In this document: piece by piece, positions 1 to 64,000 of the stretch
Layout: each line of letters starts with the position of its first letter
Numbering within the stretch: the stretch's first letter is position 1
Origin: Ruminococcus sp.
GTDB lineage: Bacteria; Bacillota; Clostridia; Oscillospirales; Ruminococcaceae
Assembly (NCBI GenBank): GCA_017484095.1
Contig: JAFUTU010000033.1
Coordinates: 62,001-126,000 of the forward strand
Length of the DNA stretch: 64,000 bases
Direction of reading: 5' to 3'
The notes under the pieces: generated by a model
Database searches by the model: none
What the model was told of the DNA's origin: nothing
What the model saw: only the letters and a program-made list of their open reading frames with translations
Made by a program: the position numbers and the translations under genes

Positions 1-477
1 TCAGGTTCACATATACAAGGCTTTGCTGATGAAAACACCGATGAGATCTGCTGGTACAGTGCCGAGATAGGGCTCGATATGCGGCAGGTAGCACTTGCAA
101 TGGTACTGATGGGGCTGATAGGTGCGATAGTTGATACTGCCATCGCTATAACCTCTGCACTTTACGAAGTATACGAAAATAATCCTCATCTGAACATGAA
201 GGAGCTTTTCATATCGGGAATGAACATAGGAAAGGACATTCTGGGTACAACGACCAATACCTTGCTGTTTGCATATATAGGCGGCTTTATGACACTAGTG
301 ATATGGTTCAAGGCATATGAGTATTCATTCTCCGAGATCATCAATTCTAAGGTTTTCTGTCAGGAGTTTTTACAGATAGTTTCAAGCGGAGTCGGCTGTG
401 TTTTAATGATACCAACCGCCTCGGTGTTTATGGCATATGCGCTTACGCACAAAAGCAGATCAGAGCAGAATGTTTAA
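1..477 (+). CDS. YibE/F family membrane protein, C-terminal part
   Basis: The reading frame is open from the first base, so the gene starts outside the window. The 158 visible residues have a G-F-A-D-E motif near position 8, then hydrophobic segments at about residues 28-50, 80-100 and 126-148. The order (ALAMVLMGLIGA, then SALYE, then SGMNIG, then TNTL) is that of the YibE/F family (PF07907), which are multipass inner-membrane proteins of unknown function. It ends with TAA and is followed at once by an intrinsic terminator. Family call is confident; function is unknown. Confidence 0.8.
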   Translation, partial: SGSHIQGFADENTDEICWYSAEIGLDMRQVALAMVLMGLIGAIVDTAIAITSALYEVYENNPHLNMKELFISGMNIGKDILGTTTNTLLFAYIGGFMTLVIWFKAYEYSFSEIINSKVFCQEFLQIVSSGVGCVLMIPTASVFMAYALTHKSRSEQNV

Positions 478-494
478 AATAGTAAAAAAAAATT

Positions 495-527
495 AAGGTT
501 CTCAAAAAAATGAGAACCTTTGATTTT
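495..527 (+). terminator. Intrinsic terminator after YibE/F gene
   Basis: A perfect 10-bp stem (AAGGTTCTCA / TGAGAACCTT) with an A6 loop is followed by a T-rich stretch, 17 bases after the YibE/F stop codon. Confidence 0.85.
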
Positions 528-550
528 TATCAAATAAAATATTAATATAA

Positions 551-571
551 TAAAAGAGCGGCAAACTGCCG
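551..571 (-). terminator. Intrinsic terminator of AbrB-type gene
   Basis: Read on the minus strand, a CGGCA-GTTT-GCCG hairpin is followed by CTCTTTTATT, just past the stop codon of the AbrB-type gene. Confidence 0.6.
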
Positions 572-579
572 AACCGTGC

Positions 580-822
580 TTATTTGTTTTTTAGATCAGC
601 CATGCAGTCTGAGCAAACAGACTTACCCTTGTAATCAACAACCTGATCGGAATTACCGCAGAAAATGCATGTCCTCTGATATTTCTTGAGGATTATTTTG
701 TCATCCTCCGTATAGATCTCAACAGCATCTCTGACTGCAAGGTCATAAGTTCTTCTTAACTCTATAGGAAGGACTATTCTTCCAAGTTCATCTACCTTTC
801 TCACTATACCGGTTGATTTCAT
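580..822 (-). CDS. AbrB/SpoVT-type transition-state regulator with zinc-binding tail
   Basis: An 80-residue protein. Residues 3-45 form a SpoVT/AbrB swapped-hairpin DNA-binding domain (TGIVRKVDELGRIVLP). Residues 50-75 carry C52-x2-C55 and C70-x2-C73, which look like a small zinc ribbon. AbrB-like proteins repress stationary-phase and sporulation genes in Firmicutes; here it sits divergently next to cotJABC, so a role in the transition state is plausible but inferred. The start is set by AAAGGGGAT eight to nine bases upstream of ATG. The zinc-ribbon tail is common in clostridial homologues and absent from B. subtilis AbrB. Confidence 0.85.
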   Translation of the reverse strand: MKSTGIVRKVDELGRIVLPIELRRTYDLAVRDAVEIYTEDDKIILKKYQRTCIFCGNSDQVVDYKGKSVCSDCMADLKNK

Positions 823-1153
823 AAAAACGATCCCCTTTGAAAAAAACTATGCATTGATACCAACTCTATGCAATTTACATTATAACAAAGAATATTTTAA
901 ATGTCAACATTTTTCACTAAAAATTAATAATTGTTATTAGTATAAATTACCAAATAATTGCCTTAAATAAGTCTAACAAGTGTACAAATTGTAAAATGGA
1001 TATATATTCCAAATATTATTATATTTTTTTCCAATTTAAGATAATTTTTACAAAAAAGAAACATATAAAGAAATTGAAAAAAGTTAAAATGAATTTATAC
1101 ATCAATCATTTATAATTATACACACACGAACAGTAACAACTTTTTTCATACCT

Positions 1154-1161
1154 CATACTAT
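1154..1161 (+). promoter_or_regulatory. Candidate sigma-E-type -10 element for cotJABC; AT-rich intergenic region 823-1200
   Basis: The 378-bp gap between the AbrB-type gene and cotJA is very AT-rich and holds no credible ORF. CATACTAT at 1154-1161 resembles the sigma-E -10 consensus (CATACANT), about 45 bases before the start. I see no convincing matching -35. B. subtilis cotJ is sigma-E controlled, which is the only other support. Confidence 0.35.
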
Positions 1162-1200
1162 ATAATACGGGTCCGTAAAAAATATTGAGGAGTGAAACGC

Positions 1201-1434
1201 TTGAATAAGAGCGATAATTCATTGCTGGGTATGATACTCGGCGATACAGAGAAAGCCTGCAACAATATAAGCAGGCTTCCAGAAGAAATGCCTATTGCTA
1301 TGGCTTACGTCCCTTATCAGATGTGGGATGAGCCTTATGAAACAGACGTTGCTTTAATGAGAGGTACTATCTTCCCCGAGCTTGATAAACCGTTTGTCGG
1401 AGAGGAGGCTGTTAAGAATGGCTATCCTAAGTGA
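1201..1434 (+). CDS. cotJA: Spore coat-associated protein CotJA
   Basis: The 77-residue product has the CotJA signature MAYVPYQ and GTIFPELDKPF. CotJA is a small spore-coat protein that works with CotJB and CotJC in the mother cell. I chose TTG at 1201 because GAGGAG at 1187-1192 is eight bases upstream; a GTG at 1192 in the same frame would overlap its own ribosome binding site. It overlaps cotJB by 17 bases, so the three cotJ genes form a tight operon. This supports a spore-forming host. Confidence 0.9.
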   Translation: MNKSDNSLLGMILGDTEKACNNISRLPEEMPIAMAYVPYQMWDEPYETDVALMRGTIFPELDKPFVGEEAVKNGYPK

Positions 1435-1681
1435 CAAGGAAAAGCTGATGTTAAAAATACAGAGTTGCAGCTTTGCAATGAAAGAGGCTGAGCTGTTTCT
1501 TGATACTCATCCGACCTGCGCTGAAGCTATAGAGTACTACAAAAAGCACAGAGAAATGAATGAGCAATATATTAAAGCATACGCTGAGAAATACGGAGTG
1601 ATAACAATGGATCAGCAAAGCTCGGATAAAAAATGGAACTGGGTAGAGACTCCGTTCCCGTGGGAAAGGAGCGTTGACTGA
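1418..1681 (+). CDS. cotJB: Spore coat protein CotJB
   Basis: An 87-residue protein matching CotJB (ETPFPWE near the C-terminus, and a helical core with LDTHP and AIEYYKKH). The start is ATG at 1418, ten bases after AGAGGAGG; upstream in-frame codons inside cotJA are not used. The stop TGA overlaps the ATG of cotJC by one base, implying translational coupling. CotJB is a small coat protein of unknown biochemistry that accompanies CotJA and CotJC. Confidence 0.9.
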   Translation: MAILSDKEKLMLKIQSCSFAMKEAELFLDTHPTCAEAIEYYKKHREMNEQYIKAYAEKYGVITMDQQSSDKKWNWVETPFPWERSVD

Positions 1682-2277
1682 TGTGGCAATATGAAAAGAA
1701 ACTGCAATATCCTGTCAAGATCAAGGAGCCAAACCCTGCTCTTGCAAAGATAATAGTCAGCCAGCTTGGAGGACCGGACGGAGAATTGGGGGCAGCCCTA
1801 AGATATCTGAGCCAGCGGTACAGCGCCCCGACGAGAGAGGTCCAGGCGATAATGAATGATATAGGCACCGAGGAACTTTCCCATATGGAAATAATCGGCA
1901 CTATACTCTATCAGCTCACAAGAAACCTTTCTATCAAAGAGATCAAAGAAAGCGGCTTTGACGTTTATTTTGTAGATCACACAACAGCTATATATCCGAT
2001 AGCTGCATCAGGAGTGCCGTTCACGGCAAGTTATTTCCAGTCCAAGGGTGATCCTATTACAGATCTGCATGAGGACCTTGCGGCAGAACAAAAGGCAAGG
2101 ACTACCTATGATAATATCCTCAGACTTGCAGACGATCCCGATGTACGCGATCCTATAAAGTTCCTAAGAGAAAGAGAGATCGTTCATTACCAAAGGTTTG
2201 GAGAGGCTTTAAGAAAAACCCAGGATCTGCTTGATTCCAAAAACTTCTACGCATTTAACCCAAGCTTTGATAAATGA
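1681..2277 (+). CDS. cotJC: Spore coat protein CotJC (manganese-catalase family)
   Basis: 198 residues of the ferritin-like manganese catalase fold (PF05067). Metal-ligand candidates are visible: the Glu in DGELGAALRY, E-E-L-S-H in the second helix, Glu in DLAAEQKA, and E-I-V-H in the fourth helix, so both ExxH motifs are kept. The protein is expected in the spore coat, where it may decompose hydrogen peroxide. It is the last gene of cotJABC and is followed directly by a strong terminator. Confidence 0.92.
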   Translation: MWQYEKKLQYPVKIKEPNPALAKIIVSQLGGPDGELGAALRYLSQRYSAPTREVQAIMNDIGTEELSHMEIIGTILYQLTRNLSIKEIKESGFDVYFVDHTTAIYPIAASGVPFTASYFQSKGDPITDLHEDLAAEQKARTTYDNILRLADDPDVRDPIKFLREREIVHYQRFGEALRKTQDLLDSKNFYAFNPSFDK

Positions 2278-2278
2278 G

Positions 2279-2316
2279 AAAACAGGCTGTGCCATAATAG
2301 GTGCAGCCTGTTTTAA
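2279..2316. terminator. Bidirectional terminator between cotJC and the VTT gene
   Basis: An 11-bp perfect stem (AAAACAGGCTG / CAGCCTGTTTT) lies between the two convergent genes, with A and T tracts on both sides, so it can serve both strands. Confidence 0.85.
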
Positions 2317-3002
2317 AAATCATTTTTATCTGCGTTCATTCCTGCGCGGCTTATCCTCTTATTAAGTATCAAAGAGAATGCCAAAGTTGCAGCGATCATT
2401 CCGATCATTACAAGAAGTGACTTCCAGCTGAGATCTCTCAACGAACCGCCAATATATGTATGTACAAGCATCTCAGGCATGACCCCAAGCAAAGAGCCTA
2501 GCAGATACGGTCTGTAAGGCATACGCAGCGCACCGTGGATAAGTGAAACAACATCGCCTGGCACAACGACGACTGCCCTCGAGATATATGATGCAAACAA
2601 ATTGTTGTCGTGCCCATAGTTGACTATCTTCTTAACTTTTGGATATTTCTCTTCAACAAACCTTATCACATCTCCGCCCGATATCCTTCCTACAAGATAA
2701 GGAACAGTAAACGATACTGAAAGGCCGATTATATTTATAAGTACAGCTATCGGAAACGGATAGATAGAACCGATAGAAATGAACAACGCAGAAAGCGGTA
2801 TGACTACAGACAAAGACTTCAAGCCGTAAAACCCGAAGAATACAAATGCTGCCAGCCAAAGATTGTCGGGTCTGTAGTTAAGTAGCTCATCGGTGTCGGT
2901 ATTCGCAATAAAAAACACAAAGATTCCGATTATAAGAAGTGATGTTACCAGAGATATTATCGCATATTTTTTGTTTGAAACAAAATGATTATCCCGAAGC
3001 AC
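2313..3002 (-). CDS. TVP38/TMEM64 (VTT/SNARE-associated) family membrane protein
   Basis: A 229-residue protein with about five hydrophobic segments and the family core around SRAVVVVPGD, then GALRMPYRPY and GSLLGVMPE. These DedA-related VTT proteins are integral membrane proteins; bacterial members have been linked to lipid scrambling or membrane homeostasis. I use GTG at 3000-3002, seven bases after AGGTGG; the longer frame back to 3146 would run through the upstream gene's terminator and coding end. No partner genes are evident. Confidence 0.8.
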   Translation of the reverse strand: MLRDNHFVSNKKYAIISLVTSLLIIGIFVFFIANTDTDELLNYRPDNLWLAAFVFFGFYGLKSLSVVIPLSALFISIGSIYPFPIAVLINIIGLSVSFTVPYLVGRISGGDVIRFVEEKYPKVKKIVNYGHDNNLFASYISRAVVVVPGDVVSLIHGALRMPYRPYLLGSLLGVMPEMLVHTYIGGSLRDLSWKSLLVMIGMIAATLAFSLILNKRISRAGMNADKNDF

Positions 3003-3070
3003 TACATCACCACCTTTTTTACACATTCTAACATAAAAATATGTATAAATCATTAAAGGTTCATATACAT

Positions 3071-3102
3071 ATAAAAAATGACCCGCGTTTTTCAGCGGGT
3101 CA
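3071..3102 (-). terminator. Terminator of the solute-binding protein gene
   Basis: Minus-strand stem TGACCCGC / GCGGGTCA followed by TTTTTTAT, seven bases beyond the stop codon at 3109. Confidence 0.85.
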
Positions 3103-3108
3103 CAATTA

Positions 3109-4524
3109 TCAGCCGTTCTCTTTATTGAACTTTGCAACAGAATCATTTATGGTCTTGAGCTCTGCGTCAACAGTAGAAGTATAAGAATCTCTTACCTCAG
3201 ACCAGGTATACTGCTTGCCCGAATCATCGGTCTTATTTGTGTTCTCATAAAGCTTTCTAGTTACGCAGGCACCGTCTTCATTTGCATTGTCATCAGAAAG
3301 AAGCGATGAAATACCGTAACCATAGTCAAATACCATCTGATATGCGCTGGATGAGCAATCCATGAACACCTGATACATATCCTCTGTCCAAGTGGGATTA
3401 GCGTTGAGGAACTTCTCTTTTCCGTTATCAAGGTATTCCTGGTCCGTATTTGCCATTCTGCTGCACTCGAACCAAGTCTTTACAGCCTCATTGGCAGTTG
3501 AACCCTTAACCCACATATATGCCAGCATATCAGCAGTCATATACTTATTGTCGTTATTTGGATCGGAAGGAACAGGAACAACTCTCCATGTATCAGACTC
3601 AGTAGGTCCGTTATTTCCTGTCATCGCCCAAGTACCCATACAGTAGAACAGCACATTGCCATCGCTGAGAGCTTTTCTCGCGTTGCCTAACCAGTCAGTA
3701 ATAACATACTTGTTCTTACCGATATCATAAAGAAGGTTTTCTGCTCTCTCAATATCGGGGTCGTTGAGGTTAGAAGAGAACTTCTCACCGTCGTAGTTGA
3801 CCATTGTCTTACCGGTCTGCTGGATAAGCTGAGTCTGATACCAGCCGTTGATACCATATCTCTCGGTATCAGCAGGTGCGTTATCAACGAACTCTGCCAT
3901 CATTTCATACCAAACATCCCAATTCCAGTTGCCGTTCTTATACTCCTCATACGGATCACTCAGGCCCTCAGAATCAACAAGGTCCTGATCGTACATCATG
4001 AGTGTACCGACGGTAAAGCTGATAGGAGCAACATAGTGCTTACCGCCCATTACGAACAGGTCAGCATTCTGCTTAACGTCTGCCCACAGGGGCTCGCTGA
4101 AGTCAACTATATCATCAACCGGCTGGTACATATCCTTAAGCACCTGTGCAGGGAAAGCCATCCACTCATACTTGAAAATATCAGGAACGTCCTTCTGAGA
4201 CATAAGAGCCGCTGCAAGCTTGTCAAACTTCTCGCTGTCAGAAACCTGGCTGAACTTTACAGTACCGCCCTTATTGTTGAACAGTGTCATCTCAACAGTC
4301 TTGTCTGCACCCTTCTTCGGGTTAAGATCATATGTACCCATCCAGATGATCTCTTTCTGAGCGCCATCGGGGATATCAGGTATCTCCTGAGTATCCTGCA
4401 CTTCGACCTTTTTAACTGTAGTGGTAGCTTCCGACGAAGAACCCGACGCTGAAGAGCCGCAGCCAAAAGCTGCCAGTGCAGAAGTCATAGCAACTGAAAA
4501 TGCTAAAAATTTCTTTATTTTCAT
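3109..4524 (-). CDS. Extracellular solute-binding lipoprotein (sugar ABC transporter type)
   Basis: 471 residues. The N-terminus is a lipoprotein signal (KIKK, hydrophobic stretch, then AAFGC with Cys22 as the lipid-attachment residue) and a Ser/Thr-rich linker. The rest matches family 1 solute-binding proteins: LAAALMSQKDVPDIF near residue 105 and a C-terminal helical lobe. These proteins deliver sugars or oligosaccharides to a membrane permease. No permease or ATPase genes sit beside it, so it is an orphan that must use components encoded elsewhere. AAGGAATG lies before the ATG. Confidence 0.85.
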   Translation of the reverse strand: MKIKKFLAFSVAMTSALAAFGCGSSASGSSSEATTTVKKVEVQDTQEIPDIPDGAQKEIIWMGTYDLNPKKGADKTVEMTLFNNKGGTVKFSQVSDSEKFDKLAAALMSQKDVPDIFKYEWMAFPAQVLKDMYQPVDDIVDFSEPLWADVKQNADLFVMGGKHYVAPISFTVGTLMMYDQDLVDSEGLSDPYEEYKNGNWNWDVWYEMMAEFVDNAPADTERYGINGWYQTQLIQQTGKTMVNYDGEKFSSNLNDPDIERAENLLYDIGKNKYVITDWLGNARKALSDGNVLFYCMGTWAMTGNNGPTESDTWRVVPVPSDPNNDNKYMTADMLAYMWVKGSTANEAVKTWFECSRMANTDQEYLDNGKEKFLNANPTWTEDMYQVFMDCSSSAYQMVFDYGYGISSLLSDDNANEDGACVTRKLYENTNKTDDSGKQYTWSEVRDSYTSTVDAELKTINDSVAKFNKENG

Positions 4525-4702
4525 CTTATCAGCATTCCTTTCTAACGGTTTAATTATACAAAATTCTTATACAAAAATATTATATGACAAATTTATTAGC
4601 CTGTCAATAATCATTTTTAACAAATGAAAACGTATACTTTTGGGCATTAACACATAAATATTTTTAAAAAATATAAGCAAATTAAACACTTTGACCAATA
4701 GT

Positions 4703-4736
4703 TGCAAAATATTTAAAACTGTGCTATTATAATAAT
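4703..4736 (+). promoter_or_regulatory. Promoter for rnhA-mnmA
   Basis: TTGCAA (4703-4708), then 16 bases, then TATTAT (4725-4730), overlapping a second possible -10, TATAAT at 4728. It lies about 35 bases before the rnhA start. Confidence 0.5.
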
Positions 4737-4766
4737 GATAATATACTTAATTACTGAGGAGATATA

Positions 4767-5213
4767 ATGAAAACAGTTGAAATATTTACAGACGGCGCCT
4801 GCTCGGGCAATCCGGGACCCGGCGGCTGGGGAGCTATACTCAGATACAATGGTATAGAAAAAGAACTAAGCGGCGGTGCTGCCGAAACGACAAACAACAG
4901 GATGGAGCTATCAGCAGTTATCGCAGGATTATCAGCACTGAAAGAGCCGTGCAGAGTAATACTGACCAGCGACTCAAAATATATCATAGATGCTGTTAAA
5001 AACGGCTGGGCAGAAAAATGGAGGGCTAACAACTGGATAAAAGGTGATAAGAAGCCTGCCCTTAATCCCGATCTCTGGGAAAGGCTGCTGGAGCTGCTGG
5101 AGATACACAGGGTTGAATTTGTGTGGGTCAAGGGTCATGCAGGCCACCCCGAGAACGAAAGATGTGACAAGCTCGCTGTAGAACAGTCTAAAAAATATGC
5201 ACAGGTGAAATGA
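4767..5213 (+). CDS. rnhA: Ribonuclease HI
   Basis: 148 residues, the normal length for bacterial RNase HI, which cuts the RNA strand of RNA-DNA hybrids with two metal ions. All four acidic residues are present: D9 ([14 protein letters not shown]), E47 (NRMEL), D69 (TSDSKY) and D134 (ERCDKLA), plus the flexible-loop H124 (KGHAGH). TGAGGAG precedes the ATG. It is separated by only one base from mnmA, so they are probably cotranscribed. Confidence 0.96.
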
Positions 5214-5214
5214 T

Positions 5215-6288
5215 ATGGACAACAACAAGGTATTGGTAGCTATGAGCGGAGGTGTTGACAGCTCTGTCTCGGTAAAGCTTTTGCTGGATAAAGGATATGA
5301 TGTTTCGGGGGCTACCATGCATCTTTTTCCTATAAGTAAAGATGTGCAGAAAAGCAAAAAGACCTGCTGCTCTCTGAGAGATGTAGAGGACGCCAGGTTT
5401 GTTGCAAGAAAGCTTGGGATAGAGTTTTTTGTGTTTGACTTTGAGGACGACTTCAAGTCGTTCGTTATTGATGATTTTATTGATACTTATCTTGAAGGCG
5501 GTACCCCAAACCCCTGCATTGAGTGTAACAAGCATTTAAAATTCGACTCTTTTTTCTGTAATGCTGATGATATGGGGTTCAGGTATATTGCAACGGGGCA
5601 CTATGTAACCAAAGAATATAATGAAAAGACAGGGCGTTGGCTTTTAAAACGCTCCCCAGACAGGAGAAAGGATCAGAGCTATGTGCTTTATGCTCTTACT
5701 CAGGAGCAGCTCGAAAGAACGCTTTTCCCTGTCGGCGAAATGACGAAAGACAGAATAAGGGAAATAGCTGACAGCAGCGGTCTTATAAACGCGGAAAAGC
5801 CAGACAGTCAGGACATATGCTTTATCCCTGACGGAGATTACGCACGCTTTATAATAGGCCGAACGGCTGAACCTGAACACGGTGACATCGCACTGACCGA
5901 CGGTACTGTCATCGGTGAACACAGAGGGCTGATACATTATACTATAGGTCAAAGAAAGGGTCTTGGAGTATCCTATTCTGAGCCTTTGTATGTAATAGAA
6001 AAGGATATGAAGAGCAACAAGCTCGTGCTTGGGACCGAGAAAGAGCTTTACAGTACAGAACTGATCGCATATGATGTAAATTTCATACCCTTTGATGCAC
6101 TTGAAGGTGAGCTATCCTGCACAGCACAGACAAGATACCATCAGAAGGACAGCGAATGTTCTATCTCTCCCCTGCCTGACGGTAATGTTCTTGTTAAGTT
6201 CAAAGAGCCGCACAAGGCGGTTTCAAAGGGTCAGGCTGTCGTGTTTTATGACGGAGAATATGTTATCGGCGGCGGAACGATAAAATAG
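5215..6288 (+). CDS. mnmA: tRNA-specific 2-thiouridylase MnmA
   Basis: 357 residues. MnmA adenylates and thiolates U34 of tRNA-Lys, -Glu and -Gln. Visible: PP-loop SGGVDSS at residues 10-16, the first catalytic cysteine in NPCIECN (near residue 101), the second in QDICFI (near 200), and the C-terminal beta-barrel tail. It needs a sulfur donor from a cysteine desulfurase; one is encoded at 57038, though it lies next to a TtcA-like gene. Cotranscribed with rnhA. Confidence 0.95.
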   Translation: MDNNKVLVAMSGGVDSSVSVKLLLDKGYDVSGATMHLFPISKDVQKSKKTCCSLRDVEDARFVARKLGIEFFVFDFEDDFKSFVIDDFIDTYLEGGTPNPCIECNKHLKFDSFFCNADDMGFRYIATGHYVTKEYNEKTGRWLLKRSPDRRKDQSYVLYALTQEQLERTLFPVGEMTKDRIREIADSSGLINAEKPDSQDICFIPDGDYARFIIGRTAEPEHGDIALTDGTVIGEHRGLIHYTIGQRKGLGVSYSEPLYVIEKDMKSNKLVLGTEKELYSTELIAYDVNFIPFDALEGELSCTAQTRYHQKDSECSISPLPDGNVLVKFKEPHKAVSKGQAVVFYDGEYVIGGGTIK

Positions 6289-6292
6289 TTAT

Positions 6293-6331
6293 AATAAAAG
6301 ACCGATACACCAAAACAATGGTATATCGGTC
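6293..6331 (-). terminator. Terminator between mnmA and the AraC gene
   Basis: An 8-bp stem (GACCGATA / TATCGGTC). The U-rich tail (TTTTATT) is on the minus strand, so it best serves the AraC gene; it may also stop mnmA transcripts. Confidence 0.65.
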
Positions 6332-6346
6332 AAAGTGAACTAAATA

Positions 6347-7177
6347 TCAGCCGCCAGCTTTTTTATGAAGAGACCTGAACTCAGCGGGTGACAGCATTTC
6401 ATGCTTTTTGAAAACCGAACAGAAGTAGCTGCAGTCATTGTAGCCCACCGCCGTTGCAATCTCATTGATGTTGTGATCGTTCTCCATAAGCATAAGCTTT
6501 GCCTGCTGAATACGCTTTCTTGCAAGGTATTCAAACGGGCGCAGATTATAGCATTCTTTGAAAAGTCTGCACAGATACTGCGGTGAAAGGTCTATCAGAT
6601 CAGCCAGCTCTACCAGCGTGAGCTCATTTCTGAAGTTTTTGTCTATATAATCAATAACGGGCTTGACCTGATTGAGCTTTGCACTGTCTTGACTGCCGTT
6701 TCTGAGATTAACTACTCTGTGCAGCTCGATAAGGAACTGATACAGATATGAGGACGACTGATGTCCGCAATAATAGTAATTCGTTTTCAACTGATAAAGT
6801 ATCTTTTTGAAGATAGCTTCCAGTGAAGTGAGATCGCTTATATGGAACACTCTGGCTGTATCCATTTTCAGATGTCCCATAAGATTAATAACGTCTCTGC
6901 CGTCAAAGGTTATCCAGTGTGTCTCCCAGATATCTTCCGTTGGATAGTATTCGTGAGGATATTTTGGCGGAAGATAAAATGCATCGCCTTCCTTGATATC
7001 ATAAACGTTAGAATCAAGTATGAGTTTTCCGCTGCCTCTTGTACAATATATGATCTGATGATTAGGATAACCGGTTTCTCTAATAAAATGAAACTCCTGA
7101 TCTCTCGCTCCGATACCCGTTATAAAAAACGGAAGAGCTACCTCATCACCCAATACAGGATAAAAATAATCTGTCAT
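6347..7177 (-). CDS. AraC-family transcriptional regulator with cupin sensor domain
   Basis: 276 residues. Residues 1-150 form an AraC-type cupin ligand domain (GSGKLILD, then EGDAFYLPP). Residues 175-275 hold the two helix-turn-helix units (LTLVELADLIDLSPQYLCRLFK and INEIATAVGYNDCSYFCSVFKK). Such proteins usually activate sugar or oligosaccharide uptake and hydrolysis genes. Neither neighbour is an obvious target, so its regulon is not visible here. ATG is preceded by AAGG/GGTG. Confidence 0.88.
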   Translation of the reverse strand: MTDYFYPVLGDEVALPFFITGIGARDQEFHFIRETGYPNHQIIYCTRGSGKLILDSNVYDIKEGDAFYLPPKYPHEYYPTEDIWETHWITFDGRDVINLMGHLKMDTARVFHISDLTSLEAIFKKILYQLKTNYYYCGHQSSSYLYQFLIELHRVVNLRNGSQDSAKLNQVKPVIDYIDKNFRNELTLVELADLIDLSPQYLCRLFKECYNLRPFEYLARKRIQQAKLMLMENDHNINEIATAVGYNDCSYFCSVFKKHEMLSPAEFRSLHKKAGG

Positions 7178-7310
7178 ATTATCACCATTACCTTGATCGT
7201 GGTTTTATATTCAAATAAAATTTCATATTATTATATTATCACATCCTTTTTTAAATGTCAAGATATTTTAAGATCCCAATGTTAAAGCTATTAGTTACAA
7301 GTAAAATGTC

Positions 7311-7339
7311 TTTACTTTTTAAAAGATATATGTTATACT
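7311..7339 (+). promoter_or_regulatory. Promoter of the SGNH hydrolase operon
   Basis: TTTACT (7311-7316), 17 bases, TATACT (7334-7339); the ATG of the first gene is 37 bases downstream. Confidence 0.65.
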
Positions 7340-7375
7340 GATAGCATACAGGTCAATACTTTCGGGAGGCTGCTT

Positions 7376-8467
7376 ATGAAAAAGAGATTTCTGATGCTTT
7401 GCATCAGTTTGGTTTTTACACTTACTACTCTTATGCCAATATCTGTTTTTGCAGATAAAGCACAGATAGAAACTCCTGTGCCGTCAAAGCTGACTGTTAT
7501 GGGAGATTCCATAGCAGCAGGTTTTGGTCTGCAGGGATACAGCAAGAAAGACCTTTCAAAGTGCAGATCATACGCTAATATCCTTGCTGAAATGTATACG
7601 GAAGAGCTCAAAGATGAATGTGGTTTTGAGCTTGCGAACGTTGCTGTTTCAGGTGATACCTCAACACAGCTGCTTGAGCATATACAAAAAGGTCAGTTCG
7701 ATGATGCGCTGAAAGACAGCAACTGCGTTATTATTTCGATCGGCGGTAATGATGTGCTGGAGCTGTTTCTTGAATTTCTAAGAGACAATATGCAGCTGAA
7801 CAAGGATTCGAAGCTTAAAGATGTGGTAGATCAGGTATCAGACCTCAAGGTAGTGCTTGACGGTCTTAATGATCTGAAAGATAAAATGGACGTAGCGCTC
7901 GAAGGCTTTGAGAACAACCTTGAAGTTCTGATAGATGAGATACAAAGCAGAACTGACGGAGTAATTATTTTCCAGACACTTTACGATCCTCTTAACGGCT
8001 ATGACCATGCATTTATGTTTCAGGGCATCTCAAAGGATAAGATCGGCAAGCTCGATGAGATAATAAAAGAACACTCTGTTGATGAAAACGGCAGCACCAG
8101 GTATCTTGTGTGTGATATCTATGAGGCTTTTTACGAGAAAGGCACTGAGCTTACAAATATTAAGGCTATGGATATTCACCCTAATGCGGCAGGTCATGAG
8201 CTTATAGCGAAATGCCTGGATGAAACCGTCAGAACTCAGACATATACATACGAACCAAAGGACGATGAGCTGTCATCAGGGGAGGATACAGCTGCATCGG
8301 CATCATCTTACGACAAGTCTGCTGACGCAAGCGGTGAAGCAGTTCCAGAGGATGTAAATGACGATGATTCTGATAAGATCAGACTTGGCATCTCAATAGC
8401 GGCTGTTGCTCTGGCAGGAGGGGCAGTTGCGGTATTAATTCTGACTAGGGAGAAAAAGAAAAAATGA
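7376..8467 (+). CDS. Secreted, membrane-anchored SGNH/GDSL hydrolase
   Basis: 363 residues. A signal peptide (residues 1-26, ending VFA) is followed by SGNH blocks: GDSIAAGFG with Ser45, the oxyanion Gly and Asn in SIGGND (near 120), and the catalytic Asp/His in DIHPNAAGH (near 265). After an acidic, Ser-rich linker, a transmembrane helix (about 336-356) and KKKK anchor it outside the membrane. Likely an esterase or lipase of cell-surface polymers; substrate unknown. The start has GGGAGG six bases upstream. Overlaps the next gene by four bases (ATGA). Confidence 0.85.
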   Translation: MKKRFLMLCISLVFTLTTLMPISVFADKAQIETPVPSKLTVMGDSIAAGFGLQGYSKKDLSKCRSYANILAEMYTEELKDECGFELANVAVSGDTSTQLLEHIQKGQFDDALKDSNCVIISIGGNDVLELFLEFLRDNMQLNKDSKLKDVVDQVSDLKVVLDGLNDLKDKMDVALEGFENNLEVLIDEIQSRTDGVIIFQTLYDPLNGYDHAFMFQGISKDKIGKLDEIIKEHSVDENGSTRYLVCDIYEAFYEKGTELTNIKAMDIHPNAAGHELIAKCLDETVRTQTYTYEPKDDELSSGEDTAASASSYDKSADASGEAVPEDVNDDDSDKIRLGISIAAVALAGGAVAVLILTREKKKK

Positions 8468-9525
8468 AGATATTTCTTATCGACTTTGAAAATGTTAAAT
8501 CCAAAGGGCTCGCAGGTATCGATAAGCTTAACAGTGACGATACCGTCGTGATCCTGTACAGTGAAAACTCCGATACTATCAGTTTTGAAATGCACCAGAA
8601 GGTAATGACGTGCAAGGCAGATGTTGAATATTTCAAGGTGAATGTCGGCGGGAAGAACGCACTTGATTTTCAGCTGTCTACCCTGCTCGGATATATTGTT
8701 GCTAAAGACGCTTTTTCGCACGCATTTATTATCAGCAATGACAGAGGGTTTGATTTTCTGCATGATTTCTGGCATGGTAACTTTGTTGAAGATATCAATA
8801 CTGTTGTTTACAGAACAAGGACCATATCACAGGCGATAAGTTATGCTCTCGGAACTAAACAGATAAGGGCTGACGATCAGGATAACGATGAAGTTGATAG
8901 CGATGTTTTTGAGATCCAGAAAGAAGCTGTTCAGCCAACAGAAGCAACAGCAGCAACTGACACTGAAACAACCACCGTTATTGAAGAGGCACGCGAATCA
9001 AAGCCCAGAACCAGACGCCCGCGAGGATATATGCCTAATCTTACTCATATTTTGCAGGAGATCTGCACTGACGATCAGATCAGAGAGATAAGCAGGCTGC
9101 TGTCGGAATCTGAAACTAAAGAGGAACTGCACAATTCGCTTGCAAAGATATATAAACAGCAGGCAACTGATTTCTATAAACTGATAAGGCCAAGATATTT
9201 AAGACTTAAGCAGCTATATTTAAAAGAAAACCCTGAAAAGACAGAAGCTGCTGAGCCTCTGCCGCAGACCGAAGAAATCAAACAAGCCGAAGAAACAGCC
9301 GGTAATAAAGACAAGCTTACAGAACTGCTCAAGCAGGTGATAGAAAAAGAGTATATCGGTGAAACCGACAGAGTTGCAAAATGTATACACTCAGCTCACA
9401 CTAAGCAGCAGCTTTACATCAGAATGATAAAAGAATTTGGAAAAGAGCAAGGCTGCACCATATATAAAGAAATAAAAGGCAGCTGCGACGATCTTCTTGC
9501 TGCTGCAAGGGAGTGCGAGCAATGA
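8464..9525 (+). CDS. PIN-like domain protein with two related C-terminal helical repeats
   Basis: 353 residues. Residues 1-140 look like a PIN-like/NYN nuclease domain: IDFENV (Asp7), DFQLSTLLGY and SNDRGFD supply acidic positions expected at the active site. After an acidic, Thr-rich linker come two similar segments of about 60 residues (near 190-250 and 280-345), each a LT-x-(I/L)L start, a charged helix pair and an IYK motif. I infer an RNA-processing or RNA-binding role; no specific function is known to me. It overlaps both neighbours by ATGA, so all three genes are coupled. Confidence 0.7.
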   Translation: MKIFLIDFENVKSKGLAGIDKLNSDDTVVILYSENSDTISFEMHQKVMTCKADVEYFKVNVGGKNALDFQLSTLLGYIVAKDAFSHAFIISNDRGFDFLHDFWHGNFVEDINTVVYRTRTISQAISYALGTKQIRADDQDNDEVDSDVFEIQKEAVQPTEATAATDTETTTVIEEARESKPRTRRPRGYMPNLTHILQEICTDDQIREISRLLSESETKEELHNSLAKIYKQQATDFYKLIRPRYLRLKQLYLKENPEKTEAAEPLPQTEEIKQAEETAGNKDKLTELLKQVIEKEYIGETDRVAKCIHSAHTKQQLYIRMIKEFGKEQGCTIYKEIKGSCDDLLAAARECEQ

Positions 9526-10034
9526 AGTTATTCATAGCGTCAGATATTCACGGCTCGGCCCTTTGGTGCAGAAAAATGCTGGCGGCTTTTGAACAAAGCG
9601 GCGCTGAAAAGCTGTTAATTCTCGGAGATATCCTATACCACGGACCCAGAAATGATCTCCCCGATGAATATGACCCAAAAGCTGTTATCTCTTTGTTAAA
9701 TCCGATAAAGAATAGAATACTGTGTGTCAGAGGCAACTGTGACACCGAGGTAGATCAAATGGTGCTTGACTTCCCTATCCTCGCTGAATATGCCTATATC
9801 TGTATTGACGGTCTGAGAATATTTGCTACTCACGGACACAAGTTCAACTGTGAAAACCTGCCTCCGCTGTCAGAAGGAGATATTCTTCTCCACGGGCATA
9901 CACATATACCAGTTGTAAAAAACTGCGGAAGCTATACCTATATAAATCCGGGGTCAGTATCTATCCCGAAGGAGGGTTCTGCTCACAGCTGTATCCTGCT
10001 TGAAAGAGGAAAATTCAATTTCATAGAGCTATAA
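9522..10034 (+). CDS. yfcE: YfcE-type metallophosphoesterase
   Basis: 170 residues of the calcineurin-like phosphoesterase fold. Metal-binding motifs run in order: SDIHG, LGDILYHGPR, RGNCD, THGHKFN and HGHTH. E. coli YfcE is a Mn-dependent phosphodiesterase of unknown physiological substrate. ATG at 9522 has AAGGGAG eight bases upstream and overlaps the previous stop; a longer in-frame start at 9513 lies inside that binding site. Confidence 0.88.
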   Translation: MKLFIASDIHGSALWCRKMLAAFEQSGAEKLLILGDILYHGPRNDLPDEYDPKAVISLLNPIKNRILCVRGNCDTEVDQMVLDFPILAEYAYICIDGLRIFATHGHKFNCENLPPLSEGDILLHGHTHIPVVKNCGSYTYINPGSVSIPKEGSAHSCILLERGKFNFIEL

Positions 10035-10067
10035 AAATAAGCGATGGCGCAAACCATCGCTTATTTT
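10034..10067. terminator. Bidirectional terminator
   Basis: A 14-bp perfect stem (AAAATAAGCGATGG / CCATCGCTTATTTT) with a six-base loop, between two convergent genes and overlapping both stop codons. Confidence 0.9.
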
Positions 10068-11068
10068 ATATTCTTGCCAACTATCTCAAAGTACAGGTTC
10101 TTACTCATAAGCTCACTTACCTTATATTTGCTCTGATTGTAAGCTATGAGCAGCTTCATATAGGCGGCAGGCTCACAGATAGAGAACAGCGGTATGCTTC
10201 CTGCCTTTATTATCTTATCAAGCGTAACATAATGGATACTGTTTGGTTTTACACCGCAGATATAAACCATTATATTGTTCATAATACAGCGCTCAATAAA
10301 GTATATAAAGCTATAGTTCTCGCCAATTGAGCTGTTTGTGCAGGCAGTTGCGCTGTGATACGGACAAAACAGCACAGCGGCTGTATTTATGCTTGGAGCA
10401 AAACAAGAATAATCAGCAGCAGGATAACCGTGAACTATCATTATTTGCTTTTTGAACGATATCGGCTCAAAGAACATCTGCTTATGCTGACGCTCTATCA
10501 TGGCAGCAGTAACTCCTCTGAAAATTGAGCTTTCATCTATGCCATTATCTCCATATACCGAAAACTTATCGCAATAAGTGTCTGCAGAGATAACTCTGGT
10601 TGGCAGCATTACTTTTTCATAAAGCGTAAAGACACCGTGAATACCGCCTTTTTGGATAAGCTCAACAGCTGCTGAAAAATTGAACAGACCGTTTGACCCG
10701 ACCTCTCCAAGCGGTTTATTTGACGCAATAATAAAGACAGGTATCTCAATATGTCTGAAAAACATACCAAGCAGCGCAGATGTGTAACTTAGAGTATCAC
10801 TTCCGTGAGTTATGATAATGCCTTTATAGCTGTCAATATTTGCATCTAGTACATAGGTGATAAGCTTTTCCCAGTGCTCAAAACCAATATTTTCACTAAG
10901 TATATTAAAAAGCTGAACACATTTAAAGTCTTTGTTTCCATAAAGCTTTTCATACTCATCTATAAGCCTGAAACGTTCACTTTTATCAACATTTATCCTG
11001 CTTCCCTGTACGCTGCTTCCTATAGTTCCGCCCGTAAAAATCACAAGTATTTTTTTATTATCTGTCAT
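10061..11068 (-). CDS. Asparaginase/glutaminase-family protein
   Basis: 335 residues. The N-terminal domain has both threonine boxes of bacterial L-asparaginases: FTGGTIGS near residue 12 and ITHGSDTLSYT near 87. The C-terminal third is weakly conserved and ends with an unusual tail (MSKNLYFEIVGK). It lacks a signal peptide, so it would be cytoplasmic and type I-like. Asparagine deamidation is likely but not certain. Start is ATG at 11066-11068, four bases after AGGAGC; a frame extension to 11101 has no binding site. Confidence 0.78.
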   Translation of the reverse strand: MTDNKKILVIFTGGTIGSSVQGSRINVDKSERFRLIDEYEKLYGNKDFKCVQLFNILSENIGFEHWEKLITYVLDANIDSYKGIIITHGSDTLSYTSALLGMFFRHIEIPVFIIASNKPLGEVGSNGLFNFSAAVELIQKGGIHGVFTLYEKVMLPTRVISADTYCDKFSVYGDNGIDESSIFRGVTAAMIERQHKQMFFEPISFKKQIMIVHGYPAADYSCFAPSINTAAVLFCPYHSATACTNSSIGENYSFIYFIERCIMNNIMVYICGVKPNSIHYVTLDKIIKAGSIPLFSICEPAAYMKLLIAYNQSKYKVSELMSKNLYFEIVGKNIK

Positions 11069-11404
11069 AATAGCTCCTAACATTTTTATATATAATATCA
11101 TAACCGAAAAGGCTTGTCAATCGTATTAAAATCTGCAAAAACGCCACATTTAGCTGTTTTTATATATTTGTGTATGCATAAAATCCAGTTGTTTGTGTAC
11201 ATTGCACATAATCTTTGATAATATTGATGAAAAATGTTAATTGAGAAAAACCTGAAAATGTGTTATTAAAATCTCAGTCAATCTCATACTAAGCTAATTT
11301 GCTATATATTCTCGATGCCCTTTGAAAACAAAGCAAAGAACGCAACATCTGCACAAGCACACATTAGTTCGATTTTAATAACTTGGGACAGCTTTTCATC
11401 TTAT

Positions 11405-11425
11405 AGTTGACCAAAAGTTGTCCAA
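11405..11425 (+). repeat. Candidate left att-like repeat; also describes gap 11069-11759
   Basis: AGTTGACC-N4-GTTG-N-CCAA occurs here and, in the same orientation, at 21777, 55 bases beyond the integrase remnant. It overlaps a stem-loop at 11382-11426 (CTTGG.ACA / TGTCCAAG). The rest of the 691-bp gap contains a possible gene remnant (11509-11631), a hairpin (11463) and the tetR promoter, but no intact gene. Confidence 0.4.
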
Positions 11426-11462
11426 GAAAGGCTAAGACAGCAGAATATATCATAAATAGAAT

Positions 11463-11503
11463 AGCCACCCCAATATTGCCATATGAGCAGCATATAGGTG
11501 GCT
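11463..11503 (-). terminator. Hairpin beyond a gene remnant
   Basis: AGCCACC / GGTGGCT stem with an inner ATATG/CATAT pairing, six bases beyond the minus-strand remnant stop at 11509. The T-tract is poor, so terminator function is uncertain. Confidence 0.35.
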
Positions 11504-11508
11504 TTATA

Positions 11509-11631
11509 TTATATCTCTGCTTTTACTATCTTTATGTCGTTGTCATCACCTGGTTCTTTTATGAATGAATAGATAATTGTGCCATTATCAGGTGAATCCG
11601 ATCTTATTCTTTTCAGGCTTGCAGCCCTATT
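11509..11631 (-). pseudogene. Possible 3' remnant of an unknown gene
   Basis: Forty codons are open on the minus strand without a start, ending KIVKAEI-stop, and rich in charged residues (KEPGDDNDIK). A hairpin follows the stop. This looks like the surviving 3' end of a gene cut by the island's insertion or by deletion. I do not recognise the family, and such a short frame could be chance. Confidence 0.3.
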
Positions 11632-11691
11632 TTATTTCCACCTACTATTTTTTACACAAAACTAAATTTTTTAGTGTTTTGTTTTTTCCTC

Positions 11692-11720
11692 TTGACAAAA
11701 TTAAGTTAATGGTGTATACT
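11692..11720 (+). promoter_or_regulatory. Promoter of the first island tetR gene
   Basis: TTGACA (11692-11697), 17 bases, TATACT (11715-11720). Confidence 0.75.
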
Positions 11721-11725
11721 AATCA

Positions 11726-11744
11726 TAGTTAATGATGTTAACTA
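11726..11744. promoter_or_regulatory. Operator: inverted repeat downstream of tetR promoter
   Basis: TAGTTAA-TGATG-TTAACTA, perfect 7-bp arms, begins six bases after the -10 and so covers the transcription start. A related palindrome lies before the next gene at 12413. This suggests TetR autoregulation. Confidence 0.65.
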
Positions 11745-11759
11745 TCGAGAGGTGAGCCA

Positions 11760-12356
11760 ATGCCAAAGGATAAATCAGCCACGAATGCCAAGATCATCGC
11801 CTGTATGCGTGAGGAATTCCTGACATATGGATATGAAAAGGCTTCGCTCAACCGTATCTCGGCGAAGGTCGGCATAACGACAGCAGGGCTTTACAAGCAT
11901 TTCAGCGGCAAGGAGGATATGTTCGGCTTTTTGGTCAAGGACGCTCTCGATGCACTTGATTCTATGCAGTCGAAGAGTATCAGTGAGATGTCAGCGAAGG
12001 ATTACGACCCGTTCAGCGATGAGATCTCGGCAGAACTTATCGAGCTTATATACCAGCATTTCGAGAGCTGGAAGCTGCTGGTCTGCTGCTCTGGCGGCTC
12101 TAAGTATGAGAGCTTTGAGGAGGAGCTTATCGACATCGAAACTGCCTCAAACAAGCACTATGCCGAGATACTCCGCAGAGCGGGCAAAAGCGTCAAGCCG
12201 CTCACCGAAATGGAGTGGCATATATTGTCCACCGAGTATATCCATCTTGTGTTGGAGATAGTACGCCACGACATGGCGAAGGACGAAGCATACCGCCACA
12301 TGAGCTTTGTGAAAACGCTGCTCTACCCCGGGTGGAAGGAAATATTCGGTCTTTAA
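11760..12356 (+). CDS. TetR/AcrR-family regulator
   Basis: 198 residues. Residues 8-55 form the TetR helix-turn-helix (FLTYGYEKASLNRISAKVG, then GLYKHFSGKEDMF). The C-terminal ligand domain is unassigned. Two similar palindromes, one on its own promoter (11726) and one before the ECF S-component gene (12413), are its probable operators, so it likely represses itself and that transporter gene. Codons are richer in G/C at the third position than in the flanking housekeeping genes. GAGAGGTG precedes the ATG. Confidence 0.88.
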   Translation: MPKDKSATNAKIIACMREEFLTYGYEKASLNRISAKVGITTAGLYKHFSGKEDMFGFLVKDALDALDSMQSKSISEMSAKDYDPFSDEISAELIELIYQHFESWKLLVCCSGGSKYESFEEELIDIETASNKHYAEILRRAGKSVKPLTEMEWHILSTEYIHLVLEIVRHDMAKDEAYRHMSFVKTLLYPGWKEIFGL

Positions 12357-12380
12357 TTTAATATGTATATCAGTGAAATT

Positions 12381-12400
12381 TCCGCGTATGCGGATTTTTT
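12381..12400 (+). terminator. Short terminator after tetR
   Basis: TCCGC-GTAT-GCGGA followed by six T, 24 bases after the stop. The stem is short, so readthrough is possible. Confidence 0.55.
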
Positions 12401-12412
12401 GCTTTTAGATGG

Positions 12413-12430
12413 TTAGTTAATGCTAACTAA
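12413..12430. promoter_or_regulatory. Second TetR operator candidate
   Basis: TTAGTTA-ATGC-TAACTAA, perfect 7-bp arms, shares TAGTTAATG and TAACTA with the site at 11726, though the half-site spacing differs slightly. It is 26 bases upstream of the ECF S-component start. Confidence 0.55.
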
Positions 12431-12456
12431 AATCATTTGCTAAAGGAGAAGTTGTT

Positions 12457-13035
12457 ATGGAAAACAAATGGAACAAAAAGAATGCGCTATGGTTGGCGCT
12501 GTATGTCGTTTTGTATGCGGTGACGACTGCGATAGTATGCGTGCTGGGGTCGATACACCCGATAATGTTCGTGTGCTATCAGGTAACGGCAGGGATACTG
12601 GTGACCGGCGTTGCGACAAGTACGTTTACCCGAATCCAAGCCCCGGGCGCGGCACTCTGCCTGTCGGCAGGGATGACAGCGCTGTTCTTCATCATCGGAG
12701 AAGCGAGCCACTGGCACTGCGTACCGATCATCGTTATCGGCGTTTTAGCCGAAATAGCCGGACTTATCATAGGGAATGAAAAGTGGCTTGCAATAGTCGT
12801 CAAAAGCATTATCATGAGCTTTTCGACCTTCGGATTCTACGGGCAGATCTGGTTCAACCGCGATTACACCTACTTATGTGCCATTGATGAAATGCCCGAG
12901 GGCTACGCTGATACGCTGATGAATGTTAGCCCTGCATGGTCGTTTCCGGTCGTTATCGTAATAGGTATTGTGGTTTCGGTCATTATAGCAAATGTTACGG
13001 CAAGACTGTTCAAGCTTGATTCGAGAGGAAGATAA
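12457..13035 (+). CDS. MptD-like putative ECF transporter S component (Trep_Strep family)
   Basis: 192 residues with about five transmembrane helices. The N-terminus, GSIHPIMFVCYQVTAG and the APGAALCLSAG region resemble the Trep_Strep/MptD family of substrate-binding S components of energy-coupling-factor transporters. Substrate is unknown. Its ATPase and T component are not adjacent; the ABC genes at 16.5-20 kb are of another type. Probably controlled by the TetR gene upstream. AAAGGAGAAG precedes the ATG. Confidence 0.7.
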   Translation: MENKWNKKNALWLALYVVLYAVTTAIVCVLGSIHPIMFVCYQVTAGILVTGVATSTFTRIQAPGAALCLSAGMTALFFIIGEASHWHCVPIIVIGVLAEIAGLIIGNEKWLAIVVKSIIMSFSTFGFYGQIWFNRDYTYLCAIDEMPEGYADTLMNVSPAWSFPVVIVIGIVVSVIIANVTARLFKLDSRGR

Positions 13036-13037
13036 CT

Positions 13038-13664
13038 ATGAGACTGGGACATATCATTTACACCGTTCACGATCTTGAAAAAGCAGTCAGCGAATGGACG
13101 GACAAGGGCTTCAAGGTAGAATACGGCAGAGCAAAAAAGCCCGTAAACGCCCTGATATATTTCAGCGAAGGTCCGTACATCGAACTTATGGAGCGCTCCG
13201 GTATGCCTGCAATATCGAGAAAAATAATGCGTATGCTTGGAAAGGGTGCGTTCATGGACAGATTTGACTATTGGGAACACTGCCCCGAGGGCTGGTCGTG
13301 TCTTGCGATTGAAAAGGACCCTGGCGGTCTTAAGCAGGAGATAGCTTATCTTGATTCTGTCGGCATAGACGGAACTTATATGAAAAATCTAAAACGCACC
13401 GACACCGCAGGCAGAGAGCTGAGGTACAAATGCTATTTCACCCACGACTATACCATGCCGTTTCTGATGTCGTATTTTGAGACAGACCCGAAGCCAAAGA
13501 GCTTTGTCCACCCCAACGGAATAAAAAGAGTGAAAAAGGTAGAATACCTGACTAATGAAAAGAATGCGTCGGCTCTTGCACATCTCGTTGACGATGACAC
13601 ATTACAGGTCGTTACAGGGGAAGGCTTTGAAATAATTTCAATTGAATTCGACACGGTCGAATAA
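13038..13664 (+). CDS. VOC-superfamily (glyoxalase-like) protein
   Basis: 208 residues of the Glyoxalase_3-like type. The first beta-alpha-beta module starts LGHIIYTVHDLEKAV, has an acidic YIELME strand, and is followed by a second module with FVHPNGIKRVKKVEYLT. VOC proteins bind a divalent metal and act as lyases, dioxygenases or drug-binding proteins; I cannot assign the substrate. The start follows the previous stop by two bases with GAGAGGAAG upstream, so it is in an operon with the S component. Confidence 0.78.
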   Translation: MRLGHIIYTVHDLEKAVSEWTDKGFKVEYGRAKKPVNALIYFSEGPYIELMERSGMPAISRKIMRMLGKGAFMDRFDYWEHCPEGWSCLAIEKDPGGLKQEIAYLDSVGIDGTYMKNLKRTDTAGRELRYKCYFTHDYTMPFLMSYFETDPKPKSFVHPNGIKRVKKVEYLTNEKNASALAHLVDDDTLQVVTGEGFEIISIEFDTVE

Positions 13665-13673
13665 AGTAAAAAT

Positions 13674-13709
13674 GGGCTGCTGCACATATCAGTACAGCAG
13701 CCCTATTAA
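13674..13709 (+). terminator. Terminator after the VOC gene
   Basis: Perfect 9-bp stem GGGCTGCTG / CAGCAGCCC followed by TATTAAT; the U-tract is weak. Confidence 0.6.
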
Positions 13710-13827
13710 TCTTGGTAGGAGTGTGCTTGCAAGGTGATACCATTGAACCTTGGGTTAAAGAATACAAAATGAGAATTTCGGCTAATTAATTGTAATCATC
13801 TTTTGCTTCTTTTTTAGTTTTACACAC

Positions 13828-13899
13828 TTGAAACAAATCTCAAAATATGTTTCAACTGCTTTTTGAATGCTTGAATTTACTCGTGTATCGTGATACAGT
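13828..13899 (+). promoter_or_regulatory. Operator/promoter copy A (in gap 13665-13997)
   Basis: Inverted repeat TTGAAACA-N12-TGTTTCAA (13828-13855), then TTGAAT at 13871, 17 bases, and TACAGT at 13894. The same arrangement with identical spacing occurs at 14845. The rest of the 333-bp gap holds nothing else I can identify. Confidence 0.6.
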
Positions 13900-13997
13900 C
13901 ATCATAAGGAACAGGTGTATACTATGTACTTAACAGCATTGCCGATCTATCACCGATACAAAATGCTTTTTCAGCATAGAAATGAAAGGCGTATATT

Positions 13998-14200
13998 ATG
14001 GAGATAATTCCTATCAAGAATATTACCAAAGATTATGGGAATGACAGAAGTGTATTTGATGTTTCGTTTGATATCAGAAAAGGGGAAGAGTTCGGTTTAT
14101 TAGGTCTCTGTGGCTGATGATGACCGGAGTAATGTCTCTGATGCTGTTTGCCATCTTATACGCTATGTCCGGATATGAGGGCGGCGGTGTCATTTTTTAG
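13998..14200 (+). pseudogene. Remnant of an ABC transporter (ATPase start joined to permease end)
   Basis: ATG at 13998 after AAAGG opens a 39-codon frame that starts like an ABC ATPase (ITKDYG, DVSFDIRKGEEFGLLG) but stops just where the Walker A lysine motif should follow. An ATG at the stop opens a 27-codon frame (MMTGVMSLMLFAILYAMSGYE) resembling a permease C-terminus. An internal deletion of nearly all of an ABC operon explains this. It sits behind operator copy A. Confidence 0.7.
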
Positions 14201-14267
14201 AAGAAAGATCTGCCGTTATAGGTTCAAGTAAAGAGAAATATCGAAGATCTATAATTGTACAAATCAT

Positions 14268-14298
14268 GGACTGCTGTGGTCACAGCAGTCCCTTTTTA
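14268..14298 (+). terminator. Terminator after the ABC remnant
   Basis: Perfect 11-bp stem GGACTGCTGTG / CACAGCAGTCC followed by CTTTTTA. It also overlaps the end of the convergent tetR gene. Confidence 0.8.
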
Positions 14299-14823
14299 AT
14301 TAAAATCCGAAAAAACGTGTTCATAATAAGTATCAGCAATGAATTTGACGGACTCTTTACAGTCGTTTTTTACCCACTGCATGGAAACATTGAACAGGCA
14401 GCCTGCGGCATAGTAAGCAGAATATACGGTTTCTTTTCTTTGGCTGTCCTCAAAATTTTTGAGAAGCGTTTGATTCAAAAAATCCAGATATATCATTTCA
14501 AGCCCTGCTTTTTGGATAAGCTGCATAAGCTTCTTCTTTTCACGCAGGAAATGGAAAATGGTAAAGATCAGCTCGTAGTAATCGTCTTTTGTTTGAGGCG
14601 TTCGGGGGAAAAGTAAGGCAAAGCCGGCTGTCTCTTTGCTGAAATACTGTATAATGATGTCATTCTTGCTTTTGAAATGGCGGTAATATGTCACCCTGCC
14701 AACTCCGGCATTTTTTGCAATTGCAAGGATCGTTATCTTTTCATACGGAGTTGTTTTCATAAGCTGAAACAGAGCTTCGGTAATATATTTCTTTGTTCTT
14801 TCAGCATCCTCGTGGGTACTCAT
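14296..14823 (-). CDS. TetR/AcrR-family regulator
   Basis: 175 residues. The N-terminal helix-turn-helix is typical (ITEALFQLMKTTPYEKITILAIAKNAGVGRVTYYRHFKSK), followed by a TetR_C-type ligand domain with the aromatic YYELIFTIFHFL. It is divergent from the MFS gene, and a long palindrome (14845-14872) lies between them; a second copy stands before the ABC remnant at 13828. It is therefore the probable repressor of both efflux systems. AAGGAG is eight bases upstream of ATG. Confidence 0.88.
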   Translation of the reverse strand: MSTHEDAERTKKYITEALFQLMKTTPYEKITILAIAKNAGVGRVTYYRHFKSKNDIIIQYFSKETAGFALLFPRTPQTKDDYYELIFTIFHFLREKKKLMQLIQKAGLEMIYLDFLNQTLLKNFEDSQRKETVYSAYYAAGCLFNVSMQWVKNDCKESVKFIADTYYEHVFSDFN

Positions 14824-14844
14824 TCAGTATCTCCTTTCACGTAT

Positions 14845-14916
14845 ATGAAACAGATTTCAAGATGTGTTTCAAGTGTTCTTTAAATGCTTGAATTAACAGA
14901 TGTACTATAATATAAT
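14845..14916. promoter_or_regulatory. Operator/promoter copy B between tetR and the MFS gene
   Basis: Palindrome ATGAAACA-N12-TGTTTCAA (14845-14872; seven of eight arm positions pair), then TTGAAT (14888-14893), 17 bases, TATAAT (14911-14916) reading toward the MFS gene. The distance from palindrome centre to -35 equals that of copy A. Confidence 0.65.
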
Positions 14917-15075
14917 TGTTGCTAGAAACAAGTGTATATAATATTTCAAGAATATTATGCAACAATATCGCACAAATGTCAACCATTTCTTTAACGATTC
15001 ACGGAGCCCCGAAGGACCGTTTACATATGCATGTTAACTTTTTCGGTATATTATCTTAAATGAGGAGCTATGATT

Positions 15076-16464
15076 ATGGAAATAAACGATAGAAAAAGGA
15101 CATTGATCTTCTTGAACCTGTTGATAACCTGTATTGCCACGTCGTTTTTATAGACGGCTCTCACAACAGCACTGCCTCCGATCATTTCGGAATTTGGAAT
15201 CGATGCGGCAAAGGGGCAGTGGCTGACAAGTATCTATTCCCTTGTTATGGGGATAACAATGCCGCTGACCGCTTTTCTCATAAAACGGTTTTCAACAAAA
15301 AAGCTGTACATCACAGCATTGTTTATTCTGGTGGCAGGGCTGATAGTTTGTACTGCTGCAAAAAGCTTTCCCATGTTAATGGCAGGACGAGTGCTTCAGG
15401 CTTGCAGTAACGGCATTACAACCTCGCTTGCACAGGTAGTTCTCCTGACGATATATCCTCCCGAAAGAAAAGGAACGATCATGGGCTGGTACGGATTATC
15501 GGTAGGCGCCGCCCCGGTCATCGCTCCGACGATCGCAGGATTATTTGTGGATACGGTCGGGTGGCGAATGATCTTCATAGTGACTCTGTGTATTCTGACA
15601 GCGGCATTGATATGTGCCTTTATCTGCTTTGACAATGTACTCGATACGGAAAACAGGCGGTTTGACGTAGTCTCGTTTATACTGAGTATATTTGCCTTCG
15701 GCGGTCTCACATTGGGCATCGGAAATATCAGCCGGGGAATTACAAATCCTATATCCGCCGTTCCGCTGATGATCGGGATAATAGGGAGTGCGTTCTTTAT
15801 CCTCCGTCAGCTGAAAATGGAACAGCCGTTTCTGGAACTGCGGGTATTTTCAAACAGAAGATTTACGATAAGTGTACTCGGAAGTATGTTCCTGTATTTC
15901 GTTATGATGGGCGGTTCTGTCATCATGCCGTTATATGTGCAGACGATACTCGGGAAATCCGCAACCGTATCGGGCTTGGTAACACTTCCGGGATCGCTTG
16001 CAATGGCGATCGTCAGCCCGTTTGCAGGAAAAATATATGACAAGGTCGGTATGAAGAAGCTTGCGGTAAGCGGTGCGGCGGGGCTTCTGATAAGCTCTGT
16101 CGGAATGTTCTTTATCACGCTTGAAACTCCGGTATGGGCAGCTTCTGCATTGTTTATCATACGCTGCATATCCATAGGCTGTGTGATGATGCCGTTTGTC
16201 ACATGGGGCGTAACGGGTATCAGCTCGGACAATACGGCTCACGGAAACGCTTTGATAACATCGCTCCGAACCATCGCAGGAGCTATCGGCTTTGCTGTTT
16301 TTGTCGGCATCATGACATTTGTTTCATCGGTCAGTGCAGAAAAATACGGCGAAAATGCAGGCATACACGGTCTTAATATGGCATTTTTAGGTATGACATT
16401 CGTTTCCCTGATAATGCTATTCATCAGCTTGTTCTGTATCGGGAAGAAAAGTGATATGGAGTAA
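15076..16464 (+). pseudogene. MFS multidrug exporter (EmrB/QacA type) interrupted by an in-frame amber codon
   Basis: The reading frame from ATG 15076 (TGAGGAG eight bases upstream) runs RTLIFLNLLITCIATSFL and then meets TAG at 15151-15153, where relatives usually have Gln before TALTTALPPI. After that it is open to 16464 with the full drug:H+ antiporter-2 pattern: the GRVLQA motif, GWYGLSVGAAPVIAPTIAG, and about a dozen helices. Translation from ATG 15247 would lack the first helix and conserved TALPPI, so function is doubtful unless the amber is suppressed. Otherwise the gene looks undecayed, suggesting a recent mutation. Confidence 0.75.
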
Positions 16465-16558
16465 ATACTGCGTATTTTAACAATTCTAAAACATTTCAAA
16501 AACATCTTTCAAACATCTGCAAGATACAATCAGTTTAGCAAGTCAAAGGAGTGAGTTT

Positions 16559-17473
16559 ATGAGCGAAAACCTTAACGCAATTGAGATAAGAGGTCTGACA
16601 AAATCCTTTCGGGGGCTGTATGCGCTCGACGGGCTTGATATGACCGTCCCTGTCGGTGCGATATACGGCTTTATCGGCGAGAACGGTTCGGGCAAGTCCA
16701 CCACCGAAAAGCTCATCTGCGGGCATCTTGTACCTGACAGCGGAAAGATACGTCTGTTTGGAAAGAAATACTGTAACCCGGGTGTGAGGGTTCGTGTAGG
16801 TGCGCTTATTGAGAACGCAGGCTGCTTTCCTAATGCAAGCATATATCAGAATCTGATGATGCAGGCGATCAACTTAGGACTTGCAGACAGAGATGAGGAA
16901 ATTCGGCGTGTATTGAGGATCGTACGCATGGAGGTCAATGCTAAGCTGAAATTCAAGAAATGCTCCCTCGGCATGAAGCAGAGAGTCGGCATTGCAATGG
17001 CTCTGCTGGGCGACCCTGCCCTGCTGATACTGGACGAGCCTATCAACGGTCTCGACACGGACGGTATGCGCATCATGCGTGAGATACTTGTTGATATTAC
17101 GCAGAATTACGGCTGTACTGTGCTTATCTCGTCGCACATTCTGGGCGAGCTTGAAAAAATAGCGACCCACTATGGTATTATTCGTCAGGGGAAAATGATA
17201 CAGGAGCTTACCGCAAAGGAAATGGAAAGCCGCTGTCAGGTGTTCGCATCGGTGAAGGCTAAAGATATGCAGAGTACATTTTTAGTGCTAAATCATTTCT
17301 TTAAGAATGTGAAACTGGTTGACGGTTATGTTCGGGTCTATGATGTCGATGATACGGAAAAGATAGTCGATATTCTTATGAAAAACGGAATCGCTGTCAG
17401 CGAGATAAAGAAAAACAGGATAGGCTTGGAGGAATATTATGTCGAGCTTATGTCACAAAAGGAGGCGGTCTGA
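16559..17473 (+). CDS. BcrA-like ABC transporter ATPase (first pair)
   Basis: 304 residues. Walker A GENGSGKST (near residue 40), a non-canonical signature CSLGMKQR, Walker B LLILDEPINGLD, and switch His in ISSHILGELE are all present. The C-terminal extension of 80 residues is typical of the BcrA/lantibiotic-protection group, which exports bacitracin-like or lantibiotic peptides. AAAGGAGTGAG precedes ATG. The adjoining permease gene starts immediately after its stop. It is closely related to the ATPase at 18314, so the pair arose by duplication. Confidence 0.88.
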   Translation: MSENLNAIEIRGLTKSFRGLYALDGLDMTVPVGAIYGFIGENGSGKSTTEKLICGHLVPDSGKIRLFGKKYCNPGVRVRVGALIENAGCFPNASIYQNLMMQAINLGLADRDEEIRRVLRIVRMEVNAKLKFKKCSLGMKQRVGIAMALLGDPALLILDEPINGLDTDGMRIMREILVDITQNYGCTVLISSHILGELEKIATHYGIIRQGKMIQELTAKEMESRCQVFASVKAKDMQSTFLVLNHFFKNVKLVDGYVRVYDVDDTEKIVDILMKNGIAVSEIKKNRIGLEEYYVELMSQKEAV

Positions 17474-18301
17474 ATGACAGAGGCAAGGACACTGACCTTT
17501 GAGACTCCGAGCTTTTACAAACGGCTGAAAGGTATGCTTGGTGTTGATTTTTACCGTTTGTTCCATACGCCGATGTACTACATCTTTCTGGCGATCGCTG
17601 CGATCATTCCTGCGATGGTGCTTGGCAGCGAAGGTCAGCCAAATGCTCAGGGCGAGGTCGTGCGAATGTACCGAAACACATGGAACATCATAGCTGCCGA
17701 CACTCCGCTTTATATCATAAACAACATAGGCGAATACGCCAATATGAATATGGTGTTTATCTTCGGCGGTATCATGGTTTCGATATTCATCGGGCACGAT
17801 TACAAAAGCGGATATGTCAAGCAGCTGTTCACCACTCACGCACTAAAATGCGATTATATGTTGTCGAAATCGATAGTCGGGGCGTTCTCTATGGCGTGTA
17901 TGTGCGTGACATATCTGTTGGGCGGTGCATTTGCAGGAATCATGTCGGGTGTGGATATGAGTGTGAATGCAGGCTCTCTGATGATAGCAATACTCGGCAA
18001 AATGGTGATGAGCGTCGGCTGGGCGAGCCTTTATACAATGCTTAATGTGATATTCAGACGCTACTTTGGTATCTGCATTACTCTGAGTTTTGTTATCGGA
18101 ACAGGTATTCCAATTATTGGCGCGGCAGCATTGATAGGCAACAATTTTGCGCTGAATATTTTCCTTTATGGCTCGTCGGTAAATGCTTGCCTTTCAAGCA
18201 ACATCGGAGCGCTTCTGATCTGCATTATCGTTTCATGCGTGTGGGCGGTTGTGTATAATATTGTCGGCTCTGTGATACTTTCACGCTGTGACGTTTACTA
18301 A
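17474..18301 (+). CDS. ABC-2 type permease (partner of the first ATPase)
   Basis: 275 residues with about six transmembrane helices. The first helix follows LGVDFYRLFHTPMYY, and a large extracytoplasmic loop separates it from the second (GIMVSIFIGHDYKSGYVKQLF), the BcrB/ABC-2 pattern of peptide exporters and lantibiotic immunity permeases. AAGGAGG is eight bases upstream of ATG. It directly follows the ATPase stop, so the two are coupled. Confidence 0.82.
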   Translation: MTEARTLTFETPSFYKRLKGMLGVDFYRLFHTPMYYIFLAIAAIIPAMVLGSEGQPNAQGEVVRMYRNTWNIIAADTPLYIINNIGEYANMNMVFIFGGIMVSIFIGHDYKSGYVKQLFTTHALKCDYMLSKSIVGAFSMACMCVTYLLGGAFAGIMSGVDMSVNAGSLMIAILGKMVMSVGWASLYTMLNVIFRRYFGICITLSFVIGTGIPIIGAAALIGNNFALNIFLYGSSVNACLSSNIGALLICIIVSCVWAVVYNIVGSVILSRCDVY

Positions 18302-18313
18302 GGAGGTGCGGTC

Positions 18314-19219
18314 ATGAACGCTATTGAGATAAAAGATCTGACCAAACGCTTCGGCAGCAAGCAGGCTGTCAAGGGCTTGAATATGACCGTTCCCGAGGGT
18401 GCGATATACGGCTTTATCGGAGAAAACGGCAGCGGCAAATCCACCACCGAGAAAATACTCTGCGGACTGTTGCCCTTTGACAGCGGCAGCGTTCGGCTTT
18501 ACGGCAAGGACTACACCGACCCTGATCTGCGTGCCAAGATAGGTGTGCTGATCGAAACCCCGGGGTGCTTTCCAAATATCAGTGTGTGGAATAACATGAT
18601 GATTCAGGCGGCGAACCTGGGCATTGCAGATGCTGAGGCTGAGGTCGCAAAGGTGCTTAAAACTGTGCGAATGGAGGGTGCAGCTTCTAATAAATTCAAA
18701 AACTGCTCACTAGGTATGAAGCAGAGGATAGGCATTGCAATGGCGCTGCTCGGCAACCCTCGTTTGCTGGTGCTGGACGAGCCGATCAACGGTCTTGACG
18801 CTGACGGTATGAGGATAATGCGTGAGGTGCTGACCGACATCACAAAAAACTACAAGTGTACAGTTCTGATCTCGTCGCATATCCTGACTGAGCTCGAAAA
18901 GATAGCGACCCACTACGGTATTATAAAAGGCGGCGAGATGATAGGAGAAATGACCGCCGCAGAGCTTGACGCAAACTGCCGGACGTTTGTTGCGCTCAAG
19001 GTCGCCGATATGAACAGGACCAAGCTGTTGCTTTGCAGTAAATACTCCCGCGTTGAAGAGAATGATGACGGATATATCCGCATTTACGACCTGACCGAGC
19101 CGGAGGAGATCGTGACGTTTCTTTACAACAACGGTGTAATTATACAGGAGATAGAAAGCTCAAAGATAGGGCTTGAGGAATACTATATCGACCTGATTAA
19201 CGAGAGGAGCGTGCAGTGA
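18314..19219 (+). CDS. BcrA-like ABC transporter ATPase (second pair)
   Basis: 301 residues, clearly paralogous to the ATPase at 16559 along its whole length. Walker A GENGSGKST, signature CSLGMKQRIG, Walker B LVLDEPINGLD and ISSH are intact. AAGGAGGTGCG precedes ATG. Expected to energise the next permease in exporting or displacing a membrane-active peptide. No bacteriocin structural or modification genes are nearby, so it may be a stand-alone resistance module. Confidence 0.88.
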   Translation: MNAIEIKDLTKRFGSKQAVKGLNMTVPEGAIYGFIGENGSGKSTTEKILCGLLPFDSGSVRLYGKDYTDPDLRAKIGVLIETPGCFPNISVWNNMMIQAANLGIADAEAEVAKVLKTVRMEGAASNKFKNCSLGMKQRIGIAMALLGNPRLLVLDEPINGLDADGMRIMREVLTDITKNYKCTVLISSHILTELEKIATHYGIIKGGEMIGEMTAAELDANCRTFVALKVADMNRTKLLLCSKYSRVEENDDGYIRIYDLTEPEEIVTFLYNNGVIIQEIESSKIGLEEYYIDLINERSVQ

Positions 19220-20040
19220 TGGACCGTCTGAAAACTATGCTTAAAGTCGATACACGGAGAATGTTCACCACAAGGCTTTTTTACATCATGGTGGGCATAG
19301 CACTGTGTATGCCGATAGCGATACTTGTTATGACATCATCTCTTGCAGGAACGGAAAATATCGACCCCAAAACAGGTGAAGTAACAGTGGTCGAGGGCTT
19401 TGACAGCGCATGGCAGATGATAGGCTCCGAGGGCGGATTCGATATGATGTCGAAAGGAACAGCTTCTGCACAGGCAGACGAAAGCTCCGATATGGGATCG
19501 GGCATGGATATGACAAGTATGTGCAACATCAACCTTGTGTACATGATGACAGGCATATTTCTTTGCTTGTTTGTAGGCGAGGATTTCAGAAGCGGCTATG
19601 CGAAAAATCTGTTTACCGTCCGTGCCAAAAAGGGAGACTACGTCGCTTCAAAGACCATCATGGGACTTGTTGCAGGCACTGCGATGCTTATCGCTTTCTT
19701 TATAGGAACATTACTCGGCGGAAAGATCGCAGGACTGCCTTTTGACCTCGGGAATTCAGGAATAGATGGACTTGTGATGTGTATGCTTGCAAAGATACTT
19801 CTGACCGGAGTGTTTGCGGCGATATTCCTTGCCATGAGCGTGTATGCGAAAAAGAAAACATGGCTGTCCATCCTGCTGTCACTGGGCGCAGGGATGCTGC
19901 TGTTTATGATGATACCGATGGTAACTCCGCTTGATTCCAGCATTATGAATGTAGTTATCTGCCTTGCAGGAAGTGCTATGTTCTGCTTCGGGCTTGGGGC
20001 GATCAGTAAGTTGGTGCTTAATAAAACAAGCTTGGTATGA
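19219..20040 (+). CDS. ABC-2 type permease (partner of the second ATPase)
   Basis: 273 residues with about six hydrophobic segments. A long loop after the first helix contains a Met/Ser-rich stretch (DMMSKGTASAQADESSDMGSGM), then GIFLCLFVGEDFRSGYAKNLF matches the second-helix motif of the first permease. Start is ATG at 19219, overlapping the ATPase stop by one base; a GTG three bases earlier is also possible. The last gene before a strong terminator. Confidence 0.82.
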   Translation: MDRLKTMLKVDTRRMFTTRLFYIMVGIALCMPIAILVMTSSLAGTENIDPKTGEVTVVEGFDSAWQMIGSEGGFDMMSKGTASAQADESSDMGSGMDMTSMCNINLVYMMTGIFLCLFVGEDFRSGYAKNLFTVRAKKGDYVASKTIMGLVAGTAMLIAFFIGTLLGGKIAGLPFDLGNSGIDGLVMCMLAKILLTGVFAAIFLAMSVYAKKKTWLSILLSLGAGMLLFMMIPMVTPLDSSIMNVVICLAGSAMFCFGLGAISKLVLNKTSLV

Positions 20041-20049
20041 ATATATAGA

Positions 20050-20092
20050 AAAGGCATTGTGCTTAAATACAAGTATAATGTCTTTTTTTCTC
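20050..20092 (+). terminator. Terminator after the tandem ABC genes
   Basis: A 15-bp stem (20050-20064 with 20071-20085), three positions of which are G-U pairs, followed by TTTT. Confidence 0.8.
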
Positions 20093-21077
20093 TTTTAGAT
20101 TTATAATAAGTGCAATCAATTAAAATTGAATAGGTTCTGAAAAGAAATAATCAAGGCTATGCTCTGCGTACACGATCACGGAGGACATGGCCCTTTTCTT
20201 ATGTTACAATCGTCCGATTAACAAATACTCTGTTGATAAGGCGTTGCTTACGACACGCCATTCGCTAATTATATCAAAAAACAGACGCAATACCCAAGCT
20301 GGGTGTTGCGCCCGTTTTGCGTTTTAAATATGGAATTTTTATCTTGAATCCTCGATGAAATTCGGATTATGGAATTACGGCACGGCGATATTTTTTCTGA
20401 TATACATAAAAAAGAGAGTTATCGTCAGCATTATTCATTCCGAAAAGCGAATATCTATAACGTCATATTGAAAATAATAACACTCTGTAAGAATGAAATA
20501 ATTGTCAGCATCAAAAATGATAAAATCTGTCATCAAAGTTATTCTTCTCTACCGTTAAGAGCCAATCGCCCTCGCACTCTGAATTATTCCCTGCCCTTTC
20601 TCGCCCATGTGCAGAATAACAAAGAGGTGCATACTTTATCCGCCTTGATTATCTTTTCCTACAAACTACAATTTGTCCAGTTAACCTTTTTCAACGCTTT
20701 TTCTAAATTGACTTATATAAGGAGTCTATTTTTCAAGCATTAACTATTTCTTTCACAAATATACTTCCCCCCTTGCCATTCGACTGTTATATATTTCTAC
20801 GAAATTTTTAGGATAGGTTGTATTTTCGCCGTTCCCACCCCTTACCTTTTGAAGGGATACAACTATTTCTTGATTATCGCTTTTACGTCAGAATCCGCAC
20901 CAAAAGCAAAATGGATTTAAAATCCGTTACCATTACTTATCGACCAATTGCAGATTGAAGCTTTCTATCTCCCATTACAAACGATAGTCAACACTCATAA
21001 CCGAAAATATGTAAATCGCCAATAATACACCGATACCGCTTGTCGCACAGATCCGCTGTCTCGCCCCAGCACTACAA
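20093..21077. other. Long non-coding stretch, probably decayed mobile-element DNA
   Basis: About 985 bp of AT-rich sequence with no credible gene. A 124-codon frame at 20369 has no ribosome binding site and an implausible composition. A hairpin at about 20286-20309 (GCAATACCCA / TGGGTGTTGC) is the only clear structure. Because an excisionase-like gene and an integrase remnant follow, I infer degraded mobile-element DNA. Confidence 0.4.
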
Positions 21078-21248
21078 ATGCTCACGGTCAAGGAATGTGC
21101 TGCACTTGTTGATGGGCTTTCCGAGCATACGGTGCGTCAGCTTTGCACTCAGGATAAGATCGCCCATGTAAGAGCAGGTGCAGGGCGTAACGGCAAGATA
21201 CTTGTGAGCAAAGTGTCGCTGTTGAAATATCTCGGCATAGCAAGCTGA
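21078..21248 (+). CDS. Small excisionase-like helix-turn-helix protein
   Basis: 56 residues: LTVKECAALVDGLSEHTVRQLCTQDKIAHVRAG matches the MerR-like winged helix of excisionase/DNA-binding proteins that accompany tyrosine recombinases; RNGKILVSKVSLLKYLG completes the wing. Ribosome binding site is not evident. Position directly before the integrase remnant fits the xis-int order of Tn916-like elements. It may be intact but is likely functionless without the integrase. Confidence 0.65.
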   Translation: MLTVKECAALVDGLSEHTVRQLCTQDKIAHVRAGAGRNGKILVSKVSLLKYLGIAS

Positions 21249-21250
21249 AG

Positions 21251-21721
21251 GTGATTATTAATTTGAGCACGAGAATCGAGGAAAGCTGCAAGACAAAAGC
21301 AGGTGACCGTTGGCTTTACATGGACGATGAAACTATGGATATGCTGAAAGAATATCGAAAGCATTATGATAAGGTTGCAAAGTCCTACGGCAACAAGTGG
21401 AATTACTTTGCAAAGGCAGTATTCTTTTCGACTCACAATCCGGGGTATTTTATGATCCCAAGCACAGCGAGAAACTGGCTGCATAATTTCACAAAGATAA
21501 ACCACTTGCCGAGGATACACCCACATCAATTCAGATATACAGCGATCAGCTTGCAACTTCAGAATGGTATCAGCATAACCGAAGCTGCAAAGAGGGCAGT
21601 ACACTCCCGACCAGATGTAACGCTTCGTACCTACAGCTATACTCTCAAAGACAATGACCGCCATTGCTGTGAGGTAGTTACCAAAGCTATACCGAAAATG
21701 CCTAAGCGCAAAACAGGCTGA
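21251..21721 (+). pseudogene. Truncated tyrosine recombinase (integrase), C-terminal catalytic part
   Basis: The 156 codons match only the end of Tn916-type integrases. H-x-x-R is present as HQFR, the next catalytic His survives in AVHSRPDV (usually GH), and the nucleophile Tyr in LRTYSYT. The N-terminal arm, core-binding domain and the first catalytic Arg are missing, so the protein cannot be an active recombinase. The frame begins with GTG but no binding site suits it. Tail: DNDRHCCEVVTKAIP. Confidence 0.8.
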
Positions 21722-21776
21722 TAGCTTACACAAAGTTACGTTAAATGCAAGCTCTGATAACTTGCAGTAGCTTAAA

Positions 21777-21797
21777 AGTTGACCGTTTGTTGACCAA
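21777..21797 (+). repeat. Candidate right att-like repeat
   Basis: AGTTGACC-N4-GTTG-N-CCAA, the same pattern as at 11405, located 55 bases beyond the integrase remnant stop, where an attachment site is expected. The four central bases and one other differ between copies. Confidence 0.4.
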
Positions 21798-21864
21798 AGC
21801 GGTTTTCAAGCGGTCACATAAAGCTGCAAAGTGCTTGAAAATGCGCGGTTTGTGAGTGTAGGGG

Positions 21865-21893
21865 TTGCTTTTTAAGCACAAATGTGTTATAAT
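21865..21893 (+). promoter_or_regulatory. Promoter of the GH13 gene
   Basis: TTGCTT (21865-21870), 17 bases, TATAAT (21888-21893). Confidence 0.65.
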
Positions 21894-21966
21894 AATCACT
21901 GTGATTTGTCACTGTAAATTATTCTGTACATATTATTGTACAGTTAACAACGAAAGGAAGATATAT

Positions 21967-23277
21967 ATGTGGGCATATGAAAGTGTGTTTTATCAGATAT
22001 ATCCTCTGGGATTCTGCGGAGCGCCGTTTGAAAATGACGGTGTGCAGGAAAGCAGGATAAACAGGGTGATAGACTGGATACCTCATATCAAAAAGCTTGG
22101 TGCAAATGCGATCTATTTCTCGCCTGTGTTTGAATCTGACACTCACGGCTACAACACAAGGGATTACAAAAAGATCGACTGTCGTTTGGGAACGAATGAA
22201 GACTTCAAAAAAGTATGTGATGAGCTTCACAGTGCAGGTATAAAGGTAGTGCTTGACGGCGTTTTCAATCATGTTGGCAGGGGCTTCTGGGCGTTTCAGG
22301 ACGTTCTAAAGAACCGCGAGAATTCTCCATATAAGGATTGGTTCAACATCAATTTCGGAGGAAACAGCAATTATAATGACGGACTATGGTACGAAGGCTG
22401 GGAAGGTCATTATGATCTGGTAAAGCTGAACCTCTATAACCCTCAGGTAGTGGATCATATACTTGAATGCATAACAGGCTGGGTGAATGAATTTGACATC
22501 GACGGCCTAAGGCTGGATGTTGCTTACTGCCTTGATAAGGGATTTTTGATGAGACTCAGACAGCATTGCGATTGGCTGAAGCAGGACTTTATACTCATCG
22601 GCGAACTGCTGCACGGTGATTACTCACAATGGGTAAATCCCGAGATGCTGCACTCCTGCACAAATTATGAGTGCTACAAAGGGCTTTATTCAAGCTTCAA
22701 CAGTATGAATATGTTTGAGATATGTCATTCTTTGAAGAATCAGTTCGGCCCTGAACAGTGGTGCAGATACAGAGGAATGCACCTTTTATGCTTTACCGAC
22801 AATCATGATGTTTCCAGGATCGCCAGCCAGCTAACTAATGAAAAGCATCTGCCGCTTATATACGGAATGTTATTCGGTATGCCCGGTATGCCTTGTGTTT
22901 ATTACGGTTCCGAATGGGGCACCAAAGCCAACAAAAGTGAAGGAGACCCTGCTCTCAGAGTAAGCTTTGATAACCCTGAGTGGAATGATCTGACAGAATT
23001 GATTTCAAAACTAGCTGATATACATAAAAACAGCAAAGCGCTTTGTTACGGGTCAATAAAGATACCTGTTCTAACAAACAAGCAGTGCATCATAGAACGC
23101 GAGTGTGACGGAGAGAGGATACTTGTAGCTATAAATGCAGACGATCAGCCTTTTACTGCTCACTTCGATGCAGGCTGCGGACAGGCAGAAGAACTGATAA
23201 CAGGAACTATCCACGATTTTGGCGGAGGCAGCGAACTTAAACCATATTCTGTTGAATACTGGAAAATGGAAAGATAA
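21967..23277 (+). CDS. GH13 alpha-amylase family glycosidase, cytoplasmic
   Basis: 436 residues without a signal peptide. The four GH13 regions are present: region I DGVFNH, region II GLRLDVAY with nucleophile D184, region III with acid/base E213 (IGELLHGD), and region IV FTDNHD with D281. The order and length suggest a cyclomaltodextrinase/maltogenic-type enzyme acting on imported maltodextrins; exact specificity is uncertain. ATG at 21967 has GAAAGGAAG eight bases upstream. No transporter genes adjoin it. Confidence 0.85.
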   Translation: MWAYESVFYQIYPLGFCGAPFENDGVQESRINRVIDWIPHIKKLGANAIYFSPVFESDTHGYNTRDYKKIDCRLGTNEDFKKVCDELHSAGIKVVLDGVFNHVGRGFWAFQDVLKNRENSPYKDWFNINFGGNSNYNDGLWYEGWEGHYDLVKLNLYNPQVVDHILECITGWVNEFDIDGLRLDVAYCLDKGFLMRLRQHCDWLKQDFILIGELLHGDYSQWVNPEMLHSCTNYECYKGLYSSFNSMNMFEICHSLKNQFGPEQWCRYRGMHLLCFTDNHDVSRIASQLTNEKHLPLIYGMLFGMPGMPCVYYGSEWGTKANKSEGDPALRVSFDNPEWNDLTELISKLADIHKNSKALCYGSIKIPVLTNKQCIIERECDGERILVAINADDQPFTAHFDAGCGQAEELITGTIHDFGGGSELKPYSVEYWKMER

Positions 23278-23281
23278 TATA

Positions 23282-23313
23282 AACCGTCTGAGTATTAACT
23301 CAGACGGTTCTTT
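23282..23313. terminator. Bidirectional terminator
   Basis: Perfect 12-bp stem AACCGTCTGAGT / ACTCAGACGGTT with a four-base loop and CTTTTC tail, between convergent genes. Confidence 0.85.
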
Positions 23314-23763
23314 TCACTCCTCATCGGATGCTCTGTTCAAAAGTTCTGATATAAATTCAGCTGATTCTTTCAGCTTTATCATATCGCTGTCGCTAATATT
23401 ATCAAATCTGTTCTGAAGATTGTCAAGAAATTCTTTTTCAGCCTCAGCGATTATTGAACGTGCCTCTTCGGACAAAGAGATATTCACTATTCTTTTGTTG
23501 TTCTTATCTTGTTCTCTGGTAACGTAGCCCTTCTCGGTCAACTTTCCCGCAGCTCTCGTTATCTGCTCATTTGAGGTATCAACAAGCTTAGCAAGTGTTC
23601 CCATTGAAACACTGCCATTATAATAGAGCGTCATCATCATTATCAGCTGTATTCTTGTGAGATCAAAAACCTTTTTATTGAATGTTCCCATTACAGCCTT
23701 TCTGAAAGATGGAAACATTTCATACAAAGCCATAACGGCTTCCCTTCTGTCCGAACTGTTCAT
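23314..23763 (-). CDS. MarR-family transcriptional regulator
   Basis: 149 residues with the winged helix at about 30-100 (LTRIQLIMMMTLYYNGSVSMGTLAKLVDTSNEQITRAAGKLTEKGYVTRE, wing at DKNNKRIVNISLS). MarR proteins usually repress drug or stress genes in response to small molecules. ATG at 23763 lies nine bases after GGAG; an ATG three codons earlier touches the binding site. It is divergent from mrp, whose promoter has a palindrome at 23911 that could be its operator. Confidence 0.85.
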   Translation of the reverse strand: MNSSDRREAVMALYEMFPSFRKAVMGTFNKKVFDLTRIQLIMMMTLYYNGSVSMGTLAKLVDTSNEQITRAAGKLTEKGYVTREQDKNNKRIVNISLSEEARSIIAEAEKEFLDNLQNRFDNISDSDMIKLKESAEFISELLNRASDEE

Positions 23764-23805
23764 TAATATCATCTCCGATGCAATTCAATTCAAATAATAA
23801 TATAA

Positions 23806-23834
23806 AGTATAACTAAATAATCTGTATTTGTCAA
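23806..23834 (-). promoter_or_regulatory. Promoter of the MarR gene
   Basis: On the minus strand TTGACA (23834-23829), 17 bases, TATACT (23811-23806). Confidence 0.7.
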
Positions 23835-23884
23835 TACCAATATGAATAATACTTTGTATTTGATAATAATAAACAGTGCAAGGC

Positions 23885-23930
23885 TTTACAAATAACGCGA
23901 ACTGTGATATAATATCAGCAGGCTGATATT
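23885..23930 (+). promoter_or_regulatory. mrp promoter with overlapping palindromic operator
   Basis: TTTACA (23885-23890), 17 bases, TATAAT (23908-23913). A perfect palindrome AATATCAGC-AG-GCTGATATT (23911-23930) overlaps the -10 and the expected transcription start. T-rich DNA follows, so an attenuator is an alternative, though a two-base loop is tight. Confidence 0.65.
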
Positions 23931-23987
23931 ATATGTTTTTTATTTTTTGAGCTAAAATATTTATAAAACTCGAAAGGAAGATAATTT

Positions 23988-24815
23988 ATGAGCGAAGAAT
24001 GTGCCCGCAACTGTTCTTCATGCGGAGTAGACTGCCCTTCAAGAAAGCCCGAGAGCCTTCTTGCCGATCTTAACCCTTTAAGCGCCGTAAAGAAAGTCTA
24101 CGCAGTAATGAGCGGTAAGGGCGGTGTAGGAAAATCAATAGTAACAAGTATGCTTTCTGTGCTTGCCCAGAGAAAGGGTCTGAAAACAGCTATTCTCGAT
24201 GCAGATATAACAGGACCCTCGATACCCACGGCATTTAATATTCACACAAAAGCTGTGGGCACCGAGCAGGGCTTGGAGCCTGTAGTTACAGCAAAAGGCA
24301 TACAGGTCATGTCACTTAATCTGCTTCTTGAAAACGAGACCGACCCTGTTGTTTGGCGTGGTCCTGTAATTGCAGGTGCAGTTAAGCAGTTCTGGACTGA
24401 CGTTATCTGGCGTGATGTAGACGTTATGTTTATTGATATGCCTCCCGGGACAGGCGATGTACCGCTTACTGTGTTCCAGTCAGTGCCCGTTGACGGTATA
24501 ATCGTTGTTACATCTCCTCAGGAGCTTGTTTCGATGATAGTTGAAAAGGCTGTAAATATGGCAGATATGATGAACATACCCGTAATGGGACTTGTTGAGA
24601 ATATGTCATACTATGAATGTCCTGATTGCGGCAAGCGCCACAGTATCTTTGGCGAGAGCCGCATTGAAAAAACAGCTGAACAGTTCGGCATACCGAACAC
24701 AGCTAAGCTGCCTATTGCCCCACAGCTAGCCAAGTGGTGTGATGAGGGTCTTATTGAGCTTTTCGAGGGCGAATGGCTTGACAGCATGAGTGATGAGCTT
24801 ACAAAGAATATATGA
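23988..24815 (+). CDS. mrp: Mrp/NBP35-family iron-sulfur carrier ATPase
   Basis: 275 residues. The N-terminus has a four-cysteine cluster (C5, C9, C12, C16) as in NBP35-type proteins. A deviant Walker A, SGKGGVGKS, begins near residue 42; DADITGPS and FIDMPPGTGD follow, and a CPDCG motif (near 213) lies toward the C-terminus. Mrp proteins bind and transfer Fe-S clusters. No DUF59 domain is fused. GAAAGGAAG precedes ATG. The promoter carries a palindrome, so it may be regulated separately from the other genes. Confidence 0.92.
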   Translation: MSEECARNCSSCGVDCPSRKPESLLADLNPLSAVKKVYAVMSGKGGVGKSIVTSMLSVLAQRKGLKTAILDADITGPSIPTAFNIHTKAVGTEQGLEPVVTAKGIQVMSLNLLLENETDPVVWRGPVIAGAVKQFWTDVIWRDVDVMFIDMPPGTGDVPLTVFQSVPVDGIIVVTSPQELVSMIVEKAVNMADMMNIPVMGLVENMSYYECPDCGKRHSIFGESRIEKTAEQFGIPNTAKLPIAPQLAKWCDEGLIELFEGEWLDSMSDELTKNI

Positions 24816-24817
24816 TC

Positions 24818-24851
24818 ATAAAACGTCTGCTTTTAGTAGACGTTTTATATT
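24818..24851 (+). terminator. Terminator after mrp
   Basis: 11-bp stem ATAAAACGTCT / AGACGTTTTAT just past the stop codon. Confidence 0.75.
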
Positions 24852-24862
24852 AGCATAAGGCG

Positions 24863-25798
24863 GTGATCGATATTATCATAAATACAGGAATGAGAACGGA
24901 TATACCTGCTTTCTATTCAGAATGGTTTATGAACAGGATACGTGAAGGCTTTGTTCTGGTTCGCAATCCATACCGCCCTGACTGGATCACCCGTTATGAG
25001 TTGACACCTGATGTTGTAGACTGCATTGCCTTTTGCACAAAGAACCCTGAACCTATGCTCAGGCACTTAGATGAGCTGAAAGCATTCAAGCAGTTCTGGT
25101 TTGTTACTATCACGCCATACGGCAGAGAGATCGAAGCAAACGTTCCGCCAAAAGAGAAAGTTATGAAAAGCTTTATTTCCATTTCTGATGCTTTAAGTGC
25201 TGACTGTGTAGGCTGGAGGTACGACCCTATACTGCTCGATGAAAACTATACTGTTGAGTATCATATCAGTGTATTTGAAAGTATGTGCAAAACGCTAAAA
25301 GGCTATACTAACGTTTGTGTTATCAGTTTTATTGATATATATGAAAAAGTAAAGCGCAATTATCCTGAAATGAGGGCTCTGAGCAAACAGGATCGTATAG
25401 CTATCGGAAGTGCATTTGCTGAGATAGGCAAAAAATACGGGATCACAATTAAAGCTTGTGCAGAAGGAAAAGAGCTTGAACAGTTCGGTGTTGACTGCTC
25501 AGGCTGTATGACGAAAGAAACATTTGAAAATGCTATCGGTAGTAAGCTTATTATCCCGAAGGAGAGATCTCAAAGAGAAGCTTGCGCCTGTGTTTTAGGG
25601 AATGATATCGGCACATATGACACCTGCGGTCATCTTTGCAGATACTGCTATGCTAACAGCAACAGATCAAGTGTTATCAATAATATGAAAATGCACGATC
25701 CTTCTTCTCCTCTGCTTATTGGGCGGCCAAGAGAGGGTGAAGCAATACATATTGCCGAACAGGACAGCTGGATAGACGATCAACTGACATTTTTCTGA
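24863..25798 (+). CDS. DUF1848 family protein, probable Fe-S protein
   Basis: 311 residues. The N-terminus (MRTDIPAFYSEWFMNRIREGFVLVRNPY) and the cysteine-rich C-terminus (ACACVLGNDIGTYDTCGHLCRYCYAN) match DUF1848; the CxxxCxxC-like cluster recalls radical-SAM proteins, but the fold's activity is unknown. The GTG start at 24863 is only two bases after AAGG, so the true start may be a few codons downstream. It lies between two terminators and is probably transcribed alone. Confidence 0.8.
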   Translation: MIDIIINTGMRTDIPAFYSEWFMNRIREGFVLVRNPYRPDWITRYELTPDVVDCIAFCTKNPEPMLRHLDELKAFKQFWFVTITPYGREIEANVPPKEKVMKSFISISDALSADCVGWRYDPILLDENYTVEYHISVFESMCKTLKGYTNVCVISFIDIYEKVKRNYPEMRALSKQDRIAIGSAFAEIGKKYGITIKACAEGKELEQFGVDCSGCMTKETFENAIGSKLIIPKERSQREACACVLGNDIGTYDTCGHLCRYCYANSNRSSVINNMKMHDPSSPLLIGRPREGEAIHIAEQDSWIDDQLTFF

Positions 25799-25801
25799 AA
25801 T

Positions 25802-25852
25802 AAAAACAGCTATAGAACTTTTCTCTTTTGAGAAGTTACTATGGCTGTTTTT
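25802..25852. terminator. Bidirectional terminator
   Basis: Outer stem AAAAACAGC / GCTGTTTTT extended inward by CTATAG-type and CTTTTCTC pairing with few mismatches, between convergent genes. Confidence 0.8.
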
Positions 25853-25855
25853 AAT

Positions 25856-26521
25856 TTATACTATCAGCTTTTTTCTCATAGATGAGAGCAGCTTCTTTTC
25901 ACGTCTTGATACCTGTACCTGGGTCATACCCAGCAAGGAAGCTGTTTCCGTCTGTGTTTTGTTCTCATAATAACGATAAAATATAAGTCTCCTGTCGTCA
26001 CTTTCGAGCTCGGTTATGGCTTGTCTTAGCGAGAGCTTATCGATTATGTCGCTGTCATGAGCATCAACGGGAATATCGGTCTGGCGTTCATCATCATTGT
26101 CTGTTATAGGTGTAAGGCTGAGCACAGGCTGAGAAACATTCAACGCTTCTGTAACCAATGATTCGTCCTCACCGAGCCTTTCACTAAGCTCACTTATTCG
26201 CGGCTCTCTTCCTTCATCACGGATAAAGCTTTCTCTTGCTGCTGTCACTTTTAGCGAGAGTTCTTTCAAGCTTCTTGAAACTTTTACTGTTCCGCCGTCA
26301 CGAAAAAGCCTTTTGATCTCGCCAAGTATCACAGGAACTGCATATGTTGAAAAGCGAACTCCCCTGTCACAGTCGAATGAACGTGATGCCTTTACAAGTC
26401 CCATACAGCCTGCGCTGTACAGCTCATCATACTCAATACCTCTGTTTCTGAATTTGTTTGCACACAGGTGCACAAGCCCAAGATTATCCTGTGCAAGGGG
26501 TGAATTATCATTATTTTGCAT
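25856..26521 (-). CDS. sigF: RNA polymerase sporulation sigma factor SigF
   Basis: 221 residues of the sigma-70 B/F/G group. Region 2 has CMGLVKASRSFDCDRGVRFSTYA and the region 3 start is RDGGTVKVSRSLKEL; region 4 ends with ENKTQTETASLLGMTQVQVSRREKKLL. The gene is third in a spoIIAA-spoIIAB-sigF operon, which distinguishes it from sigG and sigB. It drives early forespore transcription once released from SpoIIAB. Confidence 0.93.
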   Translation of the reverse strand: MQNNDNSPLAQDNLGLVHLCANKFRNRGIEYDELYSAGCMGLVKASRSFDCDRGVRFSTYAVPVILGEIKRLFRDGGTVKVSRSLKELSLKVTAARESFIRDEGREPRISELSERLGEDESLVTEALNVSQPVLSLTPITDNDDERQTDIPVDAHDSDIIDKLSLRQAITELESDDRRLIFYRYYENKTQTETASLLGMTQVQVSRREKKLLSSMRKKLIV

Positions 26522-26522
26522 A

Positions 26523-26966
26523 CTATTGCTCTTTTTCCCTAAGCGTTTTTATAAGGGTCACAGCTGTTCCCTTTGCAGGTCTGCTTCTTACAGTTACCTT
26601 ATCCATAAAGCTCTGCATAACTGCAAAACCAAGCCCTGCGCGTTCCTCATCGGGAGATGATGTAAAAAGCGGCTCCATTGCCTTCTTAACATCTTCTATA
26701 CCGCAGCCCTTGTCTTTGATCTTTATGTAAACTGTTCTGTCAGTATATATTTTTACTTCTATCGTTACTTCGCCAATAGAGTCGGGATATGCGTGAACTA
26801 TTGCATTTGTCACACCCTCGGAAACAGCCGTTTTGATATCTGATATCTCATCAAGCAGCGGATCTAGCTGAGATATAAAACTGCTGACAGCTGAACGTGA
26901 AAAGCGTTCATTCTCAGAGTATGTCGGGAATATCATCTTCATTTTATTAATAGGCTTTCGCTTCAT
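26523..26966 (-). CDS. spoIIAB: Anti-sigma F factor SpoIIAB
   Basis: 147 residues with the GHKL ATPase/kinase boxes: VSEGVTNAIVHAY (N box), DKGCGIED (G1) and AGLGFAVMQS (G2). SpoIIAB binds sigma-F and phosphorylates SpoIIAA. ATG at 26966 lies nine bases after GAGGAGG; a start six codons earlier has none. It overlaps spoIIAA by 20 bases and stops one base before sigF, a tight operon. Confidence 0.93.
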   Translation of the reverse strand: MKRKPINKMKMIFPTYSENERFSRSAVSSFISQLDPLLDEISDIKTAVSEGVTNAIVHAYPDSIGEVTIEVKIYTDRTVYIKIKDKGCGIEDVKKAMEPLFTSSPDEERAGLGFAVMQSFMDKVTVRSRPAKGTAVTLIKTLREKEQ

Positions 26967-27333
26967 TTGTTTGTTCCTCCTCATTAATGGTGTCTACATC
27001 TTCTTTTATATATCCGGTGGGATCGCTGACTATTTTTGTAAGCTTGTCTATACCCGACAGTTGAAAAACCTTTTTTATATATCCGGCAGGCTCTGAGATA
27101 ATAACTTCTCCGCCGCGCTCTGTCATAAGCTTATATCTGCCCATTACAAGCCCGATACCCGAGCTGTCCATAAATGTCACCTCGGAAAAATCCATTATCA
27201 GCAGCTTCGGGTCACTGTCATTGATAGTTCTGTCGATCTGTGTACGGATACTTTTAGCGGTATGGTGGTCAATATCCCCTTTAATAGACGCAAAAACCGT
27301 CCTTTCAGGATATACTCTGACATCTGTAAACAT
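26947..27333 (-). CDS. spoIIAA: Anti-anti-sigma F factor SpoIIAA
   Basis: 128 residues of the STAS domain. The phosphorylation motif MDSSGIG puts serine at position 58, the same number as the phosphorylated Ser58 of B. subtilis. Dephosphorylated SpoIIAA frees sigma-F from SpoIIAB. The C-terminal 15 residues (EDVDTINEEEQTNEAKAY) are an acidic extension whose codons overlap spoIIAB. ATG 27333 follows GAAAGGAAG. Confidence 0.92.
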   Translation of the reverse strand: MFTDVRVYPERTVFASIKGDIDHHTAKSIRTQIDRTINDSDPKLLIMDFSEVTFMDSSGIGLVMGRYKLMTERGGEVIISEPAGYIKKVFQLSGIDKLTKIVSDPTGYIKEDVDTINEEEQTNEAKAY

Positions 27334-27392
27334 ATTTAACTTCCTTTCTGTCTGATCTTTATTTGATAATATCACAACTGCAACAAATATAA

Positions 27393-27399
27393 TGTCGAT
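27393..27399. promoter_or_regulatory. Possible Spo0A box upstream of spoIIAA
   Basis: TGTCGAT (six of seven matches to the 0A box TGTCGAA), 60 bases before the spoIIAA start. The B. subtilis spoIIA operon is activated by Spo0A and sigma-H. A single imperfect 7-mer is weak evidence. Confidence 0.3.
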
Positions 27400-27410
27400 T
27401 TAGAATTCAA

Positions 27411-27445
27411 AAAACAAAAAAGGACGAGAACCTAAGTCCTCGTCC
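27411..27445 (-). terminator. Terminator after yebC
   Basis: Minus-strand stem GGACGAG / CTCGTCC followed by TTTTTTGTTTTTTG, 29 bases past the yebC stop. It separates yebC from the spoIIA operon. Confidence 0.85.
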
Positions 27446-27473
27446 GAAATGTAATTATTCTCAAACCGATATA

Positions 27474-28220
27474 TCAGTCGTCTTTTTCCTCAACAGGCAT
27501 ATTCTCCCAGTTGTGATAAACGTTCTGAACATCGTCATCGTCCTCCAAAGCATCAAGCAGGAGGCCCATTTTTCTGATAGCGTCCTCGTCATCGATAGTT
27601 GTATAATTTGAAGGTACCTTTTCAGCCTCAGCAGAAACTACCTTATAACCCATACCTTCAAGTGCCTCTCTCACAGCAGACACCTTGTTCGGGTCGCAAA
27701 CTATCTGAGCCATATCCTCATCAATGTTAAAATCATCAGCGCCTGCCTCAAAGCAGTCGTCCATGATCTTATCTTCATCTGCACCGTTAGTCTCGATAAC
27801 TACAGTACCCTGATCCGAAAACATAAACGAAACGCAGCCAGTTGTACCAAGGTTTCCTCCGAACTTATCAAAGAAGTGACGAACATCTCCTGCAGTTCTG
27901 TTCTTATTATCTGTCAGGCACTCAACAATGACAGCAACGCCGCAGGGACCATAGCCCTCGTAAACCATTGTTTCATAGTTGTTCTTATCTCCGTCGCCTG
28001 CTGCCTTCTTGATGATCCTCTCAATATTATCGTTAGGAACATTGTTAGCCTTAGCCTTCGCTATAGCATCACGAAGCTTTGCATTTCCTGCAGGATCAGG
28101 GCCGCCCTCTTTAACTATAACAGCTATCTCTCTTCCGATCTTGGTAAAGATCTTTGCTCTGGCAGCATCTGTAGCACCTTTCTTTCTTTTAATGTTTTCC
28201 CATTTTGAATGACCTGACAT
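27474..28220 (-). CDS. yebC: YebC/PmpR family protein
   Basis: 248 residues starting MSGHSKWENIKRKKGATDAARAKIF, the signature of YebC family (PF01709), with the usual three domains and an acidic C-terminal region (ALEDDDDVQNVYHN). Members have been described as transcriptional regulators or as translation factors that relieve stalling at proline-rich sequences. It follows mrnC by 27 bases, so obg-mrnC-yebC may be one transcript. AAAAGGAGTG precedes the ATG. Confidence 0.94.
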   Translation of the reverse strand: MSGHSKWENIKRKKGATDAARAKIFTKIGREIAVIVKEGGPDPAGNAKLRDAIAKAKANNVPNDNIERIIKKAAGDGDKNNYETMVYEGYGPCGVAVIVECLTDNKNRTAGDVRHFFDKFGGNLGTTGCVSFMFSDQGTVVIETNGADEDKIMDDCFEAGADDFNIDEDMAQIVCDPNKVSAVREALEGMGYKVVSAEAEKVPSNYTTIDDEDAIRKMGLLLDALEDDDDVQNVYHNWENMPVEEKDD

Positions 28221-28247
28221 TTCTATTCACTCCTTTTAAAATTATCA

Positions 28248-28661
28248 TTATATTTCAAGATCGTCTCCGTATATATCCCAAGCTGAATCAAACAGCTGCT
28301 CAAGCCTGTCATTTTTGCCCGTCAGATATAAAAAACCGAACAAACACTCAAGTCCTGTAGCCAGTCTGTACTCAGATACCGTAGAATGCTTCGGAGCAGC
28401 TATACCGCTTGCATTTCTTCCGCGTTTTAATACTTCAAGCTCTTTTTCATCGAGCAGCTCTTCATCGGTCCACTTCTTCACTGCCTGAGCCTGATATTCA
28501 GCGCAGACACGTTTTATAGTAAGCTTGTGAAGTTTATTAGCGGGCATATTTGCAAGCAGCAACAGTCTCAGCCTAACCATTTGTTCATAAACGCTGTCGC
28601 CAATAAAAGCCAGTGACAGCGGAGAATACTGCATTGCATCTCTGTCAGACAACGGCAGCAT
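28248..28661 (-). CDS. mrnC: Mini-ribonuclease III (MrnC)
   Basis: 137 residues containing only an RNase III catalytic domain: LAFIGDSVYEQMVR with the signature Asp, then ATGLECLFGFLYL. No dsRNA-binding domain. In Firmicutes it matures 23S rRNA ends. Its ribosome binding site overlaps a run of eight G (28665-28672) directly after the obg stop, three bases before ATG. Confidence 0.9.
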   Translation of the reverse strand: MLPLSDRDAMQYSPLSLAFIGDSVYEQMVRLRLLLLANMPANKLHKLTIKRVCAEYQAQAVKKWTDEELLDEKELEVLKRGRNASGIAAPKHSTVSEYRLATGLECLFGFLYLTGKNDRLEQLFDSAWDIYGDDLEI

Positions 28662-28664
28662 ACG

Positions 28665-28672
28665 CCCCCCCC
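28665..28672. repeat. Homopolymer run (8 G/C) in the mrnC ribosome binding site
   Basis: Eight C on the plus strand, eight G in the mrnC mRNA, within AAGGGGGGGGCGTATG. A length change would alter spacing between AAGG and the start codon. Confidence 0.8.
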
Positions 28673-29950
28673 TTAACGAACGAATTCAAACTCAAAATCA
28701 AATATTGAGACCGTATCGCCCTCTTGAATACCCATTTGCTCAAGCTTATCGATAATGCCGCTGGATCTGAGAACCTTCTGGAAATACTGCAAAGATGAAT
28801 AATCGTCCATATCAGCAGTTCTGAGGATATCCCAAAGCCAGTCAGCCTCAACGAAATACACGCCGTCTTCAACAGTAACTTCAAAATCCTTCTTGGATAA
28901 CAGCTTTTCGTCAAGCTCTTCTCTGCTGAGCGGCTGAGCTTCAAACCTCTTAACGGGCGGAAGCTTTTGCAGTTCATAATATACTGCCTTAACAAGCTCT
29001 TGAGTTCCCTGAGTAGTAGCAGCAGAGATTTCAAACAGCTGCAGCCCTTTACTTTCAATATATTCTTTGAATATTTCTATCTGCTCATCAGTGGCCATAT
29101 CACATTTATTAGCCGCCACGATAACAGGTGCTTCAGCAAGGTCAAAGGAGAAGTTCTCAAGCTCTCTTGTGATAGTCTCAAAATCCTCGATAGGGTCTCT
29201 GCCCTCGCTGCCCGAAACGTCAACGATATGAACTATCAGTCTGCACCTTTCAACGTGCCTCAAAAACTCATGACCCAGACCAATACCTTCACTGGCTCCT
29301 TCGATCAATCCGGGGATATCAGCCATTACGAACGACTGCCCCTCATCAATCTTTACAACGCCAAGAACAGGCGTAAGTGTAGTGAAGTGATAATTCGCTA
29401 TCTTTGGCTTAGCAGCTGACACTACTGATATCAAGGTCGATTTTCCGACGTTCGGGAATCCTACAAGTCCGACATCGGCGATAAGCTTAAGTTCAAGCAG
29501 CACTTCATACTCATCGCCTTTAAAACCGGGTTTTGCAAATCTCGGTATTTGCCTTGTAGAAGTTGCAAAGTGTGCATTACCTCTGCCGCCTTTGCCGCCC
29601 TTTGCGATAACAACAGGCTCATCATCTGACATATCAGCAAGTATCCTTCCTGATGATGCTTCTTTGACAACTGTACCTCTCGGCACCTTTATAACAACAT
29701 CGGGAGCATTCTTTCCCGAGCAGTTCTTGCCTGAGCCGTTTTGACCCTTTTCAGCGGTATACTTTTTCTTGAATCTGAAATCAATGAGGTTAGAAATATT
29801 ATCATCGACCTGAAAGACGATATTTCCGCCTCTGCCGCCGTCACCACCGTCAGGGCCGCCTGCAGCTACATATTTTTCACGATGAAATGAAACTGCACCG
29901 TCACCGCCATCGCCTGCTTTGATATATATTTTCGCTTGATCGACAAACAT
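28673..29950 (-). CDS. obgE: GTPase Obg
   Basis: 425 residues: glycine-rich Obg fold (1-158; KAGDGGDGAVSFHREKYV), G domain with GFPNVGKST, DIPGLIEGA and AANKCD, and a C-terminal OCT domain. Obg binds 50S subunits and ppGpp and links growth, ribosome assembly and sporulation. ATG at 29950 lies seven bases after GGGAGG; a longer frame to 29971 contains that site. Upstream terminator 29975 separates it from rpmA. Confidence 0.96.
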   Translation of the reverse strand: MFVDQAKIYIKAGDGGDGAVSFHREKYVAAGGPDGGDGGRGGNIVFQVDDNISNLIDFRFKKKYTAEKGQNGSGKNCSGKNAPDVVIKVPRGTVVKEASSGRILADMSDDEPVVIAKGGKGGRGNAHFATSTRQIPRFAKPGFKGDEYEVLLELKLIADVGLVGFPNVGKSTLISVVSAAKPKIANYHFTTLTPVLGVVKIDEGQSFVMADIPGLIEGASEGIGLGHEFLRHVERCRLIVHIVDVSGSEGRDPIEDFETITRELENFSFDLAEAPVIVAANKCDMATDEQIEIFKEYIESKGLQLFEISAATTQGTQELVKAVYYELQKLPPVKRFEAQPLSREELDEKLLSKKDFEVTVEDGVYFVEADWLWDILRTADMDDYSSLQYFQKVLRSSGIIDKLEQMGIQEGDTVSIFDFEFEFVR

Positions 29951-29974
29951 TTCGTTACCTCCCTTCATCAATCA

Positions 29975-30004
29975 ACAAAAGACCCCAAGCATCAGCTCAG
30001 GGTC
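29975..30004 (-). terminator. Terminator between rpmA and obg
   Basis: Minus-strand stem GACCCTGAGC / GCTTGGGGTC (with G-U pairs) followed by TTTTGTT. Confidence 0.7.
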
Positions 30005-30018
30005 ATATGTTCTGTGAC

Positions 30019-30300
30019 TTATGCCTGTGGATAAACAGAGACCTTCTTACGGTCCTTTCCAAGTCTTTCAAATCTTACAACACCGTCAGCAGTTGCAAAC
30101 AGTGTATCGTCAGAGCCGCGCTTTACATTCTCACCCGGATGAATGTGTGTGCCTCTCTGTCTTACAAGAATGTTGCCTGCTAGAACAAACTGTCCGTCAG
30201 CTCTCTTGACACCGAGTCTCTTAGCCTCGGAATCACGACCGTTCTTGGTAGAACCCATTCCCTTTTTATGCGCGAAAAACTGCATTGAGATCTTTATCAT
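30019..30300 (-). CDS. rpmA: 50S ribosomal protein L27
   Basis: 93 residues. As in other Firmicutes the N-terminus has an extension ending MQFF before [15 protein letters not shown]; this is the site removed by the protease Prp (cleavage after FF), encoded next door. The start has GGAGGTG upstream of ATG. Ribosome function at the peptidyl-transferase centre requires cleavage. Confidence 0.96.
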
Positions 30301-30330
30301 TTTTATTACACCTCCGTAAAAGTGATACTG

Positions 30331-30657
30331 TCAGCCGTCAAGATCAATGACGCTGACCTTTACAGCATTGGGAAACTGTTCGCTGATATTATATAAATGC
30401 ACCAGCAGCCCCAGAACGAGTTTGTCGCCCTCTCCTGTGGAGTCATTTCCCAGCTTAAGTTTGATTTCATTATCAAGCACCTTGACCTTTGCCTCTATCT
30501 TAAAAGCTTCGGTCAACGTATTTGCCGTCAGCATTACTGCTGACGATACGCTCGCACAGCAGATATCTTCACCTGCAGGAGCTGTCATTGAATGTCCTGA
30601 AACTGAAAAGCCTTTAAGCTTATCATCAGGAGCTCTGAAAAAATCAGCAATTATCAT
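30331..30657 (-). CDS. prp: Ribosomal-processing cysteine protease Prp
   Basis: 108 residues between rplU and rpmA, its standard place. The catalytic pair is visible: His in VSGHS (residue 22) and Cys in EDICCASVS (Cys33 or 34). Prp removes the N-terminal extension of L27. The ATG overlaps the rplU stop by one base. Confidence 0.92.
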   Translation of the reverse strand: MIIADFFRAPDDKLKGFSVSGHSMTAPAGEDICCASVSSAVMLTANTLTEAFKIEAKVKVLDNEIKLKLGNDSTGEGDKLVLGLLVHLYNISEQFPNAVKVSVIDLDG

Positions 30658-30968
30658 TATGCGTTGATAGCCTCGATAACTACCTTAGTGTAAGGCTGCC
30701 TGTGACCCATTTTTCTCTTCTCGCCCTTCTTAGGCTTGTAAGTGAAAACTGTGATCTTCTTAGCCTTGCCGTTCTTGATGACCTTTGCGGATACGGTCGC
30801 ACCGTCAACATAAGGAGCTCCGACCTTGATACCGTCATCGCCGCCAACTGCCATTACCTTGTCAAAAGTAACAGTCTCGTCAGCCTCAGCTGTGAGCTTT
30901 TCAACAAAGATCTCATCGCCTGCCTTGACCTGATACTGCTTTCCGCCTGTCTCAATTACTGCGTACAT
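30657..30968 (-). CDS. rplU: 50S ribosomal protein L21
   Basis: 103 residues starting [19 protein letters not shown] and ending [18 protein letters not shown], the complete L21. The start is ATG 30968 rather than the TTG directly before it. AGGTAGGTG lies upstream. First gene of rplU-prp-rpmA, preceded by a structured leader. Confidence 0.96.
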
Positions 30969-30994
30969 CAAAATGCACCTACCTTTAAATTGAA

Positions 30995-31060
30995 CTCGCT
31001 ACGCACGGTGACCGCGCCAAATGGGCACAATTCTTCCCTATACCGTGAATACGCGGCGTT
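30995..31060 (-). ncRNA. Probable L21 leader RNA
   Basis: Between promoter region and rplU the minus strand can fold with CACGGT / ACCGTG as the main stem, flanked by CGCGTA and GTAGCG and enclosing a second small hairpin (GTGCC / GGCGC). Firmicutes have an autoregulatory L21 leader (Rfam L21_leader) here. I recognise position and shape, not a full covariance match. Confidence 0.5.
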
Positions 31061-31159
31061 ATTATCATATCATAATCGTCAGAAAATGTCAAGCTCGGGC
31101 AAAAAATATCTCGAAAATTCACATTTTTTTTACATTTAAACGTACTCGAAAGCTGGCAC

Positions 31160-31188
31160 TTGAAATGTAATGAAAACTGTGCTATAAT
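31160..31188 (+). promoter_or_regulatory. metA promoter
   Basis: TTGAAA (31160-31165), 17 bases, TATAAT (31183-31188). No S-box or other riboswitch fits in the short 30-base leader. Confidence 0.75.
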
Positions 31189-31218
31189 ATATGTGATAAG
31201 TAATAAGGAGAATTGATT

Positions 31219-32154
31219 ATGCCAATAAAGATACCTAACGATCTTCCTGCATTCAAAACGCTGGAAGAAGAGAATATATTTGTAATACCGGCAGAAAGAG
31301 CATTACACCAGGATATTCGTGCGTTGAAGATCGCGATACTTAATCTGATGCCTGATAAAATAGTTACTGAAACTCAGCTTTTACGTCTTTTGAGCAACAC
31401 TCCCCTGCACGTTGATATCGACCTGATACAAATGAGCTCTCACGTTTCAAAAAACACTTCGCAGGAGCATATGCTGGCATTCTACAAGGATTTTGCCGAT
31501 GTCAAGCAGAACAGATACGATGGTCTGATCGTTACGGGGGCGCCTGTTGAGCTGCTTGAATTCGAGGAGGTAGACTACTGGGAAGAGCTCTGTGAGCTAT
31601 TTGAGTGGTCTAAAACCAATGTATATTCAGCTATACATATTTGCTGGGGAGCGCAGGCTGCGTTGTTCTATCATTACAGGATACCGAAGTACCGTCTTCC
31701 TGAAAAAATGCACGGAAACTTCAAGCACCACATCAACAAGCCCGATTATAAGATCTTAAAGGGCTTCGGCGATGCTTTCCACTGCCCTCACTCCAGAAAC
31801 ACAGAGATCAGGAAGGAAGACATTTTTAAAGTCAAAAATCTTGATATAGTTGCCGAATCTGATGAGGCAGGAGTTCATATCGTAGCTGACAAAAGTCAGA
31901 GACATTTCTTCCTCATGGGTCACTGGGAATATGATAGGGATACTCTTGCTAAAGAATATGTGAGAGACAAAAACAAAGGCCTTGATCCAAAGATACCCTA
32001 CAACTATTTCCCGAACGATGATCCTTCGACAATGCCCGTATTCAACTGGAGCTGTTCAGCTAATCTTCTGTATTCAAACTGGCTGAATTATTGTATTTAT
32101 CAGGAGACGCCATACGACCTCACGGAGCTAAAGCCGTTCATAATACAAAAATAG
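31219..32154 (+). CDS. metA: Homoserine O-acetyltransferase (MetA family)
   Basis: 311 residues. It acylates homoserine, the first committed step of methionine synthesis. Residues fall at their E. coli MetA numbers: C142 (HICWGAQ), H235 and E237 (GHWEYD). Position 111 is Glu (GAPVELLEFE), not Gly; Glu111 is the established sign of acetyl-CoA rather than succinyl-CoA specificity. ATG at 31219 has AAGGAG eight bases upstream. It stands alone in the window without other met genes. Confidence 0.94.
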   Translation: MPIKIPNDLPAFKTLEEENIFVIPAERALHQDIRALKIAILNLMPDKIVTETQLLRLLSNTPLHVDIDLIQMSSHVSKNTSQEHMLAFYKDFADVKQNRYDGLIVTGAPVELLEFEEVDYWEELCELFEWSKTNVYSAIHICWGAQAALFYHYRIPKYRLPEKMHGNFKHHINKPDYKILKGFGDAFHCPHSRNTEIRKEDIFKVKNLDIVAESDEAGVHIVADKSQRHFFLMGHWEYDRDTLAKEYVRDKNKGLDPKIPYNYFPNDDPSTMPVFNWSCSANLLYSNWLNYCIYQETPYDLTELKPFIIQK

Positions 32155-32164
32155 TATAAAGATC

Positions 32165-32199
32165 AAGGACTGTCAGCTAACTGACAGTCCTTCTTTTAT
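32165..32199. terminator. Bidirectional terminator
   Basis: Perfect 12-bp stem AAGGACTGTCAG / CTGACAGTCCTT with a four-base loop and CTTTTATT tail. Confidence 0.9.
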
Positions 32200-33884
32200 T
32201 CTCTGTTATATTTTCCGCCGTCTATAAGCTTTTTCTCATAATCATCATGCGGTACGGGTCTGCTGAAAAGGAAGCCTTGCGCAACATCGCAGTGGATATC
32301 ACTCAGGAAATCCGCCTGGAGCTTTGTTTCCACACCTTCTGCGACAGCGACGAGTTCCATATCCGACAGCATATTTACAATATTTTTCACAAACAAACAG
32401 TCGTCACTGCTGACATCATTTATACTTGATATGAATGATTTATCAAGCTTTATGACATCTACCGCCAGATTTTTAAGCAGCGTAAGTGAAGAGTACCCCG
32501 TTCCGAAGTCATCAATCGAAATGCTGATACCGTATTCATGCATTGCAGTAACAAACGCTGTCATCGCATTATAATCGACATAACCTGACATTTCAGTAAG
32601 CTCTATCTCCAGATACTTTGGATCGATACCGTATTTCTCAACCACCTCGATAACTTCCTTAGCAAGCTCATGGTTACGCATATGGTTCTTTGAGAAGTTC
32701 ACGGATACCCTTACAGGCTCAATGCCTCTTTCGCACCAATCCTTGATATCGCGGCACACTGTATCAAGCACATAAAAATCCAGCGCACAGACTGAGCCGT
32801 CTGACTCAAACAAAGGAATAAATGACATCGGCGGGATCAGCTGTCCGTCACGTACCCACCTAACAAGTGCCTCACTGCCGCAAATAACATCGGTATCGAG
32901 ACTGACTTTCGGCTGATAATAAACAACAAACTCTCTGTTTTTAAGCGCCTTTGGGAACATAAATGACAACTCTCTGTTTTTCATCGTTCTCTCGAGCATC
33001 GAGGGCTCGAACCAGACGTGATCCTGCATCATGATGTTCTTAGCGTAATTATAAGCAGTAGAGATATTATTCATTATCTCGTTCATTCCATCGTCAGAGC
33101 CGACATTATATAAGCCTACCCTGGCAGAAATGGTAAAAGACCTTATATGGTTTTCAATATTCTTTGTTATCTTGACATTTTTAATAAACTTTACAAAATC
33201 GTCAGCTTTATCTTTAAGTATCAATCCTGCGAAATTATCACCGCCAAGACGAGCAAACTTACCGTTCTTGCCGATATGCTCAGACACTATATTGACATAA
33301 TCTTTCAATATCTGATCGCCGTAGCTTTCACCGGCTTGCCTGTTAACATACTTAAAAGTCTTGATATTTAGATAAAACGCAGTATAGTTGTCAAGCAGGC
33401 CAAGCTTTTTGAGCATAACTCCGTGCTGGATAAACCCCTTAGTGTTGCTGACGCCTGTAAGCACATCCACAGATAACAGATGATTTATAACACTTACAGT
33501 ACGCGCCTTGCCAACTATGTTATAGCACATAAAGGTGAAAACCTCTATCACCTTTTTCTCTTCATCGTTCCAATGCTTATTCTTCTCGGGATATACAGTG
33601 ACCTCGCAATCACCGTTATCACCCATTTCCATGGAGAACATAAAAGGCTCATCCTCATATCCCATTACAGACTTGAAAAGCTCAGCCTCACGCTGGATAC
33701 CGATACTGTTGATCGGATTTGGCGCATTGATCTTCATATCCATCTTGCCGATGAAAAGGTCATCCTTAATGATAACAAAGTTAGTCCTTATCGCATTAAT
33801 AGCTTCATCTGCAGATTCAAAATTTTTGCGAACAGCTCTATAGAAACGCAGAAAATTTTCACTGATGAAAAAATTATCGTTCAT
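32196..33884 (-). CDS. GGDEF/EAL domain protein with degenerate GGDEF
   Basis: 562 residues, no transmembrane segment. After a 130-residue sensory-like N-terminus, a GGDEF domain (about 140-300) has GGDNF in place of GGDEF, so cyclase activity is doubtful. The EAL domain (about 320-560) keeps SEALVRW, NFSKN, ELTEM, DDFGTGYSSL, KLDKSFI and EGVE, so it is a likely active c-di-GMP phosphodiesterase. ATG at 33884 follows AGGTGTG; the longer frame has none. No motility genes are nearby. Confidence 0.85.
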   Translation of the reverse strand: MNDNFFISENFLRFYRAVRKNFESADEAINAIRTNFVIIKDDLFIGKMDMKINAPNPINSIGIQREAELFKSVMGYEDEPFMFSMEMGDNGDCEVTVYPEKNKHWNDEEKKVIEVFTFMCYNIVGKARTVSVINHLLSVDVLTGVSNTKGFIQHGVMLKKLGLLDNYTAFYLNIKTFKYVNRQAGESYGDQILKDYVNIVSEHIGKNGKFARLGGDNFAGLILKDKADDFVKFIKNVKITKNIENHIRSFTISARVGLYNVGSDDGMNEIMNNISTAYNYAKNIMMQDHVWFEPSMLERTMKNRELSFMFPKALKNREFVVYYQPKVSLDTDVICGSEALVRWVRDGQLIPPMSFIPLFESDGSVCALDFYVLDTVCRDIKDWCERGIEPVRVSVNFSKNHMRNHELAKEVIEVVEKYGIDPKYLEIELTEMSGYVDYNAMTAFVTAMHEYGISISIDDFGTGYSSLTLLKNLAVDVIKLDKSFISSINDVSSDDCLFVKNIVNMLSDMELVAVAEGVETKLQADFLSDIHCDVAQGFLFSRPVPHDDYEKKLIDGGKYNRE

Positions 33885-34009
33885 AATGACACACCTGCCC
33901 ACACTAATACAATACTTATAGTATAAATATAACACCATATAAGAAGATTGTCAATAAATGTGAGTGAAATTTTACAAATCTTCACTATTTATTTACAACT
34001 TTTTAGTTA

Positions 34010-34044
34010 AAATAAATAAATGCTCCGACGTTTCTATCGGAGCA
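34010..34044 (-). terminator. Terminator after the PPi-PFK gene
   Basis: Minus-strand 8-bp stem TGCTCCGA / TCGGAGCA followed by TTTATTTATTTT. Confidence 0.75.
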
Positions 34045-34050
34045 TCAAAA

Positions 34051-35250
34051 TCAAAGCTTATAATGAACAGGCATACCGTTTTTCATTGCGATATTTACCT
34101 CTCCCTGTATAAGAGGGAGAAAATACTTGACTGCATCGGGGCTTATATCGTTCTGTGCCGAATTTATCCACTTTGAAGGAAAAAACTTCTCTTTATTGGC
34201 AGTTAAATGAGCATCTACAGAAACTATATCTATAACATAAGGAACGTGGCTGATCCTTCTGAATGACATCATCTTTCCGCTTTCGCCTGAAAGCGCAGCC
34301 TTTACTCCTGCTGCGCCTATCTCAACAGCCTCGTCAATGTCAGTTTTTGAGCAGATGTGTGACGAACAGCGCTGCATAACATTGAGTTCTATTGACCTTA
34401 CCTTACAGCCAATGCTTTCCTTAATGATCTGCTCAAGTGTTTTTCCGATGCCGGATAGATACTCGTGACCAAAATTATCTATCACCCTTGGCTTATCCAT
34501 ATCTCTTTTCAGCCTTACGCCCTCGGATACTGCAATTACAAGAGCTTTATGCTTAGCCATCATATCACGAACATCTTCGAGAAATTTTTCTTCGGTAAAC
34601 GGGCTTTCAGGCAGATATATAAGATGAGGAGCTATCTCATCATTAGCTCTTAAAACACAGGTCGATGCTGTCAGCCAGCCTGCGTGTCTGCCCATGATCT
34701 CAATTATTGTAACTGATTCTATAGAATATACCGAGCTGTCTCTGATTATTTCCTGCACTGTTGCTGCAACATATTTAGCAGCAGACCCAAAGCCCGGAGT
34801 ATGATCCGTCTCAGGCAGGTCGTTATCGATAGTCTTAGGGATACCTATTACCTTAATGTCAGAACCTATATCGGTAAGATAATCGGACAGCTTTGCTACA
34901 GTATCCATAGAATCGTTGCCGCCTATGTAGAAAAAAGCTCCTATCCTATGCTTTGTGAGGCATGCATTTATTTTTTCATAAACTGACTTATCCTCATCAA
35001 TATCGGGCAGCTTATATCTGCATGAGCCCAGGACTGTAGAAGGCGTCTGCCTTAAAAGCTCCATATCTTCATTAGATTTTATTATCTGGCGCAGATTGAT
35101 GAGATTATCGTTTATTATGCCCTCAATTCCATTTATAGAGCCGAATACCGCATCTATCTCAGGGGTCTTGATCGCTTCACCGAACACACCTACAAGCGAC
35201 GCGTTTATGGCACAGGTCGGACCTCCCGACTGAGCAACAGCTATATTCAT
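34051..35250 (-). CDS. pfp: Pyrophosphate-type 6-phosphofructokinase
   Basis: 399 residues of the PFK family. Two specificity positions favour PPi over ATP: Asp113 in GGNDS (Gly in ATP enzymes) and Lys139 in PKTIDND (Gly in ATP enzymes). Active-site motifs IMGRHAGW and SEGV are also present. PPi-PFK works reversibly in glycolysis and is common in anaerobes. The 5' region carries a long hairpin (35292-35338). ATG follows GAGGTAGAGA. Confidence 0.88.
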   Translation of the reverse strand: MNIAVAQSGGPTCAINASLVGVFGEAIKTPEIDAVFGSINGIEGIINDNLINLRQIIKSNEDMELLRQTPSTVLGSCRYKLPDIDEDKSVYEKINACLTKHRIGAFFYIGGNDSMDTVAKLSDYLTDIGSDIKVIGIPKTIDNDLPETDHTPGFGSAAKYVAATVQEIIRDSSVYSIESVTIIEIMGRHAGWLTASTCVLRANDEIAPHLIYLPESPFTEEKFLEDVRDMMAKHKALVIAVSEGVRLKRDMDKPRVIDNFGHEYLSGIGKTLEQIIKESIGCKVRSIELNVMQRCSSHICSKTDIDEAVEIGAAGVKAALSGESGKMMSFRRISHVPYVIDIVSVDAHLTANKEKFFPSKWINSAQNDISPDAVKYFLPLIQGEVNIAMKNGMPVHYKL

Positions 35251-35291
35251 ATTCTCTACCTCATTTCATAATATTTGCATAACCCAAGTTT

Positions 35292-35338
35292 TTCTGCGTA
35301 TAGTCGCAGTGTTATGCTTTGATCGCCCATACGCAGAA
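35292..35338 (-). promoter_or_regulatory. Structured 5' leader of the PPi-PFK gene (gap 35251-35656)
   Basis: A perfect 10-bp stem TTCTGCGTAT / ATACGCAGAA encloses a 27-base loop, 42 bases before the start codon. I do not recognise it as a known riboswitch class. The remainder of this 406-bp divergent gap is AT-rich and holds the SH3 gene promoter. Confidence 0.45.
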
Positions 35339-35573
35339 TGTATCCCCAATCGACACATATCTGTCAGGGCTTTAAAATATAATAAAGTATAAATTAAGAT
35401 ATATTATAACATATAATATTACTGATTAAAAGTGTTTTTTATAAATTTGTATATTTTTATAAACATATGCCAAAATAAAAACATATTAAACTCACTTCGT
35501 TAGAAATGATAAACAAAAAACGCAGACGTATCATATAAAACCAAAAACTGATAAAATCGTAACCAAATTTTAA

Positions 35574-35602
35574 TTGACTTATCTGTCGGGATTTAGTATA
35601 AT
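35574..35602 (+). promoter_or_regulatory. Promoter of SH3 protein gene
   Basis: TTGACT (35574-35579), 17 bases, TATAAT (35597-35602). Confidence 0.75.
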
Positions 35603-35656
35603 AAAAAAGTAAAAATACATAATATGTCGATAATGATTGAAAGGAAGTAACATAAA

Positions 35657-36109
35657 ATGGGTTCCATATCGCCTACTGTAAAGGGCATAATCGCTATTAT
35701 GCTTACGCTTCTTGTAGTAATAATCGTAATTATGGTCTTTGTAAAAAGCTTATTTATAAATGATGATACCAAACCGAAAAAGACAGGTACCATAACTTCT
35801 ACCGAGTATATACCGACTCAGACTACAACTACAACTACTCAGGAAGAGACAAAAAAGAAGAAAACCACCGTTGAAGAAGAGGACGAGGATCCTTACAGTT
35901 CAGACGGCGAGGCTATCGGAGATATAACCTGCACTGGCGCTGTATATCTGCATCCGGAGCCGAGCTCCAAGTCAGAAAACTTAGCTACTATCCCGTCAGG
36001 AGCTGTCTGCAAGTTCTACCGAGAGGAGAACGGCTGGTACTATGTTGATTATAACGGTCGGAAGGGCTATGCATGGAAGGATTTCTTCTCTGCCCCGCCA
36101 ACAGCCTGA
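35657..36109 (+). CDS. Membrane-anchored SH3b-domain protein
   Basis: 150 residues: a short cytoplasmic start, a transmembrane helix (about 9-32), a Thr-rich linker (TTTTTT) with acidic patch, and a bacterial SH3 domain from about 85 to 146 (GAVYLHPEPSSKSENLATIPSGAV, then WYYVDYNGRKGYAWKDF). SH3b domains bind peptidoglycan or peptides outside the cell. A sister protein with the same layout is encoded at 36891. GAAAGGAAG precedes ATG. Confidence 0.78.
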   Translation: MGSISPTVKGIIAIMLTLLVVIIVIMVFVKSLFINDDTKPKKTGTITSTEYIPTQTTTTTTQEETKKKKTTVEEEDEDPYSSDGEAIGDITCTGAVYLHPEPSSKSENLATIPSGAVCKFYREENGWYYVDYNGRKGYAWKDFFSAPPTA

Positions 36110-36116
36110 TAAAAAC

Positions 36117-36157
36117 GAGCGCAGTGCTTATGTACTGCGCTCTTAGTTTTTCATTAT
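36117..36157. terminator. Bidirectional terminator
   Basis: Perfect 9-bp stem GAGCGCAGT / ACTGCGCTC followed by TTAGTTTTT on the plus strand; it overlaps the end of the next minus-strand gene. Confidence 0.75.
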
Positions 36158-36838
36158 TTGCTTTATGCGCTTGTAATCAGGGCAATATTTTCCGACAAGC
36201 GACCAGAATTCAGCGCTGTGGTTCATATGAACCAAGTGGCAGAGCTCATGCAGGCAAACATATCTGATACAGCTTCTGTCAAACACTATAACTTTTGAAT
36301 TAATTGATATATGCTTATTTGAAATGCATCTGCCCCAGCTTGCCGACATTTGCTTTACAGTCACCTTTTCAGGCATCAAGCCAGTAATTTCTATCATTTC
36401 TTTCATACAGGCAGATATCTCGCTGTATGCAAGCTCTGAAATAAACTTATCAGTCAGTGATCTGACCTGCTGCTCGGTGCTGAATTTTGAAATAGGTATC
36501 AAGAGTTCATTATCTGTCAGTTTTGGTTCAAAGAAATCATTTACATCTTTGTGACAGATAGCAACCTCTTTACCAAGAAGCCTTATGAGCTCACCGTTCT
36601 GATAAGTTTTAGGCAAGCCGATCCTTCTGTTAAGCGATGCCTCCGCTTTTCTTATCCAGTTAATGTTTTTATTCACAATATCGGATATCTTGTCCATACT
36701 GCAGCCGTAAGGGACACGTATCTCAGGCGTACCTTCTTCGCTTATACGCAAAGATATGTTTTTTCTTTTTCCGATATCTATTATCATTCTTAGCTCGCCG
36801 CCGTCGGCTAGCTTAATATCAGCATATCCTTTGGGCAT
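36143..36838 (-). CDS. YgjP-like (WLM/M48-type) zinc metallopeptidase
   Basis: 231 residues. The C-terminus has HELCHLVHMNHSAEFW: HExxH gives two zinc ligands and the next His supplies the third, as in the YgjP/DUF45 family; a preceding SWGRC motif is also typical. No signal peptide. Function in bacteria is unclear. ATG at 36838 has GGAGAG six bases upstream; the frame extends further but would overlap the neighbour and its terminator. Confidence 0.82.
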   Translation of the reverse strand: MPKGYADIKLADGGELRMIIDIGKRKNISLRISEEGTPEIRVPYGCSMDKISDIVNKNINWIRKAEASLNRRIGLPKTYQNGELIRLLGKEVAICHKDVNDFFEPKLTDNELLIPISKFSTEQQVRSLTDKFISELAYSEISACMKEMIEITGLMPEKVTVKQMSASWGRCISNKHISINSKVIVFDRSCIRYVCLHELCHLVHMNHSAEFWSLVGKYCPDYKRIKQIMKN

Positions 36839-36857
36839 CGCAACTCTCCGTTCATAT

Positions 36858-36885
36858 ACAAAAATGAGGGCGGTTAAGCCCTCAT
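36858..36885 (-). terminator. Terminator after second SH3 protein gene
   Basis: Minus-strand stem ATGAGGGC / GCCCTCAT followed by TTTTTG, six bases past the stop. Confidence 0.8.
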
Positions 36886-36890
36886 TCATA

Positions 36891-37400
36891 TCAGTTTTGC
36901 CAAGCAGGCTGTACATATTCGGTCGTAAGATAATCCTTGTAAACATATCCTGTAAGGGGGCCGTCAACATTCTGGAAAGTTATCTTCACATAACCGTTTG
37001 ACTCTTCACCGAGCAGAGTAACCTGAACACCCGGCGACATACATATAATGTTCTCCGAATCATTATCGGGCGATACGTGCAGGTAAGCATAATCAAGCAC
37101 GTACATCTGCTCACCCTGCGGCTCGTCAGCTCCATTTGAATCCACAGTATCAGCCTGCGACTGATCTTGCGGCTGCTGCGCTGTCGCCTCAGTTACAGGC
37201 TCAGCACTCTGAGCAGTTACACTGACATCAGTGTTGATAGTGCCTGTATTAACACCTTTCGGAACTTCCTTGCTGTTGCTGGAAAATAATCCCTTAGCTA
37301 TTAAAAAAATAGTACACAGCATAAAGATGCCAACAACAACTATCGCAATTACGCCCGCAGTTCCGCTAGTAGCAGCAGGCTTTCTGTTTTTCTCACTCAT
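36891..37400 (-). CDS. Membrane-anchored SH3b-domain protein, second copy
   Basis: 169 residues with the same plan as the protein at 35657: a transmembrane helix (about 16-38), a Gln/Thr-rich linker, then an SH3b-like domain (YAYLHVSPDNDSENIICMSPGV, then YVKITFQNVDGPLTGYVYKDYL). Probably a cell-wall-facing protein. The leader GGGGAGGCG-TTTT-CGCCT can fold over its own ribosome binding site, 13 bases before ATG. Confidence 0.75.
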   Translation of the reverse strand: MSEKNRKPAATSGTAGVIAIVVVGIFMLCTIFLIAKGLFSSNSKEVPKGVNTGTINTDVSVTAQSAEPVTEATAQQPQDQSQADTVDSNGADEPQGEQMYVLDYAYLHVSPDNDSENIICMSPGVQVTLLGEESNGYVKITFQNVDGPLTGYVYKDYLTTEYVQPAWQN

Positions 37401-37518
37401 AAAGGCGAAAACGCCTCCCCTATCCTAAAATACATACATATATATTATATACACTTTACTCTCCTATGTCAATGACAGTTTAATTACAAATTATATCATT
37501 TTATCAAAAGACAAAATC

Positions 37519-37547
37519 TTGACAAATATTGAAAAGTGCGTTATAAT
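37519..37547 (+). promoter_or_regulatory. tRNA-Leu promoter
   Basis: TTGACA (37519-37524), 17 bases, TATAAT (37542-37547): consensus on both sides. Confidence 0.85.
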
Positions 37548-37561
37548 GTTATTGTGATTTT

Positions 37562-37646
37562 GCCGCTGTGGTGAAATCGGCAGACACAGAGGACTTAAAA
37601 TCCTCCGATCATTGCGATCGTACCGGTTCAAGTCCGGTCAGCGGCA
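37562..37646 (+). tRNA. tRNA-Leu (anticodon TAA)
   Basis: Acceptor GCCGCTG pairs with CAGCGGC, discriminator A. Anticodon arm GAGGA-CTTAAAA-TCCTC gives anticodon TAA (reads UUA). The long variable arm (CGATC / GATCG) is the class II mark of tRNA-Leu; T arm is ACCGG-TTCAAGT-CCGGT. CCA is not encoded. Confidence 0.95.
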
Positions 37647-37649
37647 CTG

Positions 37650-37685
37650 AGCTCTCCTGCTATTATATGCTGGAGAGCTTTTGTT
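37650..37685 (+). terminator. Terminator after tRNA-Leu
   Basis: Stem AGCTCTCC / GGAGAGCT followed by TTTGTT. Confidence 0.8.
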
Positions 37686-37700
37686 ATATTCGGACAAAAT

Positions 37701-37726
37701 AAAAAGCCCCGAAATCGGAGCTTTTT
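37701..37726. terminator. Bidirectional terminator after rubredoxin gene
   Basis: AAAAAGCCCCGA / TCGGAGCTTTTT stem with a two-base core loop, six bases beyond the rubredoxin stop. Confidence 0.8.
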
Positions 37727-37731
37727 ATGTA

Positions 37732-37890
37732 TCAGCTCTCAGGAGAGAACTGATCTTTACCAGCGCCGCATAAAGGACATGCAAAATCCTCTGGAACATC
37801 CTCCCAGGCAGTACCTGCAGCAACACCTGCATCAGGCGCACCCTCTTCGGGATCATAAATATATCCGCAGAGCTCGCATACATACTTCAT
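37732..37890 (-). CDS. Rubredoxin
   Basis: 52 residues, the usual size. The Fe(SCys)4 site is clear: C5-x2-C8 (VCELCGY) and CPLCG near the C-terminus, with [25 protein letters not shown] between. It is a one-electron carrier, in anaerobes often serving peroxide or superoxide reduction; no partner gene adjoins it. AAGGAGG precedes ATG. Confidence 0.95.
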
Positions 37891-37993
37891 AGGTCAGAAC
37901 CTCCTTTCAATTAATGTGCTTTAATCAGTATAGCATATGTTGTCTCCAAAGTAAAGAGCTGTTTTCTTTTTTTAAGTAAAATCGATAAATAAA

Positions 37994-38022
37994 TTGACTT
38001 ATTGAAAAATATGTGCTATACT
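37994..38022 (+). promoter_or_regulatory. Promoter of HAD-walJ-rlmH operon
   Basis: TTGACT (37994-37999), 17 bases, TATACT (38017-38022). Confidence 0.75.
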
Positions 38023-38054
38023 GATACTGATTAGTGTGAGGAGGTGTTTTCTCA

Positions 38055-38909
38055 GTGGCTGACAATAAAAGCGATAATATTCTCATCGTTTCCGATCTTG
38101 ACGGAACCTTGCTCAATGACAGTGCAGAAATATCATGGGTGACCTCTTTCAAGCTCAACAGCCTGATAGAGGACAGCGGTATGTTCTTTTCTGTTGCTAC
38201 TGCGAGAACATGGGCTTCATGCAGGAGGATACTTTCTCCGATAAGGCTTAGGCTGCCGATAATCCTGATGAACGGCGTGCTGATATTTGATCCGAAGCTC
38301 AAAAAGTACGATGTAGTAAACAGACTTGACGGCGGAATGAAGTATCGTATTGACAGGCTCTGCACAAAGCTCGGCATAGAATGCTTTATGTACACGCTCT
38401 TCAAAGGAGAGATGAACACATATTACAGAAAACTTTCTTCTCCTGCTATGAAGGACTTTTACGAAGAGCGAAAGAACAAGTATTATAAATCGTTTACACA
38501 GATAGATCATTTCGAGCGCATAAACTCTGATGTTATTTATTTTACTTTCATTGATACAAAAGACAAATTACAAGCAGTTTTTGATGAATTCAATGGCCAT
38601 CCTGAGATAAATATGACTTTTTACAAAGATATCTACACACATGATCTTTGGTATCTTGAAATATTTTCATCTTCTGCTTCAAAAAAGAACGGTGTTCTGC
38701 ACCTGAAGGAATACTGTGGTTTTGACAAAGTCATTGGTATCGGTGATAATTTAAACGATATGTCTATGCTTGAAGTATGTGATGAAACGGTCTGTGTTGC
38801 AAATGCTTGTGATGAGCTGAAAGAATACTGTCAGCTGACTATCGGAAAGAATACTGATGATGCTGTAGCAAACTACCTTTATGACAGATTTGGAAAGGAA
38901 AGCGACTGA
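38055..38909 (+). CDS. Cof-type HAD-superfamily phosphatase
   Basis: 284 residues. Motif I is SDLDGTLL (nucleophile Asp near 14), motif II TART, motif IV GIGDNLNDMSML with a C2B cap, the Cof/sugar-phosphate phosphatase arrangement. Substrate not predictable. Start is GTG at 38055, ten bases after GAGGAGG. The stop overlaps the ATG of walJ by one base. Confidence 0.86.
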   Translation: MADNKSDNILIVSDLDGTLLNDSAEISWVTSFKLNSLIEDSGMFFSVATARTWASCRRILSPIRLRLPIILMNGVLIFDPKLKKYDVVNRLDGGMKYRIDRLCTKLGIECFMYTLFKGEMNTYYRKLSSPAMKDFYEERKNKYYKSFTQIDHFERINSDVIYFTFIDTKDKLQAVFDEFNGHPEINMTFYKDIYTHDLWYLEIFSSSASKKNGVLHLKEYCGFDKVIGIGDNLNDMSMLEVCDETVCVANACDELKEYCQLTIGKNTDDAVANYLYDRFGKESD

Positions 38910-39694
38910 TGGCGAGGATATATCCTTTGTTTTCTTCAAGCAAGGGCAACTCAACTTACATAGGAAATGAAAAAAGCGGCATACTTATCGACGCAGGTGT
39001 CAGCTGCAAGCGCATCTGTGAGGCTTTGAACGGTAACAGTGTGCCGCTTGAAGCTGTAAAAGCTATTTTTATAACCCATATACATTCCGATCATATCGGG
39101 GGACTAAGAGTGCTTTCCAAGAAGCTGAAAGTGCCTGTATATGCACAAAGCATAAATCTAGATATTATGATAAACAGAGGTTTTGTTGACAGTTCATGTG
39201 AACTGATAGCTATCGAGAATAACGAATGTATAGCTGCCGACCACAGGGTCAGTTTTTTTGAGACCTCTCACGATGTTCCTGCCAGCTGCGGCTACAAAAT
39301 AGAGTTCAGTGATGGTAAGACCGCTGCAGTCTGCACAGATCTCGGATATGTATCAGATATAGTCAGCAGTGCTATCAGGGGCTGTGATGCAGTTTTGCTC
39401 GAATCTAATTATGACAGAGATATGCTTGAATACGGCCCTTATCCAAGAGAGCTCAAAAACAGGATATTTTCTAAACTCGGGCATTTATCGAATGATGACT
39501 GCTCTGCTGAGCTGATCGAGCTGATGAACAGCGGTACATGTAGGTTCATACTGGGGCATCTGAGTCAAGAGAATAACACGCCCGAGAAAGCCGAAGCTGC
39601 TGCCTTGCGCGCACTGAGCAGCTATAAGAGGAACAGAGATTATACGCTGACTATTGCCAAGCCCGGCGACAATGAGGGAGCTGTCATATTTTGA
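38909..39694 (+). CDS. walJ: MBL-fold hydrolase WalJ/YycJ
   Basis: 261 residues. The metallo-beta-lactamase signature THIHSDHIGG supplies the zinc ligands; SSSKGNSTYI at the start and the ILGHLSQENNTPE ending are typical of YycJ/WalJ. Its gene usually lies just before rlmH, as here. Thought to be a 5' exonuclease in DNA repair. Overlaps both neighbours slightly. Confidence 0.88.
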   Translation: MARIYPLFSSSKGNSTYIGNEKSGILIDAGVSCKRICEALNGNSVPLEAVKAIFITHIHSDHIGGLRVLSKKLKVPVYAQSINLDIMINRGFVDSSCELIAIENNECIAADHRVSFFETSHDVPASCGYKIEFSDGKTAAVCTDLGYVSDIVSSAIRGCDAVLLESNYDRDMLEYGPYPRELKNRIFSKLGHLSNDDCSAELIELMNSGTCRFILGHLSQENNTPEKAEAAALRALSSYKRNRDYTLTIAKPGDNEGAVIF

Positions 39695-40176
39695 TAAGAA
39701 TAAACATTATCTGTGTGGGCAAACTAAAAGAAAAATATCTGCGCGACGCATCAGCCGAATATGAAAAAAGGCTCTCAGGCTTTTGCAAGCTGAATATAAT
39801 CGAACTCAGTGAAGCAAAGCTGCCTTCAGAACCGAATGACAGTGAAATCAGTAAAGCTCTTACGGCAGAGGGCGAAGCAATGGAACAGTATTTAGATGCA
39901 GGCAGCTGTTATAATATCGCTATGTGTATCGAAGGCAAGCAGATGACAAGCGAAAAGCTTTCCAAAGAGATAGAAAAATGCGGTATCAGCGGTTCAAGCA
40001 CAATTAATTTTATTATTGGTTCATCTTTTGGGATAGACGAAAAAACAAAGAAAAAAGTCGATCTCAAACTTTCAATGTCGGAAATGACATTTCCGCACCA
40101 GCTAGCAAGGATAATGCTGCTGGAGCAGATATACAGGGCGTTTCAAATATCTGTAGGGTCGAGATATCATAAATAA
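39691..40176 (+). CDS. rlmH: 23S rRNA (pseudouridine1915-N3)-methyltransferase RlmH
   Basis: 161 residues, the full SPOUT methyltransferase: IICVGKLKEKYLRDASAEYEKRL at the start, FIIGSSFGI with the SAM knot, and MTFPHQLARIMLLEQIYRAFQI at the end. It modifies helix 69 of 23S rRNA. Start is TTG at 39691, overlapping the walJ stop, with GAGGGAG upstream. Confidence 0.93.
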   Translation: MIRINIICVGKLKEKYLRDASAEYEKRLSGFCKLNIIELSEAKLPSEPNDSEISKALTAEGEAMEQYLDAGSCYNIAMCIEGKQMTSEKLSKEIEKCGISGSSTINFIIGSSFGIDEKTKKKVDLKLSMSEMTFPHQLARIMLLEQIYRAFQISVGSRYHK

Positions 40177-40191
40177 ATTCTTGCATATGTC

Positions 40192-40220
40192 TTGACAATC
40201 AAGAACTACGGTGTTATAAT
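40192..40220 (+). promoter_or_regulatory. T-box/ilvA promoter
   Basis: Consensus TTGACA (40192-40197), 17 bases, TATAAT (40215-40220). Confidence 0.88.
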
Positions 40221-40235
40221 AATTGTATATTTTAA

Positions 40236-40468
40236 ATGCTTTGACGGGAAAGGTGACTTCAAACAGACCTTTCAGAGAGCAGGCGGCTGCTGAAAAGCCT
40301 GCAGGTCATGCGATGTCAGGATCATCCCAGAGCTTAGCTGCCGAACTTAGTAAGCAGCTGCGTTCCCCGCGTTAAGGGCTAGAGCGGCAGGGTTTTCCTG
40401 CAATTAGAGTGGTACCACGGAGATCATGTCTTCGCCTCTGTTTCGGGGCGGAGATTTTATTTTTTATT
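40236..40468 (+). ncRNA. T-box leader RNA upstream of ilvA
   Basis: Has the conserved AGAGTGGTACCACGG (40406-40420), which is the T-box antiterminator sequence, and a terminator at 40429-40454 (10-bp stem with two G-U pairs) followed by TTTTATTTTTT. AGAGAG in stem I is at 40274. The presumed specifier region, GGATCATCCC at about 40319-40328, contains ATC, an isoleucine codon, as expected for threonine ammonia-lyase. Uncharged tRNA-Ile would allow readthrough. Confidence 0.88.
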
Positions 40469-40485
40469 TGAAAAGAGGTAATTTA

Positions 40486-41688
40486 ATGCTTTCACTGGAT
40501 AAGGTGTTCAATGCATCAAACGTGCTAAAAGAGGTGCTGATACCTACTGCGTGTATAAAAGCACCCGATATCAACCCATTATGTGAAACATACCTGAAAA
40601 CCGAGAATTTGCAGGTAACAGGCTCATTCAAGGTAAGAGGTGCCTATTACAAGATATCTCAGCTTTCTGATGAAGAAAAAGCACACGGAGTTATAGCCTG
40701 CTCGGCAGGAAATCACGCGCAGGGCGTTGCACTTGCCGCTGCAAAGAACGGGATAAAGTCTATCATTTGTCTGCCTGACGGTGCACCGATATCAAAGGTC
40801 GAGGCTACAAAGAGCTATGGCGCTGAGGTTTGTCTGGTTCCCGGAGTGTACGATGATGCTTATGAGGAAGCACTGAGACAGAGAGACGAGCACAATTACA
40901 CCTTTATTCATCCTTTTGATGACGAGAATGTAATTGCAGGTCAGGGAACGATAGGACTTGAGATACTAAACCAGGTGACAGATGCTGATATTATCGTCGT
41001 GCCTGTCGGAGGCGGCGGTCTTATCTCAGGCGTTGCATTTACCGTTAAGCAGCTAAAACCAAACGTTAAGGTATACGGTGTTCAGGCTGAGGGCGCACCC
41101 TCAATGGTGGAGTCTCTTGCAGAGGATCAGATCAAATGCCTGGAGTCAGTTCACACCATCGCTGACGGTATCAAGGTAAAGGAACCGGGCGAGCATACTT
41201 TTGAGTACTGCAAGCAGTACGTTGACAAGATCGTTACGGTAACGGACGATGAGGTTTCATCGGCTATACTTCACATGATAGAAAAGCAGAAGCTTATTTC
41301 CGAGGGCGCAGGCGCTGTATCTGTAGCTGCTGTAATGTTTAACAAGATACCTGATCTTAAAGACAAAAAGGTAGTTTGTCTGGTTTCAGGCGGAAATATT
41401 GATGTTACAATTCTATCCAGAGTTATCAAGAGAGGTCTTCTCAAATCGGGCAGATCGGATACTCTTACTATCCAGCTTGAAGATAAACCGGGTCAGCTGA
41501 AGGGCGTATCGGCAATTATTTCCGATCTTGGAGGAAATGTTGTTTCTATCCACCACGAAAGAGCCAGCGAGGACAGCGATATTACAGACTGCCTGCTCAG
41601 ACTTGTGCTTGAGACCCGAAATTATGACCATATCAAAGATATCAGAAAAGCTCTCACAGAGAGTGGTTTCAAAATAGTCAACAAATAA
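40486..41688 (+). CDS. ilvA: Threonine ammonia-lyase
   Basis: 400 residues. PLP domain has Lys49 in GSFKVRGA and the glycine-rich phosphate loop VVPVGGGGLISG; a single C-terminal ACT domain (from about 325: LTIQLEDKPGQLKGVSAII). It converts threonine to 2-oxobutyrate for isoleucine synthesis. This short single-ACT form is common in Firmicutes. ATG at 40486 has AGAGG upstream; the longer frame begins inside the T-box terminator. It is followed by ridA, which clears its enamine by-products. Confidence 0.93.
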   Translation: MLSLDKVFNASNVLKEVLIPTACIKAPDINPLCETYLKTENLQVTGSFKVRGAYYKISQLSDEEKAHGVIACSAGNHAQGVALAAAKNGIKSIICLPDGAPISKVEATKSYGAEVCLVPGVYDDAYEEALRQRDEHNYTFIHPFDDENVIAGQGTIGLEILNQVTDADIIVVPVGGGGLISGVAFTVKQLKPNVKVYGVQAEGAPSMVESLAEDQIKCLESVHTIADGIKVKEPGEHTFEYCKQYVDKIVTVTDDEVSSAILHMIEKQKLISEGAGAVSVAAVMFNKIPDLKDKKVVCLVSGGNIDVTILSRVIKRGLLKSGRSDTLTIQLEDKPGQLKGVSAIISDLGGNVVSIHHERASEDSDITDCLLRLVLETRNYDHIKDIRKALTESGFKIVNK

Positions 41689-41707
41689 CAGAAAAGGAGT
41701 TTTTATC

Positions 41708-42082
41708 ATGGCAGAAACTATCTACACAAAAAATGCACCCGATGCTATCGGACCTTACTCTCAGGCGAAAGTAGTCGGCGGACTTGTTTTTACATCAGGT
41801 CAGATCGCTATTGATCCTGCAAGCGGCGCAGTTGAAAGCGATACTATCGAGGGTCAGACCGAGCAGGTATGTACGAACCTGAAAAACCTTCTTGAGGCAG
41901 CAGGAACTTCAATAGATAAAGCTGTAAAGACTGTATGCTTTTTGAAGAATATGTCAGATTTCGGTGCATTTAACGAGATTTATGCCAAATACTTCACATC
42001 AAAGCCTGCACGTTCATGCGTAGCAGTAAAGGAACTCCCGAAGGATGTTCTTGTAGAGGTAGAAGTAATAGCTGAGGTTTAA
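41708..42082 (+). CDS. ridA: RidA family enamine/imine deaminase
   Basis: 124 residues of the YjgF/YER057c/UK114 family: KNAPDAIGPYSQAKVVGGLVFTSGQI, and the substrate Arg in KPARSCVAVKELPKDVLVEVEVIA. RidA hydrolyses reactive enamines made by PLP enzymes such as IlvA, directly upstream, 19 bases away. Strong pathway link through gene order. AAAAGGAG precedes ATG. Confidence 0.94.
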   Translation: MAETIYTKNAPDAIGPYSQAKVVGGLVFTSGQIAIDPASGAVESDTIEGQTEQVCTNLKNLLEAAGTSIDKAVKTVCFLKNMSDFGAFNEIYAKYFTSKPARSCVAVKELPKDVLVEVEVIAEV

Positions 42083-42087
42083 CATTT

Positions 42088-42117
42088 AAAAGAGGCTTTC
42101 ATTGAAAGTCTCTTTTT
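42088..42117 (+). terminator. Terminator after ridA
   Basis: AAAAGAG-CTTTC / GAAAG-CTCTTTT stem (with one G/T internal mismatch) and T-rich tail. Confidence 0.75.
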
Positions 42118-42134
42118 CATTTATATGATTAAAC

Positions 42135-42163
42135 TTGACTTTGAAGTGAAAATATGTTAACAT
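42135..42163 (+). promoter_or_regulatory. Promoter of the lipoprotein gene
   Basis: TTGACT (42135-42140), 17 bases, TAACAT (42158-42163); the -10 is weak. Confidence 0.5.
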
Positions 42164-42205
42164 ACTGTATGTAGATATTTTAAGATAATTAATTGAGGTT
42201 TTTTC

Positions 42206-43300
42206 ATGAAAAAAGTTATTGCGCTGTTATGCGCCTGCATGATATTGTCTGCTACCGCCTGCGGAGGCTCGACAAATAACAGCTCCGAAGATGTTTTGTA
42301 CAAATCATCCAGTTCAGCTGCTGATTCGTCAAAGAAAAGCAGCGATTCATCTTCCGATGCTAAAAAGACTGAAAGCACGACTGCCGCATCTGCACCTGTT
42401 AACAATGAGGATAGCTCTGCAGTTGAGCCTGAGGAGCCCGAAAAGGACGAGATTGACAAGATAGTTGAAGCGGGCAATGTCGAGGACTTTAACATCGATG
42501 GATATTATGCTTTCGGATACGAGGGCTTTTCAAAGGTCTATTCTAATGATGAATTAAAAAAATGCTTTGACAATATAAACGATCTTATTAACAACGCAAA
42601 CTGCAAGATCGCTGTATCATACAAGAATATGGATACCGGTGCGCAGGTCTATTATGACACCTATGACAGATATGAGGTTTGCAGCTGTATAAAGGCGCCG
42701 TATGTCAAGAGCTTGCTGGTGAACAATGTTGACCTTTCACAAATAATAGTTAAAAACGATGTCTGGATGGACGATAATGCTACTGTAGCAAGCGCGCCGT
42801 ATGGAACTGAATTCACTGTAAAGCAGCTTATAGAGTATGCACTTCAGGAATCGGATAACACTGCATATTACCTGCTGTATAAGAAATTTGGCTGCCAGTG
42901 GTTCAATAATCTTACATCTTCGATAGGCTCTAACATCTATCTCGGTTGGGATTATCTGTATACCTTCAGCACTGTGACCGATATGGCTAAGTGTTATTGG
43001 GATATTTATAACTACTCACTTGATAATGAATACGGCGAGTGGATGACTGACCTGATGGCAGATGCTAAATACAACTACCAGATCGGGTATGCGCTTGGGG
43101 ATAAGTATAAGGTATCGCAAAAGTACGGTTCTGAGTTTGAGGATCTTTCATTTCATAACTGTGCTATAGTTTATGCGGACTCCCCGTTTGTTCTTTGCAT
43201 ATATACGACGCTTTATCCCGAGATCGAGGAGAGCTGTATCATATTCAGAGAGCTTGCGGTAGAATTTGACAAGCTTAACAGACTGATCGCACAGAGTTAA
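42206..43300 (+). CDS. Class A beta-lactamase-fold serine hydrolase lipoprotein
   Basis: 364 residues. Lipobox at SATAC gives Cys19 as lipidation site, then a Ser-rich linker. The enzyme-like domain (about 110-360) has S-x-x-K as SCIK, S-D-N as ESDNTAYY and a K-Y-G in place of the usual KTG. I see no class A E166-x-x-L-N motif, so efficient beta-lactam hydrolysis is unlikely; a peptidoglycan-related or unknown hydrolase is more plausible. TTGAGG precedes ATG. Confidence 0.8.
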   Translation: MKKVIALLCACMILSATACGGSTNNSSEDVLYKSSSSAADSSKKSSDSSSDAKKTESTTAASAPVNNEDSSAVEPEEPEKDEIDKIVEAGNVEDFNIDGYYAFGYEGFSKVYSNDELKKCFDNINDLINNANCKIAVSYKNMDTGAQVYYDTYDRYEVCSCIKAPYVKSLLVNNVDLSQIIVKNDVWMDDNATVASAPYGTEFTVKQLIEYALQESDNTAYYLLYKKFGCQWFNNLTSSIGSNIYLGWDYLYTFSTVTDMAKCYWDIYNYSLDNEYGEWMTDLMADAKYNYQIGYALGDKYKVSQKYGSEFEDLSFHNCAIVYADSPFVLCIYTTLYPEIEESCIIFRELAVEFDKLNRLIAQS

Positions 43301-43323
43301 AATAAATCAGAAGGAGAAGTAAT

Positions 43324-44763
43324 ATGGAAAAGTTAAAGGCTTACAAGATACATATGGGAGCTGCTGACTGTGCCGTAGATATCGGCGACGGTTCAGAGAG
43401 AGGAGAATATGTCAATCAGGACTATATGCTGCACAAGCTCGGTAGGCCTCACCGCGGCGTGAGCCTGATGTACTGCTATTATCCTCTGGACAAGGAGTTC
43501 CCTGCAAGGATATCAGAAGCTTGCAAGGATATGGAGGTCTCATTTGCATGGGATTACCCATATGATGATTATTTCACATACAAGGGCGGCATTAACGGAA
43601 ATACCGATGATGAGCCTTTTACCTATATGAGAGATGTAAGGCGCCACGGACAGGACGTTGTGCTGACGCTGACAGTTGACCCTAATGTGAGCGATGAGCA
43701 CCTTATAGCTATAGCAAAAGACCTCAGACCTTTTGGAAGAGTGCTTATGAGGATAAATCACGAGTGTACGGGAGACTGGTTCTCATTCACTAAGAGGGCT
43801 TCTTATAAAGAGCTTGGTGACTTCTTCTGCAAGTTCAATAAGATACTGAAAGAATATGCACCGAATGTAAAAACTATCCTCTGTGCAGGCGGTATCGACG
43901 ACAAGACAGGCAAGCTTGAAATGGAGGAGGAGTTCCTGCAGGCTTACAGAGAGTGCGATATATGGAGCATTGACAAGTATTTTGCTCTGCACTGGGGCTG
44001 GCCTTATGATGTTGCTGAAAGAGGCGGAACATCTCACTCGCGCTCAGTTATTAAAGATGTATATGAATACACCAAGAGGACATACAAGCGCCTTGTAGAG
44101 ATAAACGACGGCGTGGAAAAGCCTATGGTAATGAGCGAGCTGAATGCCGACGGCGATGTTACAGGTCCTTACGATCAGGCGGCTATGGTTAAGGAATTCT
44201 GCGACCTTTTGAAGGCTGACAGCGACAAGGGCTGGTTCAATGCGTTCACAATGTATCAGTTCAGAGACAGAGGCAGGCTCGGCCTTGAGATCGAGGACCC
44301 GAATTACCCTGACTGCGGTATCGAACAGCCTTTGATGAAGACCTATAAGAGTATTATCCACGATGAGTTTTTCAGCCCGAAGATAGAAAACGGAAACGAA
44401 GAGATAAGCTTCCCTGCTAAGCTCAGGTGGGGCGGCGCTGAGGACGCTGAGGGTATCGAGATACCCCTCCACTTTGAGAAGAACCCTCATTTCTGTGAGG
44501 TATACTTCGAGGACGATTCAAACTTGATAATGGAGCTTAACGGAAAGTGGTTCTATAAGTCGCCTAAGGCTAAGGTGATCGACCTTATGGCAGCTTTCTT
44601 CGAGAAGCCCCTTGACGGCGAGGCGGACCTTACCTTGAAGATTTTCGCACCGCCTGCAAGCGGAGAGAACGATCTTTCACTTGATGACGGACTGCTGAAC
44701 GCTTACTCGACTATCGAGAAACTGCCGAAAATAAGAATAAGATTTGAGCCGGTAGAGCTTTAA
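43324..44763 (+). CDS. GH26-like glycoside hydrolase, cytoplasmic
   Basis: 479 residues. The TIM barrel (1-345) matches clan GH-A family 26: acid/base E147 in RINHECTGDWF and nucleophile E272 in MVMSELN, as in beta-mannanases. A 130-residue beta-rich domain follows (about 350-479). Lack of a signal peptide is notable; family 26 enzymes usually act outside the cell, so this one may act on imported oligosaccharides. Substrate remains open. AGAAGGAGAAG precedes ATG. Confidence 0.78.
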   Translation: MEKLKAYKIHMGAADCAVDIGDGSERGEYVNQDYMLHKLGRPHRGVSLMYCYYPLDKEFPARISEACKDMEVSFAWDYPYDDYFTYKGGINGNTDDEPFTYMRDVRRHGQDVVLTLTVDPNVSDEHLIAIAKDLRPFGRVLMRINHECTGDWFSFTKRASYKELGDFFCKFNKILKEYAPNVKTILCAGGIDDKTGKLEMEEEFLQAYRECDIWSIDKYFALHWGWPYDVAERGGTSHSRSVIKDVYEYTKRTYKRLVEINDGVEKPMVMSELNADGDVTGPYDQAAMVKEFCDLLKADSDKGWFNAFTMYQFRDRGRLGLEIEDPNYPDCGIEQPLMKTYKSIIHDEFFSPKIENGNEEISFPAKLRWGGAEDAEGIEIPLHFEKNPHFCEVYFEDDSNLIMELNGKWFYKSPKAKVIDLMAAFFEKPLDGEADLTLKIFAPPASGENDLSLDDGLLNAYSTIEKLPKIRIRFEPVEL

Positions 44764-44766
44764 CAG

Positions 44767-44806
44767 AAAACCAGCGGACTACGTATTTAGTCCGCTGGTT
44801 TTTATT
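44767..44806 (+). terminator. Terminator after the GH26-like gene
   Basis: Perfect 14-bp stem AAAACCAGCGGACT / AGTCCGCTGGTTTT followed by TTATT. The next 235 bases to 45041 hold no recognisable gene. Confidence 0.9.
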
Positions 44807-45041
44807 ATACTAATTCAATTTTACCGCAAGCAGTACACATACGTGAAACGGTTCTGGTCACGATATGTAAGGTTCTTTGATCTTAACCTGATCCTGAGCA
44901 ATGGGTTAGTGAGTCAAATTAATGTATGCGCCAATTTGCCCATTTTTTCTATTTCCTGAAAATATGACATAATATACCAGGGTATATAATTCATGTACTG
45001 ATAAACCACATTTGACTGTAAAATAACAAGTCACCTTTCCT

Positions 45042-46397
45042 CTAAATCTTTTGAATACACACAATACACTCTACATGAGTTGTCCTCGGGAAAAGGTCAA
45101 ATCCAGTAACTTTAACAGCATTATAGCCAAGTTCACCGAGAATAGCGCAGTCACGCGCAGCGGTCGCAGGGTTGCAAGAAATCATAACGATCCTGTCAGG
45201 CGACATCATTTTCATATGCTCAAGCGTATCCCGCGTACATCCCTTTCTGGCAGGGTCAGCAATAATGATATCGGGGCGCTCGCCACGCTCATACAGTATC
45301 TTTGCTATCTTACCTGCATCACCGCAGATAAATTCGCAGTTATCAAAGCCGTTAAGCTCAGCATTATACTTAGCATTTTCTATAGCCTGCGGTATTATCT
45401 CAACACCTATGAGCTTATTAACTTTTTTTGCCATTGAAAGACCGATAGTTCCGGCACCACAGTAAAGATCAAGCAGTGTTGAATCGTCATTAATTCGTGC
45501 ATAATCAGCAGCTTTACCGTAAAGCTTTTCTGCTTGATATGTATTCACCTGATAAAAAGACAATGGTGAGATCGAAATGTTGTTTTTCGACATTATATCA
45601 TATATATTGTCATTGCCATAGGTGGTTATAGTTTTTTCACCCAATATCTTGTTTCCTGTAGTTTTGTTCTCGTTGAACACGACACTCTTAATTTCGCTGT
45701 ATTTTGATACAAGAATCTTGTTTATACCCGTAAAGCAATTTCGCTTGTTGATATCCGTCAAAACATAACAAAGCATAATCTCACCCGAATGTGCTCCTTG
45801 CCGCAGATATAAGTGTCTTAGAAGGCCTTTGTGGGTCTCTTCGTTATAAGCTTTTATGCCTTTTTGGTTAACATATTCTATAATATCATCAACGATCAGA
45901 GCAAATATCTCAGGCTGCAAATCGCATTTATGATACTCGCAAACATTATGTGTTCTTTTAGCATAAAAGCCGCAGACTGCCCTGTCGTCCTGCTCTGCAA
46001 CCGGATATTGTGCTTTGTTTCTGTATCCACTGACAGTATCTGCTCCCTGAAACTCTTCAAATTCAGGTGTCAGCCCGCCAATTCTGTAGAAAGCGTCCTC
46101 TAAGAACTTTTGCTTAACTCTGCATTCTTCCTCATATGTAAAATGCCTGAATGAGCAGCCTCCGCATTTTTTATATGCAGGGCAATCGTTCTCGATTCTG
46201 TAAGGCGATGCCGTCAGCAACTCTTTTATTATACCGTAGCAATAGCTCTTATTTGCCTTGACTATGTGGCAGACGATAACATCACCTAGAGCTGTATAAG
46301 GCACAAACACAGCAATACCCTCGTATTTGCCGACTCCGTTTCCTTCATTTGTGATATCTGTTATCTCAAGAATTATATCATCGTTCTTTTTCAGCAT
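45042..46397 (-). CDS. rlmCD: 23S rRNA (uracil-5-)-methyltransferase RlmCD/RlmD-type
   Basis: 451 residues: an N-terminal TRAM RNA-binding domain (1-60), a Fe-S cysteine cluster (CPAYKKCGGCSF), and a SAM-binding domain with LDLYCGAGTIGLSMA, ADPARKGC and the catalytic Cys in ISCNPATAARD. Family enzymes methylate U747 and/or U1939 in 23S rRNA. Its start overlaps hemZ by 20 bases; GAGGATTT precedes ATG. Last gene of the recJ operon. Confidence 0.9.
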   Translation of the reverse strand: MLKKNDDIILEITDITNEGNGVGKYEGIAVFVPYTALGDVIVCHIVKANKSYCYGIIKELLTASPYRIENDCPAYKKCGGCSFRHFTYEEECRVKQKFLEDAFYRIGGLTPEFEEFQGADTVSGYRNKAQYPVAEQDDRAVCGFYAKRTHNVCEYHKCDLQPEIFALIVDDIIEYVNQKGIKAYNEETHKGLLRHLYLRQGAHSGEIMLCYVLTDINKRNCFTGINKILVSKYSEIKSVVFNENKTTGNKILGEKTITTYGNDNIYDIMSKNNISISPLSFYQVNTYQAEKLYGKAADYARINDDSTLLDLYCGAGTIGLSMAKKVNKLIGVEIIPQAIENAKYNAELNGFDNCEFICGDAGKIAKILYERGERPDIIIADPARKGCTRDTLEHMKMMSPDRIVMISCNPATAARDCAILGELGYNAVKVTGFDLFPRTTHVECIVCIQKI

Positions 46398-47853
46398 AGA
46401 AATCCTCTATCTCATTCTTCTTATTCAGCATCAGCTCAAAATGCTTGTTGTATTCGAGCGGAAACTTATAATTGAAAACTCTGCTAAGCCTGTGACCGCT
46501 TAGATCGACCAGCTTCGTTGAGCCGCCTGCTCCCATTGCAAGTATAGTTTGTATCTCTTCCATAATATAGATATTATAAAGACTTTCACAGCCCTTCTTT
46601 GCCCAACCGATGTTTTCAAGGTTATCAAGCATATTCTTCTGCCTGTACAGATAATAAGGTCTGTAGCCTGCTGCCAACAATCTTGAATTGGCGTACTCTA
46701 CCATTTTTGCAGCTGGATTATCAAGAACAGACCTGTCACCTGACTGATTGATCCGAGCTGAGCGCTTTATCGAAAGCGTGTGTACTGTTATATTTTCAGG
46801 TGAAAGGTTTATAAGCTCATCTATTGTATATTTAAAGCTGTCAAAAGTGTCTGTCGGCAGTCCTGCTATTATATCGGTATTGATCGTATCAAAGCCGATC
46901 TTTCTTGCTAATGAAAAGCTTTCATAAAACTGCTCAGCCGTGTGCCTGCGCCCAATTGCTTCTAGCACACTGTTATTTAATGTCTGCGGATTGATAGATA
47001 TCCTGTTGCAACCATTTTCTTTTATTACAGAAAGCTTGTCTTCTGTAATGGTATCAGGCCTGCCGGCTTCGATAGTATATTCTCTGACAGTTGATGTGTC
47101 AAAGCTTTCCGCTATTACATTCATTAGTCTCTCAAGCTGCGGAGCTGTCAGCGTTGTGGGGGTACCTCCGCCAAAATATACGGTATCGAGTTTTAAACCT
47201 ATTCTTCTTGCAAGTTCACCCGTATATCGTATCTCTTCACACAGCTTGTTTAAATACTCAGGAATTTGTTTCATTGAGCTTTCGACCGATTGTGATACAA
47301 AAGAACAGTATGAGCATCTTGTCGGACAGAAAGGTATCGACACGTAAAGGCTGAAGGTCTTTTCGTTCAACGCATCTATTGCAGGCTTATGAGTAAGCGC
47401 AGTCAGATATGAAAGCTCGCATTTTTCATCGGAGCACAGGTATTTTTCCTTCAAGATCGAAAATATCTGTTTTTTATCAAAGCAATCCGAAAGCATAGCA
47501 TTAACACGCTTTACGGGTCTTATCCCTGTTATTACTCCCCATTGAGAACCTTTTCCTGTAAGTTTATGCATCACAGTATAAAGCAGCCTTGACATGATAA
47601 GCTCTTTATCTGCATCAAGACCGCTGTCACTTTGTTTTACAATGTGTGTTTTATGTGCTTTTTTGCCGTTGACCGAGCCAATTACATAAAGAAGCGTATA
47701 ATTACCAAAGATTTTTTCTCTTGCAAAAACATAATCATCATCTGTATCTACCCTGTCAGAATAGATATGCGTGAACAATGATGCAGGTATGAACAGCTTC
47801 ATTACGCCTTCAAGCTCGTATTTGTAGTCATTTCCACTGAATATAAGAGTCAT
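46378..47853 (-). CDS. hemZ: Coproporphyrinogen III oxidase-like radical SAM protein HemZ
   Basis: 491 residues. An N-terminal domain of about 160 residues precedes the radical SAM motif CPTRCSYCSF (CxxxCxxC), then GGGTPTTL and AGRPD typical of HemN/HemZ. HemZ is an oxygen-independent coproporphyrinogen dehydrogenase candidate; activity of this group is not well established. It overlaps the upstream MBL gene by one base. Confidence 0.88.
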   Translation of the reverse strand: MTLIFSGNDYKYELEGVMKLFIPASLFTHIYSDRVDTDDDYVFAREKIFGNYTLLYVIGSVNGKKAHKTHIVKQSDSGLDADKELIMSRLLYTVMHKLTGKGSQWGVITGIRPVKRVNAMLSDCFDKKQIFSILKEKYLCSDEKCELSYLTALTHKPAIDALNEKTFSLYVSIPFCPTRCSYCSFVSQSVESSMKQIPEYLNKLCEEIRYTGELARRIGLKLDTVYFGGGTPTTLTAPQLERLMNVIAESFDTSTVREYTIEAGRPDTITEDKLSVIKENGCNRISINPQTLNNSVLEAIGRRHTAEQFYESFSLARKIGFDTINTDIIAGLPTDTFDSFKYTIDELINLSPENITVHTLSIKRSARINQSGDRSVLDNPAAKMVEYANSRLLAAGYRPYYLYRQKNMLDNLENIGWAKKGCESLYNIYIMEEIQTILAMGAGGSTKLVDLSGHRLSRVFNYKFPLEYNKHFELMLNKKNEIEDFYAEKER

Positions 47854-48494
47854 TAAAGCATCCTCATCGCATCTGCAAGATAATAATTATACTTCTTTTC
47901 TTCGTCAAGTGTTGTCTGTGACATATGCCCCGGGTATATTTTCAAGTTTCCGTCAAGGTCTGCTATCTTCATCAGTGATTTTTTCATGGCCACCATATTT
48001 CCGTCAGGCATATCAGTTCTGCCTATACTTCTCGCAAAAAGAGTATCGCCCGTGAACATAGAGTCTCCGCAGATAAAGCAAACAGAACCGCTTGTATGAC
48101 CGGGAGTATCAAGAACATCAAATTCAAGCTCGTCAAGCCTCAGAATATCATTTTCTGTGAAGACCTTGACCTCACCTGTATACTTTTTATGACCTCTTAC
48201 CCTGAAATGATTAGCAAGCATCCCGCTGTCATCTGTCAGTTTCGGCTTATCAAGCGGATGGATATATACCTCACAGCCGGTTTTCTCAACAAGGTCAGCC
48301 ACGGCACCTATATGGTCAAAATGACCGTGGGTAAGGAATATCTTCTTTAACTCTGCGCCGTATAATTCCAGCTGTTCCAGTATATATTCAGCATCAGCAG
48401 GCGCATCTATAAGAACTGCATTATTCTGTTCACTTATCACTATATAGCTGTTTGTATCACAAATACTTAAAGGTTTTAGCTTATATACTCTCAT
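47853..48494 (-). CDS. MBL-fold (glyoxalase II-like) hydrolase
   Basis: 213 residues with THGHFDHIGA and a second zinc site GHTSGSVCF, HMSQTTLDEEK at the end. Glyoxalase II-like thioesterase or related hydrolase; substrate unclear. ATG at 48494 has GTGAGG seven bases upstream. Commonly found between relA and hemZ in clostridia. Confidence 0.84.
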   Translation of the reverse strand: MRVYKLKPLSICDTNSYIVISEQNNAVLIDAPADAEYILEQLELYGAELKKIFLTHGHFDHIGAVADLVEKTGCEVYIHPLDKPKLTDDSGMLANHFRVRGHKKYTGEVKVFTENDILRLDELEFDVLDTPGHTSGSVCFICGDSMFTGDTLFARSIGRTDMPDGNMVAMKKSLMKIADLDGNLKIYPGHMSQTTLDEEKKYNYYLADAMRML

Positions 48495-48506
48495 TTTATA
48501 CCTCAC

Positions 48507-50819
48507 TTATTTGCCGCTTCGTTCCACAGAAATAACATTTTTGATCTTCTGGAGCTTTGCGATCACACGGTTTAGCTGCTCCATACCTGCAATGCTGACA
48601 GTGACCGAAAGCAAAGCATTTCCATTCTTAAGCTCTCTGGAAACAGACTCATAAATATAAATATTTATCATTGCAAGCGCAGAGGAAACATCAGCAAGCA
48701 GACCTATCCTGTCAACTGCTATGATATCGAGCGTACATTTGAAGTAGCCAGACTTTCCGTCTGTAGTTTCCCATTTAACATTCACCCAGCGCTGAGAATT
48801 ATCTGCATTATCCTTCTGATTAAGATAATTGATACAATCCTTTTTGTGGATAGAAATACCATGGCCTCTGGTAATAAAGCCTATAATATCATCTCCCGGC
48901 AAAGGATTACAGCACTGAGCAAATTTTATAACGCAGTTATCTATACCGTCAACTATAACTCCTGAGGAATTTTTGCTGCTCTTTGTCTCTTCGGGCGGCA
49001 AAGGCTCATTTTGTATCTTTTCACCGTATTTTTTATTATACTCTGCCTTCAGCCTCTGCATTACCTTGGAAAGAACAACTCCGCCATAACCGATAGCTGC
49101 AAAGAAATCGTCAAGCGTGTCACAACTGTGCCTGTGCATATCAAGCTTCAGGAAGCTTTCAAGCTCTTCCTCAGGTACGCGTATATTGTTTCTCCTGAAT
49201 TCTCTTTCAAGCGCAGTTCTGCCCTCGAAAATGTTTTCTTCACGTCTTTCCTTTTTGAACCATGAACGAATCTTTGATTTTGCCTCATTTGTCTTGGCAA
49301 TGTTCAGCCATGAACGGCTCGGACCGTGACCGTCAACATTGGTGGTAAGGATCTCAATGATCTCTCCTGTCTTGATCTGATAATCATACGAGACCATCTT
49401 CTTATCCACCTTGGCACCGCACATCCTGTGGCCGACCTCAGTATGGATAGCATAAGCAAAGTCAATTACTGTTGCGCCAACAGGCAGCGTTATCATATCA
49501 CCTTTAGGTGTGAATGCGAATACATCCTCGGGTGCAAGGTCATTCTTGATAGCACGAACTATTTCCTCAACATCATTCGACTCCTGCTGAGATTCAATTA
49601 TCTGCCTTATCCAAGCCAGTCTCCTGTCGTCTTTTGAACTGCCGTTGACACCCTCTTTATACTTCCAGTGGGCTGCTATTCCGTATTCGGCTGTTCTGTG
49701 CATTTCCTGAGTTCTTATCTGCACTTCAAAAGGTATGCCTTCTCTTCCGATAACAGTTGTATGCAGGGACTGGTACATATTAGCCTTTGGAGTAGAAATA
49801 TAATCCTTAAAGCGATTAGGGATAGGTCTGAACATATCATGGATAATACCGAGCACATTATAGCACTCTGTTACGGTATTAACTATTATCCTTACTGCAT
49901 AACGGTCATATATCTGGTCTATCTCCTTGCCGTCACGATAAACCTTTTTGTATATACCATAGTTGCTCTTTACCCTGCCTTCTATCTCAGGTACTGGGTC
50001 AAAGTCAGCCGAGAGCCTGTCATATATCTTTTGCTTTATATTTTCAACAAGTTCTTCTCTGGCGCTTTTTCTTAGCGCCATCTGCTCATCTATCTCGGCG
50101 TAAGCGTATGGATCAAGATAGAAAAAAGCTAGGTCTTCAAACTCATCCTTTATCGAACGTATCCCAAGGCGATGTGCTATCGGTGCATAGATATTCATAG
50201 TTTCATGAGCTATAGTTCTGCGCTTTTCTTCTCGACAGAAATTGAGAGTTCTCATATTATGAAGCCTGTCGGCAAGCTTTATGATTATAACTCTGATATC
50301 TTCGCTCATCGCAAGAAGTATCTTTCTGATGTTCTCAGCTTTTTGCTCTTCTTTTGTGAATATCTCTACCTTACCGAGCTTTGTAACACCGTTTACAAGC
50401 ATAGCAACATCTGCACCGAATTTCTTCCTTATCTCATCAAGAGTGCAGTCGGTATCCTCAACAACATCATGCAGCAAAGCAGCACAGATAGTGTCCGTGT
50501 CCATTCCCAGCTCCAGCAAAATAAAAGCTACAGCCAGAGGGTGCGTGATATACGGCTCACCTGATTCACGCTTCTGGTCATGATGATAATGCTCGGCAAG
50601 CTCATAAGCAGAAACTATCTTCGACAGATCATACTGCTTATCCTCGTCAAGTATTTTTTGCAAAAGCGTATCTATCGTGCAGACATTCTTCTCCCCGACA
50701 TGATCGGGAAAATTCTCCTCATGCACTGGCTTCAACAGCCTCTTCCTGCGCGATTCTGGCGAATCTGCAGCGTTGATATCATCAGTCTGAACTATTTGTC
50801 TGTCATCAATATCTGACAT
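48507..50819 (-). CDS. relA: Bifunctional (p)ppGpp synthetase/hydrolase
   Basis: 770 residues: HD hydrolase domain (HPLAVAFILLELGMD, LLHDVVEDT), synthetase domain (YAVRIIV, YQSLHTTV), TGS domain (FAFTPKGDM), zinc-finger/helical region and a C-terminal ACT. Both HD and synthetase residues look intact, so Rel is bifunctional and controls the stringent response. CGGAGGAAG precedes ATG. It follows recJ by 14 bases; apt and dtd, often in this cluster, are absent. Confidence 0.95.
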   Translation of the reverse strand: MSDIDDRQIVQTDDINAADSPESRRKRLLKPVHEENFPDHVGEKNVCTIDTLLQKILDEDKQYDLSKIVSAYELAEHYHHDQKRESGEPYITHPLAVAFILLELGMDTDTICAALLHDVVEDTDCTLDEIRKKFGADVAMLVNGVTKLGKVEIFTKEEQKAENIRKILLAMSEDIRVIIIKLADRLHNMRTLNFCREEKRRTIAHETMNIYAPIAHRLGIRSIKDEFEDLAFFYLDPYAYAEIDEQMALRKSAREELVENIKQKIYDRLSADFDPVPEIEGRVKSNYGIYKKVYRDGKEIDQIYDRYAVRIIVNTVTECYNVLGIIHDMFRPIPNRFKDYISTPKANMYQSLHTTVIGREGIPFEVQIRTQEMHRTAEYGIAAHWKYKEGVNGSSKDDRRLAWIRQIIESQQESNDVEEIVRAIKNDLAPEDVFAFTPKGDMITLPVGATVIDFAYAIHTEVGHRMCGAKVDKKMVSYDYQIKTGEIIEILTTNVDGHGPSRSWLNIAKTNEAKSKIRSWFKKERREENIFEGRTALEREFRRNNIRVPEEELESFLKLDMHRHSCDTLDDFFAAIGYGGVVLSKVMQRLKAEYNKKYGEKIQNEPLPPEETKSSKNSSGVIVDGIDNCVIKFAQCCNPLPGDDIIGFITRGHGISIHKKDCINYLNQKDNADNSQRWVNVKWETTDGKSGYFKCTLDIIAVDRIGLLADVSSALAMINIYIYESVSRELKNGNALLSVTVSIAGMEQLNRVIAKLQKIKNVISVERSGK

Positions 50820-50833
50820 ATTACTTCCTCCGT

Positions 50834-52858
50834 TTACAGCATGGAATTAAGCTTTAAAAGTATGCTTGAATCTGTAAGCTCGACCTTATGCTCGGCTTTG
50901 ACCCAGCTAATCTTTCCAGTAGCAGGTTTAAAATCGATCAAACCTTTTTCAGCAAAGATATCTATACAGATCCTGAGCTTGCAATAATTCATAGTATCAC
51001 TAGTTGATCTCATAAAAAGTGCATCGAGCGTAGTCTTTTTGACTGAACTTATGTATTTGTATATGCTTACGAGTTCAGCACGCACAGGGATGACCTTTCG
51101 CACAAAATTTGCAGGAAGCTCCTCGTCGCGCATAAGCTTTTCATAGCAATCCTTTGCAGCAAAATATCTTTCCTGCTTAACACCGCTAAGTCTGTGATCT
51201 ACTACCTTTATAGAAACTGACTCTCTCCCGTTGTAGCTGTTTACATCGAGATTTACCAGCATATCAAGCTTATCACCTACATTAAAGCAAGCATTATCGG
51301 GACTTAACATAAAAAACAGAGCCGAACCATTATAGCTTCCGTATGAAAAATCTATCTTCGTGTGCCTGCCCTGAGATAAAGGAGTTATATTTCTGACAAG
51401 TACACCCAGCATCGCGAAGAGCGGCTGACTGTTTGCCTCTCCGAATGGCTCCAGCCTGGCAAGGTCTTTAACATTGCCAAGAGTAATATCTTCAGGACTC
51501 AAAAGCTTATCGGCATTTAATGTATACCTCGGAGAATCTGTAGACTTAGCAGCGTATTCATATACCATAAGCCTGAACGCCTCAATATTATCTGTACGCA
51601 GTGACAACCCACCTGCGCACTCATGACCGCCAAACTTTGTAAGATAGCAAGAGCAATACTGTAGACATTTAAATATATTAAAGCCCTTCATACTTCTTGC
51701 AGAGCCTCTGGCATTGCCGTTGTCATCATAAGTGATTATAAAGTTAGGCTTCCCGTAAAACTCCATAATGCGCGATGATATTATTCCAATAACGCCGTGG
51801 TGCCAGTTTTTGCCGTCAAGAACCAGAACTCTCTGATTCAATACATTTGGATTATCGTTAAGATAATTAACTATCTCAGTCATTATCTCAGTCTCAACTT
51901 CTTTTCTTTGCCTGTTAAGAGTGACCAGCATCTCAGCATATGACTGAGCCTCATCATCATCTTCTGTCAGCAGAGCTTTTACCGCTGTCAAAGGCGAACC
52001 AAATCGGCCTGATGCATTTATAACAGGTGCAAGCCTGAAACTGATATCAGTTGAAGAGATGTGCTCACGGTCTATCCTTGTAAGCTTCATCAAATGATTA
52101 AGCCCGGGATTTTCAGTGTTAGAAAGATAATTCAGTCCCGTTTTTACAAGTGTTCTGTTCTCACCATTCAGTGGAACCACATCAGCTATAGTTCCAATAG
52201 CACAAATATCAGCAAACTGCTCTAAAACAATATCATAATTGCAGTCATCAAGCGCTGCACACAGCTTAAGCGCAACACCAACGCCGCAAAGGTCCTTAAA
52301 CCGTGATGTACAGTGCACCTGATGAGAATCAACGATCGCCTCTGCCATAGGCAACTGCTCAGGCGGCTGGTGGTGATCTGTAACAACAAGCTTCATATCA
52401 AGATCATATATAAGCTTTGACTCTTCTACAGCAGCTATACCGTTATCAACTGTAACTATCAACTTAACACCCTTGTCTGCAAGATCTCTGACAGCGCCTT
52501 CATTAAGGCCGTAGCCGTCTGAACGCTCGGGGATATAATACATTACATTAGCGCCAATGCTATCAAGATAACTAAAAAGCACAGCAGTTGACGTAACACC
52601 GTCACAATCATAGTCACCGTAGACACATATCAGTTCATAATTATCAATAGCCTCTGAGATAGTTTTAACCGCCTTCATCATATCACCAGTCTCAGAGGGA
52701 TCAGTCAGCTCATCATCATCAAACAGCTCAACGATCTGCTCAAATGTCTGAAAACCTCTCGAAGTCAGAACATCGAGAGTAAGTTTTGAAAGATCGCATT
52801 TTGCGGAAAATTCGGCACTTTTATCTTCATCAGGTCTTTTAATGATCCATCTTTTCAT
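50834..52858 (-). CDS. recJ: Single-stranded-DNA-specific exonuclease RecJ
   Basis: 674 residues. DHH phosphoesterase motifs: DYDCDGVTST, VTVDNGIA and VTDHHQPP; DHHA1 motif GGHECAGGLS. The C-terminal OB domain and an extra region are present. RecJ degrades 5' single-stranded ends in repair. ATG at 52858 (MKRWIIKRPDE) has AAAGGATA upstream; the longer frame is only the promoter region. First gene in the recJ-relA-MBL-hemZ-rlmCD operon. Confidence 0.93.
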   Translation of the reverse strand: MKRWIIKRPDEDKSAEFSAKCDLSKLTLDVLTSRGFQTFEQIVELFDDDELTDPSETGDMMKAVKTISEAIDNYELICVYGDYDCDGVTSTAVLFSYLDSIGANVMYYIPERSDGYGLNEGAVRDLADKGVKLIVTVDNGIAAVEESKLIYDLDMKLVVTDHHQPPEQLPMAEAIVDSHQVHCTSRFKDLCGVGVALKLCAALDDCNYDIVLEQFADICAIGTIADVVPLNGENRTLVKTGLNYLSNTENPGLNHLMKLTRIDREHISSTDISFRLAPVINASGRFGSPLTAVKALLTEDDDEAQSYAEMLVTLNRQRKEVETEIMTEIVNYLNDNPNVLNQRVLVLDGKNWHHGVIGIISSRIMEFYGKPNFIITYDDNGNARGSARSMKGFNIFKCLQYCSCYLTKFGGHECAGGLSLRTDNIEAFRLMVYEYAAKSTDSPRYTLNADKLLSPEDITLGNVKDLARLEPFGEANSQPLFAMLGVLVRNITPLSQGRHTKIDFSYGSYNGSALFFMLSPDNACFNVGDKLDMLVNLDVNSYNGRESVSIKVVDHRLSGVKQERYFAAKDCYEKLMRDEELPANFVRKVIPVRAELVSIYKYISSVKKTTLDALFMRSTSDTMNYCKLRICIDIFAEKGLIDFKPATGKISWVKAEHKVELTDSSILLKLNSML

Positions 52859-52892
52859 ATATACATATCCTTTAAACTTTATAATCCCTATT

Positions 52893-52921
52893 ATTATAGC
52901 ACGTATTTGATCAAATGTAAA
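52893..52921 (-). promoter_or_regulatory. recJ operon promoter
   Basis: On the minus strand TTTACA (52921-52916), 17 bases, TATAAT (52898-52893). Confidence 0.75.
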
Positions 52922-52993
52922 GCACTGAATTATTAACATACTTATTATAAATAATTCTTATATACAAGCAATATATTTTTTGTTTAGTGCGTC

Positions 52994-53022
52994 TTTACAT
53001 TTTGGGGATTATATGTTATACT
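52994..53022 (+). promoter_or_regulatory. ddh promoter
   Basis: TTTACA (52994-52999), 17 bases, TATACT (53017-53022). The 140-bp region is divergent with recJ. Confidence 0.7.
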
Positions 53023-53078
53023 GATTGAGGTAGCGGTCATTGAACTAAGCTATAATAATCAACAATGGAGGTATTTCG

Positions 53079-54068
53079 ATGAGTAAAACAAGAATTGGTA
53101 TCGCAGGATATGGAAACCTTGGCAAAGGCGTAGAGCTTGCTATCAGGCAAAACGACGATATGGAACTGGCGGCAATATTCACCCGCCGTGACCCTTCAAG
53201 CGTAAAACCTTTGACAGAAGGTGCCAAGGTATATAGTATTGATTCTGCAAAAGATATGACTGATGATATAGATGTTTTGATAATTTGCGGAGGTTCTGCA
53301 ACTGATCTGCCAAAGCAGACACCCGAGCTGGCTAAGCTTTTCAATGTGATCGACAGCTTTGACACTCACGCACGTATACCTGAGCATTTTGCAAATGTTG
53401 ATAAAGCAGCAAAAGAAAGCGGTCATCTTGCTTTCATATCTCTTGGCTGGGATCCGGGCCTTTTCTCTCTGAACAGACTGTATGCTGAATCTATACTGCC
53501 AAACGGCAAGAGCTATACTTTCTGGGGCAAAGGTGTCAGTCAGGGTCATTCAGATGCTATACGCAGGATCGAGGGAGTTAAGCGTGCGATACAGTACACA
53601 GTTCCTATAGAGTCTGCTATTGAGGCTGTTCGTTCAGGAAGTCAGCCCGAGCTTACCACCCGTGAAAAACACCTCAGAGAGTGCTGGGTAGTTCCTGAGG
53701 AAGGAGCGGATCTTAAGAAAATAGAAGAAAGCATCAAAACTATGAAGAATTATTTTGATGAATATGACACAACCGTAAACTTCATCACTGAGGAGCAGTT
53801 TGAAGCTGACCATAATTCTATGCCTCACGGCGGTTTTGTTATGAGAAGCGGTTTGACGGGCGACGGTGAGAAAACACACCAGATGATAGAGTATTCGCTC
53901 AAGCTTGAATCAAACCCTGAGTTTACCGCAAGTGTTCTTATCTGTTATGCAAGGGCTCTGGCACGTCTCCGCTCCGAAGGGGCAGTTGGCTGCAAAACCG
54001 CATTTGACATTGCACCTGCATATCTTTCCAAACTGTCAGGTGAAGAGCTCAGAGCATCAATGCTGTAA
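53079..54068 (+). CDS. ddh: meso-Diaminopimelate dehydrogenase
   Basis: 329 residues. N-terminal NADP-binding GIAGYGNLGKG, catalytic-domain motifs GWDPGLFSLNR, GKGVSQGHSDAIRRIEGV and HGGFVMRSG match Ddh. It reductively aminates tetrahydrodipicolinate directly to meso-DAP, a one-step lysine and cell-wall branch. GGAGGTATTTCG precedes ATG. Transcribed alone. Confidence 0.95.
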   Translation: MSKTRIGIAGYGNLGKGVELAIRQNDDMELAAIFTRRDPSSVKPLTEGAKVYSIDSAKDMTDDIDVLIICGGSATDLPKQTPELAKLFNVIDSFDTHARIPEHFANVDKAAKESGHLAFISLGWDPGLFSLNRLYAESILPNGKSYTFWGKGVSQGHSDAIRRIEGVKRAIQYTVPIESAIEAVRSGSQPELTTREKHLRECWVVPEEGADLKKIEESIKTMKNYFDEYDTTVNFITEEQFEADHNSMPHGGFVMRSGLTGDGEKTHQMIEYSLKLESNPEFTASVLICYARALARLRSEGAVGCKTAFDIAPAYLSKLSGEELRASML

Positions 54069-54089
54069 TACTTATATCGGAAAACAATG

Positions 54090-54126
54090 AACGCTGCGTA
54101 GCATAAACGTTACGCAGCGTTTGTTA
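54090..54126. terminator. Bidirectional terminator
   Basis: 11-bp stem AACGCTGCGTA / TACGCAGCGTT; TTGTTATTT follows. Confidence 0.85.
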
Positions 54127-54127
54127 T

Positions 54128-54622
54128 TTATAATGCTTTTTCCAGTTCAAGCAGCCTGATCTTCTTATCAATACCTCCGGCATAGCCGGTTATACCTCCG
54201 TCAGAGCCGATCACTCTATGACACGGTATGATTATTGATATAGGGTTGTGACTGACAGCTCCTCCGACTGCCTGAGCAGACATTCTTTTGATTCCTCTCT
54301 GTTTAGCTATTATATCAGCAATTTCTCCATACGTCATAGTATACCCATAAGGTATAGAACGCATTATATTGGAAACAGCCTCACGAAAAGGCGTTGTACT
54401 GAGCCTTATTGGAGGAACATAATCAGGCTCAGTACCGCTGAAATAAACATCGAGCCATTTTACAGCGAGCCTGAATATCGGAAGATCACATTCTATCGCT
54501 TCACTTTTAAGGGTATCGCCGAAATACTTCTGACCGTCAAACCACAGACCAATAAGCGCATTTCCGTCGCTTGCAATTGTTATACCTCCAAGCGGAGATG
54601 AATAACTGTATTTGTATGTCAA
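54128..54622 (-). CDS. ogt: Methylated-DNA-[protein]-cysteine S-methyltransferase
   Basis: 164 residues. Active-site IPCHRVIG with the acceptor Cys, preceded by YGEIADIIAKQRGIKRMSAQAVGGAVSHNPI and followed by GITGYAGGIDKK. A suicide repair protein that removes O6-alkyl groups from guanine. Start is TTG at 54622, nine bases after AGAGG and overlapping the upstream ttcA-like stop, so the two are coupled. Confidence 0.93.
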   Translation of the reverse strand: MTYKYSYSSPLGGITIASDGNALIGLWFDGQKYFGDTLKSEAIECDLPIFRLAVKWLDVYFSGTEPDYVPPIRLSTTPFREAVSNIMRSIPYGYTMTYGEIADIIAKQRGIKRMSAQAVGGAVSHNPISIIIPCHRVIGSDGGITGYAGGIDKKIRLLELEKAL

Positions 54623-55476
54623 TTCATTGTACCTCTTACACTTCTGCCCTCGTCAAAGTCATCAAGAAAGTGATGATAGTCCTCACCCCTGTGATAAGAT
54701 ATGATTGTCTGCAGGTTTACATTCTCAACGCTTCTGAATATATTCATATCTACAGCAGGATTGTTCTTTCTGAGTTCTTTCAGAAGATTTTTTACTTCAT
54801 GCCGCTTAGAAAGACCGCTCGCATTATCATTAGCCGCGCATAGCTCGGTAAATCTGCACGCGCACTGAATAAATTGCAGCTTATTATATTCCGACCACTT
54901 TATTATGTCGTCCTCTCGAACCATATACATAGGTCTTATCAGCTGCATACCCTCAAAATTCTCACTATGTATTTTAGGCATCATAGTCTGCACCTGAGAC
55001 CCAAAAAGCATACCCATAAATATTGTCTCTATAACATCGTCAAAATGATGTCCCAGAGCAATTTTGTTGCAGCCAAGGTCCTGAGCATTTTTATATAAAT
55101 AGCCGCGCCTCATTCTGGCACACAAATAACAAGGGTTCTGTTCAACATTTACAACAGCATCAAATATTCTGGTCTCAAAAACCTTGATCGGTATTTCAAG
55201 TAGTTTTGCGTTCTCGATTATTTTTTCATAATTGATCTCATTATAACCGGGATTCATAACCAGATACTCGACCTCAAACGGTATCTTTGAATATCGCTGC
55301 AGCCTTTTCATGCACACAGCCATAAGCATTGAATCCTTACCGCCTGAAATACATACAGCTATCTTGTCATTCGGTTTTATCAACTCATATTCTTTTATAC
55401 CCTTCAAAAACTTTGACCATATCGTTTTCCTGAACTTATTAACTATAGAAAGCTCGATATCATTAGGCAATTCCAT
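54619..55476 (-). CDS. TtcA-like tRNA thiolase (PP-loop ATPase), copy 1
   Basis: 285 residues. PP-loop SGGKDS at residue 45 region, CYLCARMRRGYLY with CxxC, HHFDDVIET, and CACRF: the TtcA/TtuA-like group that adenylates and thiolates tRNA. The specific nucleotide is uncertain (TtcA itself makes 2-thiocytidine-32). A paralogue at 56199 shares its first 138 bases almost exactly. GGTGAG precedes ATG. Coupled to ogt downstream. Confidence 0.85.
   Translation of the reverse strand: MELPNDIELSIVNKFRKTIWSKFLKGIKEYELIKPNDKIAVCISGGKDSMLMAVCMKRLQRYSKIPFEVEYLVMNPGYNEINYEKIIENAKLLEIPIKVFETRIFDAVVNVEQNPCYLCARMRRGYLYKNAQDLGCNKIALGHHFDDVIETIFMGMLFGSQVQTMMPKIHSENFEGMQLIRPMYMVREDDIIKWSEYNKLQFIQCACRFTELCAANDNASGLSKRHEVKNLLKELRKNNPAVDMNIFRSVENVNLQTIISYHRGEDYHHFLDDFDEGRSVRGTMN
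55318..55455 (-). repeat. Inverted repeat arm 1 (138 bp)
   Basis: Reverse complement of this segment equals 56220-56357 except one base (G/A in AATAAG versus AATAAA). It lies inside the 5' end of ttcA-like copy 1. Confidence 0.95.
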
Positions 55477-55545
55477 TTTTTATCACTCACCTTATAAAAC
55501 ATCGAATATATTATAGCATTTCTATCAGAAATAGTCAACATTTTA

Positions 55546-56049
55546 CTATAAGTAAAGCTCCATATCATAGCTCACAACATTTCCGAGCACCGATTCTGAC
55601 AAACCGTGATTGCTGTAGCCCATGCTCTCGTAAAACCCTATAAGAGACTCCTTACAAGTTAGTGAAACGTGTTCCTTACCTGCTGCTTTTGCAGCATTTA
55701 GAAAATGCTCCATTAGTTTGTGAGCAATACCTTGCTTGCGATATTCAGGGTGAACAGCCAGCCCGTAGATAAGCAGGTTTTTACCATTATCATCATAGCC
55801 TCCGCCGCTTTCGTAAAGCTTATCAGTAATATATGGCTGGTCAGAGCTGCTCCCGTCAATAATGCCGACTATCTTTCCATCAAGCTCCGCTTTGAAAAAC
55901 CACTGAGGGAATCTTTGAAGCCTGTATTCAAACGCTTCATATGTAGCAGCTTTTTCAGGTGAAAATGAGAGTCTTTCTATTTCATGCAGCTCACTGATCT
56001 CAGATATATCAGCCTGACTTATCTTGATCTCTACAGTATTATTTGACAT
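55546..56049 (-). CDS. GNAT-family N-acetyltransferase
   Basis: 167 residues with the acetyl-CoA motif LAVHPEYRKQGIAHKLMEHFL and C-terminal GFYESMGYSNHG. Substrate unknown; could be a small molecule or protein N-terminus. It sits between the two ttcA-like genes, inside the inverted repeats. CGGAGGTGCGG precedes ATG. Confidence 0.85.
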   Translation of the reverse strand: MSNNTVEIKISQADISEISELHEIERLSFSPEKAATYEAFEYRLQRFPQWFFKAELDGKIVGIIDGSSSDQPYITDKLYESGGGYDDNGKNLLIYGLAVHPEYRKQGIAHKLMEHFLNAAKAAGKEHVSLTCKESLIGFYESMGYSNHGLSESVLGNVVSYDMELYL

Positions 56050-56131
56050 TACCGCACCTCCGTTTTTTATTATGATACAACAATGAATCTCTTATTTCAA
56101 TGTACTTAATGTAAAATACTTATTAATTCTA

Positions 56132-56160
56132 TTGACTTACTATGATTTAAGTGTTATAAT
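56132..56160 (+). promoter_or_regulatory. Promoter of ttcA-like copy 2 operon
   Basis: TTGACT (56132-56137), 17 bases, TATAAT (56155-56160). Confidence 0.75.
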
Positions 56161-56198
56161 TCCCTTGTATGAAAAAATCACTAAAAGGACTGGTATAA

Positions 56199-57041
56199 AT
56201 GGCAGCTGAAAGCAGTGCCGAGCTTTCTATAGTTAATAAATTCAGGAAAACGATATGGTCAAAGTTTTTGAAGGGTATAAAAGAATATGAGTTGATAAAA
56301 CCGAATGACAAGATAGCTGTATGTATTTCAGGCGGTAAGGATTCAATGCTTATGGCTATGTGTATGAAGCGTCTTCAAAAGTATTCTAAAATACCATTTG
56401 ATGTGGTTTATCTTGTTATGGACCCGGGTTATAATGAAATAAATTTTCAGAAAATAAAAGAGAATGCCGAGCTTTTTCAGATACCTATACAGGTATTTGA
56501 AACAAAAATTTTTGATGCAGTTGCAAAGGTAGATCAGCACCCCTGCTATCTATGTGCAAGAATGAGAAGAGGCTACCTTTATAAAACAGCAAAGGAGCTA
56601 GGCTGCAACAAGATCGCACTTGGGCATCACTTCGATGATGTTATCGAAACTATTTTAATGGGTATGCTATACGGTTCACAGGTCCAGACAATGATGCCTA
56701 AGATACATAGTGAGAACTATAAAGGAATGCAGCTGATAAGACCTATGTACATGGTGCGTGAGGCAGATATCATACACTGGAAGCAGCACAACGATCTGCA
56801 ATTTATCCAGTGCGCCTGCCGTTTTACTGAAAACTGCACAATGTGTGATAACGGCGGAGGAGGTTCTAAACGTCAGGAAATAAAGACACTTTTAAAACAG
56901 TTAAGAGCTAAAAATCCAATGATAGATATGAACATTTTCAGAAGCGTTGAGAATGTAAATCTCAATACGATCATCTCCTATCATAGAGGTGATGAATATC
57001 ACCATTTCCTTGATGATTATGACAGGAGGAACGACAGTTGA
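56199..57041 (+). CDS. TtcA-like tRNA thiolase (PP-loop ATPase), copy 2
   Basis: 280 residues, paralogous to the product at 54619. SGGKDS PP-loop, CYLCARMRRGYLY, HHFDDVIET and CACRFTENCTMC are kept; an extra cysteine motif (NCTMC) replaces NDNASG-type sequence in copy 1. Its frame ends four bases into a cysteine desulfurase gene (TTG start), so sulfur supply and tRNA thiolation are coupled here. Start is ATG 56199; AAAGGACTGG precedes it. Confidence 0.87.
   Translation: MAAESSAELSIVNKFRKTIWSKFLKGIKEYELIKPNDKIAVCISGGKDSMLMAMCMKRLQKYSKIPFDVVYLVMDPGYNEINFQKIKENAELFQIPIQVFETKIFDAVAKVDQHPCYLCARMRRGYLYKTAKELGCNKIALGHHFDDVIETILMGMLYGSQVQTMMPKIHSENYKGMQLIRPMYMVREADIIHWKQHNDLQFIQCACRFTENCTMCDNGGGGSKRQEIKTLLKQLRAKNPMIDMNIFRSVENVNLNTIISYHRGDEYHHFLDDYDRRNDS
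56220..56357 (+). repeat. Inverted repeat arm 2 (138 bp)
   Basis: One mismatch in 138 bases with the reverse complement of 55318-55455. Beyond the 3' end of the arm the two genes differ at many positions, so identity stops sharply. Confidence 0.95.
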
Positions 57042-58156
57042 GCATTTATCTTGATTATACTGCCGACACGCCGCCCGATGAGCGTGTATTAGCTGTTTAT
57101 TCCAATTCTGCTGCGAAACACTTTGCAAACCCTAATTCATCTCACAGCCTGGGGCGTGATGCTAAAGATGTTATAGACAGATCCCTTAAAACGATATCCA
57201 AACTGCTCAATGTAAATACTGACGAGCTTATCCTGACAAGTGGAGCAAGTGAATCAAACAATCTTGCAGTCAAAGGCATAGCCTGGGCAAACCGTCGCAG
57301 AGGCAGACATATAGTCTCCACATTTTTAGAGCATTCATCAGTCAGTGGTGCACTTACATATTTACAAGAGCAGGGCTGGGAAATTGACTTGGCAAACATT
57401 CTTCCTAACGGAAAGATCGACTTAGAGTATCTTAAAAGTCTGCTCCGTGATGACACTGTGCTTTGTGCAGTAAGCGCTGTTGACAGCGAGCTTGGTTCAG
57501 TTCAGCCTATAAGAGAGATAGCAAGAATAGTAAAAGAACATCAGAATTGCAAGCTACACGTTGATATAACACAGGCAGTTGGCAAGATACCGATCGATCT
57601 GACAGGTGTTAATACGGCAAGCCTCGCACCTCACAAGTTTTACGGACTAAAAGGCAGTGGCTTGCTTATTAAAACTAAAGGCACTGTGATCGAGCCACTT
57701 ATACACGGCGGTGCAAGTACCACAATTTACAGAAGCGGCACACCCGACTCCCCTTCTGCGGAGGCGCTTGCCTGTGCATTAGAGCTCGCAGTAAATGAAT
57801 TTGATGAGCGTTATAAGCGTGTAAAAGCATTGAATTTAATTCTTCGTGAGCATTTTTCAAAAAATGAAAGGATATCTATAAACAGTCCTGAGGGGGCTGT
57901 GCCGCATATACTCAATGTTTCTGTTAATGGCATAAAAGGTGAACAAATGCACCGTTTGCTCGACAAACATGGGGTGTGCATATCAGTCAAGTCAGCTTGT
58001 TCCGTGCCAAATACACCCTCTCGTCCTGTCATGGCGATCACTCACGACAGAAAACGTGCTCTCAGCTCTTTCAGGATAAGTCTTTCTCATCTTTCAACAG
58101 AAGCTGAGATCGAGGAATTTATCAAAGCGCTGGACGATATTATTAAAAACAACTAA
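57038..58156 (+). CDS. Cysteine desulfurase (NifS/IscS-like)
   Basis: 372 residues of the aminotransferase class V fold. ILTSGASESNN, the PLP Lys in APHKFYGLKGSG, and a sulfur-accepting Cys in SVKSACSVPN are present. It releases sulfur from cysteine as a protein persulfide. Start is TTG at 57038, overlapping the TtcA-like stop, with AGGAGGA seven bases upstream. I infer it supplies the coupled thiolase; it could also serve MnmA. Confidence 0.88.
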   Translation: MSIYLDYTADTPPDERVLAVYSNSAAKHFANPNSSHSLGRDAKDVIDRSLKTISKLLNVNTDELILTSGASESNNLAVKGIAWANRRRGRHIVSTFLEHSSVSGALTYLQEQGWEIDLANILPNGKIDLEYLKSLLRDDTVLCAVSAVDSELGSVQPIREIARIVKEHQNCKLHVDITQAVGKIPIDLTGVNTASLAPHKFYGLKGSGLLIKTKGTVIEPLIHGGASTTIYRSGTPDSPSAEALACALELAVNEFDERYKRVKALNLILREHFSKNERISINSPEGAVPHILNVSVNGIKGEQMHRLLDKHGVCISVKSACSVPNTPSRPVMAITHDRKRALSSFRISLSHLSTEAEIEEFIKALDDIIKNN

Positions 58157-58188
58157 AAATTTCTATTATAAGTGAAAGGAAAACTACT

Positions 58189-58794
58189 ATGATATCAAGA
58201 AATGACGCATTTGAACTACTGAAAAAATATAATAAAGACCCGTTCCATATTCAGCACGCCTTAACTGTTGAGGCAGTCATGAAATGGTATGCACAACAGC
58301 TTGGATATGGTGATAACGCTGAATACTGGGGAATTGTCGGTCTTCTGCACGATATTGACTTTGAGATCTATCCTGACGAGCATTGTTTAAAAGCACCAGA
58401 GCTTTTAAAAGAAGGCGGTGTTGATGACGATATCATACACGGTGTTTGCTCGCATGGATACGGAATAACTGTAGGCTGCGGAGTTACGATAGATGTCAAG
58501 CCAGAGCACGAAATGGAAAAGGTCCTGTTTGCAGCAGATGAGCTTACAGGTCTTATAGGTGCGGCTGCGCTTATGCGTCCGTCAAAAAGCACCAAGGATA
58601 TGGAATTAAAGTCATTAAAAAAGAAATACAAGAGCAAAGGCTTTGCAGCAGGCTGTTCAAGAGAGGTCATAGAGCGCGGCGCAGATCAACTCGGTTGGGA
58701 ACTGGACAAGCTCCTGATTAAGACATTAGAGGCTATGGCAGCAACTGAAGATATTATTCGAGAAGAAATGGAGAGCTATAGAAACAGCAATTAA
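58189..58794 (+). CDS. HD-domain hydrolase
   Basis: 201 residues. The HD motif is visible as HALTVEAVMKWYA and LLHDIDFE, with a later H (CSHGYG) and D (AADELTGL), the pattern of HDIG-type metal-dependent phosphohydrolases of nucleotides. Target not known. AAAGGAAAAC precedes ATG, 32 bases after the desulfurase stop, so it may be cotranscribed. Confidence 0.8.
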   Translation: MISRNDAFELLKKYNKDPFHIQHALTVEAVMKWYAQQLGYGDNAEYWGIVGLLHDIDFEIYPDEHCLKAPELLKEGGVDDDIIHGVCSHGYGITVGCGVTIDVKPEHEMEKVLFAADELTGLIGAAALMRPSKSTKDMELKSLKKKYKSKGFAAGCSREVIERGADQLGWELDKLLIKTLEAMAATEDIIREEMESYRNSN

Positions 58795-58841
58795 AACCCT
58801 AAACAGCTAAAAAACAGGTTTTATAAAGCCTTAAAAAACAC

Positions 58842-58873
58842 AAAGCCCGCAGATATATCTGCGGGCTTTTAAC
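58842..58873 (+). terminator. Terminator
   Basis: Self-complementary 28-base stem AAAGCCCGCAGA / TCTGCGGGCTTT, then TT; the U tract is short. Confidence 0.75.
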
Positions 58874-59001
58874 AGCTACACTTTCTGTTTCTCACATTAA
58901 ATCATTTAAAAAAATAAAGCAGAGATCGTCTAGAGGCTTTACGAAATTTCAGTATTTATATTTAATAATATGCTTAAAAATGCGTAGTTAGGGGGGTGGA
59001 A

Positions 59002-59030
59002 TTGACTATTATAGAACGGTGTGGTATAAT
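59002..59030 (+). promoter_or_regulatory. Promoter of YczE-like gene
   Basis: TTGACT (59002-59007), 17 bases, TATAAT (59025-59030). Transcription would begin near 59037, close to the earliest possible start codon. Confidence 0.7.
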
Positions 59031-59047
59031 AGGATAGGTAAAATACT

Positions 59048-59803
59048 GTGTTACAATATGATATAACAAGAGGCTATAAAAAACTGCAATTTCCGAAGAA
59101 AGCAGTTATAGAAAAGATGTTGCAAATGAAAATGAGTAAAACAGAAGTAATAAAACGGTATGCGCTCTTTCTTGTTGGCTTATTCATAGCTTCAATGGGC
59201 GTAGCGTTCTCCACAAAAGCAGGACTTGGAACATCTCCGGTCGCATCGGTGCCGTACTCGGTATCACTCGTAAGTATGCTGCTGACCTTTGGCGGCTGGC
59301 TGAACATGTTAAGCGTCATACAGATCATCACGCAGATAGCCGTGCTCAAAGGCAAATGCAATTACGCCGAAATAGCTGTGCAAACGGTGCTTGCTTTTGT
59401 TTACGGTTATCTCACAAACCTATCTGTATGGCTGATAAGAGGGATAACTGTGTCCGGTTATCCTATTCAGTTTTTGTTTATGCTGCTGGGCTGCGTCATA
59501 CTCGCTCTCGGAATATGGATTCAATTCAAGGGAGGAGTCGCAATGCTCCCCGGTGAAGCTATGAACCGCGCGATAAGCAGCGTTACAGGCAAGCGTTATG
59601 AGAACATCAAGATATTCTTTGATATACTGTATATTGCCTTATCTGCTGTTATTTGCCTTATATTTCTTGGTAAGCTGCAGGGCGTTCGTGAAGGCAGCAT
59701 CATTGCCGCCTTTGCAGTCGGCTCTATTATAAAGGTATATAACAAAGTATTCGATAAACTCACCAAAAAGGAGAGATCATCACGACTGCACTCGAAGCCA
59801 TAA
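59048..59803 (+). CDS. YczE/YitT-like DUF6198 membrane protein
   Basis: 251 residues, about five transmembrane helices. FLVGLFIASMGVAFSTKAGLGTSPVASVPYSVS and a GGVAMLPGEAMNRAIS segment match the YczE/YyaS-type family. Function is unknown. Start uncertain: GTG 59048 follows AGGATAGGT but lies only about 11 bases from the expected transcript start; ATG codons at 59117 and 59132 would give a more typical N-terminus. Confidence 0.75.
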   Translation: MLQYDITRGYKKLQFPKKAVIEKMLQMKMSKTEVIKRYALFLVGLFIASMGVAFSTKAGLGTSPVASVPYSVSLVSMLLTFGGWLNMLSVIQIITQIAVLKGKCNYAEIAVQTVLAFVYGYLTNLSVWLIRGITVSGYPIQFLFMLLGCVILALGIWIQFKGGVAMLPGEAMNRAISSVTGKRYENIKIFFDILYIALSAVICLIFLGKLQGVREGSIIAAFAVGSIIKVYNKVFDKLTKKERSSRLHSKP

Positions 59804-59893
59804 AGACACGTTGCTTCATTAGGAAATACTTGATAAGATAGTGCCGGACGCTACTCACTAAGCGGCTGTAACTCATAGAACTGCCACTTTATA

Positions 59894-60292
59894 ATGGTGA
59901 GAAATAAGGAAGCCCTCGCAATTCTGACCGAGCCTACACAGTCAGCTTTCGCACAAATGGAGATCACCGAGGGTATGTATAAATCTATTGCCAATTCAAT
60001 CAGAGCCTCTAAGAAGGGTAATTATGTTTTTCACTATAACCACGACGCACTGATAATCTTGGCTAATCATTTGGAATACGTCAACAACATCGCAGACTGC
60101 GCCTGCGCTCTTGAAAATATGATGATAACCGCAAACGAGTTTGCCAAATTACAGTATACACTGTATACAGCAAAAAACGTAACGGTTATTTTTTTCAAGG
60201 AGCTCCAACATAAAGTTTTTTTACAGTTTTGTTTTTACGGAGTTTTTTCGCAGAGACAAAAATGCAGAGCTGATATGCTCCGCATGGGATAG
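59894..60292 (+). CDS. Unrecognised ORF, possibly frameshifted or truncated
   Basis: 132 codons. The first 100 residues have a plausible soluble, helical composition (ITEGMYKSIANSIRASKKGN, CACALENMM), but the last 30 (FLQFCFYGVFSQRQKC) look random, suggesting a frameshift near the end. No good ribosome binding site. I do not recognise a family. Could be a remnant of an accessory gene. Confidence 0.3.
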   Translation: MVRNKEALAILTEPTQSAFAQMEITEGMYKSIANSIRASKKGNYVFHYNHDALIILANHLEYVNNIADCACALENMMITANEFAKLQYTLYTAKNVTVIFFKELQHKVFLQFCFYGVFSQRQKCRADMLRMG

Positions 60293-60328
60293 GTGTGTTC
60301 AGTTTTAATTGCTAAAACAAATCAAAAT

Positions 60329-60577
60329 TTATGCATATTGGGATCGCTCTATTTTCCAAAGCACATCAATACTTTTTCTATTTTCGGGGATCCAAAAAAT
60401 GGAGATATTGTGATATGTTGTGTCTTCATCGACTGATCTATTCCAAACTACTATCTTATAAGTCAGAGATGTGTATTCTTTTGTACCTCCGTCTTTATAA
60501 GTTCCCATGGGAATCGGAAGAAACAACACCAACAATACGAACAAACTCCCCAAAAGAAGTATCGTCTTTTTCTTCAT
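60329..60577 (-). CDS. Small exported or membrane-anchored protein
   Basis: 82 residues: KKK then a hydrophobic helix (5-23) ending PIPMGTYKDGGTKEYTSLTYKIVVWNR, and FWIPENRKSIDVLWKIE. Similar short proteins of unknown function are widespread in Clostridia. ATG at 60577 has AGGTG five bases upstream; the longer frame is unlikely. It follows sipW on the same strand, separated by 175 bases. Confidence 0.65.
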   Translation of the reverse strand: MKKKTILLLGSLFVLLVLFLPIPMGTYKDGGTKEYTSLTYKIVVWNRSVDEDTTYHNISIFWIPENRKSIDVLWKIERSQYA

Positions 60578-60752
60578 AAAAACACCTACACAAATTTCGG
60601 GTCTATATGCGCAAACTAACTGCCTGCTTCTGCCTGCCAATTATACCACACTGCTTCCAAAAAAAAGCAATATCGTTTCAGCAATTACTACCGAAGTCAT
60701 ATATTCGGCTGATTGTCACCTTATACAGAAATAGGCATTGGATTTGTGCGTA

Positions 60753-61415
60753 TCACTTACTGTCGGCTGCTGGATCATTTTTATCGGTTTTTTCTTTTTT
60801 ATCCTCTACAAGAGAGCTAAAAAGTATGGATAGAAAATTGAAAAAGATTATCCAAATGATAATGACAACGATCAGCTTCGCTTCCATCTTTGCCATTATA
60901 TGCCCAGCTTTTGGTATCTGAAACTTGTATGTTCCGACTATCTGTTCAGGCTTAACAGGCCTAGCATCAACAACATCATTAGCATCACCCTTCATGATGT
61001 ACAAACCGTCAACAATATCGTTGACCCTATGTGTTACGAATGTGCCTTGTGGGGCAATGAGCTTTGCAAGGAAGCTATTATTGTCTGTTTCTATCACATC
61101 ATCTTCTGACGTATCGCCCTTGCCGATGTTTTTTGCATCGGAGGGATCCTCCAGCTTGTAGGTGATAATATCTCCAATTTCGGGTGTCGTCATCTTACCG
61201 TCTACAAATGCGACCGCACCTGAACTTATCTCCGGCTCCATTGAGCCGCTTTCAACGATATACGGAGTTATGTCAAAGAATCTCGGTACAACGAATACCG
61301 CCGCAGTAAGCAGCACACCGATCGTTCCGAGAGTTACTATAGCTCCGAAAATCCTTGAAATGATCTGAAGTGTTTTTCTTGATTTGGAGGGTCTCTTATC
61401 CTGCTTTTCTTCCAA
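60753..61415 (-). CDS. sipW: SipW-type (ER-type) signal peptidase I
   Basis: 220 residues with two transmembrane helices (about 24-45 and 183-202). Catalytic Ser58 is in VESGSMEP and the usual bacterial Lys is replaced by His129 (FVTHRVND), the Ser-His dyad of archaeal/ER and SipW signal peptidases. The C-terminal domain ends in a charged cytoplasmic tail. It likely processes the YLTDTE-type signal peptides of the genes just upstream. Start is TTG with AGGAGG seven bases upstream. Confidence 0.9.
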   Translation of the reverse strand: MEEKQDKRPSKSRKTLQIISRIFGAIVTLGTIGVLLTAAVFVVPRFFDITPYIVESGSMEPEISSGAVAFVDGKMTTPEIGDIITYKLEDPSDAKNIGKGDTSEDDVIETDNNSFLAKLIAPQGTFVTHRVNDIVDGLYIMKGDANDVVDARPVKPEQIVGTYKFQIPKAGHIMAKMEAKLIVVIIIWIIFFNFLSILFSSLVEDKKEKTDKNDPAADSK

Positions 61416-61430
61416 AACGATACCTCCTAT

Positions 61431-61470
61431 TTACAAAATAAAAGCCGGAGAGTGCTAACCTCCGGCTTTT
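61431..61470 (-). terminator. Terminator between TasA-like gene and sipW
   Basis: 11-bp stem AAAAGCCGGAG / CTCCGGCTTTT followed on the minus strand by ATTTTG. It probably lowers sipW expression relative to the fibre genes. Confidence 0.75.
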
Positions 61471-61481
61471 GGATAGTAACC

Positions 61482-62231
61482 TTACGAAAGTGGATTACCT
61501 GCAATGTCAAGCACATTATTGGAATCAGCTTCCTTGTTGGAAACGACATTGGTAACGTGCTCATCATTCAAATATGCTGTTTTCAGCTTGCCGAGATTTT
61601 CAGCGCCGATATTATCAGCCGTAAGCGTCAGCTTTGTACCATCAACAGCAACATCATCAGCCTGAATTGCAAATGCGGTGACAACAATCTTCTGTGCCTC
61701 TTTTCCGGTTATCTGCGAATTTTTCAGATTGGCAAGCTCTACGTAGTCGAAAAGCGCTGTTGTATCTTCATATGTAGAGCCTTCTGCTGCCGCCAGCACC
61801 TCGTTATATCCGAAGTAGTAAACGTATGCTGTCTTATCAGTATTAAGCTCTTTGGAGAGCTGCTTCCAGCCGTCACCGAAAGTGCTTTCTGCAAGAACGG
61901 AGCTTGTATCAGTGCCTGTTCCATAGTTGAAGAGTTCGACAGGAGCCGTATCGCCGTTTATAACAGGAGATTCAAGCTTGATAAAAGCCACCGCATCGTT
62001 TTCGCCAGTGTTCAGTACAACGGGGTTTTTCTCGACAGCCTGATTTGGTCTTACTTTCGCGACCTCGGTATTATCCCACTTGGTCTCTGTCAAGTCAATA
62101 GACAGACCGGTGATCTCAAATTCATTTTCAGCCTTTTCGGTGTCAGTCAAATAAGCGAGTGTACCGCCAATAGCAACTGCACCGAGCATAGCACAAGCCA
62201 TGGAAGTGATAGCTATTCTTTTCTTATTCAT
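61482..62231 (-). CDS. TasA/CalY-like protein with SipW-type signal, copy 1
   Basis: 249 residues. A SipW-dependent signal peptide (KKRIAITSMACAMLGAVAIGG) is followed by TLAYLTDTEKAENEFEI and a beta-rich domain (IDLTETKWD, KNPVVLNTGENDAVAFIKLESP, VVTAFAIQADDV). TasA and camelysin are secreted fibre subunits of this family. Very similar to the next gene upstream. GGGAGGG lies seven bases before ATG. Confidence 0.85.
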   Translation of the reverse strand: MNKKRIAITSMACAMLGAVAIGGTLAYLTDTEKAENEFEITGLSIDLTETKWDNTEVAKVRPNQAVEKNPVVLNTGENDAVAFIKLESPVINGDTAPVELFNYGTGTDTSSVLAESTFGDGWKQLSKELNTDKTAYVYYFGYNEVLAAAEGSTYEDTTALFDYVELANLKNSQITGKEAQKIVVTAFAIQADDVAVDGTKLTLTADNIGAENLGKLKTAYLNDEHVTNVVSNKEADSNNVLDIAGNPLS

Positions 62232-62258
62232 TGAAAATCCCTCCCTTAGATGTCTGCA

Positions 62259-63038
62259 TTACGGAGTGGCAGGATCAGCTGAGCTTCCGGAAGCTCCCCC
62301 TGATGTAGTAGTAACAGCATCAGCTTTATATGTTGCAAAAATTTTTTTAAGTGTAGCGGCATCGCTGAGAGATGTTGTGCTGATCGACGAATTATCGGTA
62401 TCATAAAGATTATCAGCTTGAATTGCATAAGCAGTTACAATGATCTTAGCGGCATCGGGGTTAGAATCGCTGCTGATGTAATTTTTCAGATACACATAAT
62501 CGAACACGGATTCTGTTGAACCACTGCCTGCAACTACAGAATTATAGCCAAAAAGATAAACAACGTAATCATCATCTGTGTCATCAGCATCGAGTAAGAC
62601 CCAATTCTTACCGTTACTGTCACTGTCAGTTACATTGAACGCATTAGCCGTCAGCTTTGTTTGTGTTCCGGTACCAAAGAAGAACAGTTCCTGTTTATCA
62701 GGTGATCCGCCTTTTTGGGTTGTGATCATTGCTTTTGGAGATCTAACTTCAACAAAAGTAACTATGTTTTCATCACCTTTGTTTACAACAACAGGATTCT
62801 TATCAATAAGTGCATTAGGTACAGTATTCTTTGTACCCGCATCAGAGGAATCGTCAGGATCCGGAGTTACATCTGGATTCCATTTTGTTTCTGTTAGATC
62901 AATATCAACATCTTTGGCAATAGTGAAATTGTTGGTTTTTGTTTCAGTATCTGTCAGATACGCAAGCGTACCGCCGACAGCGAGCGCGCCCAGCAAGGCA
63001 ACAGCGGCGACAGTAGTGGTCAGTCTCTTTTTTTCCAT
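62259..63038 (-). CDS. TasA/CalY-like protein with SipW-type signal, copy 2
   Basis: 259 residues, paralogue of the protein at 61482. Signal peptide with LLGALAVGGTLAYLTDTETKTNNF, then IDLTETKWNPD, KNPVVVNKGDENIVTFVEVRSP and IIVTAYAIQADNL. The C-terminus is Gly/Ser-rich (TTSGGASGSSADPATP). I infer a secreted fibre-like or surface subunit. AAAGGAATAC precedes ATG. Confidence 0.84.
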   Translation of the reverse strand: MEKKRLTTTVAAVALLGALAVGGTLAYLTDTETKTNNFTIAKDVDIDLTETKWNPDVTPDPDDSSDAGTKNTVPNALIDKNPVVVNKGDENIVTFVEVRSPKAMITTQKGGSPDKQELFFFGTGTQTKLTANAFNVTDSDSNGKNWVLLDADDTDDDYVVYLFGYNSVVAGSGSTESVFDYVYLKNYISSDSNPDAAKIIVTAYAIQADNLYDTDNSSISTTSLSDAATLKKIFATYKADAVTTTSGGASGSSADPATP

Positions 63039-63052
63039 AATAGTATTCCTTT

Positions 63053-64000
63053 CTACGTATCATTGTCATCTTCATTTGACTTGTTCCGTCTTGGTCTAAT
63101 TACGAACATTATAAGTACAGCGCTTCCCAGCAGACCGATCTGTCCGACCGGAGAAGCCAGACCCGTTTTTACGTTGTCAATGAATTTACCGATAACGGTC
63201 TTTGAAGTGTCGTCATGAGGCGTACTGTCAGTCGATGATGTTGTCGCAACGGCAGAAGAATCGTCCGCTGAGGTTGTGCTTGAAGAATCATCGATTGTTG
63301 TACTCGACGGACTGTCCGAAGTTGAGCTTGACGGATCATCTGGAGCGGTCTCATCGTGGAAATCTGCCGTGAATATCCATTTCATTGCCGTTGTCGTAAG
63401 GGCGTATTGATTTTTTAATCCCCTGGGAACATAGATGGTAAAATCCAGCTGTCCCGAATCGCCCGGATACAGGGTAGCAAGCAGTGTTTTATTCATCACG
63501 CTGCCGTCCATTTTTCCATTGTAAAGCTCCGTACCTCCGTATGATATCGTTATGTCAAGCTGTGAGAGCAGTTCGCTTTCGTCAAGCTTTTCTATACGGA
63601 AGTACATATCCACCGCTTTTGAATAGTTATTCGCAAGTTGAACAGTGTCCGAGATCGTATCGCCGGGCATTAGTGTGCCCCACATATTTATTATGTCATC
63701 ACCGTAACGGACAAGTCCCTCTGCACCGTTCTCAAACTCGATAGAGAGCAGCGAGCCGTAGTCATAGTCAGATTTTGTGTTATGGACACATTCCTCGATC
63801 ACTGTTCCAAACCACGGATCGTCAGAAGTAAGGTCAGGGTCAAAATTCTTGGTCTGAACTACCTCTGCCACTATATCGACTGTAAACTTTTTACCCGACT
63901 GAGAGTTTTTAATGGTGCTTGGTATAGTCAGACCTCGAATAAAAGTAACGTTATCCTTTGAGGGAAGAGGAGTTTTTAGGTAATAGTAACTGCCTTTCTT
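63053..64000 (-). CDS. Membrane-anchored beta-domain surface protein of the SipW locus, partial
   Basis: At least 315 residues; the 5' end is outside the window. The visible part is beta-rich (MPGDTISDTVQLANNYSKAVDMYFRIE, TLYPGDSGQLDFTIYVPRG), then a long Ser/Thr/Asp linker, a transmembrane helix near the C-terminus (VGQIGLLGSAVLIMFVI) and RPRRNK. This layout suggests an anchor or minor subunit for the fibre proteins. Ends 15 bases before copy 2. Confidence 0.75.
   Translation of the reverse strand, partial: KKGSYYYLKTPLPSKDNVTFIRGLTIPSTIKNSQSGKKFTVDIVAEVVQTKNFDPDLTSDDPWFGTVIEECVHNTKSDYDYGSLLSIEFENGAEGLVRYGDDIINMWGTLMPGDTISDTVQLANNYSKAVDMYFRIEKLDESELLSQLDITISYGGTELYNGKMDGSVMNKTLLATLYPGDSGQLDFTIYVPRGLKNQYALTTTAMKWIFTADFHDETAPDDPSSSTSDSPSSTTIDDSSSTTSADDSSAVATTSSTDSTPHDDTSKTVIGKFIDNVKTGLASPVGQIGLLGSAVLIMFVIRPRRNKSNEDDNDT

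Follow-up and report, generated by a model that had tools for sequence, protein, structure and literature searches.

TasA of Bacillus subtilis assembles by donor-strand exchange. The B. subtilis tapA-sipW-tasA set resembles the locus described here in pairing SipW with TasA-like subunits: our subunit and anchor-domain profiles match Bacillaceae TasA/camelysin, and TasA structures are matched by the model of an anchor from a related locus. TapA offers a further parallel, as it too has been proposed to tie TasA to the wall (described in PMC9674648). Our locus differs from the B. subtilis set in having several subunits, a C-terminally membrane-anchored two-domain protein, a large secreted protein and sipW as the last gene, and, judged by family name, neither NCBIfam nor Pfam matched any of the eight proteins to a TapA or YqxM family.

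Three other systems invite comparison. The sipW-bsaABCRSD operon of Clostridium perfringens, for which an internal terminator with read-through is reported (PMC7395162), likewise belongs to an anaerobe and pairs SipW with subunits of the BsaA family. At our locus the 249-, 259- and 198-aa proteins matched that family (TIGR04090) with 33.4, 28.0 and 42.2 bits, respectively, below the cut-off of 60. The locus differs further in gene order and in having no two-component genes among its seven. The description of the C. perfringens operon in PMC7395162, as far as it extends, includes no anchored base or tip, and BsaB, BsaC and BsaD may include a related anchor. The sipW-tasA, calY and CapP proteins of Bacillus cereus also comprise more than one TasA-like subunit plus an extra wall-held assembly protein (PMC13082335); CapP has a DUF4047 domain and repeats, whereas the anchor here has no such Pfam match. 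Finally, sortase pili with vWA/GBS104-like tip pilins share these domains with the large proteins of related loci, and LPXTG-like motifs occur in relatives' anchors. Unlike those pili, our locus has TasA-like shaft proteins, the genome's lone sortase match is class B-like and lies on another contig, and the 1070-aa protein has no Pfam match to vWA. Among the open-access papers listed, none stood out as describing SipW fibers of gut Clostridia that have an anchored base. The operon probably produces a surface fiber resembling a hair and akin to TasA of Bacillus biofilms, but fitted with a base protein bound to the cell and perhaps with a large, sticky protein at its tip; this layout recurs in many related bacteria.

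Gene content of the sipW operon

Within the window, by which we mean the whole 64,000-nucleotide stretch analyzed, positions 60753-64000 carry minus-strand genes for a SipW-type peptidase and two subunits that depend on SipW, together with a portion of the gene for an anchored protein. Beyond the window, the contig adds a third subunit of 280 aa (L004 6404-7246), a smaller SipW-type protein of 198 aa (L004 7266-7862) and a secreted protein of 1070 aa (L004 7883-11095). The extension past 64 kb proposed in the earlier note revealed upstream genes of the same system (two SipW-type proteins and the large secreted protein), not an unrelated one, which favors its reading. Intergenic gaps in the window are 14, 27 and 66 nt, which is consistent with the single operon that had been suggested, and all parts were found at the positions described. 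The two paralogues in that description are both present but were an undercount, as there are three similar subunits plus the smaller fourth SipW-type protein. Operon GC is 0.37-0.45 compared to 0.41-0.44 for the window, giving no signal of recent transfer by base composition.

In ER-type signal peptidases the catalytic pair is Ser/His, not Ser/Lys. The 220-aa SipW-type peptidase (60753..61415, minus strand, TTG start) carries this pair at exactly the residues first proposed, Ser58 (61242-61244, minus) and His129 (61029-61031, minus), and neither column varies among 10 aligned SipW sequences. It passed TIGR02228 (69.4 bits; cut-off, 51.85) and remained below the cut-off of the Bacillus SipW equivalog NF046067 (58.9 bits versus 190).

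The 249-aa (61482..62231, minus) and 259-aa (62259..63038, minus) TasA/camelysin-like subunits are 41% identical and both carry GGTLAYLTDTE, bearing out the description of a paralogous pair with such signal regions. Both exceeded the cut-offs of TIGR04088 (33.4 and 36.1 bits, respectively; cut-off, 19) and PF12389 (27.5 and 23.3 bits; cut-off, 22.5), as did the 280-aa subunit, while the 198-aa protein matched neither family. Within the first 88 columns, profile comparison linked the subunits to the Bacillaceae TasA/camelysin profile (97.7%; E 1.9e-12). Conservation and a structure model place a predicted donor-strand segment (AYLTD...N.F) at the signal-peptide end of the 249-aa subunit (62107..62156, minus), and a donor-strand-like A-aromatic-x-T-D...N-x-F segment is conserved across 20 aligned subunits; by analogy with TasA, this N-terminal segment may act as the donor strand. 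The model of the 249-aa subunit (pLDDT 76.6; residues 27-39 under 50) yielded generic beta-sandwich matches, all with Z < 8, and TasA was absent among the 50 matches listed in both searches, so structure search provided no decisive match for a TasA fold.

A terminator-like hairpin (61440..61470, minus) with 12 pairs, 6 of them G-C, lies in the gap that separates sipW from the 249-aa subunit gene. The stretch holding it folds at z = -2.9 relative to shuffles, and a scan of the region found 12 such sites versus 6.6 in shuffles. The earlier note had a terminator tuning the peptidase; the hairpin itself is real, but it is not conserved and the tuning is unproven. Under a stricter hairpin-plus-T criterion, applied to relatives with our own gap outside the count (the ORF filter had removed our 249-aa gene beneath a longer overlapping ORF), such elements occurred in 1/86 comparable gaps after a subunit gene, 0/29 after SipW and 3/19 after other genes, and we rejected the terminator as a conserved regulator.

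The anchor protein and its second domain

The membrane-anchored protein seen at the window edge is indeed present and cut by that edge: it occupies 63053..64000 (minus) in the window, continues to extended position 64360 and is 435 aa when whole. After an N terminus that looks signal-peptide-like by eye, it consists of a subunit-like domain, a second domain, a Ser/Thr-rich linker and, at the C terminus, a hydrophobic (transmembrane) segment and then the basic tail RPRRNK (63101..63145, minus; by eye and hydrophobicity score).

Profiles and the model of a relative indicate that domain 2 (63350..63748, minus) is a TasA-like body without the donor strand. Neither Pfam nor NCBIfam matched it above cut-off, and TIGR04088 found no match in our anchor. 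An hhalign profile with our own sequence as first row aligned to the Bacillaceae TasA/camelysin profile over 127 columns (E 4.8e-5; probability, 68%), beginning past the donor strand, compared to only 35 columns and 36% against the profile of the window subunits. By donor-strand score, none of 45 unfused anchors reached the threshold.

The structure model is of L085, a full-length relative that is 30% identical to our anchor over 386 aa (E 2e-53), and was built from a 19-row alignment (pTM 0.61). Its best matches were TasA structures (8aur, Z 10.5; 5of1, Z 10.1), with the next at 7.7. These came from the second structure search; Foldseek by itself produced 39 matches with E of at most 0.001, which overlapped poorly (TM-scores of no more than 0.24 for those listed), and TasA was absent among the 50 matches listed. 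Reading from the aligned ranges, the N-terminal strand apparently completes domain 2 in this model. Fused and split anchors coexist among relatives: L085, L100, L110, L087, L117 and others match ours over both domains, while L086, L094, L108 and L134 encode the two halves as adjacent genes.

At the site of the relatives' xxTGD-like motif, our anchor has NVKTG (63161..63175, minus), which has no proline where the usual motif does; the membrane segment and basic tail accompany it, and many relatives' anchors carry PxTGD-like or LPXTG-like motifs. Since two papers report no in vitro cleavage of NVQTG by Clostridioides difficile SrtB, we rejected NVKTG as a proven sortase signal, and its role as one is uncertain. 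The only sortase match in the genome is class B-like (TIGR03064, 114.3 bits; cut-off, 153.75), and no pilin sortase was found in the cluster, with the genome's only PF04203 match on contig C6, not C29. The anchor would be held at the envelope either by wall linkage or by the membrane alone.

Anchor distribution and candidate tip proteins

Domain 2 was present in 23 of 291 class genomes and 41 of 295 order genomes, two samples that overlap, and a full-length anchor match occurred in 2 of 29 genomes of the genus sample (our own and one other). Of 61 loci examined, 55 have domain 2 next to SipW or to a different gene of SipW type, after exclusion of one anchor that a previous count (56/61) took as its own neighbor. 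Since some weak matches are themselves subunits, which are related (for example, L114), we also counted at a stricter threshold of at least 40 bits, where the figure was 43/46. The gene directly 5' of the anchor domain encodes a SipW-type subunit in 39 of 46 cases. Among loci fetched by SipW instead (best 80 of at least 433 relatives), 36 carried domain 2, or 24 at 40 bits or more, although the query comprised ten SipWs from anchor-bearing loci and the count is therefore not fully independent. Outside the 67-locus count are L020, L021 and L023, which match mainly at the linker end and have no SipW-type neighbors by eye; the places G468:C8, G460:C7 and G606:C76:1955 are without regions of their own. 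Together with the TasA-like model of the relative, these neighborhoods fit the earlier guess of a cell-bound base.

Large secreted proteins are also found in these clusters. Of 72 secreted-looking proteins of at least 550 aa clustered with SipW-type genes, some of which are surely not adhesins, 20 have a donor-strand-like C-terminal tail compared to 3.9 expected, and only 11 reach a score of at least 8, compared to a mean of 0.8 and a maximum of 3 in shuffles and to 3/227 in the control. These figures derive from a position-specific score whose matrix was trained on pattern-selected subunit N termini, with tails not in training; the high scores of 173 of 205 subunits are thus partly circular. 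We used this score instead of a first regular-expression test, which proved too loose (29/123 proteins, including housekeeping ones, versus 8.3% of body windows and 58/950 other tails). The tail of our own 1070-aa protein does not score (-5.7), and a BLAST comparison with the large protein of L085 fell short of significance (E 0.13); the sole link between the two is the tail profile (full-sequence E 6.6e-6), with our protein outside its training. A Pfam scan of 27 large proteins from related loci, chosen mostly for their tails and including L104, a locus without an anchor match, revealed vWA in 12 and GBS104-like tip Ig domains in 4.

Assembly model and alternatives

Overall, we think it likely that the operon builds a TasA-type surface fiber with its own cell-bound base. 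From gene content, homology, co-occurrence, the split and fused anchors and the relative's TasA-like model, we infer fiber formation and polarity, strand-groove pairing, anchoring chemistry and the role of the tip. After export, SipW would cut the signal peptides off the 249-, 259- and 280-aa subunits and probably the 198-aa protein, and the freed N-terminal strand of each would enter its neighbor's groove, forming a shaft by donor-strand exchange. The 435-aa anchor would close the fiber at the cell end. Its first domain would serve as a subunit-like adaptor whose groove can accept the strand of the last shaft subunit, and the anchor's own N-terminal strand would complete domain 2, which itself has no donor strand. 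The linker rich in Ser/Thr, together with the membrane segment at the C terminus, would keep the protein at the envelope. The distal adhesin is probably the 1070-aa protein, joined through its C-terminal tail.

A more general scheme, to which we give somewhat less than an even chance, is that donor-strand fibers with a full capping logic are widespread in Clostridia and their neighbors, with strand and groove in the shaft, groove only in anchor domain 2 and strand only in the tip adhesin. Equally tentatively, the tip in this scheme would often be vWA/GBS104-like, in common with sortase pili, and its C-terminal tail would mimic the subunit N-terminal strand. If true, tip, shaft and a base linked to the cell would all be defined in every fiber.

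An unlikely alternative is that the subunits form matrix-type beta-sandwich polymers and that the anchored protein, instead of forming a base, starts or limits polymerization as a chaperone or assembly factor similar to TapA or CapP. TapA is predicted to supply the first donor strand of TasA besides being its presumed wall anchor (PMC9674648), and CapP is described as an assembly factor held at the cell wall by its C-domain (PMC13082335). The roles of base and assembly factor may also be compatible. However, our protein carries a linker and, at its C terminus, a membrane segment, with PxTGD-like motifs in many relatives, while the word 'transmembrane' is absent from the main text on CapP as available (PMC13082335). 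Domain 2 also has no donor strand (0/45, as above), whereas TapA is predicted to be a donor (PMC9674648). We consider it much less probable still that the SipW-type proteins are separate surface proteins that share SipW for export and do not assemble jointly. The Pfam name of the family, camelysin metallo-endopeptidase, would suit such a role, as would the strong variation in subunit number and sequence among loci, but the conservation of the donor-strand segment in 20 aligned subunits and the recurrence of the adaptor-anchor gene pair, also as fusions, argue for joint assembly.

In the preferred reading of an anchored TasA-type fiber, the locus bears on how such fibers end and attach to the cell, which is unsettled, TapA and CapP being the Bacillus candidates. 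The recurrent anchor domain, which has no above-cut-off family, lies beside SipW in many anaerobes and occurs naturally both split and fused, is a concrete candidate for the base, and the large proteins with pilus-tip domains are concrete candidates for the adhesin. If this is true, SipW fibers would be adhesive pili of many commensals, with a role beyond the biofilm matrix.

The operon in and beyond the window

Read in the direction of transcription, the minus-strand genes at 60753-64000 encode the 3′ portion of a C-terminally membrane-anchored protein (the anchor), a 259-aa and a 249-aa SipW-dependent subunit and, after a hairpin, SipW, confirming the gene set that the earlier note had described. 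The peptidase scored above the TIGR02228 cut-off, and the proposed catalytic residues, Ser58 and His129, are both present in columns that are invariant across a ten-sequence alignment. The two subunits share 41% identity and each passed both TIGR04088 and PF12389. The contig continues 5.9 kb past the window, revealing a full-length anchor of 435 aa and, successively upstream on the minus strand, a 280-aa subunit (TIGR04088, 27.5 bits), a 198-aa SipW-type protein (TIGR04090, 42.2 bits, under the cut-off of 60, with no TIGR04088 match) and a secreted-looking 1070-aa protein. We read these seven same-strand genes as one system. All three PF12389 matches in the genome fall at this operon, and the single sortase match, class B-like, lies on another contig.

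SipW-like peptidases also occur elsewhere in the genome (eight SipW-like matches in 2.3 Mb in total), including at the ends of contigs C34 (locus L165) and C6 (locus L166). These two ends encode the same stretch, so the contigs may be neighbours. By eye, the protein at L166 7740-9623 ends in a dockerin-repeat-like region. Just upstream of the operon, within 11532-11939 of the extended locus L004 (69531-69938 in extended window coordinates), a 76-aa ORF resembles a recombinase C-terminus by eye, with no Pfam or NCBIfam match; beyond it lie a tRNA-like 3′ piece, also seen by eye, for which ARAGORN gave no call, and a perfect 14-bp hairpin. Together these may mark where an integrated element ends.

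The terminator-like hairpin claimed from the sequence is indeed present between the 249-aa subunit gene and sipW, but it is not conserved, with a counterpart in 1 of 86 gaps after subunit genes in relatives. Internal terminators are already known, since the Clostridium perfringens operon is described with a read-through terminator after bsaA (PMC7395162).

Distribution and forms of the anchor

Besides its two domains, the anchor has a linker rich in Ser, Thr and Asp, the sequence NVKTG, a membrane segment and a basic tail. In neither this anchor nor the relatives scanned did domain 2 reach the cut-off of any Pfam or NCBIfam family. A six-sequence profile detected domain 2 in 23 of 291 genomes of the class and 41 of 295 of the order (overlapping samples). 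After leaving out loci L020, L021 and L023, 61 of 67 neighbourhoods examined carried a domain-2 ORF; SipW was found in 42 of these, a SipW-type protein other than the anchor in 49 and either in 55. At ≥40 bits the last figure was 43 of 46, with two of the three exceptions on contigs <10 kb. As a yardstick, we estimate from the eight matches per 2.3 Mb in this genome that a random point has a SipW-like match within 10 kb about 7% of the time. In the reverse direction, a SipW query yielded named loci (the best 80 of at least 433), of which 36 contain domain 2, 24 of them at ≥40 bits; they include Blautia, Lacrimispora and two records of Saccharibacteria. As the SipWs behind that query came from loci with an anchor, this count is not fully independent. 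Two Candidatus Saccharibacteria assemblies (L117 and L121) pair SipW with an anchor, fused and 382 aa long in L117; such records may be misbinned.

Directly 5′ of the anchor, 39 of 46 cases (≥205 aa, >40 bits) have a SipW-type subunit gene, at a median gap of 12 nt. This neighbour matches domain 1 of our anchor in four loci with a split form (L134, L094, L086 and L108; 56.9-91.2 bits), while twelve loci encode a single long protein matching the anchor at 77.5-180 bits (L058, L085, L100, L110, L091, L140, L089, L117, L054, L143, L133 and L087). An alignment of ten of the twelve, all but L054 and L058, showed both domains in each. That the same pair occurs both fused and split suggests that domains 1 and 2 act together.

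Seven Ruminococcus records (L093, L104, L106, L116, L138, L149 and L162) have a related but different layout, in which two SipW-like peptidases surround a PxTGD-motif protein of 295-335 aa; in the first five, this protein is followed by one of 1422-1682 aa matching the C-terminal tail profile of the large proteins.

Fold of the anchor and tail of the large protein

Domain 2 aligned to a Bacillaceae TasA/camelysin profile over 127 columns (E 4.8e-5, probability 68%), beginning at position 52, past the donor strand. The window subunits aligned to the same family over its first 88 columns (E 1.9e-12), and domain 2 aligned to those subunits over 35 columns only (36%). In the AlphaFold model of the Blautia anchor L085 (418 aa, pLDDT 76, pTM 0.61), to which our anchor is 30% identical over 386 aa, the best structural matches were the TasA fibre 8aur (Z 10.5, rmsd 3.2, 136 residues, model 223-362) and TasA 5of1 (Z 10.1, rmsd 2.4, 123 residues, model 43-353), with the next at 7.7. 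A single-domain target aligned at 2.4 Å is unlikely to extend across both domains, and several further single-domain targets aligned from residue 43 to ~351; from these aligned ranges, rather than coordinates, we infer that the strand at the N-terminus (43-53), which forms the donor-strand segment behind the SipW-type signal, probably packs into domain 2.

Among 27 large proteins scanned, ours included, 12 contain vWA domains and four GBS104-like tip-pilin Ig domains (L048, L050, L063 and L132); a thioester domain (L085), SpaA-like domains and DUF5979 also occur in related loci. Many share a C-terminal tail. Using a score trained solely on N-terminal donor segments of subunits, the best donor-like window fell in the last 45 residues of 20 of 72 large proteins from such gene clusters versus 3.9 expected (Poisson p 7e-9), compared with 17 of 227 control proteins versus 15.6 expected. 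Of the unfused anchors, 0 of 45 reached the score threshold at their N-terminus. Only 11 of the 72 tails reached it. The 1070-aa protein's own tail scored -5.7 in this test. A tail profile built without it matches its residues 982-1066 (full-sequence E 6.6e-6), which by sequence places it in the tail family.

A candidate fibre and its known relatives

Co-occurrence, the existence of split and fused anchors, and the structural matches all support the main idea of the earlier note, that a cell-bound base carries a surface fibre. Assembly would proceed as follows. SipW would release the N-terminal strand of each subunit, and strands would be handed from one subunit to the next, as in Bacillus subtilis TasA, for which strand passing between subunits is described (PMC9674648). 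Anchor domain 1 would receive the last shaft strand and insert its own into domain 2, closing the anchor on itself, and the large protein would fill the last open groove at the distal end. Parts offering donor only, donor plus groove and groove only would leave both fibre ends capped. This tip-shaft-base logic is our boldest reading and owes more to relatives than to this locus.

The nearest systems are TasA/TapA, BsaA and CalY/CapP. The idea of a cell-bound partner has precedents: TapA has been regarded as an anchor of TasA (PMC9674648), and CapP is kept at the wall via its C-domain (PMC13082335). The relevant sections on these systems describe neither a base that joins a TasA-like domain to a membrane segment nor a vWA tip. 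Among the open-access papers listed in our searches, none stood out as covering a SipW fibre set with an anchored base in gut Clostridia. In Evansella tamaricis (Bacillaceae; locus L160, 8260-11329), a 237-aa protein encoded after a TasA-like gene and SipW combines a weak match to the anchor domain (24.7 bits) with an LPxTATN sorting signal (56.2 bits against a cut-off of 32), which suggests that wall-linked TasA partners may exist in Bacillales too. The Ruminococcus operon is a system of the SipW/TasA kind in variant form.
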